NCBI RefSeq assembly: GCF_029338255.1
Contig: NZ_CP119787.1
Span: 2,681,631 to 2,745,630, forward strand
Reading direction: 5' to 3'
From: Haloarcula halobia
GTDB taxonomy: Archaea > Halobacteriota > Halobacteria > Halobacteriales > Haloarculaceae
Length of the DNA stretch: 64,000 nucleotides
Part shown: piece after piece, positions 1 through 64,000 of the stretch
How the letters are laid out: every line of letters begins with the position of its first letter
How positions within the stretch are numbered: position 1 is the first letter of the stretch
Position numbers and translations under genes: made by a program
The notes under the pieces: model-generated
What the model was told of the DNA's origin: nothing
Seen by the model: only the letters and a program-made list of their open reading frames with translations
Databases searched by the model: none

Positions 1-773
1 TCCGCGTGGTCGCGAAGGACGGCGAGGACCTGGCGGCGACGCCGACCGGCGACTCGCTGGCCGGGGTCGACACGGTCCAGCAGGTGTCGGTCACCACCCA
101 GACCCCCGAGGGACAGCACGGGCGCCTCGACGTCGAGATCGGTGACCCGGCGACCGGGGAGCCACGGGTCACGGCGTCGTTCACCGTGTCCGGGTTCCCG
201 GCGGTCGCCGGCGACGAGCAGGCGGCGACGACGCTCGTGGTCTCGGTGACCGGCGACCCGCCGGTGAGCGCCGACGACATCGAGCTCGATGTCCTCGAAT
301 CGGCGGGTGAGACGACCCCGACCGTCGACCGCGAGACCTACGACGACGGCACCTGGCTCCAGTTTGCCGACGAGGGCGAGCTCACGGCCGTCCCCGACAG
401 GGCGCGGACACCGGTGGCGACCTACGCGCGACAGCGTGACGACCGGGGTCCGGACCGCCCCGACCCGAAGGCGGTCATCGAGGCGATCCACAGCGTCAGG
501 ACGGACCTCTGGCAGTGGGGCATCGTCAAGGAGAACCCCCTGGACCCGGAGAACGTCGAGATTATCCTCCGGCAGCTCGACCAGAAGCTCGAACAGCAGC
601 GCATCGAGTTTTTCGTCCCGGACGTCGGGACCGAGGCCGGGCCGCGGCGTCACTACATCAGGGAACAGCGGGCGGCCGACGAACCCGAGGGGACGATCCT
701 CGAAGTGCTCGAACCCGGCGTGGAGGTCGACGGGGTCATCACGAAGAAGGCCATCGTCGCCATCGCCGGCTAG
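1..773 (+). CDS. GrpE-like C-terminal protein, 5' truncated by window edge
   Basis: The frame is open at the left edge, so the true N-terminus lies outside; the GTG at 6 is only the first visible start codon. The final ~100 residues hold a short helical stretch (LRQLDQKLEQQRIEFF) followed by a beta-rich tail (GTILEVLEPGVEVDG) that reads like the head domain of GrpE, the nucleotide exchange factor of Hsp70. The part before it is acidic and beta-rich rather than a plain GrpE coiled coil, so this is not the housekeeping GrpE. It faces a GTPase operon on the opposite strand, and a J-domain-like protein lies 5 kb away, so a chaperone-type accessory system is plausible. An Hsp70-like partner, if any, would lie upstream of the window. 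The GrpE similarity is judged by eye and is moderate. Confidence 0.5.
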   Translation, partial: RVVAKDGEDLAATPTGDSLAGVDTVQQVSVTTQTPEGQHGRLDVEIGDPATGEPRVTASFTVSGFPAVAGDEQAATTLVVSVTGDPPVSADDIELDVLESAGETTPTVDRETYDDGTWLQFADEGELTAVPDRARTPVATYARQRDDRGPDRPDPKAVIEAIHSVRTDLWQWGIVKENPLDPENVEIILRQLDQKLEQQRIEFFVPDVGTEAGPRRHYIREQRAADEPEGTILEVLEPGVEVDGVITKKAIVAIAG

Positions 774-789
774 CCCCGGCCGCAGGTCC

Positions 790-2340
790 TCACTCCTCGC
801 CAGCCCGCTCGTAGGCTTTCGACTGCCGGAGGTCCTCGACCCGGTCCAGCACCTCCCGTGCCAGCTGTTGCTGACTGTTGTCGCTGAACTCCGCGAGGTC
901 GGCCCTGAGGTCCGCAAGTATCTCCTCGTACTTGGCGGCAAACCCCTCCTTGATCTCCTCGACGAGGACCGTCTCGAGGACGTGCTGGGCTTCCGCATCG
1001 CTCACCTCGTCCAGATCCAGATTCTCGAGTGCCCGGTCGATCTCGTCGTCGTCGCCACCGCCGACGACGCTCGTCACCTGCTTGAACGGGTCGAACCGCC
1101 CGCCGCTCTCCGAGGCCTCCAGGTCGGCGTCCCCCTCGGCGAGCTCCAGGAACAGCTCCGCCGACTCCCTGGTGGACTCCCGGAGCGCCGTCTCGAGTTC
1201 CGACTGGCGGCGCTCGATGATGTTGTCGAGGTTCTCGAACAGCATGTCGGCGGACTTGAGCTTCCTCGCCTGGGACCGCTTCAGCTCGTCGAGCTCGTCC
1301 CGGTAGCGCGGGAGGTTCGAGACGGAGAGGGCCCCCTCCTGGTCGAGCGACTCGATGTGGGACACGAGGTCGAAGTCCCCGAGTTCGACCCGCCCGACCG
1401 GGTCGCCGATGACGACGTCGAACTTGTCCGTCTCCTTTCGCTGGTGGGAGACACATCTGAGCGCCCGGAGCGTGCCGTCGACGGCGTAGGCGAACCGGTC
1501 GACCTGGGTGAGCGACGCGTACATCTGGAAGTCCTGGCGGCGGTACTGCTCCCAGAACTGCGCGAGGTACTCGCTGTCCGGCGGCGTGACGCCCGAGTCC
1601 CGGCCGCCCGCGGTGGCTGCCGTCGGGCGGTCCCCCTCGGGCCTATGGTCCGGGGAAGGCGGTTCCGCCGAGTCGGTACCGGGGTCGTCGGGTGAGGTAT
1701 CGTCGTCGGGTGAGGTATCGTCGTCGGGTGAGGTATCGTCGGCGGTCGGGTCACCGGGGGCGCCGTCGTCGGCACGCAGGTCGTCGACGTCGACGAACTC
1801 GTCGTCGCCACCGGACCCGCTGTCGGATTCGGCCGGCGGCTGCTCGGGCCGGTCCGACCGGGACGTGACATCGCCCTCGAACCGCGTCGTCCGGGAGTCG
1901 TCTCGCTGGCGAACGCCGTCGGACCCGGGCCCGATGCGGGCGTCGAGCCGCCGGAGGTGGACGGTGGCTGACCCGTCGATGTCGGCGGTGAACGAGCGGC
2001 TGCGAGCGTCCCTGAGCGCGTTGACGACGTCTTTGAGACTCGCCTCGCTGACCGCCTCCACCGGAGCCCAGAACACGTCGAAGTACGCCATCGTCGTGTT
2101 CCGACTCAGGTCGTCCTCGCGCTTTCCCTCGAAGACGACGACCAGGTGGTCGCCGATCGTCTCAAAGAAGTAGCCCGGCTCTCTGTTCAGCGCGCTGTCG
2201 CCGTCGTTGAGCAGTTCCGTCAGCGGGTCCGTGCTGCTCGATTCCTCCGGCGTCGGGACGAACGTCGGTTCCGCGCCACGCTGGTAGTCGTACGTGTCGA
2301 ATATCGCGTGGTCGAAGGTGAGGCTCAGTCTCTGAGCCAT
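790..2340 (-). CDS. Acidic GTPase-operon partner protein, unknown function
   Basis: 516 residues, third gene of a leftward operon; its ATG lies inside the end of the GTPase-like gene (16-bp overlap), which suggests translational coupling and physical partnership. Three parts are visible: an N-terminal globular domain (about 1-135), a low-complexity acidic linker (about 150-255) with three DDTSPD repeats, and a C-terminal half rich in charged helices (about 260-516) likely to form coiled coils. No catalytic motif is recognised. The order globular, linker, helical fits an adaptor or effector of the adjacent P-loop protein, but that is inference from context only. Confidence 0.6.
   Translation of the reverse strand: MAQRLSLTFDHAIFDTYDYQRGAEPTFVPTPEESSSTDPLTELLNDGDSALNREPGYFFETIGDHLVVVFEGKREDDLSRNTTMAYFDVFWAPVEAVSEASLKDVVNALRDARSRSFTADIDGSATVHLRRLDARIGPGSDGVRQRDDSRTTRFEGDVTSRSDRPEQPPAESDSGSGGDDEFVDVDDLRADDGAPGDPTADDTSPDDDTSPDDDTSPDDPGTDSAEPPSPDHRPEGDRPTAATAGGRDSGVTPPDSEYLAQFWEQYRRQDFQMYASLTQVDRFAYAVDGTLRALRCVSHQRKETDKFDVVIGDPVGRVELGDFDLVSHIESLDQEGALSVSNLPRYRDELDELKRSQARKLKSADMLFENLDNIIERRQSELETALRESTRESAELFLELAEGDADLEASESGGRFDPFKQVTSVVGGGDDDEIDRALENLDLDEVSDAEAQHVLETVLVEEIKEGFAAKYEEILADLRADLAEFSDNSQQQLAREVLDRVEDLRQSKAYERAGEE
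1684..1737. repeat. Three perfect 18-bp tandem repeats within a coding region
   Basis: The unit GTCGTCGGGTGAGGTATC occurs three times without a gap. It encodes three DDTSPD units in the acidic linker of the 790-2340 protein. Perfect identity at DNA level suggests recent slippage and likely length variation between strains. Confidence 0.9.
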
Positions 2341-3209
2341 GTCACCACCTCGTCGAAGCCCTTGGTGACGAACCCGCCGTCGTTGTCCCTGGCCAGCTTG
2401 TCCGATTTGGGATTCGTCGGGTCCGCCGGCGGGACGGCCGTGCTGAAGAAGGCTATGCGCTCGTTTTGCTCGACGTGGTCGAGCAGGTTCTGTACCTTCG
2501 GGACGTCACCGAGCTTCAGCTTGTCGTCGAGGTGGGCATCCAGGCCCCGGTCGTACGTCCGCGCGGAGAACATCGCCTTGCTCTTCATGTCCGGGGTCGA
2601 CGGGTCGTAATCGAGGAGGTCGACGGCCGTCGGGACGAGCGCCGTCTTGACCTTCTGTCGCGAGACGGACTCGAGGACGTCCGAATCGAAGGTCGGTTCC
2701 TCGTCCCGGATGGTCATCTTGTGGAAGTTGACCAGGAACAGGATCATCGAGGCCTGCGAGTAGTAGTGCTTGAAGATCGTCTCCCAGTCCCCGATGTCGA
2801 GCGCCTCGTCCCCGCCGATCTTCGACCTGACCGACTGGAACTCCGACTCGACGCGCGACTCGTCTATCGCGTCGTTTTTCACCTCGTCCCAGATGTTCGA
2901 GAGGACGATGTCGATCTGCTCGCCGGGGATGTCCACGAACTGGAAGTCGATGTCGGGGACGAGACTGCTCCCCTGGCTGAGCGTCAGTTCGACCACGTAC
3001 CCCTCGGTGGTCTGGTCGGGATAGACGCCCCGGGTGTTCATCCGCTTGATGACCCCGTCGAAGAAGTCTTCCTCGACGTTCCCCTCCTTCTTGCGGTACG
3101 TAACGTTGATATCGTCGGCCCGGTGTGCGTGCCGGTAGAGGCCGCCGATGAACGTCGACTTCGACCCTGCCTGTCCCGCCACGACCATCACGTTGTTGTT
3201 CTTTGGCAT
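2325..3209 (-). CDS. P-loop GTPase-like protein
   Basis: 294 residues with a Walker A loop at 12-19 (GQAGSKST), a switch-II type DIPG at about 93-96 (FVDIPGE), and a plausible base-specificity TxVD near residue 195. This order and spacing fit a small TRAFAC-like GTPase of the kind found in prokaryotic conflict or stress systems (the double-GTPase type described by Aravind and colleagues), not a translation factor. No membrane segment is visible. It follows the membrane protein gene by 21 bp and overlaps the acidic partner gene, so all three are probably co-transcribed from the promoter near 3830. GTP binding is well supported by motif; the role is unknown. Confidence 0.65.
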   Translation of the reverse strand: MPKNNNVMVVAGQAGSKSTFIGGLYRHAHRADDINVTYRKKEGNVEEDFFDGVIKRMNTRGVYPDQTTEGYVVELTLSQGSSLVPDIDFQFVDIPGEQIDIVLSNIWDEVKNDAIDESRVESEFQSVRSKIGGDEALDIGDWETIFKHYYSQASMILFLVNFHKMTIRDEEPTFDSDVLESVSRQKVKTALVPTAVDLLDYDPSTPDMKSKAMFSARTYDRGLDAHLDDKLKLGDVPKVQNLLDHVEQNERIAFFSTAVPPADPTNPKSDKLARDNDGGFVTKGFDEVVTWLRD

Positions 3210-3230
3210 CGTTTTCCCAAGTTAGGTGGT

Positions 3231-3803
3231 CTACTGTATCCACGGGAGCGCTTCGCTGTACGACGACGCGAGTTCGCGCCGGAGGATGCGAACGTACCCG
3301 ACGACGACCACCGTCATCAACAGCGCGGCGATGAGAAACGGCGTGTCCCCGTTCTCGAGGAACGAGATTACGGTGTACCCCATGCCGAACAGGTACGTCT
3401 CGAGGCCCATGAGGCCAGCGAGCGCGATCGCGTGGAAGTTCGTCGGCTGGTTGAACCGGTAGTGGAGCATGCCGCCGACGAAGACCAGCAGCGCGAGCAG
3501 GCCATAGGAGACGGCGTCGAGCAGTTCCACCCCAGGAACTGGCACCAGCACGCCCAGGAGCATGACGAGCGAGAGTCCCGTCGTCATGACGACGCCGGAG
3601 GCCGTCCGGGAGCGCCACCGGAGGAGCAACAGCGAACCCAGCAAGACGAAGCTGAGCGCGTACTGCATCCGGAGCACTTCGCCGGGCAGCGCCCCGACGG
3701 TCTGTGCCCTGAACAGCACCGACCCGACGCCGAGAATCCCGGCCCCACCGTACACCAGGAGCACGTCCTGTTTCTCACCCTTGGATAACGCAGACCAGCG
3801 CAT
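3231..3803 (-). CDS. Polytopic membrane protein, first gene of GTPase operon
   Basis: 190 residues with about six hydrophobic helices separated by short arginine-containing loops. No enzymatic motif or known family is recognised. It is the promoter-proximal gene of the operon that continues with the GTPase-like protein and the acidic partner. A membrane anchor or sensor for that GTPase is the simplest contextual reading. The start is supported by a TATA-like element about 25 bp upstream. Confidence 0.6.
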   Translation of the reverse strand: MRWSALSKGEKQDVLLVYGGAGILGVGSVLFRAQTVGALPGEVLRMQYALSFVLLGSLLLLRWRSRTASGVVMTTGLSLVMLLGVLVPVPGVELLDAVSYGLLALLVFVGGMLHYRFNQPTNFHAIALAGLMGLETYLFGMGYTVISFLENGDTPFLIAALLMTVVVVGYVRILRRELASSYSEALPWIQ

Positions 3804-3827
3804 CTATCGTATCCATGCAGCATTCCA

Positions 3828-3837
3828 TAGAATAATC
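3828..3837 (-). promoter_or_regulatory. TATA-like box of the membrane/GTPase operon
   Basis: On the minus strand GATTATTCTA lies 25 bp before the ATG at 3803, the haloarchaeal spacing for a leaderless transcript. Confidence 0.5.
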
Positions 3838-4044
3838 TTGCGGTGCTTCAGCAAATACCAATACCCGAGACGGGGAAACGAGCAACACGCCCGTCGTGTC
3901 AGCCGATCGTAACTATGGGCCGCCGATACGATAGCTGGGCCAGGTGGCGTCCCCGACAGGTCACGGAGCCGTTGTCCCGGCGGTCGCTCGGGGGCACACC
4001 TTCGTGCGGGGGGCGTTGCCGTTAAATCCACCCCCGAAACCGTG

Positions 4045-4055
4045 ATAAGATATAT
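4045..4055 (+). promoter_or_regulatory. TATA-like box of the VWA gene
   Basis: ATAAGATATAT ends 26 bp before the ATG at 4081. This places the transcript start at or next to that ATG and argues against the in-frame ATG at 4042, which lies upstream of the box. Confidence 0.6.
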
Positions 4056-4080
4056 GACATCACGGATTGCAGGCATACGT

Positions 4081-5298
4081 ATGCCAGTCGAACTATCGGC
4101 GTATCCGAAGAAGAACCCGATCGAGGTGGGTGGCGACCGGTTCACCGGCGCCATCGACTTCGACGTCGAACCGCCGGACGACCCGCTTCCGGTCCACGTC
4201 GTCTTCTGTATCGACAAGAGCGGGTCGATGTCGGGCCGGGACATCGAGGTCGCGAGAGAGGGGCTGATCCAGGCGACACAGGGTCTCCGGAAGCAGGACG
4301 TCTTCGGCGTCGTGGCCTTCTCGAGTAGCGCCGAGGTGCTCGTCTCACCCACCCGGGGCGACAACGCGAGCGACAGTCACGCGGCGATCTCGAATCTGGG
4401 TGCCGGCGGCGGGACGAGTATCATGAACGGCCTGGCCCGGTCGAAGGAACTGCTCGGCCAGATGGCCGCGTCGGGGTCGAGCTCGCTCGGTGGCCTCCTC
4501 TCGCTCGACAGCGGGGCCAAACCCGTCGAGTGGGTCGTGCTCATCACCGACGGGGGGAGCTCCATCGACGAGCACCGCCTCGACACCGAGTTCGACGAGA
4601 GCGGCATCACCGTCCAGAGCGCCGGCATCCGCAACTACCGCCAGGACGTCATCAAGACCGTCGCGGAGCGCACCCAGGGCGAGTGGGCCGACGTGGGCAA
4701 CCCACAGAAGCTGGGCCGGTTCTTCGACCGGAAGCTCTCGGAGGCCCGCGGGGTCGGGGCGGTGAACCCTGACCTCCACCTCTCGCCGGCTCAGTTCGCC
4801 GACATCAAATCCGTCTATCACACCCACGGTGACCAGCAGAGCACGATGGACCCCGAGTGGGAGGGACAGGACTGCACCGTCAGCATGGACGACATGATAG
4901 CGGGCAAGGAGTCGAAGGTCCGTCTCGACCTGTTCGTCGACGGCGAGGCCAGCCTGGAGGAACAGAAGATACTCGACGCGACCCTCGAGACGGCGACCCA
5001 GACCGTCAGCGACGAGATGGCGGTCGAAATCGCGGCCGGCGTCATCGTCGAGGAGGCGGCCGACGACGAGGGTGCCCTCGACGACGTCGCCATCAGCGAC
5101 GTGATGGAGACGGCCCTCGAAGCGGGGCCCGACGAGGCAGAGACGAAGATCGCCCAGTGGGAGCGCGAGGACGACGTGACCGAGTCCACGGTGGCCAAGA
5201 TGGAGGACGTGATCGACGACATGAAACAGACCGGCGACGAGAAGGAGGCGAAAGACGACGTCTCGCGCGTCCTCAGCGAGTGGGACGACGACGCCTGA
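4081..5298 (+). CDS. VWA-domain protein
   Basis: 405 residues. A von Willebrand factor A domain occupies about 35-230 with an intact metal-ion-dependent adhesion site: DKSGS at 45-49, the threonine of GGGTS at 112 and the aspartate of ITDGG at 157. There is no signal peptide, so the protein is probably cytoplasmic and binds a partner through the metal site. The C-terminal third is acidic and helical. The start was chosen by the TATA box 26 bp upstream. It is flanked by the GTPase operon and by the J-like Ig-repeat protein, whose stop codon abuts this one with no gap. Cytoplasmic VWA proteins commonly pair with NTPases in assembly or defence modules; which one here is inferred only from proximity. 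Confidence 0.75.
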   Translation: MPVELSAYPKKNPIEVGGDRFTGAIDFDVEPPDDPLPVHVVFCIDKSGSMSGRDIEVAREGLIQATQGLRKQDVFGVVAFSSSAEVLVSPTRGDNASDSHAAISNLGAGGGTSIMNGLARSKELLGQMAASGSSSLGGLLSLDSGAKPVEWVVLITDGGSSIDEHRLDTEFDESGITVQSAGIRNYRQDVIKTVAERTQGEWADVGNPQKLGRFFDRKLSEARGVGAVNPDLHLSPAQFADIKSVYHTHGDQQSTMDPEWEGQDCTVSMDDMIAGKESKVRLDLFVDGEASLEEQKILDATLETATQTVSDEMAVEIAAGVIVEEAADDEGALDDVAISDVMETALEAGPDEAETKIAQWEREDDVTESTVAKMEDVIDDMKQTGDEKEAKDDVSRVLSEWDDDA

Positions 5299-6846
5299 CT
5301 ACTGTAGCAGGATCCGCTGTTCGGCCTGTTCTTTCACCGAGAGCGAGGGCTTGTCGGCGGTCAGCGTCTCGATGCCGGTCCGGTCCATCAGGTCGACGGT
5401 GGCGACCCCGTCCTCGCCGGTCTCCCAGGTCTCGGCCCGCCGGGCGGAGTGGATGACGGCGCCCGACACCGGCGTCCCGTTCTCGTCGACGACCTTCACG
5501 CTGACCTGGTCGCCGGGCGAGGCCACCTGGGGGACGTCCGCCATCGACAGTTCCGGCTGGTGTTCCGAGACGGTGAACGTCTCCTCGACGGGGCTGAACT
5601 CGAACCGCTCCGACGACTTCTCGGCTGTCAACTCCAGGTCGTCCTCGCTCTGCATCGTCAGGGACACCCACCCGTCGGCGTCGGTCGTCGCCTGGTGCCC
5701 GTGGTTGGTCGTGACCGTGGCGTCGGTGACCCCCGTGTCGCTCGTGTCGGTGATCTGTATCTCCACCTCGCCGCCCTCCTCGAAGGACCCGCGCGTCTGC
5801 CCGACGGCCAGCGACGCGTCCCCCCGGTGGACGTGGAGGTCGGTCGTCTGCTCGACGTAGTTGACGTCCGCCGCGTCGGTCTGTTTCGACACCGTCACCT
5901 CGTAGGACCCGGGGTGCTGGAAGGTCAGCGTCGTCTCGCCGTTGCCGTCCGTGCTCCCGGTCGGGCCGCCCGCCGCCTCGACCACGGCGTCTCTGACCCC
6001 GGTGCCCGCGTCGTCGACGACCCTGAACGTGGTCTCCTCGCCCACCCGTATCTGGTTGGTCGCCACCTGCAGGCGCAGCGGAATCTGTTCCTCGACGACG
6101 TCGATCTCCGCGGTGGCCGGGGCGTAGGTCACCGAGTTCGTGTCGTTCGCGTTCGCCTCGACAGTCCGCGTGCCCGTCGAGTCGAACTGGAGTTCGACGT
6201 AGCCGTCGGCGTCGGTGCGTCCGACCGGATCGCCGTCGACGAGCACCGCGATCGCCTCGACGCCGGTGCCCGAGCTGTCGGTCACCCGGAGGCGCTCGCG
6301 CTGGCGCACCGCTAGTTCCGTGGGCATGCCGACGATATCGAGGTCGATGTGCCGGGGCTGGACGTCCAGCGTCGCGGAATCCTCGTGGTAGTTCATGCCG
6401 CCGCTGGTCCGGACCTCGACGTTCCCCGCGGTGTCGAACGTCATCGACGCCGTCCCGTCACTGCCGGTCACGGTGCTGTGGCCGCGGTCGGATTCGACGT
6501 CGATGCCCGACTCCGGGCCGTCCGAGGACGTGACCCTGAACTCGACAGTGTCGTCGACCGTCGGTTTCGGCGTCCCGACGTCCAGCGAGAGGGTGGTCGG
6601 TTCGGGGTGGCCCTCGGCGGGGTGGTTGCTCTCGATCCAGCTGATGGCGTCCTTGATCTCGAGGACGGCGTCCGTCGCTTCCTTGTAGCCCTCCTCGTCG
6701 CCGGCGCCCTTGCGCTGTTTGATCTCCAGGTCCTTCTTGCTCTTGAGCGTGTTCGCGGCGTCCAAGATCTCTTCGCGGGTCATCGTCCGCTCGACCCCGA
6801 GTTTCTCGTACGGATCGTCCCCCTCTATCGGCCGAGCCTCGGTCAT
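5299..6846 (-). CDS. Degenerate J-domain protein with Ig-like repeats
   Basis: 515 residues. Residues about 11-75 start as a DnaJ domain does (DPYEKLGVERTMTREEI) and continue with two charged helices, but the HPD tripeptide that stimulates Hsp70 ATPase is missing; KSKKDLE occupies that loop. The rest consists of about five repeated beta domains of bacterial Ig-like type, each with a motif such as GVxDATVTTNHG followed by TDADGxVxLTxQ, a layout usually found in surface or adhesion proteins. No signal peptide is visible, so an intracellular display or scaffold role must be considered. It is convergent with the VWA gene and transcribed from a promoter with an inverted repeat over the start site. 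Confidence 0.6.
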   Translation of the reverse strand: MTEARPIEGDDPYEKLGVERTMTREEILDAANTLKSKKDLEIKQRKGAGDEEGYKEATDAVLEIKDAISWIESNHPAEGHPEPTTLSLDVGTPKPTVDDTVEFRVTSSDGPESGIDVESDRGHSTVTGSDGTASMTFDTAGNVEVRTSGGMNYHEDSATLDVQPRHIDLDIVGMPTELAVRQRERLRVTDSSGTGVEAIAVLVDGDPVGRTDADGYVELQFDSTGTRTVEANANDTNSVTYAPATAEIDVVEEQIPLRLQVATNQIRVGEETTFRVVDDAGTGVRDAVVEAAGGPTGSTDGNGETTLTFQHPGSYEVTVSKQTDAADVNYVEQTTDLHVHRGDASLAVGQTRGSFEEGGEVEIQITDTSDTGVTDATVTTNHGHQATTDADGWVSLTMQSEDDLELTAEKSSERFEFSPVEETFTVSEHQPELSMADVPQVASPGDQVSVKVVDENGTPVSGAVIHSARRAETWETGEDGVATVDLMDRTGIETLTADKPSLSVKEQAEQRILLQ

Positions 6847-6850
6847 TGAT

Positions 6851-6882
6851 CGATCGTTCGCCGACGATCGGTAAAAAATTTA
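6851..6882 (-). promoter_or_regulatory. Promoter and 7-bp inverted repeat upstream of the J-like gene
   Basis: On the minus strand an A/T-rich TATA-like box (6872-6882) lies about 26 bp before the ATG at 6846. Between them CGATCGT and ACGATCG form an inverted repeat with a 6-bp spacer (6851-6870), placed over the expected transcription start, where a repressor could act. Confidence 0.5.
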
Positions 6883-6889
6883 GCTCGTC

Positions 6890-7250
6890 GCCGGCGAACC
6901 CTGGGCGCCGGCGGTCGCCGCCGCGCCCGTCGACGCCGACGAGATACGCTTCACTGACTTCACGAGCGTCGCGTTCGGCGGGAACGCCCGCTTCGAGCGG
7001 ACGCTGTTCGTCGACGAGGCCGACCTCTCGAGCTGTCGGTTCGGCGACGAGGCGGCGGAGTTCGAAGGGAGCGCGAACGGGCACAACGACGACGCGAGCT
7101 TTGAGGCCGCGACCTTCCACCGGGAGGCGGACGTCGACACGGCGACCGGTTGCGGGCGGAGAACTGGGACGCCGCCTTCACCCGGGAGGCCGACGTCGCG
7201 CTTCGCAACCGCGCGAAGGCGCTCGGGAAGTGGTTCGGGAACAACGCGGT
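6890..7250 (+). pseudogene. Pentapeptide-repeat protein remnant
   Basis: From about 6944 the frame reads IRFTDFTSVAFGGNARFE and similar A(D/R)F-type units of a pentapeptide-repeat protein. Near 7145 the frame shifts, and the continuation (AENWDAAFTREADVALRNRA) is found one frame over. No start codon, promoter or intact reading frame remains. The homology ends abruptly near 7250, where a different remnant begins on the opposite strand. Confidence 0.55.
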
Positions 7251-7402
7251 ACACCGATGGCGAACAGCCCCACCATGATGAACGCCGTCAGGATCTCGAG
7301 GACGTCCATCAGGAGCTCGGAACTGGACCCGATGCGCGTCAGGACGTCCTCGTAGGAGAACTGACCCGCCCCGACCCCGAACTGCGTGTTGTCTTCTGAC
7401 AT
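7250..7402 (-). pseudogene. N-terminal fragment of a membrane protein
   Basis: From the ATG at 7402 about 50 residues read as a normal haloarchaeal N-terminus with one hydrophobic helix (LEILTAFIMVGLFAIGV). The frame then runs at about 7250 into antisense of the pentapeptide remnant and loses coding character. The parent family is not recognised. Confidence 0.45.
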
Positions 7403-7713
7403 TTTCGGGTTGGTTTTCGCAACGACTGTACTAGACTTTTCCCGGACTCCGGCGCTCCAGACGTCGGTCTCTCGGGAGTCGGAGGTGTTCTGGCAGCCAC
7501 ACGCGTGTCGATTGTACGCACGAAGGGGCGAATTCTCTACATCGAGAGGGGCTATCCACCCCCATCAAGACAGTTTGGCGGCTCAATTCGAGTAACCACC
7601 GACAGGGAGCCAATACGAGCGTGTCTGGGTCTATTTTGGGGAGAGAAAGGAGGAATGCACCAGTAACTCCGGAGTGGACGAACGAACCGGCCGAACCCGC
7701 ACGGCCGGCGGTC
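7403..7713. other. Gene-free stretch
   Basis: No coding frame, RNA gene or repeat can be supported here. It lies between two gene remnants and is probably decayed sequence. Confidence 0.4.
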
Positions 7714-7845
7714 CTAGTAGTTGAGGTAGACGGTCTTGGAGACGGTATCGAAGTCCAGGCCAGCGTCGCCCTGCTCGCGGTAGGTCCCGCCGGTTTCGGC
7801 TTCGATCCACGCTCTGTCGACGTAACTGTGGTACGTCTCTCCCAT
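7714..7845 (-). pseudogene. Aldehyde dehydrogenase remnant with internal deletion
   Basis: A 43-codon frame starts MGETYHSYVDRAWIEAETG, matching the usual ALDH N-terminus (compare LYVDGQWIEAAN in the ALDH at 10531-11991), and ends LDFDTVSKTVYLNY, matching the ALDH C-terminus (LKTIYHNYE). About 430 residues of catalytic domain are missing, so an internal in-frame deletion has fused the two ends. It may be expressed as a peptide but cannot be an enzyme. Confidence 0.6.
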
Positions 7846-7928
7846 TCGTGGGCGCCACTCGGTCCGGACGGGAGAGTGTTTTGGTACCACCGGAAATGCC
7901 AAGTCCCCGGGCAGCGCACAGATACGAC

Positions 7929-8795
7929 ATGCGCTACTATCGCACCGCAGTAGAGGAACGTCTCCACCTGGTCGCACTCGACGACGGAACGGCCTACGAC
8001 CTGACCTCGGCCCGGCCCGCCGTGACAGACTTCGACGACCTCGCCCACGTCGCAGACGTGGCAGACGAGTCCGTCGACGACATCGCGAGGGGGCTGCTCG
8101 ACGAGGCCGACGTCGTGGACGTGCCGGACGAGGAGGCGGTCGCCGTCCCCGTCGCCGCGGACGAGGTGTGGGCTGCCGGCGTCACCTACGAGATAAGCGA
8201 GCAGGCCCGCGAGGCAGAGAGCGGGATGCCCGAGATGTACCTCCAGGTCTACGACGCCGACCGGCCGGAGATATTCTTCAAGGCGACACAGAGCCGCATC
8301 GTCGGACCGGGTGACGCGGTCGGTATCCGCCGGGACTCGGAGTGGAACGTCCCGGAACCGGAACTGGGTATCGTGTTACACCGGGGCGACATCGTGGGGT
8401 ACACCATCGGCAACGACATGAGCAGTCGGTCGATCGAGGGCGAGAACCCGCTCTACCTGCCACAGGCGAAGGTCTACGACCGCAGCTGCTCGCTGGGCCC
8501 GTGTGTGGTGTCCGCAGAGTCCATCGGCGACCCCCACGACCTCACGATGTCGATGACCATCTCGGACGGAGACGAGATACGCTACGAGGGCGAGACGTCC
8601 ACCGGCGAGATGGTCCGGACCTGCGAGGAACTGGTCTCCTATCTCACGCGACACAACGCGGTGCCCGACTCGGCAGTGTTGCTGACCGGCACCTCGCTGG
8701 TCCCGGACGAGGGGTTCACCCTGTCGGAAGACGACGAGATCGACATCACCATCGACGGTATCGGTCGGCTGATGAACCCGGCGACGATGGTCTGA
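7929..8795 (+). CDS. FAH-family sugar-acid dehydratase/hydrolase, KDXD-like
   Basis: 288 residues of the fumarylacetoacetate hydrolase superfamily. The run WAAGVTYEISEQARE, then FFKATQSRIVGPGDAVGIRR and YTIGNDMSSRSIEGENP, is typical of 2-keto-3-deoxypentonate dehydratase (KDXD/KdaD of the archaeal oxidative pentose pathway) and of related 2,4-diketo-3-deoxy-sugar-acid hydrolases. Metal ligands are the expected E-x-E (PEPELGI) and a downstream aspartate. The start is the ATG beginning MRYYRTAVEE; the longer upstream frame overlaps the ALDH remnant and has no coding character. Products would be 2-oxoglutarate semialdehyde, or pyruvate plus lactate, depending on substrate. The neighbouring lactaldehyde and lactate genes make the second possible. 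Confidence 0.75.
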   Translation: MRYYRTAVEERLHLVALDDGTAYDLTSARPAVTDFDDLAHVADVADESVDDIARGLLDEADVVDVPDEEAVAVPVAADEVWAAGVTYEISEQAREAESGMPEMYLQVYDADRPEIFFKATQSRIVGPGDAVGIRRDSEWNVPEPELGIVLHRGDIVGYTIGNDMSSRSIEGENPLYLPQAKVYDRSCSLGPCVVSAESIGDPHDLTMSMTISDGDEIRYEGETSTGEMVRTCEELVSYLTRHNAVPDSAVLLTGTSLVPDEGFTLSEDDEIDITIDGIGRLMNPATMV

Positions 8796-9078
8796 CGACG
8801 GCGGGAGACGGGGAGCTGGATCGCCGTTCAGACTGAGTGAACACAGACGCGGAGACCGCGCGGTCGCCCCGGGCCGACCCCCGCTCGCCGGCCCCCTGCA
8901 CCGGTGTCGGTGAGTACGCTGGTACGCGACGGCCCAAGACGAGTACGGGTGTTTCCGAACTCCCGACATACAGCAATTATATCGTCTCTAGTGACGAATC
9001 TCTCGCTCAGAGGACCCTGGCGGTGACGGCCCGAGACAGGGGGTGTGCCCCCCGGTCGAGCGGCGCATATCCCAAACT

Positions 9079-9095
9079 GTCCAACAATAGTAAAC
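9079..9095. promoter_or_regulatory. 17-bp IclR-type operator candidate, site 1
   Basis: GTCCAACAATAGTAAAC. It differs from the site at 26713 at only two positions; the left half is conserved and the right half diverged. Confidence 0.5.
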
Positions 9096-9192
9096 GTCTG
9101 TCACGGCCGAATCCGGCGCCCCCAGTCTGAGATAACAGTCGTACCTGTGTTAGCACCATGGTTTATAGTGTTTTTTCATGACGTGCAGATAT

Positions 9193-9209
9193 TTCCAACA
9201 TTGTTGGAC
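9193..9209. promoter_or_regulatory. 17-bp IclR-type operator candidate, site 2
   Basis: TTCCAACATTGTTGGAC, whose TCCAACA and TGTTGGA arms form a perfect palindrome around one central base; the best-formed copy in the window. On the minus strand it lies about 25 bp upstream of a TATA-like box (9159-9168), as an activator site would, but no gene follows. Confidence 0.6.
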
Positions 9210-9362
9210 GAGTCGACAGCCCCGGCAGGTGCTACCGCGCACCGCTGCTTGCCACTCAGTCTGAACCTCCGTTCAGTCAGGCCGGAAAAGAGGAGGTCGT
9301 CCAGCACTCGTCGAGAATAGTCCTGTCCCGGTTCTGAACCAGGGAACCACCGGCGAACGAGG

Positions 9363-10130
9363 TTACCGGACCATGTAGCCGCCGTCGATGAGGAACGACG
9401 ACCCCGTCACGTAGGCCGCGGCGTCGGACGCGAGGTACACCGCCAGCGGCGCGATGTCCTCCGGCGTCCCGAACTCGTCGAGCAGCATCTCGGACTTCCA
9501 CGTCTCGATGAGCTCCTCGTCGTCGGTGAGGATGTCCGTCTCGATGTAGCCGGGGTTGATATTGTTGACGCGGATGTCGTGTTCGGCCCACTCGGAGGCC
9601 AGCTGGAGTTTCAGCCCCTCCAGCCCCCCCTTTGAGGCCTGGTAGTCGACCTGGCACTGCGGGTAGTTGGCGACGAACGCCGACATCGAAGAGATGTTGA
9701 CGATAGAGCCCCCGTCACCGTCGATCATCTCCCGGCCGGCGTGTTTCGCGCAGATGAACGCACCGGTCGTGTTGATGTCGAGCGTCTTCTGCCAGTTCTC
9801 GAGCGGTTTCTCCTCGGCGGGTTCGTGGATGGCGACGCCGGCGTTGTTGACCAGCACGTCGACATCCCCGAACCGGTCGACGGTCTCCTCGACCATCGCC
9901 TGCACCTCCGCCTCGTCGGTGACGTCGGTGGGTATCGCGGCCGTCTCGGCACCGGTCTCGTCGGCGATCTCCTCGGCGGCCGCCTGGCCGCTCTCCGCGG
10001 TCCGGTTGGCGATGACGACGTTCGCGCCGACCTCGCCCATGCCCGTGGCGATGCCCTTGCCGATGCCGCGATTGCCGCCGGTCACGATGACCGTCTCTCC
10101 GTCGAGTCGGAACCTATCTAGTACTGACAT
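9363..10130 (-). CDS. SDR-family oxidoreductase (sugar or sugar-acid dehydrogenase)
   Basis: 255 residues, classical short-chain dehydrogenase: cofactor loop TGGNRGIG near residue 17, NNAG, catalytic serine in NISSMSAF and YxxxK in VDYQASKGG. It ends VTGSSFLIDGGYMVR like other sugar-active SDRs. In this island it could oxidise a free sugar or the 4-hydroxyl of a 2-keto-3-deoxy-sugar acid. Transcription is independent: a TATA-like box (about 10155-10166) lies about 26 bp ahead of the ATG. The exact substrate cannot be read from sequence. Confidence 0.7.
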   Translation of the reverse strand: MSVLDRFRLDGETVIVTGGNRGIGKGIATGMGEVGANVVIANRTAESGQAAAEEIADETGAETAAIPTDVTDEAEVQAMVEETVDRFGDVDVLVNNAGVAIHEPAEEKPLENWQKTLDINTTGAFICAKHAGREMIDGDGGSIVNISSMSAFVANYPQCQVDYQASKGGLEGLKLQLASEWAEHDIRVNNINPGYIETDILTDDEELIETWKSEMLLDEFGTPEDIAPLAVYLASDAAAYVTGSSFLIDGGYMVR

Positions 10131-10174
10131 GCGGGCGGAGTATCTGGCGGTCGGTACATAAATATCGGGGCTCG

Positions 10175-10356
10175 TCAGTCGATCGGGTCGAGGACGACGT
10201 TCTCGACGCCCCGAGGCGGTGGGCCGCGGGGAGCGGTTCCGGGTCGGAGACGTTCGCGTCCGGGAGCCGGTCGCCCAGGTCCCGGGCGTAGTCCTCGCTC
10301 GACAGTCCGTGGGTCCCCCGGCGGGGAACGAGGACGTCGACGTCCGTCGGCCGCAT
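10175..10356 (-). pseudogene. Possible 2-hydroxyacid dehydrogenase N-terminal remnant
   Basis: From the ATG at 10356 the frame reads VDVLVPRRGTHGLSSEDYA, resembling the first strand and helix of D-isomer 2-hydroxyacid dehydrogenases. After about 45 residues it degrades; a second frame then ends GVENVVLDPID at the stop at 10175. The rest of the 10131-10530 gap holds the SDR promoter and nothing else I can support. Confidence 0.35.
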
Positions 10357-10530
10357 CGACAGCCCCGACGCGGGCCGGGGCGGTACGACAGCCTCAGTAC
10401 GTGGCGAGAGGGTGTCACACCGGTGCTACCGCTGGGCGTGCAGTGACAGTTCCTGCCGGATGGAGTGGGACAGACCCCCAACCCGGTCGTCACCGACGGG
10501 AGCGAGCCGCGAGAAACGAGTATCCGACGC

Positions 10531-11991
10531 TCAGTTCGAGCCAGCCGGGTTCTCGTAGTTGTGGTAGATGGTCTTCAGCTGCGTGTACTTCAGCATGCCG
10601 TACTTGCCGTCTTCGCCCCCGAGACCGGACTCGTCCCAGCCGATGTGGTGGCCCTGCCAGGACTCGCCGATGGAGCGGTTGACGTAGGTCTCACCGAACT
10701 CCAGCTCGTCGATGACGCGGTTGACGAGCTGGTAGTTGTTGGTAAAGAGGTACGAGGAGAGGCCGTACTTAGACTCGTTGGCGTACTCGATGGCCTGGTC
10801 CATGGAGTCGACCTCGACGACGGGGCTGACCGGGCCGAACACCTCCTCCTGGATGACGTCCATGTCCTGGGTGACGTCGGTCAGCACGGTCGGCCGGTAC
10901 CAGTAGCCGTGGTCGAACTGCTCGCCCTCGGGTGGCGACCCGCCGGTCCGGAGCGTCGCACCCTGTGCGACGGCCGTCTCGACGGCGTTCTCGGTCGCCT
11001 CGAGCTCGGCGGCGCTGACCTGTGGGCCCATGTCCGGGTCGTCGCGCGGGTCGCCGACGACGACGTCCTCGGCGGCCTCGACGAGGCGGTCGGTGAACTC
11101 CTCGGCGACGTCGGAGTGGACGTAGATGCGCTCGGCGCAGGTACAGACCTGCCCGGTGTTGGCGATGCGGGCGGTGAGCACGTCCTCGACGGCCGCCTCG
11201 ATGTTGGCGTCCTTCCAGACGATGGCCGGGGCCTTGCCGCCCAGTTCCAGCGAGACTGGCTTGAGTGAACTCGCGACGCTCTCGTTGATCGCCTTCCCGG
11301 TGCCCGTGTCGCCGGTCATGGTGACCATGTCGACGCCGTCGGCGGTGACGAGGGTGTCGCCGACCGTCGAGCCGTGGCCCGTGACGAGGTTGACGACGCC
11401 GTCGGGCAGGTCGACGTGCTCGTCGATGAGTTCGACGGCGCGGACCGTCGCGAGCGGCGTGTTCGAGCTGGGCTTTGCGACCATGGTGTTGCCCGTCACG
11501 AGCGCCGGCGCGGTCTTTCGCATGAACAGCGCGATGGGGTAGTTCCACGGGATGATGCCCGCGACGACGCCGTGGGGGCGTCGCTCCAGGGTCAGCTTCT
11601 CGCTCGGGAAGTCGCCGGGGACGACGTCGCCCTCGATGCGCCGGTCCCACTCTGCCATGTAGTTCGACATGTCGGCCGCGCTCGCGACCTCGCCCATCGC
11701 CTGCCCGCGGGGCTTGCCCTGCTCGGCCATGATGAGTTCGGCCAGTTCCTCTTGGTGGTCCATGAGCACGTCGGCGATGTCACGGACGAGCTGGCCGCGT
11801 TCGGGTGCGGGGCGGAGCCCCCACTCTTTCTGTGCCTCGTTCGCGGCCTCGACGGCAGACAACACCTCGGACTCCGTGGCGTTCGCGATGGTCCCGGCGA
11901 CCTCCTCCGTTGCCGGGTCCAGCACCTCGATGCGCTCGTCGTTTGCCGCTTCGATCCACTGTCCGTCGACGTACAGTGTCTGCGATGACAT
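10531..11991 (-). CDS. AldA-like lactaldehyde dehydrogenase
   Basis: 486 residues, full-length NAD(P)-dependent aldehyde dehydrogenase. Visible motifs are IPWNYPIALF, the catalytic glutamate in LELGGKAPAIVWKDAN and the catalytic cysteine in NTGQVCTCAERIYV. The VCxCAER cysteine loop and the C-terminal WQGHHIGWDESGLGGEDGK closely resemble E. coli AldA (lactaldehyde/glycolaldehyde dehydrogenase). A 2-oxoglutarate semialdehyde dehydrogenase of the pentose pathway is the alternative. The start MSSQTLYVDG is preceded by a TATA-like box around 12019-12029. Together with the adjacent lactate-oxidation operon, it suggests lactaldehyde to lactate to pyruvate flow. Confidence 0.75.
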   Translation of the reverse strand: MSSQTLYVDGQWIEAANDERIEVLDPATEEVAGTIANATESEVLSAVEAANEAQKEWGLRPAPERGQLVRDIADVLMDHQEELAELIMAEQGKPRGQAMGEVASAADMSNYMAEWDRRIEGDVVPGDFPSEKLTLERRPHGVVAGIIPWNYPIALFMRKTAPALVTGNTMVAKPSSNTPLATVRAVELIDEHVDLPDGVVNLVTGHGSTVGDTLVTADGVDMVTMTGDTGTGKAINESVASSLKPVSLELGGKAPAIVWKDANIEAAVEDVLTARIANTGQVCTCAERIYVHSDVAEEFTDRLVEAAEDVVVGDPRDDPDMGPQVSAAELEATENAVETAVAQGATLRTGGSPPEGEQFDHGYWYRPTVLTDVTQDMDVIQEEVFGPVSPVVEVDSMDQAIEYANESKYGLSSYLFTNNYQLVNRVIDELEFGETYVNRSIGESWQGHHIGWDESGLGGEDGKYGMLKYTQLKTIYHNYENPAGSN

Positions 11992-12018
11992 TGTCAGTTT
12001 GATTTGCTTCCCGTGCCG

Positions 12019-12029
12019 TAATAATATTT
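12019..12029 (-). promoter_or_regulatory. TATA-like box of the AldA-like gene
   Basis: On the minus strand an AAATATTATT-type element lies about 28 bp before the ATG at 11991. Confidence 0.45.
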
Positions 12030-12090
12030 GCGACAATCTATCACGGTGCGGACCGCGAGCGAGTCCGGAGGGGCGGCGAAACCCGTGGCG

Positions 12091-13113
12091 CTACATCGAG
12101 ACCATCGTCTTGACCACGCCCGGGTCCTGTGCGGCTTCGAGCGCCGTCGTGAGGTCGTCGAAGGAGTACTCGTCGTCGATGATACCTGCCACGTCGACGG
12201 CGTCCCGCCGGAGCAGGTCCACCGCTTCCGGGTAGGTGTTGCTGTATCGGAAGGAGCCGTGGATCTTGACCTCCTTGTTCGTGGCCCGGGTGAAGTTGAA
12301 GGGGATCTCCTCCTCGCCGATGCCGACGCAGGTCATCGTGCCGCCGCGCCGGACGGCGTCGAGGGCGGCGCCGTAGACCGGCGCGGCCCCGGAGGCCTCG
12401 ATGACCTTGTCGACGCCCCGGCCGTCCGTGAGGTCCTCGACGGCGCTGGCGAGGTCACGTTCGGTCACGTCGATAGTTCCCGCGGCGCCGCGGGCCTTGG
12501 CACGGTCGAGCTTCACGTCGACGACGTCGGAGATGTAGACGTCGCCGGCGCCGGCGGCGTGGGCCGCCTCCATCGCGACCATTCCGATGGGGCCCGCGCC
12601 CGTGACCAGGACGGTGTCGTTGGACTCGATGTCGGCCTGCCTGCTCGCGTGGATACCGACGCTGAGCGGTTCACACAGCGCGCCCTCCGCGGTGGAGACG
12701 CTCTCGGGGAGGGTGTAGACGAAGTCCGCCGGCCACGCGACGTACTCGACGAACGCGCCGTCGTCCGGGGGCGTGGCCATGAAGGTGATGTCGGCACAGA
12801 GGTGGTACTCCCCCCGCTTGCAGAACTCACAGCGCCGACAGGGGACGCCCGGTTCGATGGCGACCCGGTCGCCGACCGCCGAGCTGTCGACGCCGTCACC
12901 CGTCTCGACGACCTCGCCCGCACACTCGTGGCCGAGGACGATGGGGTCCTCGACGACGAAGTCGCCGATCTTCCCCTCGGTGTAGTAGTGGAGGTCCGAC
13001 CCGCAGATGCCGACGTCGGCTATCCTGACCAGCACCTCGTCCTCGTCCGGTGTCGGTCGCTCCCGCTCTTCGAACTGCAGCGTCTCGATGTCTGTCATGA
13101 CGGCCGCTTGCAT
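12091..13113 (-). CDS. Zinc-dependent polyol/sugar dehydrogenase (MDR family)
   Basis: 340 residues of the medium-chain dehydrogenase family. Catalytic zinc residues occur in GICGSDLHYY and GHECAGEV, and the structural zinc site is the four-cysteine lobe CRRCEFCKRGEYHLC. The Rossmann loop is GAGPIGMVA. CGSDLHYY and the length are typical of sorbitol, xylitol or threonine dehydrogenase relatives. The chosen start (MQAAVMTDIE) follows a TATA-like box at about 13140-13149, and a 17-bp IclR-type site lies about 35 bp further upstream, so the gene is a probable member of the local regulon. Confidence 0.75.
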   Translation of the reverse strand: MQAAVMTDIETLQFEERERPTPDEDEVLVRIADVGICGSDLHYYTEGKIGDFVVEDPIVLGHECAGEVVETGDGVDSSAVGDRVAIEPGVPCRRCEFCKRGEYHLCADITFMATPPDDGAFVEYVAWPADFVYTLPESVSTAEGALCEPLSVGIHASRQADIESNDTVLVTGAGPIGMVAMEAAHAAGAGDVYISDVVDVKLDRAKARGAAGTIDVTERDLASAVEDLTDGRGVDKVIEASGAAPVYGAALDAVRRGGTMTCVGIGEEEIPFNFTRATNKEVKIHGSFRYSNTYPEAVDLLRRDAVDVAGIIDDEYSFDDLTTALEAAQDPGVVKTMVSM

Positions 13114-13181
13114 GGCAGGTGAACGTGCGTCGGTCCCCGTGTTAAATCTTGTCTCGGCGGAGCGGCGCCGCCGAACGGCGC

Positions 13182-13198
13182 GTCCAACGATCATAGAC
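13182..13198. promoter_or_regulatory. 17-bp IclR-type operator candidate, site 3
   Basis: GTCCAACGATCATAGAC. It lies upstream of the TATA-like box of the zinc dehydrogenase (start 13113), at a spacing similar to the site upstream of the IclR gene. Confidence 0.55.
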
Positions 13199-13289
13199 AG
13201 TCCGCGTCGCTCAGACGGGGCGAAATCGGTCGAAGACGCCCAGCCACGGGAGTGCAAGTTTTAACTATCACTGTGCCCAGTGGGGGCAT

Positions 13290-13802
13290 ATGAAGACCGG
13301 GAGCGTAGCGACGTTCGAACAGTCACTGGCGAAGGTGGACGCGACGTCGACCACCGTCGACCCCGAGGGATTCACGGACGCGCTCGAGGCGGCCATCGAG
13401 ACACCGGCAGTGGGCGCCCCGTTGCCCTTCGAGGACGTCTCGCTCGCGGACACGAGCGTGACGGTGGACCCGTCCCGGTCGGCCCTCCAGGCCGCCGCCT
13501 GTGGCGTGACCGGCAGTCCGCTGGGCATCGCCGAACTGGGGACCGTAGCCATCGAATCGACCGCGGGCGGCGACGAGCTCGTCTCGCTGTACCCGGAGCG
13601 CCACGTCGCCGTCGTCCGCGCGTCGGACGTCGAACCCGACCTGACGGCGGCGTTCGGGTGGCTGAGCGACCAGTTCGACGCCGGTCGCCAGTCGTTCGTC
13701 ATGGCGACGGGACCGAGTGCGACCGGCGACATGGGCGCGCTCGTCCAGGGGGTCCACGGCCCCTCGACGGAACACGTCATCATCATCGAAGACAATGAGT
13801 GA
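13290..13802 (+). CDS. lutC: LutC-like LUD-domain protein
   Basis: 170 residues, single LUD domain as in LutC of the LutABC L-lactate oxidation complex: ELGTVAIES followed by SLYPERHVAVV and ATGPSATGDMG, the last being the family's characteristic glycine/serine motif. The gene overlaps the LutBA fusion by 8 bp (stop at 13802, next ATG at 13795), so the two are translated together. The product is probably a cytoplasmic subunit of a lactate dehydrogenase feeding electrons to the respiratory chain. Confidence 0.8.
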   Translation: MKTGSVATFEQSLAKVDATSTTVDPEGFTDALEAAIETPAVGAPLPFEDVSLADTSVTVDPSRSALQAAACGVTGSPLGIAELGTVAIESTAGGDELVSLYPERHVAVVRASDVEPDLTAAFGWLSDQFDAGRQSFVMATGPSATGDMGALVQGVHGPSTEHVIIIEDNE

Positions 13803-15990
13803 ACCAGACCACACCCAGTCGACGAGTACAGGGGCCGGCAGCGACCACAACGAGATACGGAAGAACACCCAGCTGTTCAACGAACAGCGCTACGATGCCG
13901 TCGCGGGCGTCGAGAACTACGAGGACTACCGGACGAGAGCCAGGGAGATAAAGGCGGACGCCATCGACCGGCTCCCGGACCTCATCGAGCGAACCCGCCG
14001 GGCCGTCGAGGCTAACGGCGGGTCCGTCTACGTCGCCGAGGACGCCGCCGACGCGACCCAGCACATCGAGGGGCTCCTCGCCGAGGAGGACGCCGAGAGC
14101 GTGGTCAAGTCCAAGTCGATGACCACCGAAGAGATCCACCTCAACGACGCGCTGGAGTCCGCCGACGTCGACGTCTGGGAGACGGACCTCGGCGAGTTCG
14201 TCATCCAGGTGGCCCAGGAGGAACCGTCTCACATCGTCGGGCCGTCACTGCACATCTCCCGCGAGGAGATAACCGAGCTCTTCGAGGCCGAGTTCGACCC
14301 CGACGAGCGACTTGACTCGGCGGAGAAGCTCACCGAGTTCGCCCGGGAGTACCTCGGCGAGCGAATCGAGGCGGCGGACGTCGGCATCACGGGCGCGAAC
14401 TTCGTACTGGCCGAGAGCGGGTCCATCGCGCTGGTGACCAACGAGGGCAACGCCCGCAAGTGCGCCTCGATCCCCGACACCCACATCGCCGTCGGCGGCA
14501 TCGAGAAGATCATCCCCTCCATCGAGGAGCTGCACCCGTTCGGGGAACTGCTCTCCCGGGCCTCGACAGGCCAGGACATCACGCAGTACCTCTCGATTCT
14601 GACCCCGCCCGTCGAGACGCCCGCGTTCGACTTCGATGGGGCCGAGGACCCCACGATGAGCGAGGCCGGCGCGGACCGGGACTTTCACCTCGTGCTGGTC
14701 GACAACGGACGGACGGCGATGCGCGAGGACGAGGACCTGCGCGAGACACTGTACTGCATCCGCTGTGGCGCGTGTGCCAACTCCTGTGCGAACTTCCAGA
14801 GCGTCGGCGGCCACGAGTTCGGCGGCGAGACGTACACCGGGGGTATCGCGACCGGCTGGGAGGCCGGCATCGAGGGGCTGGACGTCGCCGGCGAGTTCAA
14901 CGACCTCTGTACGGGGTGTTCCAGCTGTGTCAACGCCTGCCCGGTGAAGATCGACATCCCGTGGATAAACACCGTCGTCAGGGACAGACTGAACCACGAC
15001 GCTGAACCCGACTACAGCGACGTACTGGTCGACGGCCTGGTCCCCGACGAGGAACCGTCCGGGACGCCGCTGCAAAAGCGGTTCTTCGGGAACTTCGAGA
15101 CGGTGGCGAAACTCGGGAGCGCCACCGCGCCGCTCTCGAACGCCGTCGCGGGGACCGGCCTCGCACGGAAGGCGATGGACCGGTTCCTCGGCGTCGACGC
15201 GCGGCGGGACCTGCCGACCTTCGAGCGGACGACGCTCGTCGAGTGGGCGCGCAACCGCACCGCGCAGGTCACGGACCCCGAGCGTCGGGTCGTCCTCTAC
15301 CCCGACGTGTACACGAACTACGTCCAGACCGAACGGGGCAAGGCCGCCGTCCGCGTGCTGGAGGCGCTGGGCTGTTCGGTCACCGTCCCCTCGGTGGCCG
15401 GGTCCGGGCGCGCGCCCCTCTCCCAGGGGATGCTCTCGACGGCGCGGTCGAAAGCCCGGACCGTCGCCGACACCCTGGGCGAGTACGTCGCGGACGGGTA
15501 CGACGTCGTCGTCGTCGAACCCAGCGATTACGCCATGTTCCAGCGGGAGTACGAGAAGCTCCTCCCGGAGTCTGCCTACGACAGCCTGGCGGACGGCAGC
15601 TACGAGATCTTCGAGTACGTCTACGGCCTGCTGGAAAACGGGGCCGACGGTGACGCGTTGCCGGGCGCCGACGGCGCGGGCGTCGCCTACCACAGTCACT
15701 GCCAGCAGCGCACGCTCGGCGTCGAGACCTACACCGAGGCCGTCCTGGCGGACCTGGGCTACGACGTCGTCACCTCCGACGCCGAGTGTTGTGGCATGGC
15801 CGGTAGTTTCGGGTACAAGAGCCAGTACTACGACATCAGCATGGACGTCGGGGCCGACCTGGCGGCCCAGTTCGACCCGGTGGCCGACGAGCGCACCGTC
15901 GTCGCCAGCGGCACCTCGTGTATCGAGCAGCTCGACTCGCTGCTGCGCGCGGAGACGCGCCACCCGATCCAGCTGCTCGACCGGAACTGA
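13795..15990 (+). CDS. LutB-LutA fusion, iron-sulfur lactate oxidation subunit
   Basis: 731 residues. The N-terminal LUD domain (about 60-300) carries SKSMTTEEI and GNARKCASIPDTHIAV as in LutB. Two [4Fe-4S] cysteine clusters follow at about 320 (CIRCGACANSC) and 375 (CTGCSSCVNACP). The C-terminal third is LutA-like with a CCG motif near 664 (CCGMAGSFGY) and an HSHCQQ metal-binding segment near 630. The first CCG half is degenerate (YPDVYTNY where LutA has cysteine). Bacterial LutA and LutB are separate, so this is a fused form. It overlaps lutC. The probable role is oxidation of L-lactate to pyruvate at the membrane. Confidence 0.8.
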   Translation: MSEPDHTQSTSTGAGSDHNEIRKNTQLFNEQRYDAVAGVENYEDYRTRAREIKADAIDRLPDLIERTRRAVEANGGSVYVAEDAADATQHIEGLLAEEDAESVVKSKSMTTEEIHLNDALESADVDVWETDLGEFVIQVAQEEPSHIVGPSLHISREEITELFEAEFDPDERLDSAEKLTEFAREYLGERIEAADVGITGANFVLAESGSIALVTNEGNARKCASIPDTHIAVGGIEKIIPSIEELHPFGELLSRASTGQDITQYLSILTPPVETPAFDFDGAEDPTMSEAGADRDFHLVLVDNGRTAMREDEDLRETLYCIRCGACANSCANFQSVGGHEFGGETYTGGIATGWEAGIEGLDVAGEFNDLCTGCSSCVNACPVKIDIPWINTVVRDRLNHDAEPDYSDVLVDGLVPDEEPSGTPLQKRFFGNFETVAKLGSATAPLSNAVAGTGLARKAMDRFLGVDARRDLPTFERTTLVEWARNRTAQVTDPERRVVLYPDVYTNYVQTERGKAAVRVLEALGCSVTVPSVAGSGRAPLSQGMLSTARSKARTVADTLGEYVADGYDVVVVEPSDYAMFQREYEKLLPESAYDSLADGSYEIFEYVYGLLENGADGDALPGADGAGVAYHSHCQQRTLGVETYTEAVLADLGYDVVTSDAECCGMAGSFGYKSQYYDISMDVGADLAAQFDPVADERTVVASGTSCIEQLDSLLRAETRHPIQLLDRN

Positions 15991-16027
15991 GTCGCCGGGT
16001 CCGCGTCCCGGTCGCGCAGAGGAGAAA

Positions 16028-16038
16028 GATTAATAATC
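16028..16038 (+). promoter_or_regulatory. TATA-like box of zinc dehydrogenase 2
   Basis: GATTAATAATC ends 25 bp before the ATG at 16063, consistent with leaderless transcription separate from the Lut operon. Confidence 0.5.
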
Positions 16039-16062
16039 GCAGTCCATGAGGTATCTAATATC

Positions 16063-17133
16063 ATGCGAGGTGCTGTACTGAAAGATTATGGCGAACCGCT
16101 CGAGATCGAAGAACGAGACACTCCGACGATAGCCGACGACGAGGTACTCGTCAAGACGGAGGCCTGTGGCATCTGCCGGAGCGACTGGCACGGCTGGCAG
16201 GGTGACTACGCGTGGCTGGAAGGCGGCGCTGTCACCAAGGGCAACATTCTGGGCCACGAGCCCGCAGGGACAATCCTGGAGACCGGCGACGACATCGAGA
16301 ACTTCGACGAGGGCGACCAGGTCGTCGTCCCGTTCAACATCGTCTGCGGGAAGTGCAACAAGTGCCGCGACGGCGACGCCCACATGTGCGAGAACATCCT
16401 CCACTACGGGTTCGACGACGCGGCCCAGCCGGGCGCCTTCGGGACGCACCTGCGCATCCCGAACGCCGACTTCAACCTCGCCCGCATCCCCGAGGGCATC
16501 AGCGCCCACGAGATGGCGGGCCTTGGCTGCCGCTATGTCACGTCCTACCACGCCATCGCGGACCGCTCGGGCATCGACGCCGGCGACTGGGTCGCCGTCC
16601 ACGGCTGTGGCGGCATCGGCCTCTCGGCGGTCAACGTCGCCGACGCGCTCGGCGGGAACGTCATCGCCGTCGACTTAGACGACGACAAGCTCGACCTCGC
16701 CGAGGAGATGGGCGCGGTGGAGACGGTCAACGGCGCCGACATCGAGGACGTCCCCGGCGAGATACAGACGATAACGAACGGCGGGGCCCAGATCTCCGTC
16801 GACGGCCTGGGCATCCGGACGACCTGCCTGAACTCCATCAACAGCGTCGAACCGACCGGGACCCACGTCCAGATCGGTATCACGACCTCCGAGGAGGAAG
16901 GGCGCATCGACATGCCCATCGACTACATGCTCCACTCGGAGATCGACTGCATCACGGCCAAGGGCTTCCAGCCCCACCGCTACGACGAGCTCTTCCGCCT
17001 GATGGACAAGGGCAAGATCCAGCCGGACAAGCTGGTCACGAAGCACGTCGCACTCGACGACATCAACGACCGCCTCGAGGCGATGACGAACTTCGAGACC
17101 AAGGGCGTCGAAGTCATCACCGACTTCGAGTAA
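16063..17133 (+). CDS. Zinc-dependent alcohol dehydrogenase
   Basis: 356 residues, medium-chain zinc dehydrogenase. Catalytic-site motifs are CGICRSDWHGW and GHEPAG, the structural zinc lobe is CGKCNKCRDGDAHMC, and the cofactor loop is GCGGIGLSA. The WHGWQGD segment after the zinc cysteine resembles alcohol dehydrogenases acting on small aliphatic alcohols or hydroxyaldehydes. It may oxidise a lactaldehyde- or propanediol-type intermediate in this island. It has its own promoter immediately after the Lut operon. Confidence 0.75.
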   Translation: MRGAVLKDYGEPLEIEERDTPTIADDEVLVKTEACGICRSDWHGWQGDYAWLEGGAVTKGNILGHEPAGTILETGDDIENFDEGDQVVVPFNIVCGKCNKCRDGDAHMCENILHYGFDDAAQPGAFGTHLRIPNADFNLARIPEGISAHEMAGLGCRYVTSYHAIADRSGIDAGDWVAVHGCGGIGLSAVNVADALGGNVIAVDLDDDKLDLAEEMGAVETVNGADIEDVPGEIQTITNGGAQISVDGLGIRTTCLNSINSVEPTGTHVQIGITTSEEEGRIDMPIDYMLHSEIDCITAKGFQPHRYDELFRLMDKGKIQPDKLVTKHVALDDINDRLEAMTNFETKGVEVITDFE

Positions 17134-17359
17134 CGCTCCCGCAGTCACCCCCGCGATTCTTTCGGGCCCTCACGACCGGCGAGCGGTTGCACTGCCGGAC
17201 GGTGGCTCGACATGCAGTGCCAGCGATTCGGCATGCTGTGTCGGTAGATTCGACATGCCGTGGCGTAGTCTGTTCGCGAGTGCGCGCGAGGAAGGCGAAC
17301 CGGGAACTGCGCGGGGGACGGCAAACGTCACAGACACAGTCGCGGCTGGCGCCAGGCGG

Positions 17360-17809
17360 TCAGTTCGTCCCGGTGTCCGGGTCGAAACTGCAGTCGCCGA
17401 CCTTGCCCAGCGACTCGATCGACTCGGGCAGGAAGACGGGCTCGGACTCCGGGATGACGCGGTCGACGGCCGACCCCTCCCGCAGGACCCCGGTGAACCG
17501 GTACTTGTAGTCGGTGTACAGCGTCGAGTTCTCGGGGACGATGACATAGAGCGTCCCGTACGGTTCCTTCTGGAGGCCCTCTCTGGTGTTGGCACAGACG
17601 GGGTTCGCGTCCCGGATGATGCCACCCTGGTACCACCCCTCGACCGTAACTCGCTCCCCGACGTAGCGGTCGGGGTCGTCCTCGATGGCCTGGATGGAGA
17701 CGTTCCGTGCGCCGTCCTGGAGCGGGAGGCCGCCGTAGCCGATCTGGACGGCGAAGACGGCGCCGACGACCAGAGCGAGTCCGACCAGAACGCTACGTTT
17801 GCGGGTCAT
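17360..17809 (-). CDS. Membrane-anchored OB-fold-like protein
   Basis: 149 residues. An N-terminal hydrophobic helix (VLVGLALVVGAVFAV) after MTRKRS looks like a membrane anchor or uncleaved signal. The remainder begins DDPDRYVGERVTVEGWYQGG, the opening of a small OB-fold as in tRNA_anti-like domains, and holds two cysteines. The start at 17809 was preferred over one six codons upstream because it begins directly with the basic n-region. It is downstream of the ABC ATPase gene on the same strand. Function unknown. Confidence 0.55.
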   Translation of the reverse strand: MTRKRSVLVGLALVVGAVFAVQIGYGGLPLQDGARNVSIQAIEDDPDRYVGERVTVEGWYQGGIIRDANPVCANTREGLQKEPYGTLYVIVPENSTLYTDYKYRFTGVLREGSAVDRVIPESEPVFLPESIESLGKVGDCSFDPDTGTN

Positions 17810-17851
17810 CGTCCTTCGGGACCCCACGTCGCTGCAGTCGTCACCGACACG

Positions 17852-18625
17852 TCACCCGATCATGAGACGCAGGATGTCCTCGCGCTCGATCTCCTCGCCC
17901 GAGAGGTCCGCGACCTTCTCGCCACGGCGCATGACGATGATGCGGTCGGCGATCTCGCGGACCATCTCCAGGTTGTGGCTGACGATGAGGATCGAGTGGT
18001 CGTCCTTGAGGTCGTTGATGGTGTCCATCAGCTTGTTGATGATGTCCTCGGAGAGGGCCGTGAACGGTTCGTCGAGGACGAGAATCGGCGGGTCGGGGTA
18101 GATCGCACGGGCGAACGCGAGAATCTGGCGCTCACCACCGGAGAGAAGTTGGGCCTGCTTGTTGACCGGGAGGTCGAACCCGAGCTGGTCGAGCATCATC
18201 TCGCATTCGCGGCGCATCGCCTTCTTGTCGGAGAACTTTACGAGTCCCCCCAGGTAGTCTTTCGTGATCTGCCGGCCGATGAAGACGTTCTCGAACACGG
18301 GGCGGATGCCGACCAGCGCCATGTCCTGGTGGACGACGCCGACTTCGGACCCGAGCACCTCCTCCTGGTTGTTGGGCGTGAGCGTGGCGCCCGACCGGTA
18401 CGTTATCTGCCCCTCGTTGATGTTGTGCAGGCCCACGAGAGAGTACAGCAACGTCGACTTGCCCGCGCCGTTGTCGCCGACGAGGGCCACCACCTCGTTG
18501 TCCCCGAGCTCGAACGAGACGTCGTCGAGGGCCTGCACTGTCCCGAAGCTCTTCGAGACGTTCTCGGCTTTCAACACGGGCTCCTGGGTCGATTCCGTCG
18601 ATTCTACGGTCTCTTGACTGGACAT
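17852..18625 (-). CDS. Sugar ABC transporter ATP-binding protein
   Basis: 257 residues with Walker A GDNGAGKST, signature LLSGGERQI and Walker B ILVLDEPF: a complete single ABC domain. Sequence features (SFGTVQALDDVSFEL, EIADRIIVMRRGE) place it with the carbohydrate uptake family 2 (RbsA/XylG type), although those usually carry two fused ABC domains. It diverges from the permease and binding-protein genes across a shared 225-bp promoter region and is their probable partner. Confidence 0.8.
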   Translation of the reverse strand: MSSQETVESTESTQEPVLKAENVSKSFGTVQALDDVSFELGDNEVVALVGDNGAGKSTLLYSLVGLHNINEGQITYRSGATLTPNNQEEVLGSEVGVVHQDMALVGIRPVFENVFIGRQITKDYLGGLVKFSDKKAMRRECEMMLDQLGFDLPVNKQAQLLSGGERQILAFARAIYPDPPILVLDEPFTALSEDIINKLMDTINDLKDDHSILIVSHNLEMVREIADRIIVMRRGEKVADLSGEEIEREDILRLMIG

Positions 18626-18652
18626 TGATTGTGAGGAATAATGTAGTCCCCC

Positions 18653-18828
18653 TATTTATATTTACCGTGGACGGGCCGACGGCCGACCGGCCCATGAAAC
18701 CGGGAGACTGCACCTCAGTGCCGACCGATGGGAGCCACGGTTGCCGGTTCGCGGGCGGGCGCCCGCGAGCCGAGAGTTCACCGCCCCAACCGTGTCTGTC
18801 GGTATCACCCAACAGTAAGAATAAAATA
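18653..18828. promoter_or_regulatory. Divergent promoter region of the sugar ABC transporter
   Basis: A minus-strand TATA-like element (about 18653-18663) lies 28 bp ahead of the ATPase ATG at 18625. A plus-strand one (AATAAAATA, 18820-18828) lies 23 bp ahead of the permease ATG at 18851. Between them I see no copy of the 17-bp IclR motif. Confidence 0.5.
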
Positions 18829-18850
18829 GCATTACCGTTACAGTGGCCAT

Positions 18851-19840
18851 ATGGCGTTCGAATTGAGCGCTGACTCGTTAGGTTTCGATTCGAGTCAGAA
18901 CCCACTGACGGAGGCGTTGAAAGAGTACTTCATCTGGCCGCTGCTGGCCGTCGTGTATCTCGGCATGTCGGCCCTGTTCCCGCAGGTCTGGGGAGTGCGG
19001 ATCGTCAATCAGGTCATCATCAGTTCCGTCGATCTGGTCGTGCTGGCCATCGGCATCACGTTCGTGATGGCCGCCGCGGAGATCGACCTCTCTATCGTCG
19101 GCACGATGGGCGTGGCACCCTTCGTGGCGACGTGGTTAATCAAGTCCCTGGGCGTGCCGTTCATCGTCGCCGTGGGCATCGGGCTGCCACTCGTCGCGGC
19201 GGCCATCGGGCTGACGAACGCCTATCTCGTCAACAAACTCGAGATCGACTCGCTCATCGCCACGCTGGGGACGTACTTCCTCCTCATCGGGGTGCTGTTC
19301 GTGTTCACGCAGGGGGCGACCATCTCCGGATTCGGCGAGGCCTATACCTTCATCGGGAACGAATCGTACGCGGGCATCAGCCTCATCCTGGTCGCCATCC
19401 TGGTCATCGCCGTCGGTGCCCACCTCGTGCTCACGCGCCTGCCCTTCGGACAGGACCTCCTGCTGACCGGCGGTAACGAGGACTCCGCCAGCCGCGCCGG
19501 TGTCAACACCGAGAAGGTCCGCCGGAACGCCTTCATCATCTGTGCGGTGCTCTCGGCGCTGGCCGGCTTCCTGCTGTCCTCCCGCCTCGCCATCATCAGT
19601 TCCACCTTCGGACAGGGGCGGCTCCTGCCGGCCATCGCGGCCCCGATTCTGGGCGGCATCCGACTCACCGGCGGACAGGCCAGCATCCACCAGGCCGTCG
19701 GTGGCGCACTCCTCCTCCAGATGATCGACACCTGCCTGACCATCGCCGGCGTCAGCGGGTACAACGTTCGGCTCTTTACCGGGGTGCTGGTGCTCTCTGC
19801 GATCATCCTCGGTGGGCTGCGGACCTACAGGACGGAGTGA
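18851..19840 (+). CDS. Sugar ABC transporter permease (RbsC type)
   Basis: 329 residues, about nine to ten transmembrane helices, of the branched-chain amino acid/ribose permease family. The conserved EIDLS (here EIDLSIVGTMGVA) and the cytoplasmic coupling loop with GGNEDSASRAGVNTEKVR are present, the latter matching the G-GN---A--AGI--- motif of RbsC/XylH. With the divergent ATPase and the binding protein downstream it forms a CUT2-type monosaccharide importer. Substrate not determinable from sequence. Confidence 0.8.
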   Translation: MAFELSADSLGFDSSQNPLTEALKEYFIWPLLAVVYLGMSALFPQVWGVRIVNQVIISSVDLVVLAIGITFVMAAAEIDLSIVGTMGVAPFVATWLIKSLGVPFIVAVGIGLPLVAAAIGLTNAYLVNKLEIDSLIATLGTYFLLIGVLFVFTQGATISGFGEAYTFIGNESYAGISLILVAILVIAVGAHLVLTRLPFGQDLLLTGGNEDSASRAGVNTEKVRRNAFIICAVLSALAGFLLSSRLAIISSTFGQGRLLPAIAAPILGGIRLTGGQASIHQAVGGALLLQMIDTCLTIAGVSGYNVRLFTGVLVLSAIILGGLRTYRTE

Positions 19841-19982
19841 CGCCACGGAGCCACTTTCCTGCGGTCGTCGCCGTCCGCCTCCGGCCGGGCGGCGCGGATG
19901 AAATATTAATTCCGTTTCTTTCGGTGCAAAAGAGTTAAGTACCAGACTGTAGCATGTGCATGTAGGTTTACGCCTGTTAATC

Positions 19983-21284
19983 ATGACCGACTGGAGCGAC
20001 TCCACGGACGAGACGCGGCGTAGTTATCTGAAAGCACTCGGTGCGGCCGGGCTTCTCGGCGCCGGGAGCCTCGCCGGCTGTTCGAGCGACGGTGGCTCGG
20101 GCGGCGACGGCGGTTCCGGAGACGGCGGTTCCGGCGGCGACGGTGGCTCCGGCGGTGACGGCGGGTCCAGCGACGGCGGATCCAGCGACGGCGGCAGCGA
20201 CGCCGGGAACCTCATCGGCATCCCGATGAAGTCCCTGTCGGCGTTCTTCTTCCGGACGGCGGCCCGGGGCGCACAGTACGAGGCCGAGCAGCTCGGCTAC
20301 GATTCATAGCTCATCGGCGCCGAGATGGACAGCGAGCAGCTGAACCGCCAGATTTCGAGTCTCGCGACGCGAGAAGAGACGGCGGCTATCATCACGGACC
20401 CCGTCGACAGCGAGGCCCAGCAGTCACCCATCAGCAACGCGATGGACGACGGCATCCCGGTGGGCGTCGTCGACACACCAGCGTCCAGGGAGGCGACCGT
20501 CACGGTCGCGTTCGACAACTACCTCGCCGGCGAGAACCTCGCCGACCGGTGTGCTGAGGAACTCCGGAACAAGTACGGCTCCCTGGAAGGGACGAAGGTC
20601 GTCTACTTCCACGGCTTCCTCGGCTCCTTCGCCTGGAACCAGCGCATGAAGGGGACCCGGGACCGCATGGAGGAGATCGCGTCGAACTCCGGGCTGGAGT
20701 TCCACAACGTCGAAGGCGGCGGCTCCCCCGAGGAGTTCTCGACCTCCGCGACGGAGTGGCTCTCGCAGAACCAGGACGTCGACGCCGTCCTCAACGCCTC
20801 CTCGGGTGGCTTCCTGGCCGGCGTCGTCCAGACGCTCGACCGCCAGGACCAGCTGTACTACCGCGGCAACGAGGAGCACATCTTCGTCGGGGCCGTCGAC
20901 GGCTACCTCAGCGACGTGAAGTGGATGAACGAGGGGTACATCGACTTCATCTCGATGCAGAACCCGGTCGCGTACGGCCAGATCTGTGTCGACCTGCTCG
21001 ACGAGTACGCCATCGGCCAGGGTGCCCGTGACGTGATTCCGGTCGGCGAGACGGCGACCGACGTCATCAAGCCCGAACGGTTCTACTACGGCGCGGAACT
21101 GGGTAAGGAACCGGAGATCGAACAGACGGATTACGGCCCGCGCTACACGGTGCCGACCTACATCATGGGGCCGGAGAACGTCGACAACGACATGCACTGG
21201 CCCAAGCTCGCCGAGAGCCGCCTGGGCATGGAGTCCGAGACGGCCGACCTCGACCTCTCGCCGCAGGGCGACCCGCTGTCGTAA
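19983..21284 (+). pseudogene. Sugar-binding lipoprotein gene interrupted by an in-frame TAG
   Basis: The frame encodes a Tat-type lipoprotein (twin arginine ETRRSYLKALG, lipobox SLAGC) with a Gly/Ser/Asp linker (about residues 38-75), then a periplasmic-binding-protein fold of the ribose/xylose type. At 20307-20309 a TAG follows YEAEQLGYDS, and the same frame continues LIGAEMDSEQLNRQISS without any shift to the stop at 21284, exactly as homologues read. One substitution (for example CAG to TAG) explains it. The product would be a 108-residue stub unless the stop is read through or suppressed. Everything else looks intact, so the mutation is recent, or it is a sequence error. It follows the permease gene by 142 bp. 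Confidence 0.75.
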
Positions 21285-21360
21285 GCCGGCGCCCGTCTGT
21301 CGGACGCTCTCCCCCAGCTACGTTCGATTCGCCTCGATTTGCCGTTCTCTTCTCCCGTTT

Positions 21361-22155
21361 TCAATGCTTGCAGATGCCGGCCGTGACGTTCACGTCCTGC
21401 CCGGTGATGTGGCTCGCCTGCTCGGAACACAGGAACAGGACGACGTTGGCCACGTCCTCGGGTTGCGTGAACGCGTCGAGCGGCGAGACGGCCCGGAACT
21501 CCGCTTCCACCTCGTCGTAGGGGCGGTCCTGGTTGGTCGCCTGCCCCTCGATGACCTCGCGCAGGCGCGGGCCCTCGACGCTGCCGGGACAGACGGCGTT
21601 GACCGTGACGTCGTCGTCGGCCACCTCCTCGGCCAGCGTCCGGACGAACCCGATGATGCCCATCTTCGCCGTGGTGTAGGGCGTCCGGTAGGTGAGCGGG
21701 CGCTTCCCGCTCATCGAGGAGATGTTGACGATGCGCCCCGCGTCGGCCTCCCGGAGGTGGGGGACCGCCGCCCGCGTGGCGTTGAAGTGCCCGCCCAGGT
21801 TCACCTCCAGGGTGGACATGAACTCCTCGTGGGTGATGTCCTCGATGGGTTTGGACGGGCCGGCGATGCCGACGTTGTTGACCAGGATGTCCAGGCCACC
21901 GAACTCGTCGACGGCCTCGTCGACGACCCCGGCCATGTCGTCCGGGTCGCTCGCATCGCCGGCGACGGGCGTGACAGTACCCTCCAGGGACTCGAACTCG
22001 CTCGCCGTCGCGGCCAGCGCGTCCGCGTCGATGTCGTTGACGACCACGTCGACGCCCGCCGACGCGAGGTGCTCGGCGATGTGTTTCCCGATGCCGCTGC
22101 CGCTCGCCGTGACTATCGCGCTCTCGCCAGGAATCGTCAGTTCTGCGCTCGCCAT
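21361..22155 (-). CDS. SDR-family oxidoreductase 2
   Basis: 264 residues. The cofactor loop TASGSGIGKHIAEHL, NNVGIAG, serine in NISSMSGKR and YTTAKMG (the YxxxK lysine) mark a classical SDR. It ends with TGQDVNVTAGICKH. ATG at 22155 was preferred because upstream codons have no SDR homology. It diverges from the BKACE gene 89 bp away. Candidates are a 2-keto-3-deoxy-sugar-acid dehydrogenase or a 3-hydroxyacyl-type dehydrogenase producing a beta-keto acid for the BKACE neighbour. Confidence 0.7.
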   Translation of the reverse strand: MASAELTIPGESAIVTASGSGIGKHIAEHLASAGVDVVVNDIDADALAATASEFESLEGTVTPVAGDASDPDDMAGVVDEAVDEFGGLDILVNNVGIAGPSKPIEDITHEEFMSTLEVNLGGHFNATRAAVPHLREADAGRIVNISSMSGKRPLTYRTPYTTAKMGIIGFVRTLAEEVADDDVTVNAVCPGSVEGPRLREVIEGQATNQDRPYDEVEAEFRAVSPLDAFTQPEDVANVVLFLCSEQASHITGQDVNVTAGICKH

Positions 22156-22243
22156 GTGTCGATGGAGCGTTCGGATACCTGATAGGCGTTTGGGTGCACG
22201 CCACACCCGTAGATTGATTTGGGGGCGGCGAACACAAGGGAGT

Positions 22244-23179
22244 ATGCGAACGCTCGAACCAGTCATCGTCTCGTGTGCGGTGACCGGCGCGATTCACGTC
22301 CCGACGATGTCCCCGCACCTGCCGGTGACGCCCGAGGAGATCGCGTCGGAGGCCATCGCCGCCGCCGAGGCCGGCGCCAGCATCGTCCACATCCACGTCA
22401 GGGACCCGGAGACCGGGGAGCCACAGACCGACCTCGACCTGTTCAGACAGGTCGCGGCGGAGATACAGGCCGAGACGGACGTGATCGTCCAGCCGACGAC
22501 CGGTGGCGCGCCGACGATGCCCGTCGAGGAGCGCGTCAGCGTCGTCCCGGAACTGGAGCCCGAGATGGCCTCCTGTAACATGGGGTCGATAAACTTCGGC
22601 CTCTACCCCCTCCTCCAGAAGTACGACGAGTTCGAGTACGAGTGGGAACGGGAGTACCTCGAGGGGACCCGCGACCTGATATTCCCGAACTCGTTCGAGG
22701 ACCTGGAGACGGTGCTCGACACCTTCGCCGAACACGACACGAAGCCCGAGCTGGAGTGTTACGACGTCGGGCACCTCTACAACGCGAAACACATGCTCGA
22801 CCGGGGGTACCTGGAGCCGCCGCTGCACGTCCAGTTCGTGCTGGGCATCCACGGCGGCATCGGCACCGACGCGGAGAACCTGAGCCACATGGTCCACATC
22901 GCGGAGAAACTGTTCGGCGACCAGTTCTCGTACTCCGTCATCGGGGCCGGGCGGTCGGAGTTCGCCCGCGCGCTCCAGTCCGTCGATGCCGGCGGGCACG
23001 CCCGCGTCGGCCTGGAGGACAACCTCTATCTCGCTCGCGGCCAGCTGGCCGAGAGCAACGCCCAGCTCGTCGAGAAACTGGTCGATCTCACCCACAGCGT
23101 GACCGGGCGGGAGATAGCGACGCCGGCCGAGACCCGCGAGTTCCTGGGCCTGAAGGGCCAGGCGGCGACCGACTTCTGA
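22244..23179 (+). CDS. BKACE-family beta-keto acid cleavage enzyme
   Basis: 311 residues of the DUF849/BKACE family. The zinc histidines lie in IVHIHVRDPETGEP and the conserved PTTGGAPTM and QFVLGIHGGIG motifs are present. Characterised members (for example Kce) transfer the acetyl unit of a 3-keto acid to or from CoA. The start was set at the ATG 16 bp after an A/G-rich stretch; a much longer upstream frame overlaps the SDR and was rejected. It heads a group of rightward genes with a cyclase-family hydrolase, a SnoaL-like protein and an iron ADH. Substrate unknown; a diketo-deoxy sugar acid is one possibility. Confidence 0.75.
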   Translation: MRTLEPVIVSCAVTGAIHVPTMSPHLPVTPEEIASEAIAAAEAGASIVHIHVRDPETGEPQTDLDLFRQVAAEIQAETDVIVQPTTGGAPTMPVEERVSVVPELEPEMASCNMGSINFGLYPLLQKYDEFEYEWEREYLEGTRDLIFPNSFEDLETVLDTFAEHDTKPELECYDVGHLYNAKHMLDRGYLEPPLHVQFVLGIHGGIGTDAENLSHMVHIAEKLFGDQFSYSVIGAGRSEFARALQSVDAGGHARVGLEDNLYLARGQLAESNAQLVEKLVDLTHSVTGREIATPAETREFLGLKGQAATDF

Positions 23180-23236
23180 GCGCACGGCCGGAACCCGGCC
23201 CCAGTTACTATACTCCTGGCGGGTGACAGTCGGCGT

Positions 23237-23899
23237 ATGAGCGAGTGGATAGACCTCACCCAGACGCTCGCCGAGGACAGCCCGACGCTCCCACCGTTGC
23301 ACCCGAAACCGGAGTTCGAGGACTACGCGACGCTCGAGGAAGACGACTACAACTCGACGCTCTTGCACCTCGAGACCCACTGCGGGACCCACATGGACGC
23401 GCCGACGCACTTCCTCTCGAAGGACGAGTACCGGACTATCGAGGAGATCACCGTCGACGAGATGGTGACCGAGGGCGTCGTCTGTGACTTCACCGACAAG
23501 GCCCCCGGGGAGGGTATCGGGCGGGACGAGCTGGCGGCCCAGTGTGAGGCCCACGACCTCCAGGCCGGCGACTACCTGATACTCGACTGTGGGATGGCGC
23601 CGGCAGACACCGAGACGTACCTCAAGAACTTCGTCTATCCGGAGGAGTCGGCCGCCGAGTACATGGTCGAACGGGACATCGCCTGCGTTGCCATCGACGC
23701 GCTCTCGGCGGACAAACCGGGGGCGACCCTCGAGGAACACCACGTCCACTACACGCTCCTGCCCGAGGACATCCTCATCGTCGAGGGCGTCGCGAACCTC
23801 GAGGGCGTCTCGCCCGGCCGGTACGACGTCATCTGCACCCCGATTCCGTACGCGAACCGCGACGGGTCACAGGTCCGGTTGCTCGTCCGGCCCCAGTAG
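23237..23899 (+). CDS. Cyclase-family (kynurenine-formamidase-like) metal hydrolase
   Basis: 220 residues. The zinc motif reads ETHCGTHMDAPTHF, the HxGTHxDxPxH signature of the cyclase family with the usual first histidine retained. GDYLILDCGM and the histidine pair in LEEHHVHYTLL agree with the family. Members open cyclic amides or lactones; in a sugar-acid island a lactonase-like role is possible but not demonstrated. It lies 57 bp after the BKACE gene. Confidence 0.75.
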   Translation: MSEWIDLTQTLAEDSPTLPPLHPKPEFEDYATLEEDDYNSTLLHLETHCGTHMDAPTHFLSKDEYRTIEEITVDEMVTEGVVCDFTDKAPGEGIGRDELAAQCEAHDLQAGDYLILDCGMAPADTETYLKNFVYPEESAAEYMVERDIACVAIDALSADKPGATLEEHHVHYTLLPEDILIVEGVANLEGVSPGRYDVICTPIPYANRDGSQVRLLVRPQ

Positions 23900-23970
23900 G
23901 TCCGTCGTCGCGCTCTCCGTCCCGGAGCGCGTCAGAAATAAGTGGCCGCTGCGTGTGGGAGGAAGTGACG

Positions 23971-24369
23971 ATGTCAGTAGATATCGCCAGGGAGTACTTC
24001 GAACGGTCGGACGACCCGGAGGCCTCGGTCGAAGACGTGGTCGAACTGTTCGCCGACGACGCGGTGCTGAAATCGCCCCGCGAAGGAATCTTCCGGGGCC
24101 GGGAGGCCGTCCGCGAGTTCTTCGAACTGAACGCCGAGTTCTTCGCCAGCGGGAGTCACCACATGGATCGGTTCTACACCGACGGGTCGACCGTCGTCTG
24201 CGAGGGGACCATCGAGGGCGAGACGACCGCGGGCCGGTCCTACGAGGGCGTCGGGCTGGTCGACGTGATGGAGTTCGCGGACGGGGAAATCACGGCGCTA
24301 CGGGTCTACCTCGACTACAGCGCGATTCTGACCGAGATTCCCGACGAGGTCCCGGACTTCCGGGACTGA
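23971..24369 (+). CDS. SnoaL/NTF2-like protein
   Basis: 132 residues with the alpha+beta cone fold pattern (helices to about 60, then strands HHMDRFYTDGSTVVCEG and VDVMEFADGEITALRVY). ATG at 23971 is preceded by GGGAGG about 10 bp upstream, a rare clear Shine-Dalgarno in this window, which favours this start over the in-frame GTG at 23953. The family includes isomerases, cyclases and non-enzymatic binders, so the role is open. Confidence 0.6.
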   Translation: MSVDIAREYFERSDDPEASVEDVVELFADDAVLKSPREGIFRGREAVREFFELNAEFFASGSHHMDRFYTDGSTVVCEGTIEGETTAGRSYEGVGLVDVMEFADGEITALRVYLDYSAILTEIPDEVPDFRD

Positions 24370-24388
24370 ACCCCGGGGGTCGGGGAAA

Positions 24389-24399
24389 ACTATTTTATC
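24389..24399 (+). promoter_or_regulatory. TATA-like box of the iron ADH gene
   Basis: ACTATTTTATC ends 30 bp before the ATG at 24429. Confidence 0.45.
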
Positions 24400-24428
24400 G
24401 CACACGGGGAACTCCAAGACGGTTTATC

Positions 24429-25601
24429 ATGTACGAGTACGACCAGCCGTTCCGCTTCGTGCACCGCACAGACGTCGTCTTCGGGAAGGAGAGAGCCGCC
24501 GACATCGGGGAAGAGCTGTCCCGACTCGGCGTCGAGCGTCCGTTGCTCGTCACCGACCCGACGCTCGTCGAGGTGGGCGTCGTCGAACCGATCGTCGACG
24601 CGCTGGAGGCCGACGGCATCGACTACGACCTCTACGACGAGGTGGAGCCGAATCCGCGGGTCGCCACGGTCGAGTCGGGCGTCGACCGCCTGGAGTCGGG
24701 TGACCGCGACGGCGTCGTCGGTATCGGCGGCGGGAGCTCGATGGACACGGCGAAAGCCATCGCCGGCCGCGCGACGAACGGCGGGACGATCGAGGACTAC
24801 GAGGGTCTCCAGAACTTCGACGTCGAACCGCTCCCGACTGTCACCGTCCCGACGACCATCGGGACCGGCAGCGAGGTCACGTCGGCGGCCGTCATCACCC
24901 ACCCGGATCGCGACGAGAAGCTGGGGATCCTCGACGACAATCTCATCCCGAACGTCGCCCTGCTGGACCCGACGCTGCTCGAGTCGCTCCCGTCGGACGT
25001 CGCGGCGTCGACGGGGATGGACTGTCTGACCCAGTCGGTCATGGCCTATCTCTCGACGAATGCGAACCCGATCACCGACGCGCTGACCAGGGCCGCCGTC
25101 GAGATGATCTCCGAGAACCTCCCGGCCGCCGTCGCGAAGAAGGACCTCGACGCGCTGATGAACATGCAAATCGCGACGACCATCGAGGGCACCGGGTTCA
25201 TGAACGCCGGCCTCGGCCTGGTCCACGCGATGTCCCACCCGGTGAGCGCCCACTACGACACGCCCCACGGCGTGACCAACGGGGTCATCCTCCCGGCCGT
25301 CCTGAAGTACAACCGGGTCGCACGCGAGGAGAAGTACGCGGACCTGGCGAACGCGATGGGCGTCGCGACGCACACGATGACGACGCGCGAGGCGTCGAAG
25401 CGCTTCGTCGAGGAGGTCGAATCGCTCTCCGCCGCCGTGGGCATCCCCGACGGGCTCGCCGAGCTCGGCGTCGAGGAGTCGTACCTCCCGGACCTCGCGG
25501 AGGCCGCCGTTACGCGCAAGGACACGCGTCGCAACAAGGGCACGAACCCCCGCGTCTCGACAGAGGAGGACGTCCTGGAGATCTACCGCGACGCGTTCTG
25601 A
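24429..25601 (+). CDS. Iron-type (group III) alcohol dehydrogenase, FucO-like
   Basis: 390 residues. NAD-binding GGGSSMDTAKAI, PTTIGTGSEVT and the metal-binding histidines in GLVHAMSHPVSAHYDTPHG are those of the Fe-ADH family that includes FucO lactaldehyde reductase and 1,3-propanediol dehydrogenase. In this island reduction of lactaldehyde to propanediol, or the reverse oxidation, is the natural guess. The transcript appears leaderless from its own promoter. Confidence 0.75.
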   Translation: MYEYDQPFRFVHRTDVVFGKERAADIGEELSRLGVERPLLVTDPTLVEVGVVEPIVDALEADGIDYDLYDEVEPNPRVATVESGVDRLESGDRDGVVGIGGGSSMDTAKAIAGRATNGGTIEDYEGLQNFDVEPLPTVTVPTTIGTGSEVTSAAVITHPDRDEKLGILDDNLIPNVALLDPTLLESLPSDVAASTGMDCLTQSVMAYLSTNANPITDALTRAAVEMISENLPAAVAKKDLDALMNMQIATTIEGTGFMNAGLGLVHAMSHPVSAHYDTPHGVTNGVILPAVLKYNRVAREEKYADLANAMGVATHTMTTREASKRFVEEVESLSAAVGIPDGLAELGVEESYLPDLAEAAVTRKDTRRNKGTNPRVSTEEDVLEIYRDAF

Positions 25602-25661
25602 GCGGGCCAGACGCGCTCACCACCGTGTCACCGCCTGTCGCGGGAGACCGGCACACGACGT

Positions 25662-25678
25662 GTCCATCACTATTGGAC
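25662..25678. promoter_or_regulatory. 17-bp IclR-type operator candidate, site 4
   Basis: GTCCATCACTATTGGAC with perfect 5-bp arms. It lies about 23 bp upstream of a TATA-like stretch (25701-25710) and 57 bp before the IclR start, suggesting autoregulation. Confidence 0.6.
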
Positions 25679-25735
25679 CGAACGTGACAGAAACCAACGA
25701 TTAGATTCTTTTGCCGACGTCCAGCAGGGGTAATT

Positions 25736-26518
25736 ATGGCACAAGACGGCGCGTCAGGTTCGTCGGAACACAACATCCAGGCCGTCCACACGATGTTCAC
25801 CGTCGTCGACGGCCTCCGGGAGTTCGACAGCGTCGGCGTCTCGGAGCTCGCGTCGACGCTCGAGTTACCGAAGAGCACTACGTTCGTCTACCTGAAGACG
25901 CTCGAGGAGGCAGGCTACGTGGTAAACGACGGCGGCGAGTACCGCCTGGGGCTCCGGTTCCTCGAACTCGGCGGGTCGATTCGCCAGCGCCTCCGGCTCT
26001 TCCAGGCGGCCAAACAGGAGATAGACGACCTCTCCTCGCAGGTGGGCGAGGTGGCGAACCTCGGCGTGATGGAGGACGGCCAGCGCGTCCTGCTGTACAC
26101 CTCCCAGCCCTCCGACGGGATGTTCGACAACGCCCCGACGGGCGAGTTCACGAACATGCACTGGACGGCGCTCGGGAAGGCCCTGCTCTCACAGCTGGCA
26201 GACGAACGCGTCGACGCGATCGTCGACCAGCACGGCCTCCCGAGCGCCACCGACGCCACGATAACCGAGCGCGACGCACTGTTCGAGGAGCTGGAGACCA
26301 TTCGAGACACCGGTTACGCGATCGAGGACCAGGAGCGCCGCGAGGGCGTCAAAGCCGTCGCAATCCCGGTCCGGTACAGCGACGACCCGGACCCCGTCGC
26401 CGCCGCGGCCATCTCCGGTCCGAAGCGACGACTGGGTGACGACAGCCTCGACGACGGCATCCTCGACAAGCTCAGAGAAGCCGTCAACATCATCGAGCTC
26501 TCCTACAAGCACTACTGA
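25736..26518 (+). CDS. IclR-family transcriptional regulator
   Basis: 260 residues. An N-terminal winged helix-turn-helix (about 13-75: VGVSELASTLELPKSTTFV) is followed by the IclR effector domain (about 80-255), with the usual MHWTALGKALLSQL and GYAIEDQERREGVKAVAIPV motifs. Haloarchaeal IclR proteins such as XacR control sugar-acid pathways, often as activators. A palindromic site lies just upstream of its own promoter, and five similar sites lie elsewhere in the island, so it is the obvious local regulator. The ligand is probably a pathway intermediate. Confidence 0.85.
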   Translation: MAQDGASGSSEHNIQAVHTMFTVVDGLREFDSVGVSELASTLELPKSTTFVYLKTLEEAGYVVNDGGEYRLGLRFLELGGSIRQRLRLFQAAKQEIDDLSSQVGEVANLGVMEDGQRVLLYTSQPSDGMFDNAPTGEFTNMHWTALGKALLSQLADERVDAIVDQHGLPSATDATITERDALFEELETIRDTGYAIEDQERREGVKAVAIPVRYSDDPDPVAAAAISGPKRRLGDDSLDDGILDKLREAVNIIELSYKHY

Positions 26519-26578
26519 GCCATCGCCGATCCGGCGCCACGGTTTCACGACGAGGTCGCTCCGTGTGGCCCACAAGTC

Positions 26579-26595
26579 GTCCAACATCATTGGAT
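26579..26595. promoter_or_regulatory. 17-bp IclR-type operator candidate, site 5
   Basis: GTCCAACATCATTGGAT, near-perfect palindrome with the same arm spacing as sites 2 and 4. Confidence 0.6.
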
Positions 26596-26712
26596 AGTGA
26601 TACCCGGTAATGTGGGCCAGAACCCAGAAGCGCTTATCTCGGGAGGGACGTCCGAGTTTAAATAACGAAAGTACATATGGTATACCAGAGAGAATGTGCC
26701 GCGGGAACAAGC

Positions 26713-26729
26713 GTCCAATGATAGTAAAC
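26713..26729. promoter_or_regulatory. 17-bp IclR-type operator candidate, site 6
   Basis: GTCCAATGATAGTAAAC, the same asymmetric form as site 1. Sites 5 and 6 are 134 bp apart, sites 1 and 2 are 114 bp apart, so each pair joins one full and one half-diverged site. Confidence 0.5.
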
Positions 26730-26921
26730 AACGAGATTGAGCCCGTCGGACAGCGATATTTGACAGTGCCGGAGTCCGATACTACGCGGGAGATCGGAGA
26801 ATATCGCTCGGGCGCGTCCCGAGCAGTACATCGACGGTCGCAGTCCCGCATTCGGAGATCCGGTGGCCCCGATGTGTCGCCGAGGACAACGCTTTTACTG
26901 GTCGCTGGAGTGGCCTACTGT

Positions 26922-28109
26922 ATGGAATCGTTTGCTGGATTCGACCGACCGAGCGGCCCCGCCGGGGTCCGCAACTACGTCGCCGTGATACCGGTCTCGG
27001 TCGCGGCGTCGGCGGTCGCCGACGCTATCGCGGAGCGCGCGGGCGAACAGGTCCACTCGACGCCCCACCAGATGGGGACCGACCCGCCCGAACAGGCACG
27101 AGAACAGATAGAGCGGACGCTATCCGGCATCGGGACGAACCCGAACGTGGGTGCCGCAGTCGTCGTCGAACTGGGGACCGAGTCGACGGACGCCGACGCC
27201 GTCGCCGACGCGATCGCCGACGCCGACCGCGACGTCGAAGTACTCAGAATTCGCGAACGCGGCGGCACGTCCGCGTCCGTCGAGGCCGGCGTCGAGGCAG
27301 CCAACCGGCTCTGGGCCGACATCGCCGGCCTGGAGCGGACCGAACAGGACGCCAGCCAGCTCATCTTCGGCGTGGAGTGTGGCGGGTCTGACGCCACGAG
27401 CGGCATCGCGTCCAACCCCGCCGTCGGCAGAGCCTGTGACCGCCTCGTCGAGGACGGGGGGACGGCCTCGTTCTCCGAGACGTCCGAGTTCATCGGCGCC
27501 GAGCACATCCTCGCGGACCGCTGTGAGTCCGAGTCACTCCGGGAGCGCCTGCTCGAACGGGTGGACTTCCGCGAGTCGGCCGCCCAGCTGATGGGCGTCG
27601 ACCTCCGGGGGGCCCAGCCCAGCCCGGGCAACCAGGAGGGCGGCCTGACGACCATCGAAGAGAAGAGCCTCGGGGCAATCGTGAAAGGCGGCACCACGCC
27701 CGTCCGCGGCCTCGTCGACTACGCCGACTCACTGCCGGTCGGTGGCGGCCTCGTCTTGATGGACACGCCCGGCTACGACATCGAGAGCGTCGTGGGCAAG
27801 GTCGCCGGCGGCGCGCAAGTCGTCGCGTTCACGACCGGACGGGGGTCGACCACCGGCAACCCCATCGCCCCGGTGATCAAGGTGACGGGCAACCCCAAGA
27901 CCGCCGAGCGACTCGCGTCGAACATGGACATCGACGTGAGCACAATCCTCGAGGGTGAGTCCATCGAGTCGGCCGGCGACAGGGTCTACGACCTCCTGCT
28001 GGAGGTCGCGAGCGGCAAGCGGACCGCCGCCGAACTCCGACGCCTGGAGGAGTTCGCCATCAACGAACTGCAGCCAAACGAGCTGGCCCAGCTGAGGGAG
28101 AGCGCATGA
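26922..28109 (+). CDS. UxaA-family sugar-acid dehydratase large subunit 1
   Basis: 395 residues of the D-galactarate dehydratase/altronate hydrolase C-terminal domain. It opens GPAGVRNYVAVIPVS, contains VECGGSDATSGIASNPAVG, and ends with MDTPGYDIESVVGKVAGG and IAPVIKVTGN, all family hallmarks. The iron-binding cysteine of VECGGSD is present. The N-terminal SAF domain that completes the enzyme is encoded by the next gene, so this is a split UxaA. The start MESFAGFDRP was chosen over upstream in-frame ATGs because family homology begins here and a TATA-like box lies about 24 bp ahead. Confidence 0.8.
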   Translation: MESFAGFDRPSGPAGVRNYVAVIPVSVAASAVADAIAERAGEQVHSTPHQMGTDPPEQAREQIERTLSGIGTNPNVGAAVVVELGTESTDADAVADAIADADRDVEVLRIRERGGTSASVEAGVEAANRLWADIAGLERTEQDASQLIFGVECGGSDATSGIASNPAVGRACDRLVEDGGTASFSETSEFIGAEHILADRCESESLRERLLERVDFRESAAQLMGVDLRGAQPSPGNQEGGLTTIEEKSLGAIVKGGTTPVRGLVDYADSLPVGGGLVLMDTPGYDIESVVGKVAGGAQVVAFTTGRGSTTGNPIAPVIKVTGNPKTAERLASNMDIDVSTILEGESIESAGDRVYDLLLEVASGKRTAAELRRLEEFAINELQPNELAQLRESA

Positions 28110-28420
28110 AGGGAGAAGTACTCGGCGGCGTCGGCCTCCAGATGAGCCGGCACGACAACGTGGTCACCGCTATCGACGACGTCGAGGCGGGTGCGGTGAT
28201 CCCGTACGACGGCGGGGAGGTCGGCGTCGAGGAGGCGGTCCCCTTCGGCCACAAGATAGCGCTGGTCGAACTGGCACCGGGTGACGAGGTCCACAAGTAC
28301 GGCGAGGTCATCGGCCGGGCGACCGAACGCATCGAACCCGGCCAGTGGGTCCACACGCACAACTGCAGGAGTACGCGCGGCCGCGGCGACATCGCCGACG
28401 GCGAGGAGGAGGTAGCCTGA
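28106..28420 (+). CDS. UxaA-family SAF-domain small subunit
   Basis: 104 residues, a SAF domain as at the N-terminus of altronate and galactarate dehydratases: HDNVVTAIDDVEAGAVIP, GHKIALVELAPGD and the closing GQWVHTHNC with its histidine-asparagine pair. The ATG overlaps the stop of the previous gene (ATGA at 28106-28109) and its own TGA overlaps the next ATG, so the three genes are tightly coupled. Confidence 0.85.
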   Translation: MKGEVLGGVGLQMSRHDNVVTAIDDVEAGAVIPYDGGEVGVEEAVPFGHKIALVELAPGDEVHKYGEVIGRATERIEPGQWVHTHNCRSTRGRGDIADGEEEVA

Positions 28421-29556
28421 TGGCGCCCGTCTCCGACCAGCGGCCAGTCGACCCGTCCGCGCTGACCTTCGAGGGATACCGCCGCGGCGACGGGAGCCTC
28501 GGGGTCCGCAACAACGTCTTAGTGATGCCCTCGGTCATCTGCTCGCACATCGTCGCCGACCGCATCGCCGACGCGACGGACCGGGCGGTCAGCGTCCCCC
28601 ACGACCACGGGTGTGGACAGATCGGCGCCGACCACGAACAGACCGAACGCACGATGGTCAGCCTCTCGCAGAACCCCAACATCGCGGGGACCACCGTCGT
28701 CGGCCTGGGCTGTGAGCACCTCCAGAGTGACGACCTCGCGGCCACCATCGCAGAGCGGGACCGACCGGTCCGCGAGACGGCGATTCAGGCCGCCGGCGGG
28801 TCCGACGCCTGTATCGAGGAGGGCACCGAGGCGACGCGGGAGCTCGCCAGGACCGCCGAGTCCTCGACCAGCGCGGAGGCGACGCTGTCGGACCTGACCG
28901 TCGGCGTCGTCAGTTCCGACGTCGAGGCCTCGACCCGCGAGGTCGCCGACCCCCTCGTCGGCGAGGTCGTCGCGTCGCTGCTCGAGGCGGGCGGGCGAGT
29001 CGTCGTCGCGGGCACGGAACGGTTGGCGGCTCACGTCGACACCGTCGCCGAGCGTGCCGCGAACGATGCGGCCGCCGAATCGCTCCGGGCGGTCGCCGAA
29101 CGCGGCGCCGGTCAGCCCGGCAACGTCAGGAACATCGCCCACCGGTCCGGCGAACAGTCCCTCGAGTCGCTCACCGGCGCCTGGGGCGGGGCCCCCGTCG
29201 AGGACGTCCTGGAGTACGGCGAGCAGGCGACGGCCGACGGCGGCCTGTCCCTCGTCGACGCCCCCTCGCGGTTCGAGGAGGCCACGACGGCGCTGGCGGC
29301 CGCCGGCGCGTCCATCGTCATCCACGTCACCGCCGACGGGATTCCGACGGGCCACCCGGTCGTTCCCGTCCTCAAGGTGACCGGCGACGAGGCGACGGCC
29401 ACGGCCCTGGCGACCGACATCGACGTCGACGCACGGACCGCCGACGCAACCGACGTCCTCCGGCAACTCGCCGCGGTCGCCGACGGGGAACAGACCGCGA
29501 CCGAGCGCCACGGGCTCACGAAGTTCGCCATCAGCCGCATCGGCCCCTCGCTGTAG
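28420..29556 (+). CDS. UxaA-family sugar-acid dehydratase large subunit 2
   Basis: 378 residues, a second UxaA C-terminal domain: FEGYRRGDGSLGVRNNVLVMPSV, SVPHDHGCGQIGADHEQT and a closing GIPTGHPVVPVLKVTGD. It keeps the HGCGQ motif that subunit 1 lacks. The expected central cysteine motif reads AAGGSDACIEEG, so the ECGGSD cysteine is replaced. The two large subunits thus hold complementary parts of the family's metal-site residues and may form one mixed active site with the SAF protein. Confidence 0.7.
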   Translation: MAPVSDQRPVDPSALTFEGYRRGDGSLGVRNNVLVMPSVICSHIVADRIADATDRAVSVPHDHGCGQIGADHEQTERTMVSLSQNPNIAGTTVVGLGCEHLQSDDLAATIAERDRPVRETAIQAAGGSDACIEEGTEATRELARTAESSTSAEATLSDLTVGVVSSDVEASTREVADPLVGEVVASLLEAGGRVVVAGTERLAAHVDTVAERAANDAAAESLRAVAERGAGQPGNVRNIAHRSGEQSLESLTGAWGGAPVEDVLEYGEQATADGGLSLVDAPSRFEEATTALAAAGASIVIHVTADGIPTGHPVVPVLKVTGDEATATALATDIDVDARTADATDVLRQLAAVADGEQTATERHGLTKFAISRIGPSL

Positions 29557-29962
29557 GGCCGTACCGCGGCCGTCGACTGGGTACCGGCGTGTAGCGACAG
29601 TCGGTTTGCGTTACGGGAGAGTATAGACAGGAGATGCAAAGTATTTAGAGATGTTTCATATACGCCCCCATACTTACATTTCGATGCTTAGTTACAGACT
29701 GTCTCAAATCAGATATTGCTATTTAACTTCCGCTCACGTGCATATACATGTGTATTCGACGACCCGCGGGCTTCCGTGGTCGGGGACACGCTGGATCGTC
29801 CCGGCGGACCGGGAATGCGCGTGGCAGGGGCTGCGACGAATCGGGGGACACGTGCGTCGGCTTCCGCCACCCGTGAATCACCCGGAGAGAGGGGACCGTC
29901 GGCCCGGTGCGTCGCGTTCAAGCCCCCAAAACGATTTATTCCGGCGGTGAGGACGGAAACGT
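29557..29962. other. AT-richer intergenic region
   Basis: Noticeably lower GC between about 29600 and 29760 than the surroundings. No coding frame, RNA or clear repeat is supported. The right end holds the UspA promoter (GATTTATTC near 29933, about 22 bp before the ATG at 29963). Confidence 0.4.
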
Positions 29963-30415
29963 ATGTCCCTCGAGAAAGTCGTCGTGTCGGTAGAGAAGGC
30001 GGATCGAGAGCACCTGGAGACGCTCGTCGCGGAGGCCATCGACGTCGTCGAGTCGAGCGAGGCGACGGTGTACCTGCAGTACCTGTTCGAGGAAGAGGAG
30101 TTCGAGCGGATGGTCGACCAGATCGACCCGGACGCGGGCAGCGCCGTCGCCGCCGACGACGTGGCGGCGCGCCAGGAGAGCGTGAAGGCGCCCGCGGACA
30201 TGCTCGACGCACACGGCGTCGACTACGAGATAAGCGGGGTGGCCGGCGGCCGGCCGGCCGAACAGATCATCCGCCGCGTCGAGGAACTGGACGCGGACCT
30301 GCTCGTGGTCGGCGGCAGCGAGCGCTCGCCCGCCGGCAAGGCGATGTTCGGGGATTACGCACAGCAGGTGCTCCTGAACGCGCCGTGTCCGGTCCTGTAT
30401 ATCAAACGCGAGTGA
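29963..30415 (+). CDS. Universal stress protein (UspA) family
   Basis: 150 residues, one UspA domain. The nucleotide-binding motif is VVGGSERSPAGKAMFGDYA ending in LLNAPCPVLYIKRE, matching G-x2-G-x9-G-S/T of ATP-binding members closely enough to expect binding. It precedes the convergent CopA gene by 21 bp but has no evident link to copper. Confidence 0.8.
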   Translation: MSLEKVVVSVEKADREHLETLVAEAIDVVESSEATVYLQYLFEEEEFERMVDQIDPDAGSAVAADDVAARQESVKAPADMLDAHGVDYEISGVAGGRPAEQIIRRVEELDADLLVVGGSERSPAGKAMFGDYAQQVLLNAPCPVLYIKRE

Positions 30416-30436
30416 GCGACTGAACGGGTCGCGTCC

Positions 30437-33082
30437 TCAGCGGAGGCGCCCGAACAGTTCGTAGTCGTGGTCCGGTTCGTAGCGCCGGAACAGCAGGCTG
30501 TTCGCGAGCACCGAGACCGACGAGAAGGCCATCGCACCGGCGGCCAGCACCGGCTGGAGCAGGCCGAGCGAAGCCAGCGGTATCATCGCGGTGTTGTACC
30601 CCAGCGCCCAGAAGAGGTTCTGCTTGATCTTCGCGAGCGTCCCCTCGCTGATACGGATGGCCTTCACCACGTCGAGCGGGTCGTCGCGCATCAGCGTCAC
30701 GTCGGCGGCCTCGATGGCGACGTCGGTGCCGGAGCCGATGGCAGTCCCGACGTAGGCCACCGCCAGCGCGGGCGCGTCGTTGACGCCGTCGCCGACCATC
30801 ATGGCCTTGCGGCCACCGTGGGACCGTCGGTCCCACGAGGATCGCGGTCCGGCGGATCGCTCACCCTCGTCCTGGATGGCCTCGACGGCGTCGGACTTGT
30901 CCTCGGGCAGGACCTCCGCGCGGACCATCTCGGGGTCGATACCGACCTGTTCGGCGACGGCGCGGGCGGTACGCTCGTTGTCGCCGGTGATCATCATCAC
31001 GTCGGTACCGCGTTCCTGGAGTGCCGCGACGGCGTCGACGGCGCTGTCTTTGACCGTGTCGGCGTTGGCGACGACGCCGACCAGCGCGCCCTCGTGGGCG
31101 ACCAGCATCGCCGTCTTGCCCTCGCTCTCCAGGCGTTCCATCGTCTCGGCGGCCGGGTCCGGGTCGACGCCGCTGTCCCGGAGCAGTTTTCGGTTCCCCA
31201 CGAGCACCTCGCCGCCATCGACGGTGGCACGCACCCCGTGACCGGGGACGTTCTCGAAGGCCTCGGCATCGGCGAGCGACAGGCCACGCTCGCGAGCGCC
31301 GTCGACGATGGCCCGGGCGAGGGGGTGTTCGCTCCCGCGCTCGGCGCTGGCGGCCAGGCGGAGGACCGCGTCCCCGTCGAGATCGCTGCGGGTGGTCACC
31401 TGGCCCCCGTCGGCGACCGACTCGCCGCCGTCCGGGACCGCGGCGTCGGCGTCGAACGCGACCACGTCGGTGAGACGCATCTCGCCTTCGGTCAGCGTCC
31501 CCGTCTTGTCGAAGACGACGGTATCGACGTCCCTGGCGCGTTCGAGGATGTCACCGCCCTTGAACAGGACGCCGTTCTGTGCGCCGATGGTCGTCCCGAC
31601 CATCGTCGCCGCGGGCGTCGCCAGGCCCAGCGCGCAGGGACAGGCGATGAGCACCGCGGACGCGAAGACGACGACCGCGAACTCGAACGCCGAGAGCGTG
31701 GCCGGGCCGCCCCCGACCAGCCCCCACAGCGGGAGCGCCCCGACGAACCCGGCCAGCGACGCCGGGAAGAGATACCAGATCGCACCCCAGAACAGCGCGT
31801 TGACGATGACCGCGGGGACGAAGTACGCCGAGATACGGTCGGCGAGGTTCTGGATGTCGGGCTGGCGCGACTGGGCCTCCTTGACCGTCTGGACGATCTG
31901 CTGGAGCGCGGTGTCGGCCCCGACCTTCGTCGCCTCGACGACGAGCACGCCGTTCTCGTTGATGGTCGATCCGACCACCTCGTCGCCCTCGCCTTTCTCG
32001 ACGGGCACCGACTCGCCGGTGACCATCGACTCGTCGACGGCGCTCTGTCCGTCGACCACGACGCCGTCGGTGGGGATCTGCTCCCCGGGCCGGACCTTCA
32101 TCCGGTCGCCCACCTCGACGTCCTCGATGGCGACCTCGCGCTCGGTGCCGTCCTCGTCGACCAGCGTGGCGGTGTCGGCCTCCATCTCCAGGAGTTTCCG
32201 GAGCGCCTCGCTGGCCTGGCCCTTCGAGCGGGCCTCGAGGTAGTTGCCCAGCGTGATGAACACCAGGATGAGCGCGGCCGTATCGAAGTACAGGCCCTCG
32301 CTCGCCAGCAGGCCCAGCAGGACGACGACGGAGTACAGGTACGCCGTCGACGACCCGAGTGCGATGAGGACGTCCATGTTCGCCGTGCGGTTCCTGACCA
32401 CCGCCTTGTAGGAGTTCCTGTAGAAGGGGTACCCCAGCACGACCTGGACGGGGGTCGCCAGCAGGAACTCGACCCAGCCAAAGTCGACGCCGAACACCGT
32501 CGCCGGGAGGAGGTCCCCGCCCAGGACCAGGCGCTCGACGAGGAAAAACAGGAGCGGCGCCGCGAGAGCAGCACCGAACAGGGTGAGCCGGCGCTGCCGT
32601 CGGATCTCCTCGGTCCGGGCGGCCTCACGTCGCTCGTCGTCCGAGTCGCCCGAGTCGTCGTCCTCCCGGATCGGCGTGTAGCCCGCGCCCTCGATGGCCT
32701 CGTAGAGGTCTGCTACCCTCGCCTCGGCGGGGTTGTAGGTCACCTGCGCCTCGTCGGTGGCGAAGTTGGCCGTCGCCTCCACGACGCCGGGCGTCCTCCC
32801 GAGCGCACGCTCGATCGACTCCGAACAATTCGCACACGACATGTCGCTGATGCCGATAGTGACCGACTCCGTCCGCGGCGCGTAGCCCGCGTCTTCGATG
32901 GCGTCGAACACCTCGCGGAGGGAGACGCGCTCCGGGTCGTACTCGACTGTCCCTTCGTCGGTGGCGAAGTTGACCGACGCCGACGAGACGCCGTCGAGCG
33001 ACTCCAGGGCCTCGGCGACGGTCCCCGAGCAGTTCGCACAGCTCATCCCCCCGATCTCGACCTGGCTGCGGCGATGACTCAT
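30437..33082 (-). CDS. copA: Copper-exporting P1B-type ATPase
   Basis: 881 residues. Two heavy-metal-associated domains (GMSCANCS near 12 and DMSCANCS near 79) precede eight membrane helices with the CPC translocation motif (ACPCALG near 480). Phosphorylation loop DKTGTLT is near 525 and GDGVNDAP near 764, so all catalytic elements are present. About 18 extra residues ([18 protein letters not shown]) interrupt the usually conserved segment just before [12 protein letters not shown] and are encoded by an inserted palindromic DNA element. It sits 105 bp downstream of the Lrp-TRASH regulator on the same strand, the standard haloarchaeal copper arrangement. Confidence 0.9.
30818..30836. repeat. 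19-bp palindrome inserted in copA
   Basis: GTGGGACCG and CGGTCCCAC form perfect 9-bp arms around one base. The palindrome plus about 35 bp (roughly 30800-30865) adds about 18 codons in frame at a spot where CopA relatives have none. Confidence 0.7.
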
Positions 33083-33187
33083 TGGCTGGGGATACGCCCT
33101 CCAGGTTCAACCCCGTTTCCCTTTCGATACCCAGGTGAGAGTGGGACTGTAGTTTCGGATCCAAAGCGTCGCCCGTCGCCTCCCGCG

Positions 33188-33778
33188 TCACTCGACGCCC
33201 TGCTTGAGACGTTCGTACTGTTCCTCGAAGCGACTCTCACAGGACGGACAGCAAAACTGGTACAGGTCGCCGTCGAGTCGGCGGGCCGACCCCTCGCTGT
33301 CGACGGTGTTGCCACACTGGGCGCAGGTGAGCGCGAACTCCGTCCCGCCCAGGTCCGGCGACCAGTGGGCCCCGGCCAGCAGCGTCACCTCGACGTCCGC
33401 CACCGCGTCGTCGGCGACGGTGTCCGAGAGCCAGCTGGCGATGTCGTTGTCCGGCACTCGCGCGAACACCACGAGGTCGGCCGCCGCAGTGGTGAAGACG
33501 TGTTCGACGGCCCCGACCCCAAGGAGCGTCTCTCGCACCGGCGCAACCTTGGACGCGACGTCGAGCGTGACGAGGACGGGAATCCCGCTTCGCAGCTGTG
33601 ACCGGTCGACGTCGAGTGTGAACCGCTGGATGACGCCGACGTCCTCGAGACGGTCGACCCGGTCCGAGACGGCGGGCGCCGAGAGGCCCACCACCTCGGC
33701 GATGTCGCTGAAGGGTCGACGCGCGTTCGAGAGCAGCAGCTGCAGGATCTCCAGGTCGGTCTCGTCCAGTTCGCGCAT
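33188..33778 (-). CDS. Lrp/AsnC regulator with TRASH domain (copper sensor)
   Basis: 196 residues. An N-terminal AsnC-type helix-turn-helix (about 5-50, DLEILQLLLSNARRPFSDIA) and a ligand domain are followed by a C-terminal TRASH metal-binding domain (CAQCGNT to FCCPSCE, about 150-185). This fusion is the haloarchaeal copper-responsive regulator type studied in Halobacterium (VNG1179C). It lies directly upstream of copA and probably induces it when Cu(I) binds the TRASH cysteines. Confidence 0.85.
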   Translation of the reverse strand: MRELDETDLEILQLLLSNARRPFSDIAEVVGLSAPAVSDRVDRLEDVGVIQRFTLDVDRSQLRSGIPVLVTLDVASKVAPVRETLLGVGAVEHVFTTAAADLVVFARVPDNDIASWLSDTVADDAVADVEVTLLAGAHWSPDLGGTEFALTCAQCGNTVDSEGSARRLDGDLYQFCCPSCESRFEEQYERLKQGVE

Positions 33779-34453
33779 GCCACCAGTTCGACGCCGCGGC
33801 GCAAAAGCGTCACGGCGAGTTGGCGTTCGATTCGAAATTTCCCCTGGCAGATAAGTTTGTATTCGAAGGTGAGTTCATCGGTGACGGCGGTCAGCCTCGC
33901 CTCGAGGTCCCGTATCGACGCGTCGATGTCCCCGACGAGCTCGGGCTGGCAGCGGTCGGCCTCGGCGGTGGCCTCGATCTCGGTCACGAGTTGCTGGGCC
34001 GATTCGCCTCTGGCCCAGGTGAATCCGTACCTCGTGGCATGATTCTAGTACCGTTCTGGCATCACAGACGACGAGGGCGGGACGCTATCGAGCATCCCCC
34101 CGTCCCGACTCACCGGCGTCGAGACAGAATTTATCGTATTTATTATAATTGTCGTGTACGTGTGTGACATCTGGCCCGTATTCACACGACGGAACGACGC
34201 TCTCCCGCACCGATGATCGCTGTATCACACCGAGACACCGGAATCGACGCGATTGTCCGACGTTCCGGACGCTGCTGGCACCGCCGGGTGCGCCCCGGTG
34301 TCGACGACGTGACATCCGCAGTTCCTGCGGGGGATGGGACGAGCTCGTGGACGCGAACGTACCCTGGAGGTACACGTGTGAACCACAGATTCACTCGTGT
34401 GCACGACCCTCGCCACAACAACTCTTATTTCTCCCCTCTGTCATACCTGCACC
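33779..34453. other. Long intergenic region between the copper regulator and the wHTH gene
   Basis: On the minus strand, about 33790-34020 reads as a helical, charged frame (for example RDLEARLTAVTDELTFEYKL) with no ATG, a stop immediately before it and no stop before it runs into the regulator gene; it may be a gene remnant. Around 34134-34150 is an A/T-rich TATA-like element without a convincing downstream gene. Confidence 0.35.
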
Positions 34454-35005
34454 ATGGCACACGGGCGCGAGGACAGCGACCGCGCAGCCCCGGACCGCGT
34501 CCCGCTGGATGCGATCGTCGACGTGTTCCGGGCGCGCGACGACGTCGCGCGCCCGTTGACCGCGAGCGACATCATGGACGAGGTCGGGTGTTCCCGCCGG
34601 ACGGCCCACAACAAGCTCAACGAACTCGTCGAGGAAGACGTCCTCAAGACGCGCAAGGTCGGCTCCCGGAGCCGCGTCTGGTGGGAACCGATACACGAAC
34701 GCCCCGACGAGCGCCCGACCGAGGCGTCTCCGACCCCCGAACAGCTCGTCGAGGAGGTCGACCTGCCCGGGACGGGCACGACCCTCAAGGCCCGCCAGGA
34801 GGCGTTGCTTGCGGCCTACGAGTACCTCCGGGAACACCCCGAAGCCAAGAAGTCGGACTTCCTGCAGGACGTCTTCCCGGAGAACCCCGCGGAGTACGAG
34901 ACCGCGGAGGGCTGGTGGAACGCCATCCAGCCCGCGCTCGCGGAGCTCCCCGGCGTCAACCCCCCCGAGGAACGGGGCCACATCTGGCACTTCCTCGGTG
35001 GGTAA
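34454..35005 (+). CDS. Winged-helix DNA-binding protein
   Basis: 183 residues. A helix-turn-helix of MarR/ArsR-like type lies at about 15-75 (RPLTASDIMDEVGCSRRTAHNKLNEL, with the wing TRKVGSRSRVWW). The C-terminal part (GTTLKARQEALLAAYEYLRE to WWNAIQPALAEL) is a haloarchaeal domain of unknown role. The ATG follows a CTTATTT box near 34423-34430. It precedes the Nramp-like transporter by 76 bp and may regulate it. Confidence 0.65.
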   Translation: MAHGREDSDRAAPDRVPLDAIVDVFRARDDVARPLTASDIMDEVGCSRRTAHNKLNELVEEDVLKTRKVGSRSRVWWEPIHERPDERPTEASPTPEQLVEEVDLPGTGTTLKARQEALLAAYEYLREHPEAKKSDFLQDVFPENPAEYETAEGWWNAIQPALAELPGVNPPEERGHIWHFLGG

Positions 35006-35081
35006 ACACTTTTGCCAGGGTAGTTCAACGTTCTGCACACGTACGGGCGACCGGTCGCATACGAATCGAGAGTCTGCCGCT

Positions 35082-36815
35082 ATGAGCCAAGGGAACACAC
35101 AGGAGCGGGAGGGGACGGTGTACATGTCCGAGGAGGAGGGACGCGGGTACCGCAGCTCCTCGTATATGCCCACGGCGTACGACAACCTCGACGTCGCCCC
35201 GGAGACGGCCGAGTTCCCCGACCGGGGACGGGACGGCGGCTACCGCGTCCTCGATCTGCCGCGGGTGCCCAAACTCACACACGTCGTCGGCCCCAGCGCC
35301 ATCATGCTCGGGGCCTCGCTGGGCAGCGGCGAGACGCTGTTCTGGCCGGTCCTCATCGCCCAGCACGGCTGGGCGCTGTACTGGGCCTTTTTCTTCGGCG
35401 TCCTGACCCAGTTTTTCATCAACACGGAGATACAGCGCTGGACGCTCGCGACCGGCGAGTCGGTCTTTCGCGCGTTCGAGCGGGTCCACCCGTTCTGGCC
35501 GTTCCTGTTTCTCGTCCTCGGGTTCGTCAGCCTCGGCTGGCCCGGATGGGCGGCGAGCGCCGCCAAGGTCGGCGCCATCGGCGCCGGCCTGGAGGAGCTC
35601 GAACTGACGCTGGGCCCCGTCGACCTGGTGGCCTGGCGCCTCTTTGGCATCGTGTTGATGGTCCTCATCTGGACGACCTACCAGCTGACGCCGCTGATGT
35701 ACAACGTCGTCGAGCGGACCCAGATCATCCTGGTGACCATCGCCTCGGTGTTTGCCGTCGCGCTGTTCGTCGCCCTGGGGTCGGTCAACGAACTGGCGAA
35801 CGTGCCCGGCGGCATCGCCAGCGTGGGGACCATCCCCCCGGGTAGCGACATCGCCATCTTCCTCGGCGGCCTCGCCTACGCCGGTGCAGGCGGGTACCTC
35901 AATCTCTCACAGAGCCTCTGGGTCCGCGAGAAGGGGTACGCGATGGGGCGCTACCAGGGCCGCATCAAGAACCCCATCGTCGGCGACGACCCGGAACCGG
36001 TCCAGCGTGACGGCTTTTCGTTCCCGCCGACGGTGACGAACATGCGGCGCTGGCGCGGCTGGTGGCGCCTCGCCCAGCTGGAGCACTTCCTGACGTTCGT
36101 CGTCGGCCTGCTGGTCGTCGCGACGATGATGATGGCGCTGGCCGCCGAGTACGCGCAGGGCACCGCCGACGACGGCGTGGCGATGTGGGCCAACAGCATC
36201 GTCCCCCAGGTCGGGGCCATCGGCGGGGCGCTCATCTTCACGACGCTGTTTTTCGCCCTGCTGACCACCGAGTACGCCATCGTCGAGTCGTTCGTCCGCA
36301 ACAGCGCCGACATCGTCTACGAACTGTACGGGCGCGACGCGGGATGGAGCCTCCCGCGCATCTTCTGGACGCTGCTGACCGTCTTCGTCCTCTGGGGCGT
36401 CGCCATCCTGGCCTCACCCATCCCCATCGAACAGCCCTTCGGCCTGCTGGTCGTCGCGGCGGCGATGTCGGGCGTGATGATGTGGCCCTACACCGCGCTG
36501 GTGCTGGTCATCAACGCCACGCGCCTGCCCGAACATACGCAAATCGGCTGGTTCAGGGTCGTCACGATGTGGTGGGGGACGGGCTTTTTCGGGTACTTCA
36601 GCGTCCTCCTCGTCGGTCGCGTGCTGACCGACACAGCCGGTCTCGCCGCCTTCGAGACGGACGCGGCCGTGGTCGGGAGCGGCGTCGGCGGGTACGCCCT
36701 GTTTGCCTTCTTCGCGGCCGTGCAGGTCCTCGTCGTCGCGGCGTCCATCCGGGGGAAACGCGCCACGAGCGGAACCGTCAGCGACGCCGGCGAGGCGGCC
36801 GGCTACCTCGACTGA
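35082..36815 (+). CDS. Nramp-superfamily transporter, non-canonical
   Basis: 577 residues with about eleven to twelve membrane helices and the overall Nramp hydropathy (GPSAIMLGASLGSGETLFWP at helix 1, LFFALLTTEYAIVESF at helix 6). The metal-binding DPGN of helix 1 and the MPH motif of helix 6 are both absent. It therefore probably does not move Mn/Fe by the canonical site. The N-terminal 65 residues are hydrophilic. The next gene starts 1 bp after its stop, so a two- or three-gene operon is likely. Confidence 0.65.
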   Translation: MSQGNTQEREGTVYMSEEEGRGYRSSSYMPTAYDNLDVAPETAEFPDRGRDGGYRVLDLPRVPKLTHVVGPSAIMLGASLGSGETLFWPVLIAQHGWALYWAFFFGVLTQFFINTEIQRWTLATGESVFRAFERVHPFWPFLFLVLGFVSLGWPGWAASAAKVGAIGAGLEELELTLGPVDLVAWRLFGIVLMVLIWTTYQLTPLMYNVVERTQIILVTIASVFAVALFVALGSVNELANVPGGIASVGTIPPGSDIAIFLGGLAYAGAGGYLNLSQSLWVREKGYAMGRYQGRIKNPIVGDDPEPVQRDGFSFPPTVTNMRRWRGWWRLAQLEHFLTFVVGLLVVATMMMALAAEYAQGTADDGVAMWANSIVPQVGAIGGALIFTTLFFALLTTEYAIVESFVRNSADIVYELYGRDAGWSLPRIFWTLLTVFVLWGVAILASPIPIEQPFGLLVVAAAMSGVMMWPYTALVLVINATRLPEHTQIGWFRVVTMWWGTGFFGYFSVLLVGRVLTDTAGLAAFETDAAVVGSGVGGYALFAFFAAVQVLVVAASIRGKRATSGTVSDAGEAAGYLD

Positions 36816-36816
36816 G

Positions 36817-37155
36817 ATGGCCGGACCGACCCTCGCCGCGCTCGTCGACCGGCGTCTCTGGGTCTACGGCGGGGGACTGGCGACGGTCCTCGTCGCCCGG
36901 ACGCTCATTTCGCCCTCGGCGGGACGGGCCCTCGCCGTGAGTCTCGTCCTCGGTGTGATGGTGCTCACCTACGCGGCAGAACTGTGGCACGCCGCCGAGC
37001 ACCCGTCCGTCCGCCCCGGCCTCCTGGGGGCGGGCGTGGCCGGCGTCGTCGCCGGGTGCTGGCTGGTGCTTACGGACACGCTCGCCGGCCTGGTGTTCGT
37101 CGCCGGGGGGCTGCTCTTTCTCAACCGCGGCCTGACCGGTGGGGGGGCAGTGTGA
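36817..37155 (+). CDS. Small membrane protein downstream of the transporter
   Basis: 112 residues, mostly hydrophobic, about four helices. No family recognised. Coupled to the transporter (1-bp gap) and to the next gene (GTGA overlap), so a transporter accessory subunit is possible. Confidence 0.5.
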   Translation: MAGPTLAALVDRRLWVYGGGLATVLVARTLISPSAGRALAVSLVLGVMVLTYAAELWHAAEHPSVRPGLLGAGVAGVVAGCWLVLTDTLAGLVFVAGGLLFLNRGLTGGGAV

Positions 37156-37646
37156 CCGAGGTGGCACCGTCGGCCGAGGTCCACGTCCACGTCCACCTCG
37201 TGATGGCCGGGACCTTCCCTCTGCGCGTGGCCGACCTGCTGTTTACCGACGACGCGCTGGTGATTCCGGAGTACCACTACCTGACGCCCCTGCTGGGTAT
37301 CGCCCGGGGCGAGACCCACGAGGTGGCCGAGGAGGCCGTCGAGCGATACCGGACCGGCGGCGTCGCCGCCCTCGTCGACTTCGCCGAGCGGACTCACCGC
37401 GTCGGCTACGAGGACCTGGAGCGCGTCAGAATCTACGACGGTCGACGGCTCGGACGGCCGAAAGTCGCCGTCGACGTCGCGTCGGGGCCGCCCTACGCCT
37501 ATCGCGTCCACGCCCCGGTCGACGTGGGGGCGCTCACGGACGCGCTGGCGGCGCTGGGCCGCCGGCGCGGGTTCGACGTCGTCCGGGAGCCGGGGGTCGG
37601 CGTACGGCCTGTCGCGAGCCTCCGGCGGTTCCTCGCCGACCGCTAG
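37152..37646 (+). CDS. Unknown haloarchaeal protein
   Basis: 164 residues starting at a GTG that overlaps the previous stop. A histidine cluster HVHVHL sits near residue 10. An alpha/beta pattern is visible without a catalytic motif; EYHYLTPLLGIARGETHEV and FAERTHRVGYEDLERVRIY suggest a compact helical protein. It is the last gene of the transporter operon and meets the D-lactate dehydrogenase gene tail to tail. Confidence 0.5.
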   Translation: MTEVAPSAEVHVHVHLVMAGTFPLRVADLLFTDDALVIPEYHYLTPLLGIARGETHEVAEEAVERYRTGGVAALVDFAERTHRVGYEDLERVRIYDGRRLGRPKVAVDVASGPPYAYRVHAPVDVGALTDALAALGRRRGFDVVREPGVGVRPVASLRRFLADR

Positions 37647-40600
37647 GCCAGCGCCGCAGCGAGTTTCTCGACCGGGTGCGGCGGTTCGGCGTCGGCACCG
37701 TCCCGGTCGCCGAGTTGTGTGCGACAGGACGCGCCGGGGGCGACCACCGTCTCGCCGTCGCTGTCGTCGACCTGGTCGAACAGGATCGAGCCGATGGCCT
37801 TGCTCATCGAGAAGTGCTCGCGCTCGTAGCCGAAGCTCCCGGCCATACCACAACAGCCCGAGTCCAGCGGGTCCACCGCGTAGCCGGCCCGGCGCAGGAC
37901 GCCGACGGCGTGGTGGTCTTTCTTCGTCGCCTTCTGGTGGCAGTGGCCGTGGTAGGTCAGCGCCTCGCCGGGGTCGGTCCACTCGACGTTGCGGTCCAGG
38001 TCGAAACGATCGAGGTACTCACAGAGACCGTAGGTGTTGGCCGCGAGCGTCTCGACGGCCTCGCCCGAGAGCAAGTCGAGGTAGTCCAGCTGGAACATCA
38101 CGGCGTCGGAGGGCTCGACGAGGACGACGTCCCAGCCCTCGGCGGCGGCCGGCGCGAGCGCCTCGACGTTCCCCTCGGCGGCCGCGCGTGACTTGTCGAG
38201 GAAGCCCTTCGAGTGGGCGGGCCGGCCGCTGTCGGTCCGGTCGGCCAGTGTGACGTGGACGCCGGCGGCCTCGAGCACCTCGACGGCCGCCCGGCCGATC
38301 TCCGGGTGGCTGTAGTTCGTGTACGTGTCGGGGAAGAGGACGGCCTTCCGGTCGGCCGCGGCCTCGCTGACCTGCGGGCCACGGTCGGCGAACCAGTCCT
38401 GCAGGCTCTCGCGCTCGAAGGTCGGCAGCGAGCGGTCGCTGGCGATGCCGACCGTCTTCTCGATGACCGTCCGGGCCCCGGGCACTGCCCCGGCGGCGTT
38501 CGAGAGCGGGGCGAGCGCGCTGCCGACCCTGGCGAGCGTGTCGACGTTGGCAAAGAGCTTGTCCCGGAGGCTCGACCCGTGTTCCTGGTGGTAGGCGTGG
38601 GTCACCTCGGCTTTGAGTTTGGCCATGTCGACCTCGCTCGGGCAGTCTTTCGCACACCCCTTGCAGCCGATACAGAGGTCGAGCACCTCGGACATGAACT
38701 CCTCGTCGGTGGGGTCGTCGGGCAGGTCGCCGCTCATCGCCTGCCGGAGCATGTTCGCCCGGCCGCGGGTCGCGGTGATCTCCTCGTCGGCCGCCCGGTA
38801 GGTCGGGCACATGACGCCGCCGGTGGTCTCCTGGGGCCCCCGACAGCCCCCACAGCCGTGACAGAGCTCGACCATCCCCTGCATGCCGTTGTCGTTGGTC
38901 CAGTTGAGCGTCTCCTCGAACCCCGCGTCGAACTCGTACTCGGGGTCGAACCGGAGGTTCTCGGTCATGTCCACGTCCCCACAGACCTGTCCGGGGTTGA
39001 GTATCCAGTCCGGGTCGAAGGCCGTCTTCAGGTCGCGAAACGTCTGCCAGAGGTCCTCGCCGTACAGCTTCTCGTTCCACTGAGTCCGGGCGCGGCCGTC
39101 CCCGTGTTCGCCCGAGACGCTCCCGCCGTACTTGACGACCAAGTCGGTCACTTCGTCGGCGATGGCCGCCATCTGTTCGACGCCCTCGACGGTCTTGGTG
39201 TTGACCAGCGGTCGGATGTGGAGCACGCCCGGCCCCGCGTGGGCGTAGAAGGAGGCGAAGGTGTCGTGGTCGTCCAACAGCTCCTGGAAGTCCGCGACGT
39301 ACTCCGGCAGCCGCTCGGGCGGGATGGCGGTGTCCTCGATGAACGCGACGTGTTTCGCGTCGGTGGTCCGAGAGAGGAGGATGGGGAGCCCGGACTTGCG
39401 GAGCTTCCAGAACCGCTGGCGTTCGGCCTCGTCGTGGGCCTCCAGCGCGTCGAACGCTCGAACGGGGGCCTCCAGGGCGATTCCACCGTCCGTCGGTTCT
39501 GCCTCGGTGGTGACGCCGTCGGTCCGGTCGGCAAGCAAGTCCGCCACCTTCTGCTTTCCCTCGGCGTCGTCGTCCGCGTAGAACTCCACGAGCAGGACGG
39601 CGGTGGTCCCCTCGGGGAGCATCTCGACGACGTCGGCGAACTCGGCCGTCTCGCTCGCCATGTCGACGAGCACGTCGTCCAGAATCTCGACGGCCGCGGG
39701 GTCGTGTTCGAGGATGTCCGAGACGTCGTCCATCGCCTCGATGAGGTCGTCGTAGGCCAGCAGCGCCATCGACTTCGTCTCGGGGATCGGTTCCAGCGAT
39801 ACCTCGGCCTCGGTGACCACGGCGAGGGTGCCCTCGCTGCCGGCCAGCAGCGAGGCCAGGTTGACGACGCCGTCCTCGCGCAGTTCCTGGACCACCCAGT
39901 CCAAGTTGTACCCCGAGACGTTGCGCTTGAGGTCGGGGTATCGGGCGTCGATCTCGTCCTGTTCCTCCGCGAGAACCCGCTCCAGCTCGGCGTAGATGCG
40001 CGCCTCGAGGTCGCCCTCGGGGTCGGCCCGGTCCCGCAGTTCCTCGCGGGTGACCTCGCCGAAGGTGGTGACGGTGCCGTCGGCCAGCACCACCTCGCAG
40101 GACTCGACGTAGGCGTCGGTCTTGCCGTACTTCAGCGAGTGGGCGCCCGTGGAGTTGTTGCCGATGGCCCCGCCGAGGACGCTCTTGTCGCCCCAGGCGG
40201 GGTCGGGGGCGAACTTCAGGCCGTCGTCGGCCAGCGCGGCGTTCAGGTCGCCCAGCGTGATCCCCGGTTGCGCCCGGGCCCGGCGCTCCTCCGGGCGCGT
40301 CTCGACCAGGGCGTCCACGTGCTGGCTGAAGTCGAGCACGACGGCCTCGTTGACCGTCTGGCCGGCCAGACTCGTGCCGCCGCCCCGCGGGAGCACCGGA
40401 ATCTCGCGGTCGGCACAGTAGGAGACGACGGCCGCGACGTCCGCCGTCGAGCGGGGGAAGACGACCCCGATGGGCGTCACCTCGTAGATGCTCGCGTCGG
40501 TCGCGTACAGTTGCCGGGAGTACTCGTCGAAGCGTACCTCGCCCTCGACCAGTTCCTCGAGGTCGGCGACGAGGCCGGGACGCGCGACGTCGTCGCTCCG

Positions 40601-40648
40601 GTAGTCGTAGGCCGATTCGTCCGTCGATGGGCCGGAGTCGGTTGCCAT
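37643..40648 (-). CDS. FAD-linked D-lactate dehydrogenase/Fe-S fusion (GlcD-GlpC type)
   Basis: 1001 residues. The FAD-binding type-4 domain is at about 50-280 (PRGGGTSLAGQTVNE) with the matching C-terminal oxidase lobe to about 560. Two [4Fe-4S] clusters follow (CHGCGGCRG near 599 and CIGCKGCAKDCP near 665), then a CCG domain ending CCGMAGSFGYEREHF near 932. This combination oxidises D-lactate or glycolate and passes electrons to the quinone pool. It complements the two LUD-type L-lactate systems in the window. Confidence 0.8.
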   Translation of the reverse strand: MATDSGPSTDESAYDYRSDDVARPGLVADLEELVEGEVRFDEYSRQLYATDASIYEVTPIGVVFPRSTADVAAVVSYCADREIPVLPRGGGTSLAGQTVNEAVVLDFSQHVDALVETRPEERRARAQPGITLGDLNAALADDGLKFAPDPAWGDKSVLGGAIGNNSTGAHSLKYGKTDAYVESCEVVLADGTVTTFGEVTREELRDRADPEGDLEARIYAELERVLAEEQDEIDARYPDLKRNVSGYNLDWVVQELREDGVVNLASLLAGSEGTLAVVTEAEVSLEPIPETKSMALLAYDDLIEAMDDVSDILEHDPAAVEILDDVLVDMASETAEFADVVEMLPEGTTAVLLVEFYADDDAEGKQKVADLLADRTDGVTTEAEPTDGGIALEAPVRAFDALEAHDEAERQRFWKLRKSGLPILLSRTTDAKHVAFIEDTAIPPERLPEYVADFQELLDDHDTFASFYAHAGPGVLHIRPLVNTKTVEGVEQMAAIADEVTDLVVKYGGSVSGEHGDGRARTQWNEKLYGEDLWQTFRDLKTAFDPDWILNPGQVCGDVDMTENLRFDPEYEFDAGFEETLNWTNDNGMQGMVELCHGCGGCRGPQETTGGVMCPTYRAADEEITATRGRANMLRQAMSGDLPDDPTDEEFMSEVLDLCIGCKGCAKDCPSEVDMAKLKAEVTHAYHQEHGSSLRDKLFANVDTLARVGSALAPLSNAAGAVPGARTVIEKTVGIASDRSLPTFERESLQDWFADRGPQVSEAAADRKAVLFPDTYTNYSHPEIGRAAVEVLEAAGVHVTLADRTDSGRPAHSKGFLDKSRAAAEGNVEALAPAAAEGWDVVLVEPSDAVMFQLDYLDLLSGEAVETLAANTYGLCEYLDRFDLDRNVEWTDPGEALTYHGHCHQKATKKDHHAVGVLRRAGYAVDPLDSGCCGMAGSFGYEREHFSMSKAIGSILFDQVDDSDGETVVAPGASCRTQLGDRDGADAEPPHPVEKLAAALA

Positions 40649-40887
40649 GGTAGCGTTCTCCCCTGGGGCGCTGGACGACCCGTGCCGGTCGGCAGGTCGC
40701 AGTCAACGCAGTCCCTAGGCTGTAATCAAACGAGCATCAAAATTGTTCCCATGTTCGCCCCCACCCCGTCGGACGACGAGATCGATGCCAGCGAACGGCC
40801 GGCTACCGGTCGAACACACGTCGAACCCGACGCGTTCCGGCGACACCGGTACGTTTACACCGGTTGCATACGTGTGCACGGGACGAG

Positions 40888-41397
40888 ATGGTCACATCAC
40901 ACACGGACGCGTTCGTCGAGTCAGCCCGTCGCGTCGACGCCGTGGTGACGCCCACCACCGTCGACGAGTTCGCGGGCACGCTCGAGGACGTCGTCACGGA
41001 GCCGGCCGTCGGGACGCCCCTCCCGTTCGAGGGCGTCACCTACGACGGCACGGCGGTCGACGGGGCGCCGACGGGGGCCGCCCTCGCGGAGGCGGCGACA
41101 GGGGTCACCGCCGCTGCCGCAGCCATCGCCGACTACGGGTCGGTCGTCCTCCAGGAGACCGGGGCCGGCGAGGAGCTGCTCGGCCTGTACCCCGACCGGC
41201 ACGTCGTCGTGGTCGCGGCCAGCGACGTGGTCCCGGACATGCCCGCCGCCTTCGAGGCACTGGACGGGCAGTTCGACGCGGGACGCAGGGACGCGATACT
41301 CGCCACTGGCCCCAGCGCCACGGCCGACATGGGGGCCGTGGTCAAGGGCGTCCACGGGCCACGTGAGGTCCAGATACTCCTGCTGGAGGACCGATGA
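40888..41397 (+). CDS. lutC: LutC-like LUD-domain protein, second copy
   Basis: 169 residues with YPDRHVVVVAASDV and ATGPSATADMGAVVKG, as in the copy at 13290-13802. Its stop overlaps the next ATG (ATGA). A TATA-like GTTTACACC near 40851 lies about 28 bp upstream of the start. It is the first gene of a second lactate oxidation operon. Confidence 0.8.
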   Translation: MVTSHTDAFVESARRVDAVVTPTTVDEFAGTLEDVVTEPAVGTPLPFEGVTYDGTAVDGAPTGAALAEAATGVTAAAAAIADYGSVVLQETGAGEELLGLYPDRHVVVVAASDVVPDMPAAFEALDGQFDAGRRDAILATGPSATADMGAVVKGVHGPREVQILLLEDR

Positions 41398-43598
41398 GCG
41401 ACTCCCGACGGCAGAAGGCCGCTCGCATCCGCTCGCTCCTGGAGACGGAGGGCGACGCGGTCTTCGAGAACACGACGACGTTCAACGACGGGCGCTACGA
41501 GTCCGTCGAGAAGCTCGACGACTACGAGGGACTGAAGGCGCGCGCTCGTGCGATCAAAGAGGACGCCATCGCGAACCTCCCGGACCTCGTCGAGGCGGTC
41601 ACCGAGACCGTCGAGGCCAACGGCGGGACGGTCTACCTGGCCGAGGACGAGGCCGACGCCCAGCGCTACATCGCCGAAGTCGTCGAGGACCGGGACGCCG
41701 ACTCGGTGGTAAAGAGCAAGTCGATGACGAGCGAGGAGATAGAGATCAACGACCACCTCCAGTCGCGGGGCGTCGACGTCTGGGAGACCGACCTCGGCGA
41801 GTTCGTCCTCCAGGTGGCCGACGAGGCCCCGAGCCACATCGTCGCGCCGGCCATCCACCGCTCCCGGGAGAACATCGCGGAGCTGTTCGACGCCCACTTC
41901 GACACCGACGCCCCCTTAGAGACCGCCGAGGACCTCACCGAGTTCGCCCGCGAGTACCTCGCCGAGCGGATAAAAGACGCCGACGTCGGCATGACCGGCG
42001 CGAACTTCGTCACCGCGGACACGGGCACCATCGCGCTGGTGACAAGCGAGGGCAACGCCCGCAAGTCCGTCGCGACCACCGACACGCACGTCGCCGTCGC
42101 CGGCGTGGAGAAGGTCGTCCCCAGCCTCGGGGACCTCCAGCCGTTCGTCGAGCTCATCGGCCGGTCGGGGACGGGCCAGGACATCACCGCGTACGTCTCC
42201 CTGCTGACCCCGCCCGTCGGGACGCCGGTGCCTGACTTCGATGACGACGAGACGCCGCTGGCCGAGGCGGGGCCCGACCGGGACTACCACCTCGTGTTGA
42301 TCGACAACGGCCGGATGGCGATGCGCGACGACGACGACCTGCGCGAGACGCTCTACTGCATCCGCTGTTCGGCGTGTGCCAACTCCTGTGCGAACTTCCA
42401 GCACGTCGGCGGGCACGCCTTCGGCGGCGAGACCTACTCGGGCGGCATCGCGACGGGATGGGAGGCCGGCGTCCACGGCGAGGACAGCGCCGCCGAGTTC
42501 AACGACCTCTGTACGGGCTGTTCGCGCTGTGTCAACCAGTGCCCGGTCGAGATAGACATCCCGTGGATCAACACCGTCGTCCGGGACCGCATCAACCGTG
42601 GCGCGGACCCCGATACGTTCGACTTCCTCGTCGAGGGGCTGACGCCCGACGAGGAACCGGCGGGGCTGGACGTCCAGAAGCGCTTCTTCGGGAACTTCGA
42701 GACGGCGGCGAAGCTGGGGAGCGCCACCGCGCCGCTGTCGAACTGGGTGATGGACGCGGGCCCGGTCCGGTCGGCGCTGGAACGCTTCGTCGGCGTGGAC
42801 AGCAGGCGGGACCTGCCGACCTTCGAGCGCGAGACGTTCCGCGAGTGGTTCGCGACACGCGGCCCGCGTGTCGACCCCGCCGACGCCGCCCGCGAGGTGG
42901 TCCTGTACCCCGACGTCTACACGAACTACGTCTCGACGGCCCGCGGGAAGGCCGCCGTCAGGGCGCTGGAGGCCCTGGACGTCCACGTGACCGTCCCCGC
43001 AGTCGGCGAGTCCGGCCGCGCCCCCCTCTCCCAGGGGATGGTGTCGACGGCGGGCGAGAAGGCAAGCAGGGTCTACGGCGCGCTCGCCGAGCACGTCGAC
43101 GCCGGGCGCGACGTGGTCGTCGTCGAGCCCTCGGACCTGGCGATGTTCGCACGCGAGTACGAGCGCCTGCTTCCCGAGCGGTCTCACGAGCGCCTCGCCG
43201 AGCAGAGTTACGAGGTGATGGAGTACGTCTACGGCCTGCTGGAGAACGGCGGGGACCCGGACGCGCTGGCCACCGGGAACGAGGCGGTGGCCTACCACTC
43301 GCACTGCCAGCAGCGGACGCTGGGCCTGGCGGCCCACACCGTGGCCGTCCTCGAGCAGCTGGGCCACGACGTGGTGACCTCCGACGTGGAGTGCTGTGGG
43401 ATGGCCGGCAGCTTCGGCTACAAGCAGGAGTACTACGACCTCTCGATGGACGTCGGCGACGAGCTGGCCACCCAGTTCACGACCGACGAGACGCGCGACC
43501 GGACCGTCGTCGCGAGTGGGACCTCCTGTCTGGAACAGCTCGATTCGCTCCTCCAGCGGGTGCCGACCCACCCCGTCGAACTCGTCGCGCCGCGCTGA
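41394..43598 (+). CDS. LutB-LutA fusion, second copy
   Basis: 734 residues, same domain order as the protein at 13795-15990: LUD domain, CIRCSACANSC and CTGCSRCVNQCP clusters, and a C-terminal CCG motif (CCGMAGSFGY) after HSHCQQRT. The two copies match along the whole length but differ at many positions, so the duplication is old. The last codons end at 43598; no LutA gene is separate. Confidence 0.8.
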   Translation: MSDSRRQKAARIRSLLETEGDAVFENTTTFNDGRYESVEKLDDYEGLKARARAIKEDAIANLPDLVEAVTETVEANGGTVYLAEDEADAQRYIAEVVEDRDADSVVKSKSMTSEEIEINDHLQSRGVDVWETDLGEFVLQVADEAPSHIVAPAIHRSRENIAELFDAHFDTDAPLETAEDLTEFAREYLAERIKDADVGMTGANFVTADTGTIALVTSEGNARKSVATTDTHVAVAGVEKVVPSLGDLQPFVELIGRSGTGQDITAYVSLLTPPVGTPVPDFDDDETPLAEAGPDRDYHLVLIDNGRMAMRDDDDLRETLYCIRCSACANSCANFQHVGGHAFGGETYSGGIATGWEAGVHGEDSAAEFNDLCTGCSRCVNQCPVEIDIPWINTVVRDRINRGADPDTFDFLVEGLTPDEEPAGLDVQKRFFGNFETAAKLGSATAPLSNWVMDAGPVRSALERFVGVDSRRDLPTFERETFREWFATRGPRVDPADAAREVVLYPDVYTNYVSTARGKAAVRALEALDVHVTVPAVGESGRAPLSQGMVSTAGEKASRVYGALAEHVDAGRDVVVVEPSDLAMFAREYERLLPERSHERLAEQSYEVMEYVYGLLENGGDPDALATGNEAVAYHSHCQQRTLGLAAHTVAVLEQLGHDVVTSDVECCGMAGSFGYKQEYYDLSMDVGDELATQFTTDETRDRTVVASGTSCLEQLDSLLQRVPTHPVELVAPR

Positions 43599-43602
43599 GC
43601 GC

Positions 43603-43713
43603 TCACCCGCCGTCGGCCCGCTCGAGGTCGGCGGCAGCCGCGTGGAGGCGGTCGCTGGTCCGCGACGCCAGCAGGAGGCGTGCCGCGCCCGTCGACGACG
43701 CGTCGTGGAACAT
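43603..43713 (-). CDS. Possible 36-residue micro-protein
   Basis: MFHDASSTGAARLLLASRTS followed by a helical tail, ending at a stop at 43603. A TATA-like GTTATGAGG lies about 25-30 bp upstream on the minus strand, the right place for a leaderless start. No known domain. Confidence 0.35.
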   Translation of the reverse strand: MFHDASSTGAARLLLASRTSDRLHAAAADLERADGG

Positions 43714-43779
43714 CACTGCTACGGACGTCGGCAGCCCTCATAACTGCTCACCGGACCGGCGATGGGTGACACAGATTCG

Positions 43780-44637
43780 TCAGGCCGACCCCGCGGGGTC
43801 ATTCCGGTCCATCCGGCCGGCGTCGAACTCGACGCTGCGGCGGGTGTACTCGACACCCGCGACGAACGCCAGCGCCCAGGCGAGCACGAGCGCGCCACCG
43901 ACGACGCCCACACTCGATTCGAGAGCCGGCCACGCGACAGACACGACGCCGAGGGACCCGGCCAGCAGGCCGGCCAGCCAGGCCGGGTAGCGCCAGTCGC
44001 GGTCTCGGAACACGGCGAGACCGCCCATCAGGACGACGAGGAACGCCGAGACGGCCATCGCGCCGTAGTGGACGAGAGCCACGTGTCCCACCGGGTCGGC
44101 GGGACCGACCTGTTTCAGCAGCTCCAGGCTCGCGTAGACCAGCAGTGGGACGGCTCCGGCGACGTACAGTGCGGCGACCCGGCGGTCCACGCGGTCGGCC
44201 CGCTCGAAGCGGAACAGCGACCGGCCGGCGGGGTGCAGCGCCAGCGCGACCAGCGCCAGCACCGCCGAGACGGCGAACCCGGTCAGGAGCGGCGAGTCGG
44301 CCAGGAACGCCAGGACGGCGACGGCCAGCACGCCGACGACGGGCGCCAGGATGGTGTTGACCCGCCTGCGAGGGTGGTACAGCAGGAGCAGGGCCGGGAC
44401 GACGACGCCCAGGACGAGCAGCGGCGAGATCACCATGTCGTGTATCTGGTGGGTCCCGTAGGACTGGGACCACCCGAGGACGCCGGCCCCGATGATCTCG
44501 CGTGGCGTCAGCGCGACGTTCAGCCCGGCCAGCGCGAGGACGGCGAGGCTGAAGAGCACGAACCGTATCTTCTGGGTCGCGGTCAGCGAGCCGAATCCGG
44601 ACTCGGTGGCCGAACCCTGTTCGACGGTGGTTGCCAT
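43780..44637 (-). CDS. Polytopic membrane protein
   Basis: 285 residues with about eight helices and a short hydrophilic N-terminus. Helix 2 contains GWSQSYGTHQIHDM, and histidines recur in later helices (HVALVHYG), which could bind a metal or haem; not assigned to a family. The start at 44637 rather than three codons upstream is a choice of the usual N-terminus MATTVEQG. Confidence 0.55.
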   Translation of the reverse strand: MATTVEQGSATESGFGSLTATQKIRFVLFSLAVLALAGLNVALTPREIIGAGVLGWSQSYGTHQIHDMVISPLLVLGVVVPALLLLYHPRRRVNTILAPVVGVLAVAVLAFLADSPLLTGFAVSAVLALVALALHPAGRSLFRFERADRVDRRVAALYVAGAVPLLVYASLELLKQVGPADPVGHVALVHYGAMAVSAFLVVLMGGLAVFRDRDWRYPAWLAGLLAGSLGVVSVAWPALESSVGVVGGALVLAWALAFVAGVEYTRRSVEFDAGRMDRNDPAGSA

Positions 44638-44901
44638 GTGAATCAATTATATAAGTACACTGTCTATGGCTAAATACCTTGCTAGAGATACAGTAGCACT
44701 CTCGTGAGATGCTATCGAGTCGTATATCAGCCGTCTTCGACTCTTCGCGGGTTCTGAAGGACGAGACCGTCAGACAGAAATGAGCGTATTCTAATATTTC
44801 GTGTCGCCGGCCGAGGCCCACACTCTGGGACGGCCCCGGCGACGGTCACCGGGCCCATCACCGGCATATGAATTAAGGGTGTCGCCGTCGAACGTCCGCT
44901 C

Positions 44902-45321
44902 GTGCGCTGTGAACGCTGCGGGGAGGCCGTCGAACGGTACGAGCTCGACGGAGCGGCCGCTATCAGCTGCCCGCAGTGTGGCTTCATCGGCGTCCCGGCC
45001 GACCACAGGGCAGAGCCAAAGCCCCACGAGTCCTGGCAGGACGCCTTCGAACGGTTCTACGACCGCTTCGGCGTCGAGGCAGACGGGACGAAGTCGACAG
45101 CGACGGCGATGGTCAGACACCTGACCGACCTGGAGGGGGTAGGGCCGGCCGTCGCGACGCGACTCCGACAGGGCGGCTACGACTCCGTCGACGCGCTGGC
45201 GACGGCGACGCCCGAGGACCTGGAGGCCGTCGACGGGATCGGCCCCAAACTCGCCGCGCGGCTCATCACGCAGCTGTCGGACGAGGAACCCGCGACGGTG
45301 GACGCCGACGGCGGTGCGTGA
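44902..45321 (+). CDS. Zinc-ribbon and helix-hairpin-helix protein
   Basis: 139 residues starting at GTG. An N-terminal zinc ribbon (CERCGE, then CPQCGF at about 2-28) is followed by a C-terminal (HhH)2 domain (LEGVGPAVATRLRQGGYDS and VDGIGPKLAARLI, about 75-125) that usually binds DNA non-specifically. The start codon is the only one that keeps CERC at the N-terminus. A role in DNA repair or chromatin is possible. Confidence 0.65.
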   Translation: MRCERCGEAVERYELDGAAAISCPQCGFIGVPADHRAEPKPHESWQDAFERFYDRFGVEADGTKSTATAMVRHLTDLEGVGPAVATRLRQGGYDSVDALATATPEDLEAVDGIGPKLAARLITQLSDEEPATVDADGGA

Positions 45322-45333
45322 CCGCCGGGCCGC

Positions 45334-46095
45334 TCAGTAGTTCTTGAAGAGATACTGTCGAACGTCGTCTTTCGTCCGCACCCCTTCGGTTGTCCCGTCC
45401 GGCAGGTCCACCTCGTATGGGGCTTCGCCCTCCTCGGTCCTGCGCCACTTGTCGTCGTGCTCGCGGAGCAACTGGTTGGCCATCGAGAGGGCGTCCCCCG
45501 CGTCGTCGACCGGGTTCGACGTGGCGGTAGCCGTCGATTCCGCGTCCGCATCTCCGGCCTCGGCGGTTCCCGCTTCGTCGTCGTCTGCCGTCGTGTCGGC
45601 GGCCTCCGCTCCGTCGTCGTCTGCCATCGCGTCGGCGGCCTCCGATCCGTCGTCGCCTGTCGTCGTGTCGGCGGCAGCGTCCGCATCGCCGGTGGCCGGC
45701 GACGTGTCCTCGGCCGTCTCGTCGTCAGCCACGGCCTCGCCGCCGTCGTCGGTGTCGTCTGCCGCGTCCGCCAGGCGGTCGGCCAGTTCCGTGGGACCGA
45801 GTTCCGAGAGCAGTTTGCCCCGCATCTCGTCGGCGTCGATGCCGCTGCCGGGGATGTCGGGCACCTCGGCGGCGATGTGCTGGAGTTCGGGATACTCCGC
45901 CGTCGCGATGCGGTCGTACCCCTCGGCGACCACCACGGAGTCGCGCTTGTCCGGCGGCGTGTAGGTGTCCAGCAGATAGTCGACGGCGTCCTCGAGGCGC
46001 GCGTGGCCGTACGTGTCGACGAACGCTGTCTCGACGTCCGCCCGGATTGCCTCGAGTTGTTCGTACTGCGACTCGGTGAGCGATATCTCCGGCAT
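45334..46095 (-). CDS. Haloarchaeal protein with acidic repeat linker
   Basis: 253 residues. The N-terminal part (SLTESQYEQLEAIRADVETA) resembles a small ribbon or helical domain with a DAVDYLLDTY helix. A central acidic low-complexity linker (about 125-205) contains near-identical 12-residue units. The C-terminal about 45 residues (EVDLPDGTTEGVRTKDDVRQ) look like a separate folded unit. The two ends may bind partners, with the linker giving reach; function unknown. Confidence 0.55.
   Translation of the reverse strand: MPEISLTESQYEQLEAIRADVETAFVDTYGHARLEDAVDYLLDTYTPPDKRDSVVVAEGYDRIATAEYPELQHIAAEVPDIPGSGIDADEMRGKLLSELGPTELADRLADAADDTDDGGEAVADDETAEDTSPATGDADAAADTTTGDDGSEAADAMADDDGAEAADTTADDDEAGTAEAGDADAESTATATSNPVDDAGDALSMANQLLREHDDKWRRTEEGEAPYEVDLPDGTTEGVRTKDDVRQYLFKNY
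45576..45683. repeat. Three 36-bp tandem repeats in a coding region
   Basis: Three imperfect direct copies of a 36-bp unit, each encoding 12 residues of the acidic linker (ADDDGAEAADT type). In phase with the reading frame. Confidence 0.8.
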
Positions 46096-46197
46096 CGTGC
46101 GGTCACACGACGCCGACGGGTATAATTCGTTCCCCGGGACCGTCCCGCCGAGCGACACGTTCCATCGCGTGCCTGTCGAGAGCGGTACGGCACGACG

Positions 46198-47448
46198 TCA
46201 GCCCCGCGCCGAGACCGGTTCTCGCAGGGCCCACACGTCCGTCGTCGGGTCCAGTCGCGTGGGCTCTGCGCCGCGGTCGGTGAGGATGCCCGCGTGGTAC
46301 AGCATCGCCTTCAGCTGGAAGACCGTCGGCGAGTGATAGACCTCGCCGTCGACGAGCGCGTCGGACCGGAGGTCGCCCTCGGCCGTCAGCACCCGTTCTC
46401 GGACGCGGTCCGTGCCCCGAACGAACAGCTCGACGGTGAACGTCGGGTGCTGGACGTGGAGCCACTCGACGAACTCGACCAGCGAGGGGGCCGGGAAACC
46501 GTCGTCGTGGCACTGCTGGAGTTCCTCGACGAGCAACTGCGTGGCCGGGTACGCGAAGACGACGCGCCGGGTCAGTTCACCCCAGGCCGGCGCGGCCTCG
46601 ATGAACCGGGCGCGAGACCCCGACCACTGGGCGAACACGTCCAGCGCCGCGTCGACCGAGTCGTGCCGCCTGCGCGCAAAGCGGACGACCTCGTTCCCGA
46701 GCGATGTGAGCCTGAGAGACGACCGGTCGTCATCGACCAGGCCGAGGAAGACGGCGCCGCCGACGGCGGCGTCGACGGCACCGACGACCCGGTCTGCAAG
46801 GAGTGACCGTGCGTCGCCACCGTGGGCGACCGCAAGCGGGACCGCAAGGTAGTTCTTCGGGTGGTTCAGGCCGAAACTCCGGTCGGTGACGCCCTGCGCG
46901 CTGGCCTGGAACCGGAGCGCCGACGCCTCGTCAGTGGTCCGCGCACCGACGACCCGTGGTCGTTCGAGCACCTGGAGGGAATCGTCGGCGCCGACGCCGA
47001 GGACGCCGACGTTGAGCTCCCGCGCCAGCGTCCGGGCCGCCCGGGATATCGCACCGGTCGGCGCGGCGACGTAGGCGACGTTCGCCTCGTTGAGGCGGTC
47101 GTGTGCCTGTATCACCCCGCGTTCGACGTCGACCCGACCCCCGCTCGTGTGGCCCTTGGCTTCGACGGCGACGAGTGGCGGGTCGTCTCCGAGCCGGTCC
47201 ACGGCGACCAGGTCGGTGTCGAGCTGGCCGACGGCGACGAGGTCCGGGTAGCCCGACCCGATCCGAACGTGGTTGAACGGGGCCAGCGCGTCCCGCGTCT
47301 CGGCGGGAATCGGATAGTCCTCGAGCCACCGGTCCTGTGCGAACTGGGTGTCGGCGACGACGTAGGCGCGCTCGTCGTCTCCCGGAAAGAGGTCCCGCTT
47401 GGCCCGTGCCAGAACCTGCGGCTCGGTCAGACTCGCCGCCGTGGTCAT
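46198..47448 (-). CDS. Predicted PD-(D/E)xK nuclease-fold protein
   Basis: 416 residues. Residues about 60-165 carry the restriction-endonuclease fold signature: GSGYPDLVAV with the acidic residue, then LVAVEAKGHTSGG giving E-x-K, then a conserved strand/helix pair. The C-terminal half is helical with a winged-helix-like segment near 255-275 (LTSLGNEVVRFARRRH). No modification enzyme is adjacent, so it is unlikely to be a classical restriction enzyme; DNA repair or defence is possible. Confidence 0.6.
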   Translation of the reverse strand: MTTAASLTEPQVLARAKRDLFPGDDERAYVVADTQFAQDRWLEDYPIPAETRDALAPFNHVRIGSGYPDLVAVGQLDTDLVAVDRLGDDPPLVAVEAKGHTSGGRVDVERGVIQAHDRLNEANVAYVAAPTGAISRAARTLARELNVGVLGVGADDSLQVLERPRVVGARTTDEASALRFQASAQGVTDRSFGLNHPKNYLAVPLAVAHGGDARSLLADRVVGAVDAAVGGAVFLGLVDDDRSSLRLTSLGNEVVRFARRRHDSVDAALDVFAQWSGSRARFIEAAPAWGELTRRVVFAYPATQLLVEELQQCHDDGFPAPSLVEFVEWLHVQHPTFTVELFVRGTDRVRERVLTAEGDLRSDALVDGEVYHSPTVFQLKAMLYHAGILTDRGAEPTRLDPTTDVWALREPVSARG

Positions 47449-47491
47449 ACGGGCAGTTGCGGACCAGCCCTCAAGAATCCCCTACCTGGAC

Positions 47492-47872
47492 TCAACGGTC
47501 CAGCAGCGACCGGATGCGCGCGAGCGGGCCGCCGCCCGACGGGTCGTCCCGAGCGTCGACGCCGGGGAGTTCCTCGGCGAGTGCGCGCACCTCGGCGTCG
47601 TCGAAGCGGGGGTCGGACTCGGCGTCGTCGAGCCACCGGTCCCACTCGGCCGGCGAGAGCAGTCCCTCGGAGTCTACGTCCCACTGGTCGACCAGAGCCT
47701 CGCGGTCACGGAACGGGACGTTCATGCCGCTGTCGCCCCAGTACAGCGGCGCGAGTTCGAATGCGTGGGACTCGCGGCCGACCCAGACGAGGCGGTAGGG
47801 GTAGCCGTTGTAGAGGAAGACGTCGTCGGGACTCACGACGTCGCCGTTCGGGAGTTCGAGTGTGTCCGGCAT
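47492..47872 (-). CDS. Small haloarchaeal protein, unknown
   Basis: 126 residues. The N-terminal half is beta-rich with aromatic residues (DDVFLYNGYPYRLVWVG); the C-terminal half is helical and acidic. It resembles no family I can name. It lies between the nuclease-like protein and the squalene synthase gene on the same strand. Confidence 0.55.
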   Translation of the reverse strand: MPDTLELPNGDVVSPDDVFLYNGYPYRLVWVGRESHAFELAPLYWGDSGMNVPFRDREALVDQWDVDSEGLLSPAEWDRWLDDAESDPRFDDAEVRALAEELPGVDARDDPSGGGPLARIRSLLDR

Positions 47873-47968
47873 GGGTTCCAGTTGGGCGGGGAGACGGTTC
47901 AGTATTGCGCGTGGCCGACGCTGGCCGGTGAACGGGCGGAAAGTGGGAATGTCGTGGCGACCGGTCGG

Positions 47969-49015
47969 TCAGTACTCGTGGAGGGGACGGCTCCGGATGC
48001 GGCGCCGGAGGTCACCGAGCGCCGGTTCGGCGTCGCCGTCGAACTGCTGGCAGACGGCGTGGACCTCCTCGCGCGTAATCTTGACGTTGCCCTCGCGGAC
48101 GACGTCGGCCGGCCGGGTCCGCAGTTCGCGGATCGTTCCGACGGCAAGCAGGAAGGGAATCGCCCACGCCGAGAGCGTGTTCCCGCGGGTGACGGGCATC
48201 GCTTCGAGCCACGCCTGTGCGCCATCGAGGTACTGCTCGGCGCGTTCGGTGACCCGTTCGATGACGGGAACGAGCGACTCGACGTTGGCGCCCTGGCCCA
48301 CGTCGCTGTGGTCCAGGCCCTGGTCGTCGAGCAGCTCCAGCGGGAGGTAGACGTTGTTCTCCTCCTCCATGTCCGTCGCGGCGTCTTTCGCGACGTTGAC
48401 AAGCTGGAGCAGGAGGGCGAACGCCCGCGCGTTCTCCTCCATCCGGCGGGCCTGCTCCTCGGTGGCGGCGTGGGTCAACAGACCGGTCACGAGGGTCCCG
48501 ACGGTGCCGGCGGCATACCAGCAGTACTCCTCGAGTTCCGACAGGGTCCTGATGCGGAGGCCGCCGTCGTCGGCGTAGCGGTCGACGAACATCGCCATCC
48601 CGTCGACGAGTTCACGGACCGGGCCGCGGATGGTCTCCGTCGAGTCCCCCTCGAGCTGGCGGAACACGCGGACGACGCGCGGCGCTTCGTCGACGACCTC
48701 CCAGTCCGCGGACCGGGTCGCCGGCAACCACTCGTCGACCTTCGACCGGAAGGCCCGGACTGTCGTGTCCGAGGCTGGGTCGAGGACGTGACTGTAGGTC
48801 CGCAGTAACTCCGCCTGGGCACCCGGCGGCACGTGCCCGGCGTCTTCTATCGTGTCGGCGACGCGACAGAGGAGATAGCCGACACAGATGTCCCGTGCCA
48901 TCGGCTCGTCGAGTTCCGCGATTGTGAGACTAAACGTTCGCGAGACCCGGTGCACAGCGTCGTAACACCACTCGATGTCTTCCTGTGCCGACCGGTCTGT
49001 TTGGTTCTGAGACAT
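47969..49015 (-). CDS. Squalene/phytoene synthase family, probably squalene synthase
   Basis: 348 residues of the trans-isoprenyl diphosphate head-to-head synthases. The first aspartate-rich motif is CRVADTIED, the second is NVAKDAATDMEEENNVYLP, and YCWYAAGTVGTLV is the squalene-synthase form of the central motif. Squalene is a normal membrane lipid in haloarchaea and a precursor of bacterioruberin-associated lipids. Start MSQNQTDRSAQ was preferred over one three codons upstream. Confidence 0.8.
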   Translation of the reverse strand: MSQNQTDRSAQEDIEWCYDAVHRVSRTFSLTIAELDEPMARDICVGYLLCRVADTIEDAGHVPPGAQAELLRTYSHVLDPASDTTVRAFRSKVDEWLPATRSADWEVVDEAPRVVRVFRQLEGDSTETIRGPVRELVDGMAMFVDRYADDGGLRIRTLSELEEYCWYAAGTVGTLVTGLLTHAATEEQARRMEENARAFALLLQLVNVAKDAATDMEEENNVYLPLELLDDQGLDHSDVGQGANVESLVPVIERVTERAEQYLDGAQAWLEAMPVTRGNTLSAWAIPFLLAVGTIRELRTRPADVVREGNVKITREEVHAVCQQFDGDAEPALGDLRRRIRSRPLHEY

Positions 49016-49117
49016 TCCCGACACCCGCCGTAAGGGTCACTGTGCTAAAAAGGATTGGCTATGGGCGACGCGCCCCGAAACAGCACCCCTAAATCGACGC
49101 CGGCCCAAAGCGGGACC

Positions 49118-49150
49118 ATGTCCGTCACAGACCGGGAGGGACGACGATGA
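49118..49150 (+). CDS. 10-residue upstream ORF coupled to a small membrane protein gene
   Basis: MSVTDREGRR. A TATA-like box near 49086 lies about 26-30 bp upstream, so a leaderless transcript would begin at this ATG. Its stop (TGA, 49148-49150) overlaps the next ATG. May act in translational coupling; low confidence. Confidence 0.3.
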   Translation: MSVTDREGRR

Positions 49151-49377
49151 ACGGGGCCAGGGCGGCCGTCGTCGGACTGACCGTCGCCGCCGTCGTGGTC
49201 GTCCCCGGACTCGCGAACTGGTTCCTGGGTGCAGTGGGCTACCCGACAGTCGGGAGCGCCGTCTGGGTGCTCGGCTACGGTCTGGGCGTTCTGTTTATCT
49301 GGTACGAGTGGATACGCCCCCTCGACATCACCGCGCCCGAGGGCGTCTCCACGGACGAGGACGCGGCCGACGAGTGA
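49147..49377 (+). CDS. Small two-helix membrane protein
   Basis: 76 residues with hydrophobic helices at about 5-25 and 40-60 and an acidic C-terminus. The shape resembles small subunits that accompany transporters, but no transporter is adjacent. GGAGGG lies just upstream. Confidence 0.55.
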   Translation: MNGARAAVVGLTVAAVVVVPGLANWFLGAVGYPTVGSAVWVLGYGLGVLFIWYEWIRPLDITAPEGVSTDEDAADE

Positions 49378-49426
49378 ACTGCGTGTAGAAACAAGCGGAA
49401 TCAGTCACCAACGAGCATCTGACAAC

Positions 49427-49435
49427 CCTTATTGC
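49427..49435 (+). promoter_or_regulatory. TATA-like box of the GH68 gene
   Basis: CCTTATTGC lies about 23 bp before the ATG at 49458. Confidence 0.45.
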
Positions 49436-49457
49436 GCTCGTGGACGCACACCGGAGC

Positions 49458-50780
49458 ATGACTGACCGGTCACTCGACGAGGGCACGCCGGGCTACGGCG
49501 CCCGCGCCGGCTGGACGCGCGAGCAGGCGAGCCGCATCGAACGGAGCGACGACACCGTCGCCCCGATCATCTACCCGCCCGCCGAGGACCAGATTCCCGC
49601 AGTCCACATCTGGGACACCTGGTTCCTCCGGACCCGCGACGGGCAGCTCGCCGAGGTTGACGGCCACCGCGTCTGTTTCTCGCTGACCGCCCCCGCGGAC
49701 CTCCTGCCGGGCAAGCGCCACGACGTCGCGACCATCCGGTGTTTCTACTCCCCCGACGGGCGGACCTGGCACGACGCCGGCCCCGTCTTCGAGGCACCCC
49801 TCGGCCAGCGCCAGTGGGCTGGGTCGGCGCTGTACGACGGCGGCGACGTCTACGTCTACTACACGGCCGCCGGCGAGGACGGCGCCGACGACCTGACCTA
49901 CACCCAGCGCATCGTCGGCGCGAGCGGTGGGACCATCGACACCGGCGACGGCTTTTCGCTCGAAGGACCCTGGACGCACCACGAACTCCTGTGCCCGGAC
50001 GGCGAGCGCTACGAGCGCGAGGACCAGTCCCGGGGGATGATATACACCTTCCGGGACCCGTGGTTCTTCGAGGACCCCGCCACCGGCGAGACCTGTCTGC
50101 TGTTCGAGGCCAACACCCCCGTCGCCGAGGGCAGCGACGCCTGCGGCGGCGACGCCGCCCAGCAGGAGTTCAACGGCAGCGTGGGCATCGCCCGCTCGCC
50201 GTCGGGCGACCCGCTGGAGTGGGAGCTGGCCGATCCGCTGCTGGACGCCGTCGGTGTCAACCAGGAGCTCGAACGCCCGCACGTCGTCTACAGGGACGGT
50301 CTGTACTACCTCTTTGTCTCCAGTCACCGACACACGTTCGCGCCCGGGCTGGAGGGGTTCGATGCCCTCTACGGGTTCGTCGCCGAGGAACTGCACGGCG
50401 AGTACGTCCCGCTCAACGACTCCGGCCTGGTCGTCACGAACCCGGAGAACGCCCCCTTCCAGTCGTACTCCTGGATGGCGTTCCCACACGACGACGAGGT
50501 GCTGGTCCAGTCGTTTTTCAACTACTTCGACTTCGACGGCGGGACCCTCGACGAGATCGCACACCTCCCCGAGTCCGAGCAGATGCGCCGCTTCGGCGGG
50601 ACGCTCGCGCCCACGATTCGCGTCGCCGTCGACGGGACCCGGACCCGCATCCGCGGCACGCTCGGCCACTGGGAGATCCCGAAGGACGGCGAGGCGCTCC
50701 CGCCGACCGACCGCGAGCTGATTCGACGTGCGCGGGGGCGTGACCGCGGCGGCTACGTCGCTGGGACCCGCGAGGACTGA
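49458..50780 (+). CDS. GH68 levansucrase/inulosucrase
   Basis: 440 residues of glycoside hydrolase family 68. The nucleophile aspartate lies in VHIWDTWFLR (Asp53), the transition-state aspartate in FRDPWFFEDP, and the acid/base glutamate in NQELERPHVV. These match fructosyltransferases that build levan or inulin from sucrose. No Tat or Sec signal is visible at the N-terminus, although the enzyme is usually extracellular. A GH32 gene lies nearby on the opposite strand, so synthesis and breakdown of fructans may be linked. Confidence 0.85.
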   Translation: MTDRSLDEGTPGYGARAGWTREQASRIERSDDTVAPIIYPPAEDQIPAVHIWDTWFLRTRDGQLAEVDGHRVCFSLTAPADLLPGKRHDVATIRCFYSPDGRTWHDAGPVFEAPLGQRQWAGSALYDGGDVYVYYTAAGEDGADDLTYTQRIVGASGGTIDTGDGFSLEGPWTHHELLCPDGERYEREDQSRGMIYTFRDPWFFEDPATGETCLLFEANTPVAEGSDACGGDAAQQEFNGSVGIARSPSGDPLEWELADPLLDAVGVNQELERPHVVYRDGLYYLFVSSHRHTFAPGLEGFDALYGFVAEELHGEYVPLNDSGLVVTNPENAPFQSYSWMAFPHDDEVLVQSFFNYFDFDGGTLDEIAHLPESEQMRRFGGTLAPTIRVAVDGTRTRIRGTLGHWEIPKDGEALPPTDRELIRRARGRDRGGYVAGTRED

Positions 50781-50902
50781 CTGGGACGCCGGCAGTCACC
50801 GCCCTCGTGTCGGGCCGACGTGCTATCTGTGGTGACTGTTCGCTTCGTTGCGCAACACATCTTTATCGTTCCGGAATGACGTTGCGGGTACGACGGATAC
50901 CC

Positions 50903-51832
50903 ATGAGTGAAGACTGGCCAGCGACGACGACCCACCCCCTCGTCGTCGTCGTCGGCCACGGTGACGTGCGCTCGCTGACCGAGCCGCTTGCGTCCGTGCC
51001 GGACGTCACCGTCCGTGACGCGATACCCGCGCCCGCGACCAATGGCGACCGCGAGGCTGCCGGCGCGGCGGTGACGATGTTCGTCACCGACCTCACGGCG
51101 ACCATCGCGCCGACGGCGCGGGACCGACTTGCCAGGCGGGACGGCCTCACGCTCTCGGTGGTCGCGGCCCCGGCGTCGGACGACAGCCTCGACGCGACGA
51201 CGGCGCGGACCGCCCAGTGGCTCCGCGGGGCCGTCGACGCGATGGTCGTCGTCGAACCGGCCCACCACGACCCCGGCGTCCGCCAGGTCGTGAGCACCTG
51301 TGCCGACATCATCTCGCGACCGGGCGTCATCAACCTCGACCTGGCCGACATCGGGACCGTGCTGGGCAGCGGCCGGGTGGCCGCCATCACCACCGGCGTC
51401 ACGCCCGAGGCCGAGGACATGGCCGTGACGGCCGTCAGCGCCGTCGAGGAGGCGCTGAGCGCCCCGGCCGTCGACATCGGCGACTACACCGCCATCCTCG
51501 TGAACCTGGTCGCCGGGAGCGAGCTGACGATCAGCTCGGCCGTCGAGGCCGTCGACGGCATCCAGGCCTCGGTGCCCGACGACGCCCACCTCATCTGGGG
51601 CACCGCCGTCGACGACTCGCTGTCTGACGTCCACGCGCAGGTCGTCGCCGCCGGGAACGACTCGCCGACGTTCGACGCCATCGTCGAGCGGGCGAGCCAC
51701 CCCGACCCCGGCCCGAACAACTGCCCCCGCTGTGGCGGGCACATCGCCGTCTACTCGCTGGGCGACCGCGAGACACGCGCCTGCGAGGACTGTGGCTTCG
51801 CGGACACGCCCGGCGTGGGCACCCGGTCCTGA
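50903..51832 (+). CDS. FtsZ-like tubulin-fold protein without GTP-binding loop, with zinc ribbon
   Basis: 309 residues. From about 50 on the sequence follows the FtsZ fold: the segment that should hold the T4 loop GGGTGTG reads FVDTLTAT-like (MFVTDLTATIAPTARDRLAR, about 59-78), followed by LTLSVVAAPA, the T7 loop GVINLDLADIGTVLGSG (about 155) and the C-terminal domain with AILVNLVAGSELTISSAVEA and LIWGTAVDDSLSD. The G1 loop and T4 loop are lost, but NxDxAD of the T7 loop is kept. Residues 275-300 form a zinc ribbon (CPRCGG then CEDCGF). It cannot bind GTP in the usual way but could still contact the nucleotide of a neighbouring FtsZ or CetZ subunit. Modulator of tubulin filaments is the inferred role. 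Confidence 0.65.
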   Translation: MSEDWPATTTHPLVVVVGHGDVRSLTEPLASVPDVTVRDAIPAPATNGDREAAGAAVTMFVTDLTATIAPTARDRLARRDGLTLSVVAAPASDDSLDATTARTAQWLRGAVDAMVVVEPAHHDPGVRQVVSTCADIISRPGVINLDLADIGTVLGSGRVAAITTGVTPEAEDMAVTAVSAVEEALSAPAVDIGDYTAILVNLVAGSELTISSAVEAVDGIQASVPDDAHLIWGTAVDDSLSDVHAQVVAAGNDSPTFDAIVERASHPDPGPNNCPRCGGHIAVYSLGDRETRACEDCGFADTPGVGTRS

Positions 51833-51841
51833 CCGCGCCTC

Positions 51842-51921
51842 ATACTGCCGGCTGTAACATTTAGAAAATACTCGGCACCCCGGGGTGCCGAGAATCTTTA
51901 CGAACTTACAGCCGGCAGTAT
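51842..51921. repeat. Nested inverted-repeat element (MITE-like or terminator)
   Basis: Outer arms ATACTGCCGGCTGTAA (51842-51857) and its exact complement (51906-51921) enclose a perfect 22-bp palindrome (51871-51892) whose halves are CTCGGCACCCC and GGGGTGCCGAG. The right arm ends on the first base of the GH32 stop codon. Sited between convergent genes, it could terminate both. Terminal inverted repeats plus small size also fit a miniature mobile element. Confidence 0.7.
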
Positions 51922-54086
51922 CAGTCGTCGGGCGGCGCCGTCGGGGCGGCCCCTCTGGCCTCGTCGTGCGCCCACATCGACCCCATCTCCCAGCGGTCCA
52001 GCGACGCGACGGTCGCGCTGCCGCCGTCGGCGGTCAGCGAGACGCCCAGCGCGTCCTCGCGGGTCGGGTAGACCCTGGTCGTCAGGCAGTGGCGCTCGTT
52101 TGCGAACACCTCGACGACCGACCCGTCGACGAACACACGCAGGGAGAGCGGCGCGTCGTAGGGCGTGACCCGCATCGTCTTGGTGTCGCTCGTGGCCTGC
52201 GAGTCGTGGCTGGCCGACGCCCGGTCGACCGCGATATGGCTGTCGCGCGTGTAGCGAATCGGCGTGTACTCCTCGCGGTCGGGCGTCTCCAGGACGGCCA
52301 GTTCGACGGCCTCGGCGTCCTCCAGGCGGACCGTCGCGCGCAGTTCGAACGACCGGCTCTCGGCGTCGAAGTCGACCCGCTCGCCGGCGTCGAGACGAAC
52401 CGCATCGTGGTGGACGTTCTCGCCGCGCAGCTCGGTCAGTTCCGGCGCGGGGCGCTGACAGAGGCCGCCGTCGTCGGCCAGCGACAGCTCGCGAGGGACC
52501 GACATCGCGCCCGACCAGCCGGCGTCCCACTGGGCGCTCACGTCGCGGGCCTCGGGCAACCAGCCCCAGGTGAGGGTGCGGCCGTCGTCGGTCCACATCG
52601 ACTGGGGGGCGTAGTAGTCGCCGTGGTCGAGTCTGTCGCGCCGTTCGACCTCGAACTCGCCGTCCTCGTACTCCCCGACGAAGTAGACGACGTCCTCGTA
52701 GTTCGAGACGTGGAGCAGCTGCTTTGCGCCGAAGTCGAGCAGTTCCGGACACTCCCAGACCGTCCCGTCGAGGTGCTCGTCGCCGGTAAGAATCGGCCCC
52801 TGGTACTCCCAGTCCCGGAGGTCCTCGGACTGATACAGCAGGACGGCGCCGCCGCCGTCCTGCATTCCCGCGCCGATAAGCTGGTTCCAGACGCCGTCGG
52901 CGCGCCAGACGCAGTGGTCGCGGAACTCCCCGTCCCAGTCCTCCGTCGAGAGGACCTGCGGTTCGAGGGGGACCTCCTCGATGATGGGGTTGTCCGGGTC
53001 CGTGACCCACGCGGAGAGGTCGTCGTCGGCCGCCGTGGCGATACAGGGCAGCTGGAGCGTGTCGCGGCCGCCGGTGTAGAGGATGGTCGGCGTCCCGTCG
53101 TCGTCGACGGCACACCCCGACCAGCAGCCGTCGCGGTCCGGGCCGTCGGGCGAGGGCGAGAGCGCGACCGGCCGGTCCGCCCAGTGGACCAGGTCCTCGC
53201 TGACGGCGTGGCCCCAGTGGATGGTGCCGTGGAACGGCCCGGCCGGGTTGTACTGGTAAAAGAGGTGGTAGGTGCCGTCCCAGTGGATGAGTCCGTTGGG
53301 GTCGTTGAGCCAGTTGGCCGGCGCGGTGAGGTGATACGAGGGGCGGTGTGGGTCGTCCGCGAGGCGGCCTCGCAGCGCCGTCATCCCCGCCGTGTCGCGC
53401 GGCCGGTCCGTGAGCGAGACCGTCTCGTCGCCGGCCAGAAAGGCGAGCGCGTCGGCGACGAGTCGCTCGCGGTTCCCCCGACAGACGTCGTCGGTCGGCT
53501 GGCTGAACGAGACGCCGGAGCCGACCCCGAGCACGTCGCCGTCGCCGGGGTGCCAGGTGACCGTCGAGAGCTGCGAGACGACGTCCGTGTCCCCCCGGAC
53601 CGTGCTCGCGAGTACCGTGCCCTCGGCCGGTGCCATCCGCTCGTAGCGGGCGTAGGGCGTCGTCACGCCCGGCCCGCGCGTGTGGACCCGGAGCGTGTCG
53701 AACGCGTCCCGGACGGGGTGGTCACGAAACAGGGTCTTCCAGAGGTGCCCGGCGGGTTCGGGCGTCTCCGCCCAGCCGACGGCGTCTGGGGCGACGGGGT
53801 CGAAACCCAGCGGCTCCACGGCGGCCATCGCGCCCAGCGTCAGCAACAGCGCGCCGCCGTCGCGGACCGAGGACGCGATGCGGTCGGCCCCGCCAACCGG
53901 CAGCTGCGCCTCGTCGAGCGGGTCGTCGCGGTGCCACCAGAGGACGTCGTAGGCCGCCGGGTTGACGTCGGCCAGCGAGCGTCGCTCGACGTCGCCCATC
54001 GCCGAACGGCACCACTCGTACGCTCGCTCCTGCTCGTCGGAACAGGACCCGGCGTAGAGACAGCCGACACGTGGGGTGTCTGCCAT
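51921..54086 (-). CDS. GH32 beta-fructosidase with N-terminal ThuA-like domain
   Basis: 721 residues. The C-terminal about 480 residues are GH32: nucleophile in [12 protein letters not shown] (about 250), RD motif in EFRDHCVW, acid/base glutamate in VWECPEL, and the beta-sandwich tail with [11 protein letters not shown]. The first about 230 residues ([20 protein letters not shown] to [11 protein letters not shown]) resemble a ThuA/class I amidotransferase-like Rossmann domain, an unusual fusion. Likely substrates are sucrose, levan or inulin. No signal peptide, so cytoplasmic. Confidence 0.8.
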
Positions 54087-54214
54087 TGGACATACTCGTC
54101 CCGCTCGATTATAAAAGGATTCGGCAATCGGTTTCGACCGTTTGTGACCGAACGTGCAGGCTCGGTCGCGCGGTCCGGCCAGTGACGGGTCGAGTTACGG
54201 AGAAGCGTGCGGGG

Positions 54215-54352
54215 CTACGAGACGCGTGCGTGACGGGCGGCCGCCTTCCAGTCGATGATGGTCTCGTGGCAGACCGGGCAGACGAGTTCTGTCAGTTTCG
54301 TCGTCTCGTCGTTGTACGTCATCCGAGTGCCACAGTGCGGGCAATTTGTCAT
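54215..54352 (-). CDS. 45-residue zinc-finger micro-protein
   Basis: The frame MTNCPHCGTRMTYN continues to VCPVCHETIIDWKAA and ends at TAG 54215. The two CPxC knuckles (CPHC, CPVC) are the haloarchaeal CPxCG-type zinc micro-protein pattern, studied in Haloferax as small regulators. It is too short to be found by length-based gene finding. Confidence 0.7.
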   Translation of the reverse strand: MTNCPHCGTRMTYNDETTKLTELVCPVCHETIIDWKAAARHARVS

Positions 54353-54429
54353 TACAGTTCGTTATAGATACCCGCCCCACTTAAACATGCGGTCCCTACC
54401 TGGAATCGGCGCGGAACTGCTGGCCGGCG

Positions 54430-56379
54430 TCACTCCTCGACGACGGGTTTCGGGGTCGCCGACACCGTCAGTTCACGGGCCTCGATGATGGCAGAGAGAC
54501 ACTCGTCGTCCATCAGTCGCACGTCCATCTCGCTTGCCCGCCGGGAGACGTCGCCGCCGATGTGCCCCGAGGTCGCGAACATCACCGCGCTCACCTCGGC
54601 CCGCGCCCGGCGGCACTCCGCACACGCCTCGATGGGGTCGGCGCCGACGAGCCCCCCCTCGGGCCGGTGGTCGACGACGACGGCCATCGCCTCGCTGGCC
54701 GGATCCTCCCGTTCGGCCAGCAGTTCGTACTCCGTCGAGTCGGCCTCGCCGACCGCCCACCCCGACGCGTCGAGGACTTCGGCGACGGTCTCGGCGAACG
54801 CCTCGGGGTCGAGCGAGCGAAGCTGGGCGGCCATCGAGTGGTCCTCGGCCGACTCGGTCGTCCTGGCCGGTTGCTCCCCCGACTCGACGGCGTCGACGGC
54901 GGCCTCGATGTCGCTCTTGGGGTCGGGGTCGTCCGCCGTCATCTCGCCCTCGGACACCGCGTCCGCCTCCGCGTCGTCCGCCGGTGACCCGATGGTCGCC
55001 TCGACGTCGTACTCCGGTTCGAGGTCGGTCTCGATGCGGTCGGGCACCGCCTCGCCGGCCATCGCCGCCTCGACCCGCTCGATGCGCTGGTCGAGGGCCT
55101 CGAGTTCGGTCTCCAAGTGCGTGACCGCGTCCGGATAGCAGTCGCGGGCGGTCTCGAGGGCCGTCTCGTACTTCTGCCGGGCGTCCTCGTACTCCTCGAG
55201 GGCCGTCTCGTACTGTTCGGCGTCGGCGAACCAGTCGCCGGCCCCCATCGCGTCGCTGGCGACGGACCGGCGGGCGGCGGTGAGGTTCTCCGCGACGACG
55301 CGGAGTCGCTCGCGTATCTTCTCCGGGTCGCCGGCGAAGCGGCGCTCGTCGGCCCCCCAGTCGACCTGGAGGGCGGTGCGGTAGTGCTCCAGGGCCTCCG
55401 CCCAGTACTCGGCGGCCTGTCCGGAGTCGTCGGCGGCCGCGGCCTCGTTGTCGGCGGCGACGGCCTTCCGGAGCGGGGACTGTTCGAGCTGTTCGATGAG
55501 CGTGTCCAGTCGGTCCCGTTCGGCGAGTATCTCGTCGATATCGGCCAGGTGTCGGTCGAGCGAGAGGACGGCCTCGTACTCGTCGCGGGCCCGTTCGTAG
55601 GCGTCGTAGGCCGCCTCGTACTCGTCGGCCCGCCAGCGTTCCTCGCCCTCGTCGGTCGCTGTCCGGGCCCGCCCCAGTCGGATGGACGCGAGCGTCCGCA
55701 GGCACCGCTCGCGGACCACCTCGACCCGACTCGCCATCGAGTCGCCCTCGCGACCGGTGTTGAACTCGCTCGCCGTCGTGCTGGCTTTCTCCAGCAGCGT
55801 GCTCGCCCGCTCGGCCGCGGTCAACGCGGCGTCGTTCGATCCGTCGTTGCGCAGCTCGTTTGCCTGGACCAGTTCCCGTTTGACATCGTCGAGCGTGTTC
55901 TCGACGTGGATCCACTTCTGTGCGGCGTCGTCCAGGTACCGCGTGACCGCCCCCAGGCCGTCGCTCTCGCAGTGGATGTACCACCGCGTTCCCCCGGTGC
56001 GGTGGAAGGTGAGTCGCCCGTGTCTGAGACTCGAGTCGCTGTCGACCGTCTCGATCTCCGCGAAGGGGACGGCGAACTGCCGGTCCCCGCCGTCGGAATC
56101 GGCGCCGCCCACCAGGACGACGACCCGCCGGTCTGTCAGGACGGCGACAGTCCGGTACCCGCTCCCCGGTCTGACGTGGTCGGTCGTGTCCCCGGACTCG
56201 ACGGAGACCCCGTTCTTCGAGTTCGTGACGACGTACTGTGGCGTCTCGTCGGCCTCTATCGCCGAGACGGCGGGTTTCTCGGCGAGATACCCTTTGGACA
56301 GGAACCCACCCCGTCCGGTACTGGTGAGCACGTCGGGATACGACCCACCTAAATTATCTAAATTGATAATTTGACCCAT
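54430..56379 (-). CDS. PH-like, coiled-coil and REase-like multidomain protein
   Basis: 649 residues in three parts. Residues about 30-170 look like a bacterial PH-type domain (YRTVAVLTDRRVVVLVGG, VPFAEIETVDSD). About 180-440 is a long charged helical array with TPR-like units (YEAAYDAYERARDEYEA). About 520-635 matches the Mrr-type restriction endonuclease fold (AETVAEVLDASGWAVGEADS, VMFATSGHIGGDVSRRASEM), but the catalytic acidic residue and lysine are replaced (YELLAERED, VVVDHRPE). It therefore probably binds DNA or another partner without cutting. The combination resembles stress or defence adaptors; role unknown. Confidence 0.6.
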   Translation of the reverse strand: MGQIINLDNLGGSYPDVLTSTGRGGFLSKGYLAEKPAVSAIEADETPQYVVTNSKNGVSVESGDTTDHVRPGSGYRTVAVLTDRRVVVLVGGADSDGGDRQFAVPFAEIETVDSDSSLRHGRLTFHRTGGTRWYIHCESDGLGAVTRYLDDAAQKWIHVENTLDDVKRELVQANELRNDGSNDAALTAAERASTLLEKASTTASEFNTGREGDSMASRVEVVRERCLRTLASIRLGRARTATDEGEERWRADEYEAAYDAYERARDEYEAVLSLDRHLADIDEILAERDRLDTLIEQLEQSPLRKAVAADNEAAAADDSGQAAEYWAEALEHYRTALQVDWGADERRFAGDPEKIRERLRVVAENLTAARRSVASDAMGAGDWFADAEQYETALEEYEDARQKYETALETARDCYPDAVTHLETELEALDQRIERVEAAMAGEAVPDRIETDLEPEYDVEATIGSPADDAEADAVSEGEMTADDPDPKSDIEAAVDAVESGEQPARTTESAEDHSMAAQLRSLDPEAFAETVAEVLDASGWAVGEADSTEYELLAEREDPASEAMAVVVDHRPEGGLVGADPIEACAECRRARAEVSAVMFATSGHIGGDVSRRASEMDVRLMDDECLSAIIEARELTVSATPKPVVEE

Positions 56380-56591
56380 TATGAGAGACTACTATGTCGG
56401 GCACTATGATTCTCACTTATTGGTTCTGAAATTTCGTCGTTAATATTAACAGGGTACTACTTACTTGCATATCAGGACTGGGTGGAAGCCCCTTCCGTTG
56501 CATGGTTCCCCCCTGAGAACGGGCCGCGTCTGTCGGCGGACGGACGCGCGTCTGACTTACCTTTACCTATCAGGTCCAAGTACCAGGGCGT

Positions 56592-56804
56592 ATGCCCCGC
56601 ATCCGACTGGACCCGCCGGAGTTCGAGCGGTCCACCGACGCCACCGGAGGGAACGACCGAACGGGTCGGGCGGCCGCTCGCGACGACGCCTTCGCCCGGA
56701 TCGACACCGAGGTGTTTCAGGTGCTCTCGGGGACCTACGGGCTCGAGAAGTGCGGGCTCCGACCGCGAATCGATCGCTGGATGGAGTGCTGGAGCGACGT
56801 TTAG
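56592..56804 (+). CDS. Small haloarchaeal protein, unknown
   Basis: 70 residues starting MPRIRLDPPEFERSTD and ending RPRIDRWMECWSDV. Its ATG lies about 27 bp after a CCTTTACC box near 56560, as expected for a leaderless gene, and the helical C-terminus looks coding. It overlaps the actin gene tail to tail by 4 bp. Confidence 0.5.
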   Translation: MPRIRLDPPEFERSTDATGGNDRTGRAAARDDAFARIDTEVFQVLSGTYGLEKCGLRPRIDRWMECWSDV

Positions 56805-57865
56805 CTGTTCTCGACCAGGCGGGCGGCGATGCGCTGTGCGCCGAGGGTCGGGGCGACGTCCGGCTGTTCGGCCGCCGTCGCCTCGACGTCGCGGTTGAGC
56901 TCCTCGCTGAGTCGTTCCTCGAACTCGTCGACGATGCCTGGGATGCAGGCCATCCCGCCGGTCAGGACCACCGGACGGTCCAGCGCCAGCTTGTACACCT
57001 TCATGTAGTCGTTCGCCAGCTCCGGCAGGAACGTGTTGGCCAGCTCGTCGACTACGTCGTCCAGGTACTCGTCGACGGCGTCCATCACCGACCGCTCGAT
57101 GGTGAACTCGTGTGACCCGCCACCGGGTTGCTGGATGATGTCCGTGAACGGTTCGAAGTCGATGAAGTCGGCGTGTTCCTCCTTGTACTCGCGGGCGGTC
57201 TGGGTGTCGATGTTGACCCGGCCCTGGGTCTCCTCCTCGACGTAGTTGGCGATCATCCGGTCGACCTCGTTGCCCGTCACGGCACCGGTGGTGAACGGGG
57301 AGAGCTGTTCGCCCCGTCGGTACGCGGAGGCCTCGAGGTTCGTCGACCCCATGTTGACCGCGACGAATATCTGGTCGATGGCCTCCAGGTCGTCGCCGAA
57401 GGCCGGAATCGACCCGCAGAGCGACTCGGGGTAGCTCTCGACTAACTCCATGCCGATAGAGGACCCCTCGATGACCGACTGGAGGTTCTCCAGTCCCGTC
57501 GGGTTGTCGATGGTCGGAATCGCGTAGACGACGCCGCTGTCGGCCGGGAGGTCGTTCTCCTCGATGAGGGCCTCGAAGAACGTCTCGGTCATCTCCGCCC
57601 GGTCTGCGTCCTCCGGCAGCCCCGAACGGAGCATGTACTGGACCCGGTCGGGGTACTCGCGAGCGGCCTCCTCGCCGTAGAGCACCTTCTCCTCGCCGGT
57701 GAGGGCGTCCTCGTAAGTTGCCATGCAGGTCAGCGTCTTGATGATGCGTGTGTCGGTACCGTGGTCGTCCGGGAGCGCGATGACCGTCCGCGTGCTGCCG
57801 AGCTTGACCCCGATCGGCACCACCCCGTTGGCATCGTCCGCCCCGTCAGCGTCGTCGTCACTCAT
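56801..57865 (-). CDS. Actin/Hsp70-superfamily protein, salactin-like
   Basis: 354 residues. Phosphate-1 loop VKLGSTRTVIALPDD (about 19-33), phosphate-2 loop VAVNMGSTNLEASAYRRG (about 167) and adenosine motif PVVLTGGMACIPGIVDEF (about 305) define an actin-fold ATPase. Length and first loop resemble salactin, the dynamically unstable haloarchaeal actin described in Halobacterium, better than MreB or DnaK. It has its own TATA-like box about 26 bp upstream (57891-57900) and follows the FlaCE-domain gene on the same strand. A polymerising partitioning or polarity factor is the inferred role. Confidence 0.7.
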   Translation of the reverse strand: MSDDDADGADDANGVVPIGVKLGSTRTVIALPDDHGTDTRIIKTLTCMATYEDALTGEEKVLYGEEAAREYPDRVQYMLRSGLPEDADRAEMTETFFEALIEENDLPADSGVVYAIPTIDNPTGLENLQSVIEGSSIGMELVESYPESLCGSIPAFGDDLEAIDQIFVAVNMGSTNLEASAYRRGEQLSPFTTGAVTGNEVDRMIANYVEEETQGRVNIDTQTAREYKEEHADFIDFEPFTDIIQQPGGGSHEFTIERSVMDAVDEYLDDVVDELANTFLPELANDYMKVYKLALDRPVVLTGGMACIPGIVDEFEERLSEELNRDVEATAAEQPDVAPTLGAQRIAARLVENS

Positions 57866-57890
57866 GTACGGTGGCCTGTTGACGCTGGTC

Positions 57891-57900
57891 CGGTATATAA
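57891..57900 (-). promoter_or_regulatory. TATA-like box of the salactin-like gene
   Basis: On the minus strand GTTATATACC lies 26 bp before the ATG at 57865. Confidence 0.5.
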
Positions 57901-57947
57901 CCTCACGTCAAGAATCAGCCGTGATAAACCCGCGGTCGGCCTCGGAC

Positions 57948-58445
57948 TCAGCGCATCGCCGACAGCTTGGCGACGTAGACGAGGCTGAGCAGGTGGTCGT
58001 CGACGCTCAGGGTGTTGTCGTCGTTCGTCGCCGACTCGTCGATGCCCAGCAGGTAGTCCGAGAGCGTCGCCTGGACGTCCTCGGTTATCCAGTCGATGGA
58101 CTCGTAGTAGTCCAGCGCCTCGTCGGCGCCCTGGTAGCCCGAGTGCATCAGGAGGAACTCCAGCCACTCGAAGACCACGAACTCGGCGGCGTAGTTCTCC
58201 GGGAGGGCCGCGAGGTACGGCTTCTCTGCCGTCTCGCCACCGAGGAACGGCAGCAGTTCGCGGTAGAGGCCCGACCGGAAGGAGCTGCCCGCGAGCATCT
58301 CCTCCTCGGCGTCTTCGAGCCCGATGTCCAGGTTCGACGGGTCAGGGACGTCTTCGTCGTCGGCCAGCCCGTTGTCCCGGTCGTCGCGCTGTCGGGCCAT
58401 CTTGCGCAACTCGTCTAGATCGTAATCGCGCGGGTTTATGGTCAT
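57948..58445 (-). CDS. FlaCE/FlaD-domain protein
   Basis: 165 residues. The C-terminal about 110 residues contain KPYLAALPENYAAEFVVFEW, then YYESIDWITEDVQATLSDYL, the signature of the FlaD/FlaE (ArlD/E) domain that links the archaellum motor to the chemotaxis machinery. Upstream is an acidic helical arm. It lies outside any archaellum operon, next to ParA, CheW-domain and actin genes. Start at 58445 is supported by a TATA-like TTTATG box about 30 bp upstream. Confidence 0.8.
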   Translation of the reverse strand: MTINPRDYDLDELRKMARQRDDRDNGLADDEDVPDPSNLDIGLEDAEEEMLAGSSFRSGLYRELLPFLGGETAEKPYLAALPENYAAEFVVFEWLEFLLMHSGYQGADEALDYYESIDWITEDVQATLSDYLLGIDESATNDDNTLSVDDHLLSLVYVAKLSAMR

Positions 58446-58576
58446 GTGACAGCTGTGTTCCGCCTCCTCCGTCATAAACCTTGCACCCCGTCTGACGGCC
58501 GTCAGACGGCCAGATACCGAGAAATCACCGAGATTCGCAATGCCGCACCGAGTTACGCGGATGATAATCGGGGGCG

Positions 58577-58587
58577 TATTTTTATAG
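58577..58587 (+). promoter_or_regulatory. TATA-like box of the parA-cheW operon
   Basis: TATTTTTATAG ends 33 bp before the ATG at 58620. Confidence 0.45.
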
Positions 58588-58619
58588 TGGCCGAGGGTCG
58601 AGATTCCTCCAGTTGGACG

Positions 58620-59516
58620 ATGAGTCGGCACGACGACGCCGGTCCGGCCCGCATCTGCGTGACCAACGCAAAGGGCGGGACCGGGAAGACGACGGTCGCG
58701 ATAAACGTAGCGGGAGCGCTGAACGACCGGGGTCGAGACGTCCTCTTCGTCGACCTGGACCCGCAGGGCAACGCCACGGAGGGGCTCGGACTCGTCGAGG
58801 CCTACGACGCCGACCCGCCGTCGCTGTTCGACGCGCTGACGCGTGACCCCGCACTCCTCTCGGACCTGGTGGTCGAACACGAGGAGATGGACGTCGTCCC
58901 ATCGAGCATCGACATGCTCCAGGCCGAACACGAGCTGACGATAGCGGACCTGATCGCCCGTGCCAGGACACAGGACCGCGACGTCGACCCGGCCGCGCTG
59001 GCCTCCTTTGGGTTCAACGTGACGCCGGCGACGGTCGAGGGCGGGCACGCCCTCGACGTGCTCGACCGGGCGCTGGGGACGGTCAAATCCGAGTACGACT
59101 ACGTCATCATCGACTCGCCCCCCTTCTACGGGAAGCTGACCGACACCGGCGTGTTCGCCGCGCGGCACATCCTGGTCCCGGCGCTGGCGGAGGCCACCTC
59201 CGAGCGGGCCATCGAACTGCTGATGGACCAGATGGCCGCGCTGGAGCGCCAGACCGGGATCAGCGTCGAGACGGTCGGCGTGGTCGCGAACCGCATCGAG
59301 GCCACCTCGGAGGACGAGATGATGCTCGAGTGGTTCGACGCGGCCTTCCCGGACAGTCCGGTGTGGCAGGTCCGCAAGCGCGTCGCGCTCCAGCGGGCCT
59401 ACACCGCCGGGAACTCCGTCTTCGGCGTCGAGGAACAGTGTGACATGGCCAGCGTCTTCGAGGACATCGCCGACAGGTTCGACGAGCAGTTCGGATTCAC
59501 CGAGGTGATAGCATGA
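58620..59516 (+). CDS. ParA/MinD-family ATPase
   Basis: 298 residues with the deviant Walker A KGGTGKTT (about 17), the A' motif LFVDLDPQGNA and Walker B YVIIDSPP (about 163). It thus dimerises on ATP and most likely forms gradients on the nucleoid or membrane. It overlaps the CheW-domain gene (ATGA at 59513-59516) and diverges from the FlaCE-domain gene. No ParB or replication origin is nearby, so positioning of a protein array fits better than plasmid segregation. Confidence 0.85.
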   Translation: MSRHDDAGPARICVTNAKGGTGKTTVAINVAGALNDRGRDVLFVDLDPQGNATEGLGLVEAYDADPPSLFDALTRDPALLSDLVVEHEEMDVVPSSIDMLQAEHELTIADLIARARTQDRDVDPAALASFGFNVTPATVEGGHALDVLDRALGTVKSEYDYVIIDSPPFYGKLTDTGVFAARHILVPALAEATSERAIELLMDQMAALERQTGISVETVGVVANRIEATSEDEMMLEWFDAAFPDSPVWQVRKRVALQRAYTAGNSVFGVEEQCDMASVFEDIADRFDEQFGFTEVIA

Positions 59517-60382
59517 GTGACGACGACCGCATGGACAGAGCAGAGCGTATCCGCAAGATGCGCGAGGGGAACCGGACCGAGACAGACGCGGACGCGACTG
59601 ATGGGCCGGCGGACGACGTACAGGAGACCGCCGCGGGCAGCGAGGGGTCGGGTGAGTCCGAGACGGCCGACCCCGACGAAGCGCCCGGCGACGAGACGGC
59701 GATGGCGGCCGCCGAGCGGGCCGCCCAGACGGCTGCGGAGGTGGCCGGCGGGACAGACGCCACGGCCCAAGCCACCGAGGAGCTGCAGGCGGCCACGCAG
59801 GCGGCCGCCGAGACGGCGCAGGGCCCGACGGGCGTCGAACTCCCCGACCAGCAGGTCGTCGAGGCGGCCATGGCAGAGAGCGAGGCCGAGGAGACGACCG
59901 GCGCGGCGAGCGCCGCGGCCATGGACGAGGGGTCGAACCAGTCAGAAGAGCTCGTCCGCGTCCTCGAGTTCGCGCTGGGCGAGGAATATTACTGCCTGGA
60001 CATCGAGTACGTCGAGGAGATCGTCAAGCGCGAGGACGTGACGCGGGTCCCGAACACCGAGGCCTACGTCGAGGGCGTGGTCGACCTCCGGGGACAGATA
60101 ACGACGATTCTGGACCCGAAGGCGATGATGGACATCGACGACGACGGCGACCAGAATCTCATCGTCGTCTTCGATCCCGACGTGTTCGAAGAGCAGGGGG
60201 CCATCGGCTGGATCGTCGACGAGGTCCGCCAGGTCTCGCCGGTGGTCGAGGCGGAGGTCAACAGCCCTCCGGTCGACGCCGACTACATCAACGGCGTCGT
60301 CGACCGGGAGGAACGAGAGCAGTTCGTCATCTGGGTCGAACCCGACGACGCACTCGAGTCGGCCACCGCCGAGGGCGACTGA
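59513..60382 (+). CDS. CheW-domain protein with acidic N-terminal extension
   Basis: 289 residues. Residues about 1-140 are low-complexity, acidic and alanine-rich. Residues about 143-280 form a CheW-like domain (VLEFALGEEYYCLDIEYVEEIVK, VVDLRGQITTILDPKAM, EEQGAIGWIVDEVRQVSPVV). The extension resembles linkers that link chemosensory arrays to positioning ATPases. It is translationally coupled to the ParA gene, so the two most likely act in one complex. Confidence 0.8.
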   Translation: MSDDDRMDRAERIRKMREGNRTETDADATDGPADDVQETAAGSEGSGESETADPDEAPGDETAMAAAERAAQTAAEVAGGTDATAQATEELQAATQAAAETAQGPTGVELPDQQVVEAAMAESEAEETTGAASAAAMDEGSNQSEELVRVLEFALGEEYYCLDIEYVEEIVKREDVTRVPNTEAYVEGVVDLRGQITTILDPKAMMDIDDDGDQNLIVVFDPDVFEEQGAIGWIVDEVRQVSPVVEAEVNSPPVDADYINGVVDREEREQFVIWVEPDDALESATAEGD

Positions 60383-60387
60383 CCGGC

Positions 60388-61581
60388 CTACTCCTCAGTC
60401 TCCGAGACGTCGACGATGTCACCGGCCGTCGCCTCGTCCGCGACGTCGGGGACGCCCAGCTCCTCGCGGACCAGATCAGTCGCGTTCTCGATGGCGCCGA
60501 CGGTCCCCAGGTAGCCCGCGCCGACGGTGGTCTTCAGCGCCAGCGCCGGCCGCCCGGTGATCACCGTCGGCCCCACCTTCGCGACGGCGTCGTCGCCCAC
60601 CGAGACGAGCCAGCCGGGGACGTCGAATCGGTACCGGTCGAACCGGGGCTCGAAGCCACCGTCCCCCTCGGACAGGTGCTCGACGAGTCTGACGACGTTG
60701 CGGCCGGCGACGCGAGCCTCGCGAATCGCCGCCGCGGCACTCGCCGGGACGGCCTCCCCGTCGGCGTCGACGACCCGTGCCGCGTCACCGACGGCGAAGG
60801 CCCGCTCGCCCAGTCGCAGGTCGGCCCTGACGACGGGGCGGTCGCCGGCCATCGCCTCGGACCCGGTGATGCCACCGGTCCAGACCAGCTGGTCGTAGGC
60901 CACCTCGTCGTCCTCCAGGCGGACCACGTCGGCGTCCGCGCCGGTGACGTGCGCGCCGGTCCTGACCGTGACCCCCTGGTCGACCAGTGTCTCCCGGACC
61001 GCCCGCTGGAACGACTCCGCGAAGGTCGGCGCGACGTGGGCCGCCTGTTCGAGCAGGAGTACCTCGACGTCCATCGACTCCTCGCGGGCCAGCGCGGCGA
61101 GTTCGCCGGCCACCTGGACGCCCGAGAGGCCCGCGCCGCCGACGACCACGCGGTCGCCGTCCCCGAGCGCGAGGAAGTCCTCGCGGATCCGGGTGGCGTG
61201 TTCGAGCCGCTTCAGCGGCGTCGCGTGGGCACGGAGCCCCGGGACGTCGAAGAAGGCCGTCTCGGCCCCGAGACAGACCGCCCCGACGTCGTAGTCGAGG
61301 CGCTCCTCGCCGTCGCCGGTCCCGAGGGTCGCGACCCCCGCGTCGGCGTCGACCGCCGTCACCGTCGCCCGGCGGACCGCACAGCCGAGAGCCTCGCGGA
61401 GGTCGACGGTGATCTCGTCGGCCAGCGACGGCCGGCGGACCACCCGGTGGAGTTCGTGCTGGACGAGGTGGTCGCGTGCCTCGTCGACGACGACGAGGTC
61501 GGCCGTCGCCGGGAGCGTGCGTTCGAGTCTGCGAGCGAGTGTCAGGCCGGCGTATCCGGCGCCGAGGACGGCGACGCGCAT
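60388..61581 (-). CDS. NDH-2-like FAD-dependent NADH oxidoreductase
   Basis: 397 residues. FAD-binding GAGYAGLTLARRL at the N-terminus, the second nucleotide loop VVGGAGLSGVQVAGEL (about 148) and the third motif AFAVGDAARV (about 270) define the pyridine nucleotide-disulfide family of the type II NADH dehydrogenase kind. No signal or membrane helix; these enzymes bind the inner face of the membrane. It is convergent with the CheW gene. Confidence 0.8.
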   Translation of the reverse strand: MRVAVLGAGYAGLTLARRLERTLPATADLVVVDEARDHLVQHELHRVVRRPSLADEITVDLREALGCAVRRATVTAVDADAGVATLGTGDGEERLDYDVGAVCLGAETAFFDVPGLRAHATPLKRLEHATRIREDFLALGDGDRVVVGGAGLSGVQVAGELAALAREESMDVEVLLLEQAAHVAPTFAESFQRAVRETLVDQGVTVRTGAHVTGADADVVRLEDDEVAYDQLVWTGGITGSEAMAGDRPVVRADLRLGERAFAVGDAARVVDADGEAVPASAAAAIREARVAGRNVVRLVEHLSEGDGGFEPRFDRYRFDVPGWLVSVGDDAVAKVGPTVITGRPALALKTTVGAGYLGTVGAIENATDLVREELGVPDVADEATAGDIVDVSETEE

Positions 61582-61667
61582 GGCCGTTCGTTAGGTCCGG
61601 GCGCGTATAATCGTGTGGCACCGCGAGCGTCGGAATGCGGGGTGCCCGGTCGACCCGGCGCCGGGCC

Positions 61668-62639
61668 TCAGAACAGGGCCGCGTCCGAATCGAGGACCCG
61701 TGCGGGACCACCGACCTCCCAGACGCGGGTGTCGACGCCGCAGTCCGCCACTGTCTCCTCGACCCGGTCGACGTACCGGTCGGTGGTGTTGACGTAGACG
61801 CTCGCGCCGGTGTCGACGGAGAAGTAGACGGGGAGCCCCTCCTCGCGCAGTTCGCGGACGGCGTTGAATATCTCGATGGTGCGCGGTTGCCAGTAGACCC
61901 ATCCCGCGGGGCCGGTCATCGTCGTCGCGGCGAGCGACAGCGAGTCGTGCTCGGCGAGTTCGAACGCCCGGTCGAAGTCGGCGTCGTACAGGGCGTCACG
62001 CATGTCTGCGATCTGGCCGTGCATGTGGGCCATCCGGGCCTCGAACATGTGGCTGTCGGCGGCCTCCTCGTGGGCCGCTTCGGTCTCCTTGTACGACGGG
62101 ACCATCCCGGCGACGATTCGCAGCTCCGCCTCGAGGTCGGTCTCGATGCGTTCGCTCCGGCAGTCCCGGTCGTTCATGCCCGTCCGGAGGTGCGAGAACG
62201 CGCCCGTGACGGCCCGGGCCGCCGAGGACGAGCCGCGGCGAGCGACCGTCGAGATCTCGGGTCGCATCATGTCGAGGCCGGCGGCCTCGACGAGCGCCAT
62301 CGCCGCGGCGGCAAAGCCCGAGGACGACGAGCCAAAGCCGATGTTCGTCGGGAAGTTGTTGGCCGACTCGAAGCGGACGCCGTGGTCGATGCCTGCCAGG
62401 TCGCGGACGTGGTCGACGACGGCGTCGATGCGCTCGGCACCGCGACCCTCGACCGGCTCGCCGTCGATGACGTAGACGTCCGCCTCGCGGTCCGGGTCGA
62501 ACTCGACGGTCGTCTTCGAGTGGCTCGGGGCCGTACAGACCGAGATGCTGTCATGGTACGGGAGGCGCAGCTCCTCGTCGCGCATCCCGTGGTACTTCAC
62601 GAGTCCCTGGATGGGGTGGGCCTTCGCGGTCGCTTTCAT
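61668..62639 (-). CDS. mvaD: Phosphomevalonate decarboxylase (MvaD family)
   Basis: 323 residues of the GHMP/diphosphomevalonate decarboxylase family; the kinase-type loop is IGFGSSSSGFAAAAMALV. In haloarchaea this family member decarboxylates mevalonate 5-phosphate to isopentenyl phosphate (shown in Haloferax), a step of the archaeal mevalonate pathway feeding all ether lipids. The start MKATAKAHPIQG was chosen; eight upstream codons in frame have no homology. Confidence 0.85.
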   Translation of the reverse strand: MKATAKAHPIQGLVKYHGMRDEELRLPYHDSISVCTAPSHSKTTVEFDPDREADVYVIDGEPVEGRGAERIDAVVDHVRDLAGIDHGVRFESANNFPTNIGFGSSSSGFAAAAMALVEAAGLDMMRPEISTVARRGSSSAARAVTGAFSHLRTGMNDRDCRSERIETDLEAELRIVAGMVPSYKETEAAHEEAADSHMFEARMAHMHGQIADMRDALYDADFDRAFELAEHDSLSLAATTMTGPAGWVYWQPRTIEIFNAVRELREEGLPVYFSVDTGASVYVNTTDRYVDRVEETVADCGVDTRVWEVGGPARVLDSDAALF

Positions 62640-62693
62640 ACCTGACCCTTCCGGGCTGCCCACTTTGCTATTGCGAACCGCGGACGGCTCGGC

Positions 62694-62873
62694 TCAGATC
62701 TCCTCGATGGCCGCCTCAGGTGCGTTGGTCTTGACGCTCTCGATGCCCTGCTTTGCCTTGGCCTTGCTCGCGTACCCCTCGCCGCTGTCGGCGATGATGT
62801 TCCCGTTCGCGTGGCGGAGCCGCCAGCGCCACTGATCGGCGGTGTCGGTGTACAGTTCGAAAGTCGCAGCCAT
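62694..62873 (-). CDS. DUF1508 (YegP-like) small protein
   Basis: 59 residues, MAATFELYTDTADQWRWRLR, then NGNIIADSGEGYASKAKAK. The single DUF1508 unit matches the family (compare HVO_2922 of Haloferax, whose structure is known). It lies between the decarboxylase and adenosyltransferase genes; role unknown, possibly redox or stress related. Confidence 0.8.
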   Translation of the reverse strand: MAATFELYTDTADQWRWRLRHANGNIIADSGEGYASKAKAKQGIESVKTNAPEAAIEEI

Positions 62874-62928
62874 GTTCGTCTCGCTTCACTCGACAGACAC
62901 ATAAGAAACCTGGGGCCGACGGTCTGGG

Positions 62929-63465
62929 TCAGTACGTCGGGCTCTCCTCGCGGACCCCCTCGCGCTTGTTGACCAGGCGGGCGAGCGTGAACAGGGCGTC
63001 AGAGAGACGGTTGAGGTAGACGATGGCCGTCTCGTTGACCCCGGCCTCCTCGGCCGCGAGCGACACAGCCCGACGCTCGGCCCGGCGACAGACGGCCCGC
63101 GCGTGGTGGAGTTTCGCGCCCGGTGCCGACCCCGACGGGAGGATAAAGGACTCCAGCGGGTCCAGTTCCGCGTCGGCCGCGTCGATGATAGCCTCGATCT
63201 CCTCGACGTGGTCCCCGGTGAGTCGCGGGTCGCCCGGCTCCGGCGAGGGGTTCGCGAAGTCGGCCTGGACGATGTGGAGGTGGTTCTGGACGTCCCGGAG
63301 GTGGCCGTCGATGTCGTCGTGCCCGGTGGGGCGGACGACGCCGACCAGCGCGTTCACCTCGTCGACGGTCCCGTAAGCCTCGATACGCCGGGAGTCTTTC
63401 GAGACACGCTCCATGGTCCGCAGGTCGGTCTGTCCCTTGTCGCCGCGGCCGGTGTAGATGGTCAT
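62929..63465 (-). CDS. PduO-type cob(I)alamin adenosyltransferase
   Basis: 178 residues. TGRGDKGQTDLRTMERVSKD at the N-terminus is the ATP-binding loop, and RRAERRAVSLAAEE later holds the second conserved arginine-rich helix. It adenosylates cobalamin to coenzyme B12. The ATG at 63465 gives the normal N-terminus MTIYTGRGDKG; seven in-frame codons upstream are discounted. Confidence 0.85.
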   Translation of the reverse strand: MTIYTGRGDKGQTDLRTMERVSKDSRRIEAYGTVDEVNALVGVVRPTGHDDIDGHLRDVQNHLHIVQADFANPSPEPGDPRLTGDHVEEIEAIIDAADAELDPLESFILPSGSAPGAKLHHARAVCRRAERRAVSLAAEEAGVNETAIVYLNRLSDALFTLARLVNKREGVREESPTY

Positions 63466-63521
63466 ACCCGGGAGTGGGGGTGCCACGGTCTTATACCCGC
63501 GCCCGGTGCAGGCGACAGCGG

Positions 63522-64000
63522 TCAGAGCCGCCGGTGGACCTCCGAGAGCACGGTCGGTGGCAGGTCCAGGGCGGCCAGCAGCGCCTCGCGCTGGTCTGTG
63601 TCACCGTGGCCGGCGACGAAGCCGTTGAGCCGCGCCGCCACCGTCGAGTCGACGAACCCGTCGCCGAGGAGAGCCTCGAGTTCGTCCGAGACGACCGGCG
63701 TCGATCGGAGTTCGTACTTCTGGTGGTAGTCCTCGGCCAGCGTGAACCTCGAGAGCGTCTCGACGGCCGTCGCGACTGACTTGCCCGTCCGCGCGGCCAG
63801 GTCGTCTCGGGTGCGTTCGGCGGCCGCTCGCTGGGCCGCGTCGTGGACCAGCACCACGCCGCGGTACTGGCGTTTGTGGGCCGACGAGAACGGGTCGTGG
63901 TTCGCCCAGACCACCGAAAGCAGGGCCTCGTAGGTCAGTTCGTCCGGGTCGTACTCGACCTGGACGACCTCGGTGTGGTCGCCCAGCGCGTCGTACGTCG
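63522..64000 (-). CDS. msrA: MsrA, 3' part only (truncated by window edge)
   Basis: The visible C-terminal part reads TYDALGDHTEVVQVEYDPDE, then VVWANHDPFSSAHKRQYRGV, matching peptide methionine sulfoxide reductase A (the usual HDP(T/F) and QYRS-type motifs). The N-terminus with the catalytic GCFW cysteine lies beyond the window. It repairs oxidised methionine. Confidence 0.8.
   Translation of the reverse strand, partial: TYDALGDHTEVVQVEYDPDELTYEALLSVVWANHDPFSSAHKRQYRGVVLVHDAAQRAAAERTRDDLAARTGKSVATAVETLSRFTLAEDYHQKYELRSTPVVSDELEALLGDGFVDSTVAARLNGFVAGHGDTDQREALLAALDLPPTVLSEVHRRL

Follow-up and report, generated by a model that had tools for sequence, protein, structure and literature searches.

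The window analyzed here, a stretch of 64,000 nucleotides from the halophilic archaeon Haloarcula halobia (contig NZ_CP119787.1), contains on its forward strand, at positions 50903..51832, an open reading frame of 309 amino acids plus stop. We call it the pseudo-FtsZ gene, an assignment based on matches to the FtsZ_C and ftsZ profiles and to FtsZ structures in the PDB, together with a family alignment. A gene in Halomicroarcula sp. SYNS111 is 95% identical to it. In the window's clade, pseudo-FtsZ is flanked by a convergent pair of genes encoding a GH68 levansucrase and a GH32 protein (49458-54086). After this pair come a gene with a sub-threshold Mrr match and then genes for salactin (PF25229), an archaellar DE-type protein, a ParA-type ATPase, and a CheW-domain protein. 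The last four form a block (56801-60382) that is conserved in the genus with or without pseudo-FtsZ.

Comparison of these neighborhoods gave no clue to what the protein does. Five members of the genus that do not carry pseudo-FtsZ have the same block undisturbed and show a clean absence of the gene, with only about 66-90 bases between the GH matches. The neighbors in other clades are different: cobalamin genes, fumarase and succinyl-CoA synthetase, or a large secretion-type ATPase (read from the sequences, not from profile matches). One locus (L038) was left out of the gene-order table because it had no called pseudo-FtsZ gene. A functional link with the salactin and archaellum genes was rejected, because the block is intact in the five noncarriers and the neighbors differ elsewhere; a link with the levansucrase/GH32 pair was rejected as well, because locus L047 (genome G031) lacks both of these genes yet has pseudo-FtsZ. 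Nor did the neighborhoods compared across clades reveal a conserved link with division genes. Since the neighbors vary by clade and the gene is missing from otherwise intact blocks, genomic context gives no function. In one genome (G118, locus L039), FtsZ1 lies about 4.5 kb from pseudo-FtsZ, an arrangement unseen in the other neighborhoods compared.

Just 3' of the gene, at 51836-51927, is a palindromic element with two 46-nt arms that are 78% complementary and end in ATACTGCCGGCTGTAA. This end sequence has 12 copies per strand genome-wide (allowing at most one mismatch; a reversed control gave 0), mostly in pairs spanning 80 bases, and the element is probably a small mobile or MITE-like repeat.

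Homology, distribution, and descent

The similarity to FtsZ is seen with several methods. The Pfam model of the FtsZ C-terminal (GTPase-activating) domain, FtsZ_C (PF12327), matched residues 175-251 (51425..51655, forward strand) with an E value of 1.2e-10 and 42 bits, against a cut-off of 27, and it matched all 19 of the pseudo-FtsZ members scanned (19 of 40). The NCBIfam ftsZ model gave E 6.1e-18 and 65.3 bits, far under its equivalog cut-off of 295.2, and in a phmmer search of the PDB the protein matched solved FtsZ structures, down to E 2.6e-14. For the Pfam Tubulin domain (PF00091) no match to the protein was listed at E up to 10. A PF00091 search of the host genome found four other genes, with the pseudo-FtsZ gene not among them; going by their sequences, we take these four to be FtsZ1, FtsZ2, and two CetZ genes.

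Profile-profile alignment (hhalign) of 19 members with three haloarchaeal FtsZs gave a match at 99.7% probability, with E 2.4e-25, over columns 2-251 of 301. The match starts at the N terminus and the S1 strand, so that homology runs from S1 to S10, implying that the reduced N-terminal domain is also homologous to FtsZ. Identity to FtsZ is 20-24%. Judged by these alignments, the homology is far over chance, and the window protein is a reduced FtsZ, more than a C-terminal domain alone. Structure prediction contributed less, both models being of low confidence. A model made from the window protein and one 96%-identical relative had a mean pLDDT of 38.4, and one made with added FtsZ rows from viral-collection contigs had a mean of 47.3. 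The best 50 listed PDB matches of the latter were all FtsZ, only one of them with E < 0.001, and because FtsZ rows were present in its input alignment, these matches add little. Support for a tubulin fold comes from the sequence.

Members of the pseudo-FtsZ family were collected from 146 genomes of the host family and 391 genomes of the class, yielding 40 members, one in each of 40 genomes: 23 came from the window's family, 16 from family f4, and 1 from f2. They separate cleanly from true FtsZs, in that members score at least 197 bits with the family profile and true FtsZs at most 148 bits. In the class sample (Halobacteria), 29/391 genomes are carriers. Within the window's genus the figure is at least 11/32, a lower bound because it comes from a protein query. 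A phylum sample of 246 genomes contained six carriers, all in the window's order; outside that order and the Halobacteria, none was found in the 203 other genomes of the phylum. With only 29 of 391 class genomes carrying it, pseudo-FtsZ is patchily distributed and is dispensable for division in most species.

A search for viral relatives with the family alignment found none. We also observed that 25 IMG/VR contigs (L098-L122) encode FtsZ relatives, possibly phage-borne FtsZ; 19/25 of the frames have 307-311 residues and stop soon after the C-terminal domain, with the usual tail absent.

In phylogenetic trees the family forms one clade, with an SH-aLRT of 100 when all 40 rows are included and values of 100/99 in a second tree with 18 of the 40. 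It groups with FtsZ1 with bootstrap/aLRT support of 96/89, a long branch being involved, and the alternative grouping with FtsZ2 was not rejected (AU p 0.112). The family profile scores 136-148 bits for FtsZ1 versus 93 for FtsZ2. The two CetZ loci (L004 and L005) had no family-profile match listed at E up to 1e-5, and the tree with the FtsZ1 grouping was built without CetZ. The nearest relatives of pseudo-FtsZ therefore appear to be FtsZ1 proteins, although this affiliation is not firm.

The GTP site, the T7 face, and the zinc ribbon

The original prediction for this gene was of a tubulin-fold protein in which GGGTGTG had been replaced by VTDLTAT and the G1 loop had gone. The replacement is as predicted: in the alignments, residues 61-68, VTDLTATI (51083..51106, forward strand), stand in the place of the GGGTGTG (T4) signature, with VTDLTAT itself at 61-67, and GGGTG is absent from 40/40 members. 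The G1 loop has degenerated rather than disappeared. Residues 14-20, VVVVGHG (50942..50962, forward strand), correspond to strand S1 and a degenerate G1 (T1) loop and align with the GCGGAGGN stretch of FtsZ1; the strand and the first Gly of the loop are present in 37/40 members. Elsewhere, the damage to the GTP site goes further than had been claimed, reaching S2-H3 and T6/H6. Most of S2 to H3, about 60 residues, is missing, as are about 17 residues around T6/H6. The corresponding family fill is 0.39 and 0.17 for S2-T2-H2-S3-T3-H3 and 0.15 for T6 through H6 to the start of H7. T7-H8, S8-H10-S9, and S10 are filled completely across the family.

Individual residues lead to the same picture. We used the S. 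aureus numbering of PMC8936486 and mapped it onto FtsZ1 by motif. Among residues that contact a subunit's own GTP, the equivalents of N25, N44, and Q48 are each found in 0/40 members and that of N166 in T6 in 1/40; those of D46 and R143 are kept in 12/40 each, in an N-terminal stretch of uncertain alignment. In the alignment used for residue counts, row L003 (FtsZ2) had its N terminus trimmed, so that N-terminal FtsZ counts stand at 11/12 and the N-terminal identities of 0.00 for that row are meaningless. As read from these alignments, pseudo-FtsZ has lost the residues for holding its own GTP, and its GTP-binding face is dismantled.

The T7 loop, in contrast, is kept, as predicted. NLDLAD (residues 144-149; 51332..51349, forward strand) has the pattern NxDxxD, and N144, D146, and D149, the equivalents of S. 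aureus N208, D210, and D213, are present in 40/40 members; the middle Ala is replaced by Thr in 8/40. A second conserved site is Trp232-Gly233 (51596..51601, forward strand) in strand S9, at the neighbor-facing interface, which is found in 40/40 members of the family and in 12/12 FtsZs.

How selective this retention is can be seen from a column test. In 141 columns, 11 or more of the haloarchaeal FtsZ1/FtsZ2 rows shared one invariant residue, and 84 of these columns were filled in at least 36/40 pseudo-FtsZ members. At only five of the 84 was the identical residue present in all 40 members, and these five are N144, D146, D149, W232, and G233. The remaining 79, a good many of which likewise lie in the C-terminal domain, varied within the family over a family subtree whose length is 18.1 substitutions per site. 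Simple arithmetic from the 84-column counts puts the chance of the T7 triad falling among the five kept columns at about 1e-4. The central idea of the original prediction, namely GTP binding lost, a trans-catalytic face kept, and a ribbon added, is borne out in that no FtsZ-invariant residues other than the T7 triad and the Trp-Gly of S9 are found in 40/40.

The phmmer alignment places LIWG of the window protein on MIFG of the FtsZ chain 3wgj, which we take to be S. aureus FtsZ; the spacing suggests that this MIFG is residues 292-295. In S. aureus filaments, N208, D210, and D213 of T7 are reported to position the catalytic water and to contact the neighbor's nucleotide site; in S9, M292 and F294 reach the neighbor's nucleotide through their backbones, via water (PMC8936486). 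With Trp-Gly lying on the MIFG of S9, all five conserved FtsZ residues, including the T7 triad, would be on the face that touches the GTP of the next subunit. Of the two longitudinal faces of FtsZ, pseudo-FtsZ thus retains only one.

Tubulin provides a comparison that bears on catalysis. In beta-tubulin, the GTP opposite the T7 loop stays unhydrolyzed, and residue 254 of this loop is Lys, in contrast to the catalytic Glu254 of alpha-tubulin (PMC13394414), implying that the third T7 acid is free to drift where catalysis is unneeded. By analogy, the presence of Asp at the third T7 position in 40/40 members speaks for a hydrolyzable GTP facing the T7 loop of pseudo-FtsZ.

At the C terminus is the zinc ribbon that had been foreseen, and it replaces the FtsZ tail. 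The ribbon (51722..51796, forward strand) has the form CPRC-x16-CEDC at residues 274-297, and its four cysteines (Cys274, 277, 294, and 297), together with Arg276 and Gly298, are present in 40/40 members. Pfam gave only generic zinc-ribbon matches to it, and similar but weak ribbons occur at other places in the host genome. Within the window, a small protein encoded at 44902-45321 has an N-terminal zinc ribbon like that of pseudo-FtsZ (24.6 bits with the family profile), along with helix-hairpin-helix motifs.

A candidate regulator acting in trans

What might a protein with only one face of FtsZ do? We consider that pseudo-FtsZ probably serves to regulate the division filament, not to build it. 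Our preferred reading, to which we give a probability of about 0.5, is that it is a one-faced FtsZ paralogue, a pseudoenzyme whose target in trans is a true FtsZ (FtsZ1 being the likeliest), and that it works both as a GTPase-activating protein (GAP) and as a sequestering or capping regulator. The host genome also encodes FtsZ1, FtsZ2, and two CetZ proteins, which we count for a trans-acting reading, and the apparent descent of the family favors FtsZ1 over CetZ as the candidate partner. A more specific version, in which a pseudoenzyme that has shed its nucleotide site uses its T7 face as a trans-acting GTPase-activating cap for FtsZ1 and is sited by the zinc ribbon, is held a shade more tentatively, at slightly under even odds.

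Within an FtsZ filament, each subunit rests with its T7/H8/S9/H10 face on the GTP face of the adjacent one; growth occurs at the end that exposes T7, incoming subunits arriving GTP face first, a polarity that the authors themselves call tentative (PMC8936486). The T7/H8/S9 face kept by pseudo-FtsZ could dock on an FtsZ monomer, at its GTP-bound face, or on a terminal subunit whose GTP face is exposed. Once docked, pseudo-FtsZ would supply the catalytic T7 acids, making the neighbor's GTP hydrolyzable, and it would block the GTP face of that FtsZ against the addition of more FtsZ, ending the chain. An FtsZ monomer carrying pseudo-FtsZ would be unable to add at the growing, T7-exposed end. The zinc ribbon may tether the protein to a partner or a site. 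The expected net effect, presumably negative, would be that FtsZ assembly is lowered or relocated.

The original prediction envisaged a filament-end cap or disassembly factor, and here the two ends need to be distinguished. Capping is coherent at the GTP-exposed end. Poisoning of the growing end goes against the polarity reported in PMC8936486, because a growing end that exposes T7 could not be blocked or poisoned by a protein in which T7 is present and the GTP face is lost. Hydrolysis at the GTP-exposed end would not in itself break a filament, and this leaves sequestration with GAP activity, capping of the GTP end, or nucleation as coherent outcomes. Given that growth polarity (PMC8936486), we favor a trans-acting GAP and sequestering factor that also caps the GTP end.

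Nucleation deserves to be taken seriously, as it is the main rival and would involve the same docking with the opposite net effect. Pseudo-FtsZ held by its ribbon would capture GTP-FtsZ through the T7 face and seed a filament growing outward, serving as a nucleator or anchor at the GTP end, loosely as the gamma-tubulin ring templates microtubules. Retention of the T7 triad and the S9 Trp-Gly fits this equally; incoming FtsZ is described as attaching, GTP face first, to an exposed T7 face (PMC8936486), the very face that pseudo-FtsZ has kept; and a ribbon in place of the FtsZ tail could be the anchor. However, the retained catalytic acids would hydrolyze the captured GTP and so weaken the seed, and most Halobacteria must form FtsZ filaments without pseudo-FtsZ, given its presence in 29/391 genomes. 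We consider nucleation unlikely. Also doubtful, in our view, is a role that involves no contact with FtsZ at all. The T7 and S9 residues could be kept for the fold or for some other ligand, such as a metal site, with the ribbon doing a separate job, for example nucleic-acid binding. It is consistent with this that N208 is in addition a K+ ligand within T7 (PMC8936486), that the gene shows no synteny with division genes, and that zinc ribbons are widespread, one of them being in the protein at 44902-45321. But a structural need would not single out neighbor-facing residues, when 79/84 FtsZ-invariant, filled columns have varied.

Two further readings have much less in their favor. The partner might be CetZ, or pseudo-FtsZ itself in a nucleotide-free homopolymer, instead of FtsZ. 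The host genome does encode two CetZ proteins, but the best relatives of the family are FtsZ1 proteins, and the family profile listed neither CetZ locus. A homopolymer would need a partner face, yet T2, T3, T4, and T6 are deleted or variable, which would leave the invariant catalytic triad without a substrate; we regard partners of either kind as very improbable. Lastly, loss of the GTP-binding motifs and a patchy distribution are what might be expected of a decaying pseudogene copy of FtsZ. This reading was rejected, and we give it almost no weight: it is contradicted by a dN/dS of 0.13-0.26 in 8 pairs of family genes, which indicates purifying selection, and it sits poorly with the open frames and with 12 residues that are invariant across the 40 genomes.

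If pseudo-FtsZ is indeed a trans-acting regulator of FtsZ, it would be a regulator built from half of the filament's own interface. Few FtsZ regulators are known in archaea. A family that is without nucleotide-site motifs and has kept, without exception in 40 genomes, the five FtsZ-invariant residues that face the neighbor's GTP amounts to a separation-of-function experiment done by nature on this interface. With it one could test whether completing the active site in trans is sufficient to trigger hydrolysis, at which end archaeal filaments grow, and whether pseudo-subunits regulate tubulin-type filaments.

Comparison with known systems

Many FtsZ-like families are reported in Haloarchaea (PMC8178401), and some archaeal FtsZ paralogues are without known motifs (PMC2875224, where the available passages do not describe the pseudo-FtsZ family). 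In the open-access literature, including passages of PMC2875224, PMC9871819, PMC9856176, PMC8178401, PMC8187382, and PMC7439475, we found no description of a GTP-dead FtsZ family with a zinc ribbon, although some earlier tree or table may list it. Two divergent prokaryotic FtsZ-like families, FtsZl-1 and FtsZl-2 (Makarova and Koonin 2010), carry GGGTG(S/T)G, the motif used to find or recognize them (PMC2875224), which pseudo-FtsZ does not have. With archaeal FtsZ1 and FtsZ2, pseudo-FtsZ shares homology from S1 to S10 and identical T7 N/D/D and S9 Trp-Gly residues; it differs in being without a GTP site, in missing the roughly 60 and 17 residues of the N-terminal domain, and in having a ribbon for a tail. 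CetZ, too, is a haloarchaeal paralogue in the tubulin superfamily, but the CetZs of the host genome keep GGGTGSG and, unlike FtsZ1 and FtsZ2, are not listed by the family profile.

For the proposed function, a works-like analogue is the chloroplast division regulator ARC3, which has an FtsZ-like domain. ARC3 binds FtsZ1 and FtsZ2 and is a negative regulator (PMC5471200, PMC5855766), and it is reported to enhance FtsZ2 GTPase activity and disassembly (PMC5855766). ARC3 differs in being a plant protein, controlled by PARC6, and in having a MORN region, of which Pfam scans of the window protein and 19 family members found none. MciZ resembles the proposed role in being an end cap for FtsZ (PMC8936486). 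It binds the T7 (bottom) face of FtsZ, whereas pseudo-FtsZ, a homologue of FtsZ in its own right, would attach to the GTP face on the opposite side.

Follow-up and report, generated by a model that had tools for sequence, protein, structure and literature searches.

Gene pairing of arlD with salactin and of parA with cheW points to two possible machines for placing motility and sensing equipment in haloarchaea

Do neighbouring genes for an actin, an archaellum protein, a ParA-family ATPase and a CheW-domain protein describe one machine that positions archaella together with chemosensory arrays, or more than one? The question is raised by a 64,000-nucleotide stretch of a Haloarcula-type genome, hereafter the window, in which a first-pass annotation had claimed these genes to lie together; all four are found where it placed them, as two divergent pairs. 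On the minus strand, arlD (flaD; 57948–58445, 165 residues; PF04659, Arch_fla_DE, 102.5 bits, cut-off 21) is followed by the gene for the actin-like ATPase salactin (56801–57865, 354 residues), which matches Pfam PF25229 with 622 bits and passes the equivalog model NCBIfam NF053533 at 604.6 bits against a cut-off of 400. On the plus strand, a Walker ATPase of the ParA family (58620–59516, 298 residues, 120 bits to AAA_31) overlaps by 4 bp a CheW adaptor gene (59513–60382, 289 residues), the CheW domain of which (PF01584, 80 bits) covers residues 150–283. The best explanation of this arrangement is probably that of two placement modules, arlD-salactin and parA-cheW, sharing one divergent promoter region.

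The FlaD/E-domain protein is the sole ArlD of its genome and not an extra paralogue, because the otherwise complete arl operon (C1:729–736 kb) reads arlCE-F-G-H-I-J and has no arlD; the genome as a whole has just two Arch_fla_DE genes, and the second PF04659 gene is arlCE. The earlier annotation, which spoke of a FlaD/E-domain protein lying apart from archaellum operons, needs this correction. The protein is the orthologue of ArlD from the Halobacterium arl operon, with matching N-terminal motifs (MTINPRDYDLDELR in the window, MTLNPREYDPEELR in Halobacterium), and alignment and structural model give it an N-terminal motif, MTINPRDYDLDELRKMA, a disordered linker and a helical Arch_fla_DE domain; searches of PDB sequences and of folds gave no relative of ArlD. 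In the linked genera inspected, arlD is likewise missing from the arl operon, and in Halobacterium arlD stays there and salactin stands alone. A point against the pairing is locus L184, where ArlD is encoded outside the arl operon and there is no salactin.

The pairing of arlD with salactin is widespread. At 93 of 123 salactin genes arlD lies directly upstream on the same strand, and the linkage is seen in 26 of 28 genera. Counting any Arch_fla_DE gene as a neighbour raises the figure to 100 of the 123, far above chance adjacency, which we estimate at about 0.1% per gene; among 28 genus representatives, Arch_fla_DE genes neighbour salactin in 25 and the runner-up family in 7. Salactins without the link, that of Halobacterium included, nest among linked ones. 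In Halovenus salactin lies within the arl operon itself (two cases), and in Haloferax larsenii and H. elongans it stands behind cheY-cheC-cheD-arlD. The archaellum protein ArlJ is present in 138 of 141 genomes with salactin as against 90 of 151 without it (Fisher p = 2e-17, relatedness ignored); the 90 sampled genomes that have ArlJ and no salactin weigh against the module. As a genomic link, the suggested connection between the actin and the archaellum is borne out, through ArlD across haloarchaea and through the Halovenus operons. An earlier synteny analysis reported no conserved context for salactin (“poor synteny”) and proposed a role in DNA partition (PMC10746226); the conserved arlD-salactin context contradicts that verdict, which was reached from the surroundings of the Halobacterium gene, one without the link. 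Among the papers searched, none connects salactin or any other actin with arl genes.

Not every arlD-salactin pair serves an archaellum, because three genomes (two of Halocatena and G289) retain the pair in the absence of ArlJ, of an ArlI orthologue and of ArlCE. That salactin depends strictly on the archaellum was also considered and is ruled out by these same three exceptions.

What the arlD-salactin module might do is suggested by the known behaviour of its parts. ArlD forms polar foci, and small foci travel between the poles (PMC6509185); salactin filaments in H. salinarum emanate from the poles and show dynamic instability (PMC10746226). The two genes are probably read as one transcript, which would join a switch-complex protein of polar foci to an actin growing and shrinking from the poles. 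Most likely ArlD, or the polar structure that contains it, would either anchor salactin filaments on the pole side or be carried by them, and the growth and catastrophe of these filaments could hold, deliver or share out pole-forming material at division. We infer such contact and transport from co-directional adjacency, an arl operon without arlD in the linked lineages, and near-complete co-occurrence with the archaellum motor.

The same adjacency can be read differently, with salactin as a ParM-like chromosome-segregation actin that acts on DNA and ArlD marking the pole as its anchor, a reading that we consider unlikely although several observations speak for it. In H. salinarum, deletion of salactin leaves motility the same and causes defects in DNA partition and viability in low phosphate (PMC10746226), a partition phenotype that, together with dynamic instability, would suit a segregation actin, as would the retention of arlD-salactin in the three genomes without an archaellum motor. 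A candidate DNA link could be the gene that follows salactin as a conserved neighbour in Haloarculaceae (P0003 family; 54430–56379, minus strand). Its family has 54 matches lying no more than three genes from salactin and always on the strand of salactin, and the gene may be the third in the salactin transcript. Its product has a GxGGxxxxGYL N-terminus, a coiled-coil or TPR-like middle and a weak Mrr_cat C-terminus; this match, however, reaches 20 bits, just under the cut-off of 21, and the C-terminus that gives it is absent from shorter homologues. Against segregation also stand the strong co-occurrence of salactin with ArlJ, its place within the arl operon in Halovenus, and the lack of centromere-like repeats near the window genes, no direct repeats of at least 14 nt being present at 57800–58700 or 56300–56850 and no ParR-like gene being seen. 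The deletion result, which in its unchanged motility weighs against the arlD-salactin module, comes from Halobacterium, a genus in which salactin and arlD are unlinked.

The second module has its closest relatives on plasmids. The window ParA has the Walker A motif KGGTGKTT, counts ParA/Soj proteins among its closest solved relatives, and scores 85.6 bits with the ParA_partition model, under its cut-off of 180. The ParB gene that is the hallmark of ParABS does not accompany it: in 60 of 62 distinct ParA orthologues a CheW gene follows, in most cases overlapping by 4 bp. The adaptor consists of a basic N-terminal motif, DRMDRAERIRKMREGNR, a hypervariable acidic linker and the C-terminal CheW domain. 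The motif occurs in 53 of 58 distinct homologues, with a core net charge of +4.2 against −0.27 per residue in the linker, and RMDRA.RIR is invariant in a 12-row alignment. A basic motif and linker placed ahead of the CheW domain match the layout of a ParB-like adaptor, with contact to ParA predicted; the structural model is poor (mean pLDDT 50), a low-confidence N-terminal helix being its only usable part. One ParA of 66% identity has a partner with RMGRADRIRNTREGRR and no CheW domain, a ParA-partner layout found again on the Haloarcula marismortui plasmid NC_006391; on the partners of plasmid relatives of this ParA, the adaptor's N-terminal motif is joined to a different C-terminus. To judge from these sequences, parA-cheW has the look of a plasmid-partition ParA with an adaptor in which CheW has taken the place of the cargo domain. 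The proposal that the extension of the CheW protein ties it to the ATPase gains from this comparison, in that the conserved N-terminal extension, common to plasmid partners, looks like a ParA contact.

On this model, and as the likeliest mechanism, ATP-bound ParA would sit on the nucleoid, and the adaptor would use its CheW domain to enter chemoreceptor arrays and a basic helix at its N-terminus to trigger ATP hydrolysis by ParA, so that a diffusion ratchet could spread and segregate the arrays. Binding of the adaptor to ParA, stimulation of the ATPase and movement of arrays are all suggested by the gene overlap, by conservation of the motif and by its sharing with plasmid partners.

How the modules relate to each other can be approached through the region between them. 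That there are two divergent transcripts, as had been claimed, is plausible, conserved TATA-like boxes flanking the 174-bp gap on both sides: one for arlD-salactin (58473–58480, minus strand), conserved in position in the intergenic alignment, and one for parA-cheW (58578–58587, plus strand), near-invariant there. Upstream of the arlD box the alignment reveals a perfect 22-bp palindrome, CCGTCTGACGGCCGTCAGACGG (58488–58509), made of two GTCWGAC sites 11 bp apart, a candidate operator. A scan of the loci longer than 5 kb, together with the window, gives 28 occurrences of the pattern GTCWGAC-N4-GTCWGAC, in all cases except one upstream of arlD. Exact sites in the whole window genome number three, this one included, and a GTCWGAC regulon reaching beyond arlD was rejected, the other two lying near unrelated genes. 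Such an element, conserved upstream of arlD in Haloarculaceae, and the common clustering of motility genes in these genomes would suit a promoter region held in common for joint expression, with contact neither between ArlD and salactin nor between the modules; we think this improbable, for it leaves unexplained why arlD accompanies salactin instead of the arl operon in many genera, and why the CheW adaptor has its N-terminal motif in common with the ParA partners of plasmids.

The neighbourhood is conserved as two modules. Conservation of the four genes as a unit holds within Haloarculaceae, which supply most of the 52 fetched loci with all four contiguous (some being the same genome fetched twice), but fails in Halorhabdus, Halorientalis and Halapricum, where the pairs are apart; many genera have arlD-salactin without parA-cheW, and ParA orthologues were found in 48 of 292 genomes, against a link of arlD to salactin in nearly every genus. 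A single four-part machine, in which an actin filament and ParA would place archaellum and array as one complex, with ArlD and the CheW adaptor as the bridge, is accordingly improbable despite those contiguous loci and the conserved elements of the common promoter region, the more so as in Haloferax volcanii the foci of FlaD/ArlD and those of CheW take up their positions independently (PMC6509185) and loss of salactin is motility-neutral in H. salinarum (PMC10746226).

Two placement modules remain the reading that we prefer. Its boldest form, which we put forward tentatively and hold somewhat less likely to be right than wrong, is that salactin serves the archaellated pole as its actin and, together with ArlD, anchors, delivers or segregates the archaellum or polar-cap organelle, and that ParA-driven array segregation arose independently in haloarchaea when a plasmid partition adaptor had its cargo domain swapped for CheW. 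If true, salactin would be the first actin known to us in prokaryotes that is devoted to an organelle of motility. Its function is unsettled and its gene context has been called uninformative in print; the pairing puts forward ArlD, part of a well-studied motor, as its candidate partner and, extending across most salactin-bearing genera, makes a direct test in Haloferax possible. The parA-cheW pair suggests that exchange of one domain may turn a DNA-partition machine into a protein-array machine, with plasmid relatives remaining for comparison.

Among known systems, the window actin belongs by full-length equivalog match to the same family as Halobacterium salinarum salactin (PMC10746226), which is not beside arlD, unlike that of the window and of most genera. 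ParMRC and ParABS offer likenesses in a dynamically unstable actin and in a ParA with a basic N-terminal partner motif, but neither ParR, ParB nor centromere repeats were found beside these genes, and the proposed cargo is protein. In Haloferax, MinD2 and MinD4 affect polar ArlD foci, MinD2 having also been tested on CheW foci (PMC11588486). The window ATPase, by contrast, is a plasmid-type ParA and not a MinD, and ArlD is encoded with an actin. TlpT, the partner of PpfA in Rhodobacter sphaeroides, is a chemoreceptor, whereas the window ParA is partnered by a CheW adaptor. PpfA itself invites comparison as an orphan ParA by which chemoreceptor clusters are segregated (PMC9178275). The likeness to ParC/ParP of Vibrio is one of architecture alone: there a ParA-type ATPase goes with a partner whose N-terminal region contacts ParA and is joined by a long linker to a CheW-like domain at the C-terminus (PMC5706961). 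The window pair has the same layout, a ParA-family ATPase encoded with a partner made of an N-terminal extension and a C-terminal CheW domain, and looks like an archaeal counterpart of ParC/ParP. Its origin is likely to have been independent, given the acidic linker and given that ParA-partner pairs of haloarchaeal plasmids come closest to its N-terminal motif and its ParA.

All four genes of the putative placement system that the first-pass annotation drew from 56801-60382 are real. Salactin (56801-57865, minus strand) and an Arch_fla_DE protein (57948-58445, minus strand) form one pair, ParA (58620-59516, plus strand) and a CheW-domain protein (59513-60382, plus strand, overlapping parA by 4 bp) the other, with conserved TATA-like boxes at either side of the divergent gap. 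The genome is near-complete, in two contigs, and of Haloarcula/Halomicroarcula type; the salactin of Halomicroarcula sp. SYNS111 is 98% identical to the window's. The FlaD/E protein had been taken to stand outside any archaellum operon, which is correct as to location, but it is the archaellum's own ArlD, encoded away from the arl operon, because that operon (cheY-cheC-cheD-arlCE-arlF-arlG-arlH-arlI-arlJ) has no separate arlD and because the window protein shares an N-terminal motif (MTLNPREYDPEELR versus MTINPRDYDLDELR) with the ArlD included in the Halobacterium arl operon. The genome has two Arch_fla_DE genes, the window copy and arlCE. In a structure model of ArlD from 28 homologues, the N-terminal helix has modest confidence and the helical domain is confident, with a disordered linker between them.

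Salactin was sought in 292 genomes of the class (matches in 143, above the cut-off in 141), and linkage was judged from about 15 kb around each of 122 salactin genes, plus the window. A same-strand arlD lies directly upstream of salactin in 93 of these 123; an Arch_fla_DE gene is directly downstream in 5, adjoins on the opposite strand in 2, and stands within 5 kb without adjoining in 2, while 21 loci have none nearby. Linkage recurs in 26 of 28 genera, and when salactin neighbours are compared without bias, one locus per genus, Arch_fla_DE occurs in 25 of the 28 and the runner-up family in 7. In the salactin tree (rooted for drawing only) unlinked salactins are nested within linked ones, the Halobacterium group being a single nested clade, and the published description of salactin gene context as poor synteny (PMC10746226) was judged around Halobacterium, one of the two sampled genera without linkage. 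In the linked genera inspected, arl operons lack arlD. Halovenus carboxidivorans has two salactin genes within its arl operon; Haloferax larsenii, H. elongans and Halogeometricum limi have theirs in the fla-che cluster, after cheY-cheC-cheD and arlD.

Several neighbours were seen in passing. An arlCE-like gene follows each Halovenus salactin (L228, 9917-15740), with arlH duplicated; a second ArlD-like gene (MPLDPRRYNVNELRHAA) is close to salactin in Haloferax loci L222 (15066-15506) and L227 (11116-11574), and many Haloferax salactins occupy long branches. Many Haloarculaceae have, immediately downstream of salactin and on its strand, a member of a gene family (window 54430-56379, minus strand) with a GxGGxxxxGYL N-terminus, a middle of coiled-coil/TPR-like character and, in some members, a weak Mrr_cat C-terminus; this holds even without an adjoining arlD. 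The gene at 51921-54086 (minus strand), with NDPNGL and related motifs, encodes a putative GH32 fructan/sucrose hydrolase.

ArlJ was found in 228 of the 292 genomes and in 138 of the 141 with salactin (Fisher p 2e-17, relatedness ignored). Salactin filaments grow and shrink from the poles (PMC10746226), and ArlD is polar, required for motility, and forms small foci able to move between poles (PMC6509185); salactin may thus be anchored by, or carry, ArlD or its polar structure. In the main rival, salactin would partition DNA and ArlD would mark the pole, a view favoured by the H. salinarum phenotype and by the three ArlJ-less salactin genomes, two Halocatena and a Haloplanus-like one (loci L084, L095, L300), which also lack the ArlI orthologue and ArlCE and still have arlD adjoining salactin. 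Since they retain the pair, its role can outlast the motor, and they are the main reason for caution over an archaellum-only function.

The proposal of a single conserved unit stands in part. All four lie side by side in 52 of the loci fetched (some representing one genome fetched twice), so their arrangement is a family trait, but the modules part elsewhere: some Halorhabdus keep arlD with parA without salactin, Halorientalis and Halapricum have parA-cheW apart from arlD-salactin, and most genera have arlD-salactin without parA. In H. volcanii, foci of FlaD and of CheW localise independently of one another (PMC6509185). A GTCWGAC-N4-GTCWGAC element precedes arlD in Haloarculaceae (28 occurrences in the scanned DNA, all but one upstream of arlD); across the whole window genome the exact site occurs three times, twice near unrelated genes elsewhere. 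These data would point to shared regulation at most.

Orthologues of the window ParA occur in 48 of the 292 genomes (E <= 1e-60), nearly all Haloarculaceae, and 60 of the 62 distinct parA genes have a CheW gene directly after them, usually overlapping by 4 bp; of the other two, one is cut at the fetched edge. This adaptor combines a near-invariant N-terminus (RMDRAxRIRxMREGxR; mean net charge of the core +4.2) and a hypervariable acidic linker (mean -0.27 per residue) with a conserved CheW domain. Of 58 distinct adaptors, 53 carry the motif, the exceptions being mostly start-codon mis-calls, cut genes and one-residue variants. Where relatives of this ParA lie on a plasmid or plasmid-like contig, the next gene overlaps and encodes a similar N-terminus but a different C-terminal domain, as on Haloarcula marismortui plasmid NC_006391; in the nearest, from genome G236 (66% identity to the window ParA), the partner reads MSDEGESESDDRMGRADRIRNTREGRR, and a domain search found in it neither CheW nor another known domain. 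The simplest reading is that chromosomal parA-cheW derived from a plasmid partition pair whose cargo domain was exchanged for CheW, probably in that direction. Two ParA-family genes with identical scores on the 129-kb second contig of the window genome (C2, 30107 and 105708; L007, L008) suggest a duplicated stretch.

The parA-cheW pair could move chemoreceptor arrays, as its cargo, by a ParA diffusion ratchet. In ParB-type partners the basic N-terminal region is believed to touch ParA and to stimulate ATP hydrolysis by it (PMC9178275), and by analogy the adaptor N-terminus may do likewise. Near the archaellum genes of Halobacterium (L168, L177) a MinD/ParA-type ATPase is again paired with CheW: a MinD gene ends the arl operon, and a short CheW gene is nearby. 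In the literature searched, which takes in few subscription journals and preprints, no paper connects arl genes with salactin or any other actin. Salactin, ArlD, ParA and CheW all belong to known kinds, and the novelty is one of variation: arlD paired with salactin, and a probable exchange of a cargo domain for CheW. In overall layout the haloarchaeal adaptor is like Vibrio ParP (PMC5706961).
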